This document shows positions 1 through 14,366 of a stretch of 14,366 nucleotides of DNA, in pieces. The stretch is from Acidobacteriota bacterium (GTDB taxonomy: Bacteria > Acidobacteriota > Terriglobia > UBA7540). Below the pieces are notes generated by a model that was not told where the DNA came from, ran no database searches, and saw only the letters and a list, made by a program, of their open reading frames with translations. The stretch lies in assembly GCA_021827245.1 (NCBI GenBank), contig JAKAWN010000147.1, positions 1 through 14,366 of the forward strand, in the 5' to 3' direction. Position 1 is the first letter of the stretch. Every line of letters begins with the position of its first letter. Both the position numbers and the translations under genes were made by a program.

Positions 1-114
1 AAGGGTACCGAGATTTGGCGTGTTTCCATAGAAAGGCAATGGCTTTAGCGTGGGGCCTCTACCGGGCCGGCACACCACTTTCAGGTGGCCACAGTTGAAA
101 CATGCCGGTTCCAT
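1..114 (-). CDS. Possible partial small Cys-rich protein, running off the left edge
   Basis: On the minus strand a frame opens with ATG at 114 and stays open for all 38 codons to the window edge, starting 12 bases after the higA stop. The start of the product reads MEPACFNCGHLKVVC, with a CxxC pair followed by a third Cys, as in small zinc-binding proteins. There is no clear Shine-Dalgarno site ahead of it and the length seen is too short for statistics. I do not recognise the family. It could equally be chance open DNA after the toxin-antitoxin pair. Confidence 0.25.
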   Translation of the reverse strand, partial: MEPACFNCGHLKVVCRPGRGPTLKPLPFYGNTPNLGTL

Positions 115-126
115 CACTTAGCGCAG

Positions 127-405
127 TTAGCGCAGGCTGAATTCGACTCGTTTGCCAAGCAGATGCGCCACCTTGGCCATCGTATTGAGCGTTATAGATG
201 TGTTGGCGGGGTCCAGCAGCCGGTCAAGGCCGGTGCGGCTGGTCTTTAATCGCCGGGCCATTTCCATCTTGCTGATATGACTCTTGCGCATGGCCTTCTC
301 AAGCTCATGGGCAATCTTAAACTTAATGGCTGTCGCCCGGCACTCCTCCAGAATGCCGTCGTCCGCCAAAAACTCCTCAAAGCTGGAACCTATGTTTTTT
401 CGCAT
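127..405 (-). CDS. higA: HigA-type antitoxin, XRE-family HTH
   Basis: Predicted cytoplasmic antitoxin of 92 aa that should bind and neutralise the HigB-like toxin encoded just upstream and repress their shared promoter. The N-terminal half (GSSFEEFLADDGILEE...) is typical of antitoxins paired with Gp49-like toxins. A helix-turn-helix follows at about residues 44-70 (SKMEMARRLKTSRTGLDRLLD), then the usual tail (NTSITLNTMAKVAHLLGKRVEF). The start ATG lies 11 bases after the toxin stop, and its AGGTGG ribosome site overlaps that stop, so the two genes are translationally coupled. Toxin-first order is normal for higBA. Length and motif order look intact. Family membership is confident; activity is inferred. 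Confidence 0.85.
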   Translation of the reverse strand: MRKNIGSSFEEFLADDGILEECRATAIKFKIAHELEKAMRKSHISKMEMARRLKTSRTGLDRLLDPANTSITLNTMAKVAHLLGKRVEFSLR

Positions 406-416
406 TGCATTACCAC

Positions 417-761
417 CTATGCCAATTGATCGCGTCGTTTTTCCGCGATCTCAATTTCGTGCCGCGGTATTTTTTGCGTTTTCTTAACAAATCCGTGCAG
501 CAGTACCATCGTGCCGCCATGCACGCAAAAAATCACTCTTGCAATCCGTTCTCCAAGTCGGCTCCTGACCTCCCAAAGGCCATTACCCAGGCTGCCAACA
601 AGCGACCTACCGATTGGCCAGCAATATTGCACCTTAAGAACATCGGCACCAATTGCCTTTCGCTCCGCTTTGGGAAGCGCCTGCAGCCATTCACGAACCG
701 GCTCACTGCCGCTGTCCGTCCTGAAGAACATGGCATCGAGTGTTCGCTCAATATCAGTCAT
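417..761 (-). CDS. higB: HigB-type toxin, phage Gp49-like / RelE superfamily
   Basis: Predicted mRNA-cleaving toxin of 114 aa. The sequence follows the Gp49-like family from end to end: FFRTDSGSEPVREWLQALP near the N-terminus, then WPIGRSLVGSLGNGLWEVRSRL (about 48-69), RIARVIFCVHGGTMVLLHGF (about 72-91) and the basic end KKTQKIPRHEIEIAEKRR. Members of this family cleave translated mRNA when the partner antitoxin is lost. It is the first gene of a two-gene unit with higA. It starts about 250 bases after the stop of the SbcC-like gene and downstream of a good terminator, so it probably has its own promoter. The ATG is followed by a full-length, undamaged frame. Confidence 0.85.
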   Translation of the reverse strand: MTDIERTLDAMFFRTDSGSEPVREWLQALPKAERKAIGADVLKVQYCWPIGRSLVGSLGNGLWEVRSRLGERIARVIFCVHGGTMVLLHGFVKKTQKIPRHEIEIAEKRRDQLA

Positions 762-764
762 GAG

Positions 765-781
765 TGTACCATTTTTTGTAC
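765..781. promoter_or_regulatory. Candidate operator of the higBA pair (TGTAC direct repeat)
   Basis: The pentamer TGTAC occurs twice, at 765-769 and 777-781, starting 12 bases apart and separated by an A/T-rich run, immediately upstream of the higB start codon on the minus strand. Each contains the palindrome GTAC. Spacing near one helical turn beside an XRE antitoxin gene fits an autoregulatory site, but this rests on position and repetition alone. Confidence 0.3.
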
Positions 782-928
782 GTCCTGTCCATTTGTATCG
801 TTGCCGATCCCGACCGGGCGTGGATTCTGGCGGACATCGGGACAGGTCCAGGTAAGTTCAAGTTTTTGTTTGCCGTTGGCCATGGGGGACATTCACGAAT
901 GGCCTGCAGCGTCGGCGACCGGTTCAGT

Positions 929-958
929 AAAAAAAGACTTGCCAGGAGGCTGGCAAAT
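929..958 (-). terminator. Rho-independent terminator of the eight-gene operon
   Basis: On the minus strand ATTTGCCAG and CTGGCAAGT form a 9-bp stem (one U-G pair) around a CCTC loop at 937-958. It is followed after one base by seven T at 935-929. It lies 54 bases after the TAA of the SbcC-like gene and before higB, so it should separate the two transcription units. Confidence 0.8.
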
Positions 959-1011
959 GAGGTATATAGGGGCATTTATAATTGACCGGTTTTCACCCGC
1001 CTTGGTGACAA

Positions 1012-3645
1012 TTACCGCAATGAAATACAGGTGGCCTCTCCGATGTTGCCATAGCGGTCCGGAACACAGGTGAAAATCACGATTTGGCACTCTTTGGCAG
1101 CTTTGGCCAACACGGCCCCCATGAGCCGCAGGCGGTTGTGGTCAGTGTAACCAAGGGCATCGTCCAGGATGAGCGGCATACCGCCATTCTGGGACACAAT
1201 CATCGAACATGCGGATCGGAAGATCAAAGAAAGCTGTTCTCGGGTGCCACCACTCAACGAATCAAACAATACGGTAATATTCTGCAACGTTCGACTCGTA
1301 ATCCGCAATTCCTCGCTGATATCCACTTGGAAGGAGTCATCGAACACCAGACGTCCGAGTTGCTCAATCTTTTCCTTCAGCGGAGCCACATACGCCCGCC
1401 GCACCTTGACCCGTTCCTCCCGCATGGTCTCAAAGAGGCATTTGGCAGAAGATGCTCGCCGATGAAGGGATGCAGAGTCTGTCATCAGACGTTCGCAAGC
1501 AGTCTGCGCCGCGTGTAGCTTCTCGTAAAGCCCCTCCTCACCGTGAATTTTCAGACGTGTCTGGACTACGGTTAGTTCAGTTTGAGCGGCATCCCGGCGA
1601 TTGTGGGTAGTTTGCAGGGAACCTTTGGCTGTTTCCGACAAGGCTTTCACCCTTTCGGGATTTTTCGTCCTGAGCGCCGTCTCGGCACATTGAACGCCGG
1701 CATTCTCAGAAGCCACGACCTGGACTGCCTGCGCCAGCGCCTTTTCCAAGCCATCATCGGAAATATTCTCGCGTGCCCGTTTAAGGTCTGCACGAGCTTG
1801 GATAAGGTGTTTGGACGAGAGATCGAGTGACGCCCGTGACTGGTGATGCTTTGTGTTGTGATCATTCCATACACCACGGGCCACATCCAAAGTTTGGTGG
1901 GCCAACTCACATGCGTGTGCTGCTTGCCGGTGGGTCAATTCACTGCTCTTCCATTCCTTTTCTGCCGATTCCAAATCAGGGCATATCGCAGGATGCTTTG
2001 CGCGGTTGCCAACGTAGGCTGGTACGGTTTGCTCAAGGCCCATAAGCATTTCCGCAAGCTTTTCGTATGTCAGATCGCGGAGATTTTCTTTTTCAATCTG
2101 CGTCTTGGCGGCTGCAACTCGTGAGGCCTCATTGCGGGTTTCGTAGGCCTGTCTGGCCTCACTTGGGCCGACAACACTGGCGTTTTCGCACAGGCAGTCC
2201 AATTCTCCCTGGCAGTCTACGACCCTTTTTTCGAGCTTTTCGAAGCTGGCACCAGCGATCACATCGATATTTAGCTTTTTAGGAATACTCAATCGCAGGT
2301 TGCTGGTGACAGTCAGTGATCGCTCGCTGCCCTTGCTCAGCGTCGTGTCTTTCCCGTCGATTATCATGAAACATTCGGCCAGGCTTTCAAGACGTACTTG
2401 AGGTGCGCCGGTTTCCAGCTTTGCTTTGGCAGCAAGCAGTTCCTTTTCCGCTGCTTCTATGGACTCCAGAACCCGCGCGGTCACCTTGTTACAACGAAGC
2501 AGTTTCTCGGCCTGCGCAGCGTTTTTTCTGGCTTCATCTATGCGGGACTTGCGTTCACCGAGTTGTTCGAGTTGCAATTTATTCTGATAATAGTCAAAAT
2601 CCGCCCGTCGAAGTTCGGCGTTCTTGTCTGCTAATTTTCTCACTTCATCAGCCTGACTGAATGTCACCTGTGTCTTCTTGAGTTCACGCTGGGCCTGCTC
2701 CAAGACTGGAACGGACATAGCACTTTCAGCATTGATCTTCTTGTATTCCTGATCAGCTTCGGCAACCCTCGTGATCAGCGCCTGGCGAAAGTCACGGTCG
2801 CGGTGTGCCGCTTCTTCGGATTGTTGGGCCGACTGCAGCTTCAAACGCGACGTTGAGAGCGCACCCTCCAAATCTCTGATCTCGGCAAGTGACGTTGTAT
2901 AGGCAGTGACCTCTTGAGTAAGTCTATCATCCTGTTCCTTCAATTGTGCCAATTCCTCCTGGAGAGAGGCGGTACGTTCGGTATCATCGTCGAGACTACG
3001 GATTGCTTGCTCGATATTGGAGGCTTCTTCTTCGGAGCGCGTCAATGCAGTACGTGCATCTGTCAGCTCTTTTCGCTCTGCACCGCGCTCGGTGTAATAA
3101 CGAAGGTATTCCGTTCGCACTTTGTCGAATAGGCCCACTTCGGCGGGATCGGTGGGACGGCCACCAGCCGCCTGATCCAACGCGGCTGAAAGTGATGTCT
3201 GCCTGGCCAGATCGGGCTGGTGGATGGCGTCGCCTTGCTGAATGGTCAGTGCCTTCCAGAGGTCAACGTCAAGCGTCTCGCGGAGGATGGCGTCAGCGCG
3301 TTCGTGTGCTTTGCGCCCTGTGTGGTTTTCCGGGTTGGGTTTTGTGATGATAAGTGTGGTTTCTGGTCGTTTCAGAAACCTCTTGAAGTACGTGAACGCG
3401 TAAGGCCCGCTTTCCGCTTGCAGCTCAATCTCCGGTCCCTCGTCTCTATGCACTGGCTTGACCGCTTCGACATTCCTATGCCTGCTGTTATCCAAATACT
3501 CGAAGAGAAGACCTATGGCTTCGCGAAGACTGGTTTTCCCAGCTTCATTGGGGCCCTGAATGAGTGTAATACCATCGGGACCGAACTTTACCTCGGCGGC
3601 GGTAATGCCCCTGTAATTGGCAACTCGAAGTCGAATGAATTTCAT
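1012..3645 (-). CDS. SbcC/Rad50-like SMC-type ATPase (YhaN-like AAA domain)
   Basis: An 877-aa coiled-coil ATPase, the expected partner of the SbcD/Mre11-like nuclease. The N-terminal lobe has Walker A GPNEAGKTS at 31-39 and a Q-loop-like segment LTIQQGDAIH at about 133-142. Long charged heptad-like stretches cover about 180-410 and 470-760. The C-terminal lobe has the ABC signature LSGGTREQ at 797-804, Walker B PLILDDALGYTD at 824-835 and the end strand VIFTCVPDRYG. No CxxC zinc hook is visible at the mid-point; instead about 413-465 looks beta-rich and the nearest Cys group is DCLC at 483-486. Walker B carries DD rather than DE, as often in the YhaN-like branch. ATG overlaps the upstream stop (ATGA) and has GGGAGG 5 bases ahead. 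Last gene of the operon. Confidence 0.85.
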   Translation of the reverse strand: MKFIRLRVANYRGITAAEVKFGPDGITLIQGPNEAGKTSLREAIGLLFEYLDNSRHRNVEAVKPVHRDEGPEIELQAESGPYAFTYFKRFLKRPETTLIITKPNPENHTGRKAHERADAILRETLDVDLWKALTIQQGDAIHQPDLARQTSLSAALDQAAGGRPTDPAEVGLFDKVRTEYLRYYTERGAERKELTDARTALTRSEEEASNIEQAIRSLDDDTERTASLQEELAQLKEQDDRLTQEVTAYTTSLAEIRDLEGALSTSRLKLQSAQQSEEAAHRDRDFRQALITRVAEADQEYKKINAESAMSVPVLEQAQRELKKTQVTFSQADEVRKLADKNAELRRADFDYYQNKLQLEQLGERKSRIDEARKNAAQAEKLLRCNKVTARVLESIEAAEKELLAAKAKLETGAPQVRLESLAECFMIIDGKDTTLSKGSERSLTVTSNLRLSIPKKLNIDVIAGASFEKLEKRVVDCQGELDCLCENASVVGPSEARQAYETRNEASRVAAAKTQIEKENLRDLTYEKLAEMLMGLEQTVPAYVGNRAKHPAICPDLESAEKEWKSSELTHRQAAHACELAHQTLDVARGVWNDHNTKHHQSRASLDLSSKHLIQARADLKRARENISDDGLEKALAQAVQVVASENAGVQCAETALRTKNPERVKALSETAKGSLQTTHNRRDAAQTELTVVQTRLKIHGEEGLYEKLHAAQTACERLMTDSASLHRRASSAKCLFETMREERVKVRRAYVAPLKEKIEQLGRLVFDDSFQVDISEELRITSRTLQNITVLFDSLSGGTREQLSLIFRSACSMIVSQNGGMPLILDDALGYTDHNRLRLMGAVLAKAAKECQIVIFTCVPDRYGNIGEATCISLR

Positions 3646-4772
3646 ACCGCCTCCCTTGCCAACCGCAACAGAAGCATCAAAGCTTCGCGGGCTTCTGTAC
3701 CTGCGATTCCACCGTCCACGATTTTGTTGCGTAGTCGTTGAACCGTTGCATCGGCAAAACCCGAAAATCCGAGATTCGTAAAATCTGTATCGTCAGGTAC
3801 GAGGAGAAGTTCCTCATCCCGAACATCGAAAGCCCCAAATACATCTTGTGCGGCAGTAAGATGATTTTGAAGTGCTCCGCTCAATGTCAGAGAAAGTGAG
3901 CCAACGAGGTTCAACCGAATCACCGTGCGGTCCTTATTGTCGATCTCTTCCAGTGATTTCCGTAATGCTTCTACATCGTCGGCGGCATTGAGGTCAACCC
4001 GTGCCCGCTCGATGAACCGCCACTGCCCTATCTGGACTGGTTTGGTAGTTATACGATCTTCACCAACTTCCACGATCTGGGCATAACCGGATTGCACCTC
4101 TCCAAAATCCGTGCTCTCCGGTGTTCCTGAATACCAAATACGGTCGCCAACACCGACCTTGGTCAAGGAATGTCGGTCACCAAGCGCCACAAAGTGAACC
4201 TTTCCTTCGCCTATGGCGCGGTCGAGTGTGGCAACTGCAATAGTCCCGGCGGCATGCCGGTCGGGCGTGAGTGTATCGACGGCCCCATGCCCCATACAAA
4301 TACGGATGGTTCCTTTCGCAGGCACGAGGGCTTTGATCGCATCGGTAATGGGATTGGTTACGGGTCGTTTCGACATCCACGGCGAGCCGACCATTTCCAC
4401 TCCGTCAGCAATCTTGATGGGGGCAGAAGTTTCGATTACCTGCACTTGGTCGGGCTTCCTCTCATTGAAAGTGCTTGAGCGATAAACGGAAGCTGCATTC
4501 AACGGGTCATGGTTGCCGGGAAGGAGGAACACTGGAATGGGCACGTCCTTGAGCGCCTCCAGAGCGCGGGCAACGGTTTTCCGGTCCACTTGGTTCGATT
4601 CAAATACGTCGCCACACACCAGCATAAACTGGCACTTCTCGTCTCTGGCAATGCGCCCCATGGCACGAATTGCATCGAATCGCGCCTGGCTATAGCGGTC
4701 CTGTGCGCCTTCTGAAAGGAAGTGACGGGTCATGCCCAACTGCCAGTCGCTTGTATGAAGAAAACGAATCAT
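3642..4772 (-). CDS. SbcD/Mre11-like metallophosphoesterase, DNA-end nuclease
   Basis: A 376-aa calcineurin-like phosphoesterase, predicted to cut DNA ends together with the SbcC-like ATPase, whose gene overlaps its stop by ATGA. Metal-site motifs appear in order: D9-W-Q11 (usually DxH), GD55 in GDVFES, GNHD at 86-89, GH at 161-162, and GDRH at 198-201 (usually GHxH). The Q in motif I and the D in the last motif occur in a known DNA-repair branch of the family (HTADWQ type), so they need not mean loss of activity. Residues after about 240 form the capping/DNA-contact region. The ATG has AGAGGA about 6 bases upstream and lies 45 bases after herA. A broken copy of its 5' end is found at 11039-11236. 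Confidence 0.85.
   Translation of the reverse strand: MIRFLHTSDWQLGMTRHFLSEGAQDRYSQARFDAIRAMGRIARDEKCQFMLVCGDVFESNQVDRKTVARALEALKDVPIPVFLLPGNHDPLNAASVYRSSTFNERKPDQVQVIETSAPIKIADGVEMVGSPWMSKRPVTNPITDAIKALVPAKGTIRICMGHGAVDTLTPDRHAAGTIAVATLDRAIGEGKVHFVALGDRHSLTKVGVGDRIWYSGTPESTDFGEVQSGYAQIVEVGEDRITTKPVQIGQWRFIERARVDLNAADDVEALRKSLEEIDNKDRTVIRLNLVGSLSLTLSGALQNHLTAAQDVFGAFDVRDEELLLVPDDTDFTNLGFSGFADATVQRLRNKIVDGGIAGTEAREALMLLLRLAREAV
4578..4772 (-). repeat. 5' segment of the SbcD-like gene, diverged direct repeat of 11039-11236
   Basis: The first ~65 codons of the intact gene match the decayed copy at 11039-11236 in the same orientation. Over the first 39 bases 32 are identical. Later blocks such as KCQFxLV and VFES also match once frameshifts are allowed for. 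The two copies start 6464 bases apart and bracket the genes for HerA, NurA, the IrrE-like protease, the HTH protein, the sigma factor and the methyltransferase. Confidence 0.8.
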
Positions 4773-4817
4773 AGATGTCCTCTAATAAAGGCTTTACGCC
4801 GTGCCGTTTGTCCGGAA

Positions 4818-6638
4818 TCACTGCGTCATCAGCAATCGACACGGTGCCGGATCGATTGCCGTCTGCACAGGCCGGGTGTGAGACGTGAACGAACAAATCG
4901 CCTGACCGGCGGCGAGTGATGGTAAGTGATGCCACAATGATGCCTCAATTCCACCAATCGATCGTTGAAGCCGGTTGATTACATTGGCATCGCTAATCTT
5001 GTGCAAAATCCAGTTGTTAATCAGCCCAAGAACCTCGTCCGGCAGATGTTGTGGAAGCTGCGTGACGAAACACAGGCCCAACCAGCGTTTCCGGCCGCGA
5101 CGGGCAATACGGGCAACTTGCTGGAACAGCACGGGCATCTGCTTGATCCGATTCGCGGAAAGGAATTCGTGTGCCTCTTCGATGAACACCATCGTCGGTG
5201 TCGGTGATTTCCCCGCTTTGGAGGCGGCACGGTAATTCTCTTCCTGTTGCCGTTGAATACCGCGAAGAAGATCGGCGATTACAAGGTTGTTCACTTGGGG
5301 CGAGTCGGTGTCACTGAGGTCGATGACGGTAACGCGGCCAGGCTGGAGCATGTTACCAAAATCCACCGGAGCAGCTTTCTTTGAGTCAAACACGCCTAAC
5401 CGCTTCAACCGCCCAAGCTTGCCCAGGAGAGCGCGCCAGCTAAATACATGCTTGGGTGGGTCTGCACTTCCGATAATCTGTTTTAGGATCGCCACGTTAG
5501 ATTGAAATGTAGAATCAGTTAAATATGGGTCAGTGGTCTTCTTGTCAACAATCGCCTCGATCAATAACGCGATGTCGCATAGTTGTGTGAGCGTCATTGT
5601 AGGGTAACCTGAGTCGAACTCATCGAGGTCGAGTAACTGAACCTGGTCTTCTGGCGTTTTTGGCCAAATCTTAAGACGCTCTAGAGCGCGTTTGCAAATG
5701 TCGTAGGCCTTGATGAACCGTTCTTCTTGTGCGTCGCTAAACTCTAAGATTTCCTTGACGGCATATGGAGAGAAGGCCGAGAATGGCAGGCTAAACGGCA
5801 AAATCTTTTGGTGTCTTGGGTTTGCACAGTCTCTGCCAACGAGGTGAAGGATGTGCGTGTTGACGACGCCAGCCGGTTTGCGACCACGGCGCTCCAGGGC
5901 CTCTTTCATGACCGGATTGTCGGTTGGCTCGTGAATGGCGCAGTACTCGCCCTCGGTGTCGATCAGGACCACGGACATTTCACGTTGCTGGAGCTGCGCT
6001 ATAAGTCCAGATACCGTGGTCGACTTTCCACCACCGGTTGTACCGAGGATTCCCAGGTGGCGCGGAAATACGGCCTTGCTATTGGATGGAATACGAACCT
6101 CCAAATCATCAAATCCATCGGCAAGCCCCAGGCAAATATCCCCGCCAAGACGAAGGACAGCGGACGTCTCCACCTTGTCCAGAACAAACACGGGGCTGTT
6201 AGGTTTCGGGCGTCGGCGGGGTGGAACGATGGTGCCAGTCTCGAGTCGTTCCCCGATCAGTGCTAACTGGCCGCGCCCGTGAAATGGTGGCATCAAAAGC
6301 CCGCCGCGGACTGTGGAAGCAATGATAGGTGTGGCATCTGCAGAGAGACCATCTGGTTCGGCAAACGGACCCGCTACAACTGCCGCAAGGTATTCACGGT
6401 TATCCGGGAGGCTGTGAATTCGCACCAGCGCTTGGCTGGGCAGGGTATCAATGGAGTCCTTTGGCAGCAAGATCGTGACGGTCCCGTCTTCGCTCCTGCC
6501 AGAATCAAACATGGTTACGCCAACACTGCCGTTATACGCCGGCGGTCGCGACCATGGACCCCCGGCCCTCTTTCCATCCTGCTCTATTCGCTGAAACACT
6601 TCGGTGGGTGTTGCTTCGATACCGCTTTCAGTGGCCAT
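4818..6638 (-). CDS. herA: HerA-type hexameric DNA translocase ATPase
   Basis: A 606-aa member of the FtsK-HerA superfamily, expected to form a hexamer that pumps duplex DNA into its NurA partner. The first ~110 residues are beta-rich and fit a HAS-barrel region. Walker A is GTTGGGKST at 199-207. A strand with DTEGEY (227-232) follows, then Walker B PTMVFIEEAHEFL at about 481-493. The arginine-finger/sensor block RIARRGRKRWLGLCFVTQLP is at 510-529 and the HerA-like end block NNWILHKISDANVINRL at 541-557. I chose the ATG at 6638 because GGAGAT lies 9 bases ahead of it. Starts at 6656 (ATG) or 6680 (GTG, overlapping the nurA stop as GTGA) have no clear ribosome site but would add 6 or 14 residues. 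Translationally close to nurA, as in archaea. Confidence 0.88.
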   Translation of the reverse strand: MATESGIEATPTEVFQRIEQDGKRAGGPWSRPPAYNGSVGVTMFDSGRSEDGTVTILLPKDSIDTLPSQALVRIHSLPDNREYLAAVVAGPFAEPDGLSADATPIIASTVRGGLLMPPFHGRGQLALIGERLETGTIVPPRRRPKPNSPVFVLDKVETSAVLRLGGDICLGLADGFDDLEVRIPSNSKAVFPRHLGILGTTGGGKSTTVSGLIAQLQQREMSVVLIDTEGEYCAIHEPTDNPVMKEALERRGRKPAGVVNTHILHLVGRDCANPRHQKILPFSLPFSAFSPYAVKEILEFSDAQEERFIKAYDICKRALERLKIWPKTPEDQVQLLDLDEFDSGYPTMTLTQLCDIALLIEAIVDKKTTDPYLTDSTFQSNVAILKQIIGSADPPKHVFSWRALLGKLGRLKRLGVFDSKKAAPVDFGNMLQPGRVTVIDLSDTDSPQVNNLVIADLLRGIQRQQEENYRAASKAGKSPTPTMVFIEEAHEFLSANRIKQMPVLFQQVARIARRGRKRWLGLCFVTQLPQHLPDEVLGLINNWILHKISDANVINRLQRSIGGIEASLWHHLPSLAAGQAICSFTSHTRPVQTAIDPAPCRLLMTQ

Positions 6639-6645
6639 ATATTGT

Positions 6646-6651
6646 ATCTCC
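6646..6651 (-). promoter_or_regulatory. Ribosome-binding site deciding the herA start
   Basis: The minus strand reads GGAGAT here, with 9 bases between GGAG and the ATG at 6638. The upstream alternatives (ATG 6656, GTG 6680) lack a comparable purine block. This favours the shorter HerA protein. Confidence 0.55.
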
Positions 6652-6676
6652 AGCATGAACCAAATATCCGGGTTAC

Positions 6677-7912
6677 TCACCGTCGCGATGCTCGCTCTGC
6701 CAAGTAACGGAAAGGCTCGCCAGCGTCCGCATACGCAAGTTGGTTCGTAGCGGCAAACGTGTCGCCGCCAAACATCATCTGGCAGACCTTGTCTGCCAGG
6801 TCAATCAGCATTGGAAAACCGCGATGTTCTTGAAGAACGCTGTCGGCCAGCGCCAGGAGTGCCGCTTCATGTACGTGGTCGGCATGGGCATAGAACACTT
6901 GGGCCGGCGCATACTGTGATGCCCGGTACACGCCAATGAGAACCTTGTCACCCGCCACATTGACAAAATCTTCCACGGCGTTCTTCGCTGCGCCCCAGTG
7001 TTGTCCACGGTAATGGCCTTGGGCAATCCGCTCAAGTTTCATCTTCAGAGAGTCCACAATGGCATATTCCAAGGGCTGCAGGGCGCCGCCGATCGTAAGT
7101 AGTTCGCGTTCGTTTGGACCACTGGGTACATACACGAACTTTCCGAACGCGATCAATTCCTTGAGCAGATTGACACCCATCTCACAAAGTTGTGGACTAC
7201 CTGATCCTGTTACCAACTCATAGGCCAGAGGATTGCCGTGGCCCATCCGCCAGACCGCCGTAGATTTTTTCAGCAGCACGGCGCGCTCGGCAAAAGCCAT
7301 GATTCCACGACGGGCCAAATCGCTGAGTTGATCTCGTTTTGAGGGTTGGTCTGCGCTCCCACGGCTACGCCGACGTTCCAGCAATTCAAGGGTTTCCTCA
7401 ATGGCGCTGGCACCCGATACACGTAGATCACGACGGAAAAGCCGATGTCCCCAAGAGCCCTGGTCACCCCGGTACGATACCAAACTCACGCCGATCTGGG
7501 TGATTGTAACGGGCAGAGTATCGTGTGTGGCAATGGTGCCGTCACAGGCCTCAACACCACCATTGAAAAGTAGCCGACTGTGAATCGTCTCTACCTGCTC
7601 TATGGATGTGCGGTACACGCCAGCACCTGCGGGTGCTTGGGGGCGAGATTTTAGCAACGGAAATATCCTGTCGCGGATTTCGCGGTGCATTTGGCTTTCC
7701 TGACGCACCGCATCGGACACTTCAGCCTGGACCCGCTCATACATCGCCGCTAATTCTGCCCCAGGCCGCCAAGTGTCGAGGTCCAGAGTGTTTTCGAGTG
7801 GCTCTCCGAAGGCTGACTGAAAGTCGGAAGCGCCTACCGCTGCGATTTCTGTGTCGTCGATCGGTTTTTTGACGAGGGCTTCGTCCATTGGTTCACTCGC
7901 TGGGTGGTTCAT
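6677..7912 (-). CDS. nurA: NurA-like DNA nuclease
   Basis: A 411-aa protein that fits NurA, the nuclease that works inside the HerA hexamer. Visible hallmarks are a beta strand with the acidic motif EACDGT (121-126; NurA motif DG[ST]), the helical segment with MAFAERAVLLKK (about 205-216), and a C-terminal GFPMLIDLADKVCQMMF block (365-381). That last block matches the NurA ending of the form GYPxPLIxAH. The second acidic strand motif usual in NurA (DGxL) is not clear; MGHGNPLAYEL stands at about that position. The N-terminal ~95 residues are acidic and helical with no motif I know. I chose the ATG at 7912, with AGGG 10 bases upstream; a longer frame to 8038 would overlap the upstream gene. 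The stop overlaps the possible GTG start of herA. Confidence 0.72.
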   Translation of the reverse strand: MNHPASEPMDEALVKKPIDDTEIAAVGASDFQSAFGEPLENTLDLDTWRPGAELAAMYERVQAEVSDAVRQESQMHREIRDRIFPLLKSRPQAPAGAGVYRTSIEQVETIHSRLLFNGGVEACDGTIATHDTLPVTITQIGVSLVSYRGDQGSWGHRLFRRDLRVSGASAIEETLELLERRRSRGSADQPSKRDQLSDLARRGIMAFAERAVLLKKSTAVWRMGHGNPLAYELVTGSGSPQLCEMGVNLLKELIAFGKFVYVPSGPNERELLTIGGALQPLEYAIVDSLKMKLERIAQGHYRGQHWGAAKNAVEDFVNVAGDKVLIGVYRASQYAPAQVFYAHADHVHEAALLALADSVLQEHRGFPMLIDLADKVCQMMFGGDTFAATNQLAYADAGEPFRYLAERASRR

Positions 7913-7983
7913 AAAGGTACATCCCTGAAAACTATCACCGAATCTACTTCCGCGCCCACGATGAAAGTGCGACGTACGGAATC

Positions 7984-8721
7984 TCACTTCATTCCCAACC
8001 AGTCCCTCATCGACGGTGCCGGCTTGGCCGATACCCACAAGACACGGGCATATGCGTTGGCACTCGACTCTGGTAGGCCGAACTCCGTACGCAAGAGCAT
8101 ACTGATGGGATCGACCTGTGATTGGTCAATAAATCTCCTCGCCCTGGTGAATATTTCTCGCCGAGGTGCCAGCAATTCAAGTGCAAGCATATCGGCCAAG
8201 TCCTCCTGGGCCACTGCGCGGGTATCTCGTGCCAAGCCAAGCGGGCCACGTAACCAGAGTCGGGAATACACCCCAAGAGTTACCCCGCGTAACACGGCCG
8301 ATAGTCGTTCGGCCGGTGAAGGAGCGCGAGCACCGTCCAGGACCGACAAGATGGTCAATCCGAAGGTGTGAATGGCACGATCTCGTGGGAATACATAGTC
8401 CAGAAGGAAGTGTGCAAGCTCATGCGCAAGGGACATCCGCTGTTCGTCGGCTGGATCACTGCCGTCAATGAAGATCACGCCGTGCCCACGGGAGGCCACC
8501 ACACATGCTCTCAACTCTCGTTCACCAGCGGGCACGATGGCTGGGAGTCCGTATTCTGACAGCCATGCACGAACAGAAGCAATGCGAAGCCTTGGAAGTT
8601 TCACTACCGCGAGCGGCAATGCCCACAGGATTGATGCCTCGATGTTGCGCGGAAAACCTTCGGAGCCCCCGGCAGTTCGCCAGAAATCTGCGGCGATCTT
8701 GCGGATGTCGTTATTGTCCAT
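7984..8721 (-). CDS. ImmA/IrrE-family zinc metallopeptidase
   Basis: A 245-aa protein with the ImmA/IrrE (COG2856-type) active site HELAH at 100-104 (zinc ligands H100 and H104, catalytic E101). A likely third ligand is E173 in QEDLADMLALELLAP, the usual ExxA(N/D)xxAxxLLxP block. Family members cleave HTH repressors: ImmA cleaves ImmR in ICEBs1, and IrrE/PprI cleaves DdrO in Deinococcus. Its own sequence has no HTH; the candidate substrate is the HTH protein of the preceding gene. I take the ATG at 8721, which has AAAGGCGG 5 bases ahead and overlaps the HTH stop by 11 bases. The longer frame from 8811 would overlap by 101 bases. It is the third gene of the putative regulatory trio. Confidence 0.82.
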   Translation of the reverse strand: MDNNDIRKIAADFWRTAGGSEGFPRNIEASILWALPLAVVKLPRLRIASVRAWLSEYGLPAIVPAGERELRACVVASRGHGVIFIDGSDPADEQRMSLAHELAHFLLDYVFPRDRAIHTFGLTILSVLDGARAPSPAERLSAVLRGVTLGVYSRLWLRGPLGLARDTRAVAQEDLADMLALELLAPRREIFTRARRFIDQSQVDPISMLLRTEFGLPESSANAYARVLWVSAKPAPSMRDWLGMK

Positions 8722-9115
8722 GTTCACCGCCTTTCGGATCGGTGGAGTCTCTTGGACTGGCAAGGCGATCCCTGGCCGCCAACAGGGTATTGGTGTTCTG
8801 ATTAGTGTCACAGGCAGATAATGACTTTATCGCCATGGCTTTCCGCACAATTTGCGCCAGCATTGTCGGATTGCAACGGGCAAAGGCGGCTATTTTCTTG
8901 ATGTCCTGCCGAAACCACTTGACGTCTTCCCGAGGACAACGGCACAAAGCCAATCGCGTAATTTGGTTCGGTTCACATCCAAGTTGTTTTGCCAGCTCTA
9001 GTTGTGAAAGCTGATCGCGCCTGGCAACAAAGGAAAACAAATGGCCAAGGAAAAATGTATCCAGGCTGGCCTTTTCTACCGCACGTTCCAGGACGCGGGG
9101 CAGGGCATCATTCAT
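8711..9115 (-). CDS. Small helix-turn-helix protein, candidate regulator and protease substrate
   Basis: A 134-aa protein with a predicted HTH at about 37-58 (LSQLELAKQLGCEPNQITRLALC), followed by PREDVKWFRQDIKKIAAFARCNPTML. This resembles the XRE-like fold but with an atypical LALCRCPRED stretch after the recognition helix. The tail after about 100 is low-complexity and probably disordered, a plausible place for cleavage. The gene lies between the sigma factor (8-base overlap at the start, GGGAGA ribosome site) and the IrrE-like protease (11-base overlap at the stop). I infer a repressor or sigma antagonist acting with both. Whether it binds DNA or the sigma factor cannot be told from the sequence. 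Confidence 0.65.
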   Translation of the reverse strand: MNDALPRVLERAVEKASLDTFFLGHLFSFVARRDQLSQLELAKQLGCEPNQITRLALCRCPREDVKWFRQDIKKIAAFARCNPTMLAQIVRKAMAIKSLSACDTNQNTNTLLAARDRLASPRDSTDPKGGEHGQ

Positions 9116-9746
9116 TGTCGGTCTCCCGCAACGAGCGTTTCAGTCGCTTCATCAACCGATCCTTTACCTGCTTCACCTTTTGCCTCTGTTCTTTCAGAGG
9201 TTTGTCGGCAATTCCGAGGGCCTGCGCATATTCATCCGTTCGTCGAATGCCGTCTGACATCAACCTGAACACTGCAGCCTCCACCGGTGAAAGCGAAGCT
9301 ATCTCGGCATTGACTCTCTCGCGACACGAGCCCGTTGTTTCCAGTTCCGCGAGAAAAGCCAATGGGCTTTCTTGATCCTTCTTCCGCGCCGGATCATGGA
9401 GTGCGACATCCTTGAAACGGGCAATCCGACCTTGCTGCCGGCGCTCTTTCACCAAAAGATTGCTTAAGTTGCGCTGCGCAGCCATCTCAAGAAAGGACCA
9501 AATACTGGATCGGCCGTGTACATAAACTTGAGGGGATTTCACGAAGTCCAAGACGGCATCTGTTGATGCCTCGTCAGCCATATTTTCATCACGGAGGTCT
9601 TTGTTGGTGATTCGCAAGACTTCCGCTAATGGTGGAATCACCAGTTCGGCGAATTCTGCTGGGGCTATGGTGTCGCCAGCAACGAGGCGCTGGTGAATAG
9701 ACAGCAGTTGTTCAGGATCGGGTTTTGTGAACATAGTAAGCGTCAC
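9108..9746 (-). CDS. ECF-type RNA polymerase sigma factor
   Basis: A 212-aa protein with a sigma-70 region 2 at about 11-107. It includes the -10-binding helix region SSIWSFLEMAAQRNLSNLLVKERRQ (80-104), which parallels the ECF pattern WLxxIARNxxxDxxRRxxR. A region 4-like HTH lies at about 143-203 (AEIASLSPVEAAVFRLMSDG ... QKVKQVKDRLMKRLKRSL). There is no region 1 or 3, as in ECF factors. It probably directs RNA polymerase to the operon's own promoter or to unlinked targets. The start used is GTG at 9746, overlapping the methylase stop as GTGA; an ATG at 9734 would shorten it by 4 residues, and neither has a strong ribosome site. A sigma factor inside a nuclease operon is unusual. Confidence 0.72.
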   Translation of the reverse strand: MTLTMFTKPDPEQLLSIHQRLVAGDTIAPAEFAELVIPPLAEVLRITNKDLRDENMADEASTDAVLDFVKSPQVYVHGRSSIWSFLEMAAQRNLSNLLVKERRQQGRIARFKDVALHDPARKKDQESPLAFLAELETTGSCRERVNAEIASLSPVEAAVFRLMSDGIRRTDEYAQALGIADKPLKEQRQKVKQVKDRLMKRLKRSLRETDNE

Positions 9747-11029
9747 TGCTTTCGCAGACCAAGAAATACCTCGCCTTCCATGCGAAGGGCCAGTGCATTA
9801 CCACGTTTGGCTGCTGCTGGCGGCGGCAATGACCGCCGGCCTCCTTCAAGTGGACGGAAAGACGATCCAACATTCTCCAATCCCACTGATTCAGCTAAGT
9901 TGCCAATTACATTCCCGGCGTCAGACTTGTTTTGCGAAATTAAAGAAGGCCCCAGCGCGATTATAGCGGCACCGCCTGGCTTGAGAACACGATTTATTTC
10001 AAGCAGTACCTGGCGTACATCGGAAAGATACCGCCTCACGATTGCCAAGCGGGTTCTATCATCAATGCTATCGACGATAGAGGTTTCCAGATGTGATGGC
10101 AGACTATCGGGACAATACATCCCGCGCTCGGTACCTACCATTTCAGACCGGACAGTGCGTAAAGCTGACAGTTCATAACCCATCCACACTAAGGAAAACT
10201 TGTGGGTACGTACGTAGTCGATAGCGTTAAGATAAGGGGGTGATGTCACGACCAGATTGACGGAAGCATCCTCGACGGGCAATTTACGGGCATCGGCATG
10301 TTCGATCCGCGCCCGCACAGGGGGCACACTGTCAACCGTAAACGGTAGACGATCTACTACCACCTTCGAACGTCGGCGCCATGCATCGAAACCGTCGGGG
10401 ACAGGTTTGTCTTTCACCTTGTGCGGGCGGGAACGCGAAATATCAAGTGCATAAGAGACGCCAGCCGACTTGGCGATTATCAGGCTCGATAGCGTAATCC
10501 AAGCGAGGTCACGGTACTTGCCCGCCGGTTCGGCGGCAATTTCCTCGGTCAGCGCAAATAACTGTTTTTGGGAGCATGTTGGGAACCAATACTTGAGAAA
10601 GTCTTGGCCCTCGGAATTGAAGGCCTTTCGCACCGTGTCCACGTATAACCCATGTGCGGCGTGTCGCTCTGCCCGTTCGAGTATTTGTGCCAACCTCTTC
10701 GTAGCAATTTCGCGCTTATAAGCAGTCGTGGCGACGCGAGACAGCAGGAGAGCCATAGGGTCGATGTCGGTTCCAATCACCGCGCGGTGGGCGCGAAGGC
10801 TGGCTGTGGCCGTAGAACCGGAGCCTACCATCGGGTCGAGCACAATGTCGCCTTTGGCTGTAAGGGCCACGACGATTTCCTCCGCCAGCCAAATGGGCAT
10901 CCTGGCCGGGAAGGGGTGAAACCGCGCCCCATCCGAGTGCGAGTGGCTGTTTCCCTTGCTGCTCGCGATCCTTTTGAGTACATCTCGGATCGAATTGTTA
11001 GATCGCAGTTGCAACTTCACACCTTCCAT
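9743..11029 (-). CDS. DNA methyltransferase, amino-methylating (N4-C/N6-A) type
   Basis: A 428-aa SAM-dependent DNA methylase. The order is HPFPARMPIWLAEEIV (38-53), SAM site VLDPMVGSGSTATASL (63-78) with the acidic GTDIDPMA (86-93), then the catalytic motif TSPPYLNAIDYVRTHKFSLVWMG (262-284). A C-terminal Rossmann-type strand region follows with EINRVLKPGGAAIIALG (344-360). SPPY-type motifs belong to enzymes methylating exocyclic amines; TSPPY favours N4-cytosine, but N6-adenine cannot be excluded. The ~180 residues between the motifs may hold target recognition. It is the first intact gene of the operon, with a start at ATG 11029 and only a weak GGAT ahead. In context it may protect host DNA from the downstream nuclease set. 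Confidence 0.85.
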   Translation of the reverse strand: MEGVKLQLRSNNSIRDVLKRIASSKGNSHSHSDGARFHPFPARMPIWLAEEIVVALTAKGDIVLDPMVGSGSTATASLRAHRAVIGTDIDPMALLLSRVATTAYKREIATKRLAQILERAERHAAHGLYVDTVRKAFNSEGQDFLKYWFPTCSQKQLFALTEEIAAEPAGKYRDLAWITLSSLIIAKSAGVSYALDISRSRPHKVKDKPVPDGFDAWRRRSKVVVDRLPFTVDSVPPVRARIEHADARKLPVEDASVNLVVTSPPYLNAIDYVRTHKFSLVWMGYELSALRTVRSEMVGTERGMYCPDSLPSHLETSIVDSIDDRTRLAIVRRYLSDVRQVLLEINRVLKPGGAAIIALGPSLISQNKSDAGNVIGNLAESVGLENVGSSFRPLEGGRRSLPPPAAAKRGNALALRMEGEVFLGLRKQ

Positions 11030-11038
11030 TTCATCCGG

Positions 11039-11236
11039 ATTTTTCTACTGACCTACCGAATCGGACTCGAATACCGTGTGCCACCAGCACAAACTGGCAT
11101 TTTCCTTCTGTGGTGGTGCATACCGTGACATGAACCGTGTCGTATCGCGCTGGGTATCGTGTTCCCATGAGCCATCAGCAATGAAATGTCGGGGCGAGGC
11201 TAATTGCCGGTCATTTGTATGAAGAAAACGAACCAT
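11039..11236 (-). pseudogene. Decayed 5' fragment of an SbcD/Mre11-like gene
   Basis: Starting at ATG 11236, with an intact AAGGAG ribosome site 5 bases upstream, the minus strand encodes MVRFLHTNDRQL...RHF..DG, which aligns with MIRFLHTSDWQL...RHF..EG of the intact gene. After the Q at codon 29 a 1-base deletion moves the matching frame (RYDTV...KCQFVLV against RFDAI...KCQFMLV). A 2-base deletion near codon 53 restores it (VFES), and a TAG follows four codons later before homology ends. W10 of motif I has become R and the GD55 motif is lost. Read straight through, it looks like a 64-residue frame, but the alignment shows a dead remnant. It ends about 10 bases before the methyltransferase start codon. 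Confidence 0.85.
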
Positions 11237-11412
11237 CAACGCTCCTTTCCGTCGGTGTGTACAGCATGTTCACCACAATAGGTGTGGGCTGCGAATCGCC
11301 ATTTGCAGTGGAGTGAGCGGATCATTCTGGCAGAGCCTGCCCGGCGGCCGCAGGGATGACAACGTGATGGTTTCCGTGGTACACGCCGTCAACATGGTCT
11401 TGTCTCCAGGCC

Positions 11413-11443
11413 AAATCAAAAAAGGTTTTCAATGCTTTGATTT
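11413..11443. repeat. Inverted repeat, candidate operator or hairpin
   Basis: AAATCAAA at 11413-11420 is the exact reverse complement of TTTGATTT at 11436-11443, separated by 15 bases. It lies in the divergent intergenic region, where a regulator site for either unit would be expected. It is short and A/T-rich, so chance occurrence is possible. Confidence 0.3.
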
Positions 11444-11490
11444 TACAGGGTGCAAGGCCTGCGCGCAAGTCGCCCTGAGGTGGTTGCGTG

Positions 11491-11519
11491 TTGATTCATG
11501 CCGTAGTGGAGGGTAGGAT
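11491..11519 (+). promoter_or_regulatory. Candidate sigma-70 promoter for the 76-aa/protease unit
   Basis: TTGATT (11491-11496) and TAGGAT (11514-11519) are separated by exactly 17 bases; each matches four of six consensus positions. The predicted transcription start would fall near 11526, just before the GAGGAG ribosome site at 11531-11536. Confidence 0.35.
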
Positions 11520-11543
11520 GGATTATGTAAGAGGAGATGGTTC

Positions 11544-11774
11544 ATGAAAAAAAAGATAAAGAAGCACACCATATCCCCAGCAGCAGCAAGCCGGGTTCGC
11601 CGCGCTGGTCGTGACGCGGCCGCGATGATGAAGTTGGTTGCAAAAAATCCTGGAATCCAAGAACTCCTGGCACTGCATCATGATGTCCAAATGACTGAAT
11701 CAATTTGGGCGTATCAAAGTTACATACCCAACCGATCTGGGTCTACGTCTAACGCCAACATGTTCATTTTGTAG
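11544..11774 (+). CDS. Small basic protein of unknown function
   Basis: A 76-aa protein with a very strong ribosome site (GAGGAG, 7 bases before the ATG). The first ~25 residues are rich in Lys and Arg (MKKKIKKH... RVRRAGRD), followed by a predicted helix (AAAMMKLVAKNPGIQELLALHHDV) and a polar end (NRSGSTSNANMFIL). There is no signal peptide or membrane segment. It lies 27 bases upstream of the Clp-fold serine protease gene and is probably co-transcribed. It could be an adaptor, inhibitor or substrate of that protease, but this is a guess from adjacency. I do not recognise the family. Confidence 0.6.
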   Translation: MKKKIKKHTISPAAASRVRRAGRDAAAMMKLVAKNPGIQELLALHHDVQMTESIWAYQSYIPNRSGSTSNANMFIL

Positions 11775-11801
11775 TCCCATAAATCGGTGCGGGAGAATAT
11801 C

Positions 11802-12845
11802 GTGGGTAAAGAGAACCTGTCGTGGAGCGGGATTTTAACCGAACTCATTGCCAGCGGAGCGCCGGGGGCAAGACCCGATTATGATGGGGTGCGGCGTAAA
11901 TATCTGAATCGTCTGGCAGAGAGAACCAAGCGCCATACCATCCTGTATGCAACGAAGTTCACCCAACGCGATCCCAATTTGCCACCCGAATTGATAAGTA
12001 TTGTTGATGAAGATGTTCAGGGTTTAATGGAAGTTGTCCACGGCTCTAAGACGAAAAAGCTGGACTTAATACTTCATAGTCCGGGCGGTTCCTTGGACGC
12101 TGCGGAGGGAATTGTTAATTATCTCCGGGAGAAGTTCTCCGATATTCGGGTCATCGTCCCTCAGCTCGCGCAGTCGGCAGCCACGATGATATGTTGTGCG
12201 GCCAATGAAGTGATGATGGGAGCACATTCATCACTCGGGCCTATTGATCCGCAGATTTTTGTTAATACACCCTTGGGATCAAAATTTGTTCCCGCACAAG
12301 CAATTATAGACCAGTTTGAACAGGCTAAGCAGGAGTGCGCCGATAAAAACAAAGTGACCGCGTGGCTGCCAATGCTCACCCAATACGGTCCGCATTTAGT
12401 CAAGACCTGTAGCTACCTCACAGAGCTTTCTTCTGAACTGGTGGAAGAGTGGTTGGCCCGGTATATGTTTCATGGCAGAGACGCTTCAAAAAAGGCGAAA
12501 AGATTGGCTGGGTGGTTGTCCGACCACAAAAAATTTAAGACCCACGCAAGGCATATCCCGCGAAGTAAACTCAAGCGAATGGGTATGAATATTACAAAGC
12601 TGGAGGATGATCAGACAATCCAAGATCTTGCACTTGCCGCGTTTCACGCGACAACTCATGCTTTTGACGGCACAAACGTCGTTAAGATAATTGAAAATCA
12701 GTTCGGAAAATCTTTTATGAAGATAGTTTTGGTGCGACAGGCTTTCCCGTTTCCGCTACCGATTCAATCCCCCGTACCAACACCAACCCCTATGCTGCCG
12801 AGGCAAACGCCCGTGCCCGCGCAATCCATACTAAAACCGCATTAG
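11802..12845 (+). CDS. SDH-family Clp-fold serine protease (SppA/ClpP-like)
   Basis: A 347-aa protein of the serine dehydrogenase proteinase-like family, related to SppA and ClpP. The core has LDLILHSPGGSLDAAEGIVNYL (87-108; SPGG is the oxyanion-side loop), then VIVPQLAQSAATMICCAANEVMMG (117-140) with S125 as the likely nucleophile, and HSSLGPIDPQ (142-151). Downstream Lys residues could serve as the general base. No membrane segment is evident, so it is probably cytoplasmic. The tail after about 314 is Pro-rich (PFPLPIQSPVPTPTPMLP) and low complexity. I chose GTG 11802, with GGGAG 6 bases ahead; the GTG at 11787 would add 5 residues but has no ribosome site. Its partner is the 76-aa gene. 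The substrate is unknown. Confidence 0.8.
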   Translation: MGKENLSWSGILTELIASGAPGARPDYDGVRRKYLNRLAERTKRHTILYATKFTQRDPNLPPELISIVDEDVQGLMEVVHGSKTKKLDLILHSPGGSLDAAEGIVNYLREKFSDIRVIVPQLAQSAATMICCAANEVMMGAHSSLGPIDPQIFVNTPLGSKFVPAQAIIDQFEQAKQECADKNKVTAWLPMLTQYGPHLVKTCSYLTELSSELVEEWLARYMFHGRDASKKAKRLAGWLSDHKKFKTHARHIPRSKLKRMGMNITKLEDDQTIQDLALAAFHATTHAFDGTNVVKIIENQFGKSFMKIVLVRQAFPFPLPIQSPVPTPTPMLPRQTPVPAQSILKPH

Positions 12846-13000
12846 CAGCCTGTCGTGCTTAAGGTTTGCTTGAGAGCAATGCTAACTGAGGAAACATGAT
12901 TCCCCCCAAGGCCCCGGCCCGCCGCCACCCTCGGCTGATGATGTACCTTAAATTCCCCTCCGGCGCGCCTTGACAATGGGGAGCACCCCAGGTCGAAGTG
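12846..13000. other. Island/core junction between convergent genes
   Basis: The gap lies between the protease stop (plus) and the polyphosphate kinase stop (minus). It contains a 5-bp stem TGGGG-AGCA-CCCCA at 12977-12990. A further 8-bp stem, AGCGGCAA/TTGCCGCT, at 13008-13029 overlaps the last ppk codons. Neither has a proper T tract, so they are at best weak terminators. Base composition rises to the right of this gap. Confidence 0.4.
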
Positions 13001-14366
13001 TTATATAAGCGGCAATGGGCTTTGCCGCTGGATCGCCAACTCCATCAGCCGCGCATGCGAGCCGCGTTCCGGCTCGCCGGGCGCCGGATGGCGCTGCGTC
13101 CAGGTTCCATCGGCGGCGAGGTCCCAGGCCTGGCGATTGTCCGCCAGCATGATATCCAATATCTCCCGCACCCTCTGCCGCAGAACGGGGTTCTCAATCG
13201 GCGTGGCCACCTCCACACGGTGGCTTAAATTCCGGCTCATCCAGTCGGCGGAAGCCAGATAGATTTCCTCCTGGTCATTGTTGCGGAACCAGAAGATGCG
13301 CGAATGTTCCAGAAATCTCCCGATGATGCTGGTTACACGGATGTTTTCGCTTAAGCCTTTCACCTGCGGGCGCAGACAGCAGAACCCGCGCACGATCAGG
13401 TCAATTTTCACGCCCGCCGCGCCGGCCTGGTAGAGAGTCTGAATGATTTCGGAATCTTCCAGGGCGTTCATCTTGGCGATCAGGGCCGCCGGACGACCCG
13501 CGCGGGCATGGGCGGATTCCCGCTCAATCAATTCGCGGAAACGCCGGCGCATCGTCACGGGCGCGACCAGCAGTCGGCGGTACTCATTTTTCAGCGAACG
13601 GCCGGTGAGGAAGGCGAACAGATCAACCACGTCCTGGCAGAAGTCTTCGCGGCAGGTGAACAAACTCAGGTCGGTATACACTTGCGCCGTGCGGGAATTA
13701 TAGTTGCCGGTGGAAATATGGGCGTAGGAACGCACCACCCGGTCTTCCTGTCGAACCACCAGGGCGATCTTGGTATGTGTTTTCAGGCCCAGGATGCCGT
13801 AGACCACGTGCGCGCCGGCGCGTTCGAGCGCCTGCGCCCATTGAATGTTGCTGGCCTCGTCAAAACGGGCTTTAAGTTCCACCAGCACCGCCACCTGCTT
13901 GCCGGATTCCGCGGCGCGGGCCAAGGCCGCGACAAACGGCGAGTCGCCGCTGGTCCGGTAGAACGTCATCTTGATCGCCAGCACCTGGGGATCGTCCACG
14001 GCGTTGAGAATGAAGCGTTCCACCGAGCTGTCGAAGCTTTCAAAAGGATGGTGCACCAGTACGTCGTTCTGGCGCATGATCGCGAACATGCTCGCGTCCG
14101 TATCCGCCAGGGCCGGGGCACAGATCGGTTTCCACGGCGGCAGGCGCAGCGCCGGGCGATCCAGTTCGGTCAGCGACATCAGGTCCGCCATCCCCAGCGG
14201 CTCGGGTTCCTCGTACATGTCGTCGTCCCGCACTGCCAGGCCGTCGAGCAGGTAGCGCCGCATTTCTTCCGACATACCGGGAGAAATCTGCACACGAACG
14301 GTGTCCGCGAACCGCCGGGCGCGCAGTTCCTCCCGCACCACTTCCAGCAGGTCTTCCGAATCGTCC
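13001..14366 (-). CDS. ppk1: Polyphosphate kinase (PPK1), 3' portion; 5' end outside the window
   Basis: PPK1 makes polyphosphate from ATP reversibly, at the membrane or in the cytosol. The frame runs open to the window edge ([14 protein letters not shown]...), giving 454 residues of an enzyme usually near 700, so the N-terminal part lies beyond 14366. The GTG at 14341 is an internal Val, not the start. The PLD-like catalytic half is complete: [60 protein letters not shown] with the phosphorylated His, [19 protein letters not shown] with a second His 19 residues later (the spacing of H435 and H454 in E. coli), and SADWMSRNL near the C-terminus. Its GC-rich codon use differs from the genes to its left, so it is probably a native chromosomal gene. 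Confidence 0.95.

What the first reader, a model, noticed from the sequence alone, without database searches (positions are those of the whole stretch)
1012..11029. Eight-gene operon joining a DNA methylase, a self-contained regulatory trio and a full HerA-NurA-Mre11-Rad50 end-resection set
Seen: eight same-strand genes, most junctions overlapping by 3-11 bases, closed by one strong terminator. Known: HerA, NurA, Mre11 and Rad50 cooperate in archaeal DNA-end resection, and methylases beside nucleases usually mark self DNA. Inferred: a multi-subunit restriction-like or anti-phage system in which translocase, nuclease and SMC-type end processing act on unmethylated or broken foreign DNA. I know of no named defence system with exactly this gene set.
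Basis: partly seen in the sequence, partly recalled or inferred. Interest (0 to 1): 0.88.

Follow-up and report, generated by a model that had tools for sequence, protein, structure and literature searches.

The report
Transferable DNA-degrading bacterial immunity cassette
This genome carries a small set of genes (sigma factor, repressor, protease, nuclease, DNA pump, usually a methylase) that recurs together in many unrelated bacteria, often beside CRISPR genes, and probably switches on DNA destruction during invasion; the Mre11-Rad50-like pair behind it here looks like an exchangeable add-on.

Summary
The eight-gene operon is real (window 11029-1012, minus strand; five of seven junctions overlap by 4-11 nt; a terminator-like hairpin follows). 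The eight genes are not one conserved set. The conserved unit is a five-gene core, ECF sigma, HTH, IrrE, NurA-fold nuclease, HerA: all five lie together in 42 of 46 genome loci retrieved with the NurA protein, from at least ten phyla, usually with a methylase (34 of 47 loci). It is sporadic: 1 of 392 genomes sampled in the window's phylum. Sigma and HTH families are practically exclusive to the core. Cas1 lies within 12 kb in 12 of 46 genomes (0.35 expected). What follows HerA varies: cas genes (13 of 46), UvrD/AddAB-like helicase-nucleases (5), an SbcDC-like pair (1), or nothing on that strand. The window's SbcDC sits, at 79% identity, behind a type III restriction system in relatives; fossils of that arrangement flank the operon. 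Most likely: an inducible anti-invader cassette in which IrrE inactivates the repressor, sigma drives expression and HerA-NurA destroys DNA. Regulation and activity are inferred; no experiment was possible. No named system with this gene set was found in the searches made. New variant of HerA-nuclease defence.

The parts
9743..11029 (-). MT: amino-methylase (N4-cytosine or N6-adenine), motifs DPMVGSGS and TSPPY
   Evidence: PF01555 over cut-off; motifs located; same family in 34 of 47 loci
9108..9746 (-). ECF-type sigma factor
   Evidence: Model pLDDT 89; sigma-factor structures fill the 50 rows shown, as far as titles tell; profile match beside NurA in 44 of 46 genomes
8711..9115 (-). Small HTH-like protein, presumed repressor, with C-terminal LxAAR tail (residues 111-115)
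   Evidence: Beside NurA in 45 of 46 genomes; AAR in 27 of 27 aligned; HTH nature rests on sequence look and a weak MarR hit, E 0.11
7984..8721 (-). ImmA/IrrE-type metallopeptidase (ATG 8721 adopted; ORF runs to 8811)
   Evidence: PF06114 over cut-off; HExxH and distal Glu in 29 of 29
6677..7912 (-). NurA-fold nuclease (ATG 7912 adopted; ORF runs to 8038)
4818..6680 (-). HerA translocase, Walker A GTTGGGKST, Walker B region FIEEAHEF
   Evidence: PF01935 and PF05872 over cut-offs; 46-77% identical in 12 aligned relatives
3642..4772 (-). Divergent SbcD/Mre11-like phosphoesterase (accessory)
   Evidence: PF00149 over cut-off; 79% identical copy behind a type III restriction layout in G065/G066
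1012..3645 (-). Divergent SbcC/Rad50-like ATPase without CxxC hook (accessory)
   Evidence: AAA_15 and AAA_27 over cut-offs; no CxxC; 79% identical copy in G065/G066
937..958 (-). Terminator-like hairpin behind the operon
11082..11236 (-). Fossil of an sbcD 5' end upstream of MT
   Evidence: 72% over 156 alignment columns to the window's sbcD, E 4e-18; 41% over 63 residues
847..884 (-). Fossil of a type III mod gene start
   Evidence: 97% over 38 nt to the mod start of G065/G066, E 2e-12

Best explanation
The window holds a horizontally spread, self-regulated anti-invader cassette: a core of ECF sigma, HTH repressor, IrrE protease, NurA-fold nuclease and HerA, usually with a methylase, and an exchangeable slot behind HerA that here holds a divergent SbcDC pair. 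Proposed working: (1) invader or damaged DNA gives a signal, probably single-stranded DNA, that activates IrrE (inferred from PprI-DdrO and CapP-CapH); (2) IrrE inactivates the HTH protein, perhaps at its conserved LxAAR tail (inferred from the motif); (3) the ECF sigma drives the operon (inferred); (4) HerA pumps double-stranded DNA into NurA, which degrades it (fold and gene pairing shown, activity inferred); (5) the methylase marks host DNA where it is present (inferred; 13 of 47 loci have none in the held flanks); (6) the downstream module, here SbcDC, is co-expressed and adds DNA-end processing (inferred). Shown here: gene content and order, conservation, near-exclusivity of the sigma and HTH families to the core, CRISPR linkage, sporadic spread, and that SbcDC is not a fixed part.
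For: All five core genes together in 42 of 46 genome loci. Sporadic: 1 of 150 relatives and 1 of 392 genomes of the phylum sample; the NurA tree forces at least three label changes for Planctomycetota. Cas1 within 12 kb in 12 of 46 genomes against 0.35 expected; cas genes behind HerA in 13 of 46. IrrE active-site residues in 29 of 29; AAR tail in 27 of 27 aligned HTH proteins and in 18 of 21 loci not aligned. HTH and IrrE lie in one reading frame in L016. NurA and sigma folds. Precedent for ssDNA-activated IrrE-type proteases (PMC10904395, passages) and for a self-active, toxic HerA-nuclease that needs control (PMC11291478, passages).
Against: No functional data. The NurA call rests on a model of moderate confidence (64.8); Foldseek alone is weak (best E 0.46), profile comparison with five canonical NurAs failed and Pfam NurA did not match. 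The methylase is missing from the held flanks of 13 of 47 loci and changes place and strand, so it may not be the self-mark of the system. No CRISPR gene is near the window's cassette and G001 has no Cas1 match at all. That IrrE cleaves the HTH protein and that sigma drives this operon are untested. Some partners behind HerA look unrelated to defence (L019, L047).
Confidence: 0.55

Rival explanations
1. A DNA-damage-inducible repair operon: the trio senses damage and induces HerA-NurA (and SbcDC) for end resection before recombination, with no role against invaders.
For: HerA-NurA serves end resection in archaea (PMC12977600, abstract start in the listing); IrrE-type proteases serve the Deinococcus damage response (PMC10904395).
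Against: Found in 1 of 150 relatives and 1 of 392 phylum genomes, unlike a repair backbone; at least five of 15 carrier genomes tested have a separate canonical NurA; association with cas genes and a methylase.
Confidence: 0.15
2. A CRISPR helper module: HerA-NurA makes or trims DNA ends for spacer acquisition or repairs arrays; copies without CRISPR, like this one, are remnants or act on distant CRISPR loci.
For: Cas1 enrichment; cas genes directly behind HerA; NurA and HerA listed as putative CRISPR auxiliary genes (PMC10910872, legend) and nurA-csm6-herA beside arrays in Pyrobaculum (PMC3396285).
Against: 33 of 46 genome loci show no cas genes behind HerA (five of these end at the contig edge); 11 of 46 genomes have no Cas1 match; G001 has none.
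Confidence: 0.15
3. The eight genes are one machine: methylation-guided HerA-NurA-Mre11-Rad50 restriction, with SbcDC as an obligate part in this lineage.
For: Tight colinearity and one shared terminator-like site; archaeal operons join the same four activities (Constantinesco 2004, seen only as a reference title in PMC3396285).
Against: The same SbcDC lineage stands behind a type III restriction layout in relatives without the cassette; an SbcD relative is found in only 1 of 47 other loci; fossils of the other arrangement flank the operon.
Confidence: 0.1

Closest known systems
DUF4297-HerA anti-phage complex (PMC11291478; passages read)
   Same: HerA hexamer ATPase encoded with a nuclease; would act as a DNA pump plus cutter
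   Different: The nuclease here is NurA-fold, not DUF4297; sigma, HTH, IrrE and methylase are added; the effector slot is variable
HerA-NurA end-resection complexes of archaea and Deinococcus
   Same: NurA-fold protein next to HerA; structure rows 1-8
   Different: Not matched by Pfam NurA nor by profile comparison; carried sporadically, with its own regulators
PprI-DdrO and CapP-CapH protease-repressor switches (PMC10904395; passages)
   Same: IrrE-type protease encoded beside a small HTH-like protein; PADLOC capP is the best defence-library hit of the IrrE protein, E 5e-5
   Different: An ECF sigma is always nearby; the HTH family and its LxAAR tail are specific to this core; cleavage untested
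CapK/CapS regulators upstream of diverse immune operons (PMC13373217; abstract read)
   Same: A regulator pair placed ahead of exchangeable immune operons and answering DNA damage
   Different: Kinase-repressor, not protease-repressor; no HerA-NurA stage in the abstract
CRISPR-linked NurA/HerA genes: Pyrobaculum nurA-csm6-herA (PMC3396285, passages) and putative CRISPR auxiliary genes (PMC10910872, figure legend)
   Same: NurA and HerA beside CRISPR loci
   Different: Archaeal clusters hold csm6, and Pfam NurA detects their NurA; the legend does not tell which family or neighbours are meant; no sigma, HTH, IrrE in the passages seen
HerA/FtsK capture and BREX-related capture systems (PMC10853773, PMC12839542; passages)
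   Same: HerA with exchanged partners in anti-invader loci
   Different: Their listed parts (PglZ, DUF6079, DUF4007, Orc/Cdc6, GNAT, TGT) were not hit by these proteins; neither text holds the word NurA

Membership tests
NurA nuclease | Match to Pfam NurA (PF09376) | tested here: not met
   No hit at E<=5; in 15 genomes searched at E<=10 none of the matches lies at the cassette
NurA nuclease | NurA fold | tested here: met
NurA nuclease | Complete catalytic metal site | tested here: inconclusive
   An Asp in a DG motif is invariant (41 of 41); the other ligands could not be mapped
HerA | HerA domains with Walker motifs | tested here: met
   PF01935, PF05872 over cut-offs; motifs
ECF sigma factor | Sigma regions 2 and 4 in fold | tested here: met
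ECF sigma factor | Match to Pfam sigma-70 region families | tested here: not met
   None among hits at E<=5; best PDB profile hit RpoE, E 0.028
ImmA/IrrE peptidase | M78 domain with HExxH and third ligand | tested here: met
   PF06114 over cut-off; 29 of 29
SbcCD / Mre11-Rad50 | Family-level profile match | tested here: not met
   TIGR00619 51.0 against cut-off 77.65; SbcC below the cut-offs of all six families hit
SbcCD / Mre11-Rad50 | Metal motifs DxH and GHxH; zinc hook CxxC | tested here: not met
   DWQ and GDRH in SbcD; no CxxC in SbcC; activity not excluded by this
DUF4297-HerA, SIR2-HerA | Partner nuclease of those families | tested here: not met
   NurA-like protein has no Pfam or PADLOC hit
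Any system in PADLOC-DB 2.0.0 | Models for the signature proteins of one system | tested here: not met
   NurA-like, HTH and sigma proteins: no hit at E<=0.01; other proteins hit HerA, MTase_II, weak capP and AriA models of different systems
Anti-phage defence system | Protection against phage or plasmid | not testable with these tools
   Needs an experiment

The most novel reading that the evidence does not exclude
The core is a general-purpose, transferable sense-and-destroy front end. A trio specific to it (ECF sigma, HTH with an LxAAR tail acted on by the protease, IrrE) switches on HerA-NurA and whatever stands in the slot behind it: CRISPR-Cas of several kinds, including one with a C2c1/Cas12b-like effector, AddAB-like or UvrD/DnaQ nucleases, or an SbcDC-like pair. 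Self-discrimination can be by methylation or be handed to CRISPR guidance, which would explain why CRISPR-linked copies more often lack the methylase (7 of 13 loci without it are CRISPR-linked, against 6 of 34 with it; Fisher P 0.026, noticed after the fact).
Probability: 0.3. Interest if true: 0.85.

Novelty: new variant of a known kind. Interest (0 to 1): 0.72.

Why it matters
If right, one inducible DNA-destruction cassette serves as a shared ignition stage for innate and adaptive immunity across many phyla, linking a damage-sensing protease to HerA-NurA and to CRISPR. It would make testable how DNA-degrading or spacer-acquiring machinery is kept silent until invasion, and would give a family and a likely role to a large set of unnamed proteins (2467 NurA-like homologues at E<=1e-3 among 7999 candidates scored). 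It also shows that a striking gene set in one operon can be a recent assembly of mobile defence modules.

Tried and rejected
Rejected: HerA-NurA-SbcDC as one inherited set. Rejected: SbcDC as a resident housekeeping pair: of 61 relatives only G001, G065 and G066 carry a close full-length SbcD; four more have a fragment (G059) or weak matches (G051, G077, G086). G065 and G066, binned in different genera, share at least 18,001 identical bp, so they are one observation, either recent transfer or bin contamination.

Tried without result: Rfam, tRNA, plasmid collection (no match in 72,556 records), CRISPR arrays inside the loci (only L015; flanks are short), profile comparison of cassette NurA with five canonical NurAs, PDB sequence searches with NurA (nothing credible). 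Viral contigs gave one relative, L048.

Literature: (open-licence PMC papers only). No listed paper or passage read describes the sigma-HTH-IrrE-NurA-HerA set; that is no proof of absence. PMC8616872 and PMC10013973 (passages) only report herA/nurA co-activation by Csa3a. PMC10855626 and PMC12887533 were opened for NurA and show it in reference titles.

Caveats: loci were retrieved with two peptide patterns of one NurA branch, so breadth is a lower bound and the sample leans to that branch. A2 was built from the window and 33 loci (32 of the 46 genome loci), A4 from the window and 26 (25 of 46); only the other 14 and 21 genome loci test them independently: sigma beside NurA in 11, broken in 1, partial in 1, absent in 1 of 14; HTH in 20 of 21. 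The LxAAR pattern used was looser ([LVIMF]xAAR); two further matches in the same stretches give a rough background. The 12-kb Cas1 limit was set after seeing the distances; within 5 kb there are 7 of 46. Uniform placement is a lenient null, as defence genes cluster, and no matched-gene control was run. Neighbour ORFs are mechanical picks, not gene predictions; labels other than those with Pfam support are BLAST clusters. Most loci are metagenome bins. In the NurA tree the bootstrap had not settled. Frames are damaged in some loci (L043; L040 HerA in two pieces).
Full report
OBSERVATION. Eight minus-strand ORFs fill 11029-1012. Using ATG 8721 for IrrE and ATG 7912 for NurA, five of seven junctions overlap by 4-11 nt and two have gaps of 71 and 45 nt. 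A terminator-like hairpin follows SbcC. The nearest held genome, G001, shares 100% of the window's sampled words; there the operon lies near the end of an 84.7-kb contig.

THE CONSERVED UNIT. A scan of the species-genome collection with the NurA alignment gave 46 loci and a scan of viral contigs one. With window proteins as tblastn queries, of these 47 loci IrrE was found in 47, HerA in 46 (in L024 the contig ends after NurA), sigma in 44, HTH in 39, methylase in 33 and SbcD in 1. With profiles, the sigma family lies beside NurA in 44 of 46 genomes (broken by stops in G043; a 45-residue partial match in G037; none beside NurA in G016), and no copy away from the cassette scores above 46.3 bits, while the cassette copies score 66.8 to 256.9. 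The HTH family lies beside NurA in 45 of 46 genomes, with two weak matches elsewhere. All five core genes lie together, without the broken G043, in 42 of 46. A methylase of the same family is in 34 of 47 loci: upstream on the same strand in 27, upstream on the other strand in 4, downstream on the other strand in 3; 13 have none in the held flanks, two of which hold under 4 kb upstream. So the methylase is a frequent partner, not a fixed part.

IT MOVES. The cassette NurA is in 1 of 150 relatives and 1 of 392 genomes drawn evenly from the phylum, each time G001 itself. The 36 NurA sequences in the tree come from ten named phyla (names follow the submitters' titles). The tree needs at least three label changes for Planctomycetota on well-supported branches, although its bootstrap had not settled.

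IT SITS WITH IMMUNE GENES. Cas1 (PF01867) occurs in 35 of 46 of these genomes; in 12 it lies within 12 kb of the cassette NurA on the same contig (G003, G006, G008, G012, G013, G015, G023, G026 as a partial match at the contig end, G027, G034, G036, G045), in 7 of them within 5 kb; in G031 it lies 29 kb away. Uniform placement predicts 0.35 genomes within 12 kb, Poisson P about 5e-15; the limit was chosen after seeing the distances. L020 has Cas6 and a Cas3-like gene without Cas1 on the contig, which makes 13 of 46 loci with cas genes behind HerA. In L015 the next genes are a Cas1-containing ORF, a small ORF and a 1541-residue protein with C2c1/Cas12b domains. Other partners: UvrD-type helicases, with DnaQ or a sacsin-like ATPase (L017, L018, L032, L043), an AddAB-like pair (L041), RNase H-DEAD (L046), an SbcDC-like pair (L011). 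In ten loci (L010, L021, L025, L030, L031, L033, L035, L038, L039, L042) the next ORF of 90 or more residues is on the other strand, so the core can apparently stand alone. L019 and L047 have genes behind HerA with no evident link to defence. In L002, L009, L014, L024 and L028 the contig ends there. G001 itself has no Cas1 match.

THE SbcDC PAIR IS AN ADD-ON. Of 61 relatives only G001, G065 and G066 carry a close full-length homologue of this SbcD. In G065/G066 SbcD and SbcC are 78-79% identical to the window's and directly follow a methylase (PF01555) and a ResIII protein, a type III restriction-modification layout; the cassette NurA is absent from all 150 relatives but G001, and a VirB4/TrbE-like gene lies about 1.2 kb further on. 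The two contigs are identical over 18,001 bp and count once. G059 has a HerA-like gene, a methylase, two other ORFs, a ResIII protein and then a truncated SbcD. In the window, an sbcD 5' fossil (72% over 156 columns) lies upstream of MT, and 38 nt at 97% identity to the mod start of G065/G066 lie just past the hairpin. The simplest account is exchange of modules at this spot. The window SbcD has DWQ for DxH and GDRH for GHxH, and SbcC has no CxxC; L011's SbcD keeps DIH and GHVH and is 26% identical, so the two associations look independent.

MECHANISM. Shown: composition, order, near-exclusivity of sigma and HTH families, motif conservation, linkage, spread. Inferred: IrrE, perhaps activated by ssDNA as in PprI-DdrO and CapP-CapH (PMC10904395, passages), acts on the HTH protein; the sigma factor then drives the operon; HerA feeds DNA to NurA; MT protects host DNA. 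Tight control fits the report that DUF4297-HerA is active by itself and toxic (PMC11291478, passages). That regulator pairs stand upstream of varied immune operons is already described for CapK/CapS (PMC13373217, abstract).

PRIOR ART. nurA-csm6-herA clusters beside CRISPR arrays in Pyrobaculum (PMC3396285, passages) and the listing of NurA and HerA as putative CRISPR auxiliary genes (PMC10910872, figure legend) mean that a HerA-NurA/CRISPR link as such is not new. HerA/FtsK capture and BRC systems are described without NurA. The searches listed under Tried and rejected gave no description of the sigma-HTH-IrrE-NurA-HerA set.

VERDICT. New variant of HerA-nuclease immunity; interest 0.72.

Noticed in passing
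L069:8956-14600 (-), L070:4046-12320 (+): Type III restriction-modification pair (methylase, ResIII) followed directly by an SbcDC-like pair, about 1.2 kb from a VirB4/TrbE-like gene; possibly a defence module on a conjugative element, identical in two genome bins of different genera.
   Followed up: partly
window 127-405 (-) and 417-761 (-): A Gp49-like (DUF891) protein followed by a small HTH protein, the layout of a HigBA-type toxin-antitoxin pair, beside the operon.
   Followed up: no
window 11787-12845 (+): A ClpP-like SDH-type serine protease gene next to the operon on the other strand.
   Followed up: no
L016:8041-9894: HTH and IrrE lie in one 617-residue reading frame (a possible fusion), and no sigma factor of this family lies beside NurA in that genome.
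   Followed up: partly
L015:13155-19700: A Cas1-containing ORF and a C2c1/Cas12b-like protein directly behind HerA: a single-effector CRISPR system in the cassette's downstream slot.
   Followed up: partly
L048: The only copy found in viral contigs; a serine recombinase gene lies about 0.6 kb beyond the methylase, so the contig may be an integrative element rather than a virus.
   Followed up: no
L043 (sigma, HerA and UvrD regions): Several genes are in broken frames: a decayed copy of the cassette or poor assembly.
   Followed up: no
L021:13175-16015 (-): A SEFIR/TIR protein with NACHT and TPR domains next to the core on the other strand.
   Followed up: no
L027:13168-14259, L045:7886-8920: WYL-domain regulators stand between HerA and the cas genes.
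   Followed up: no
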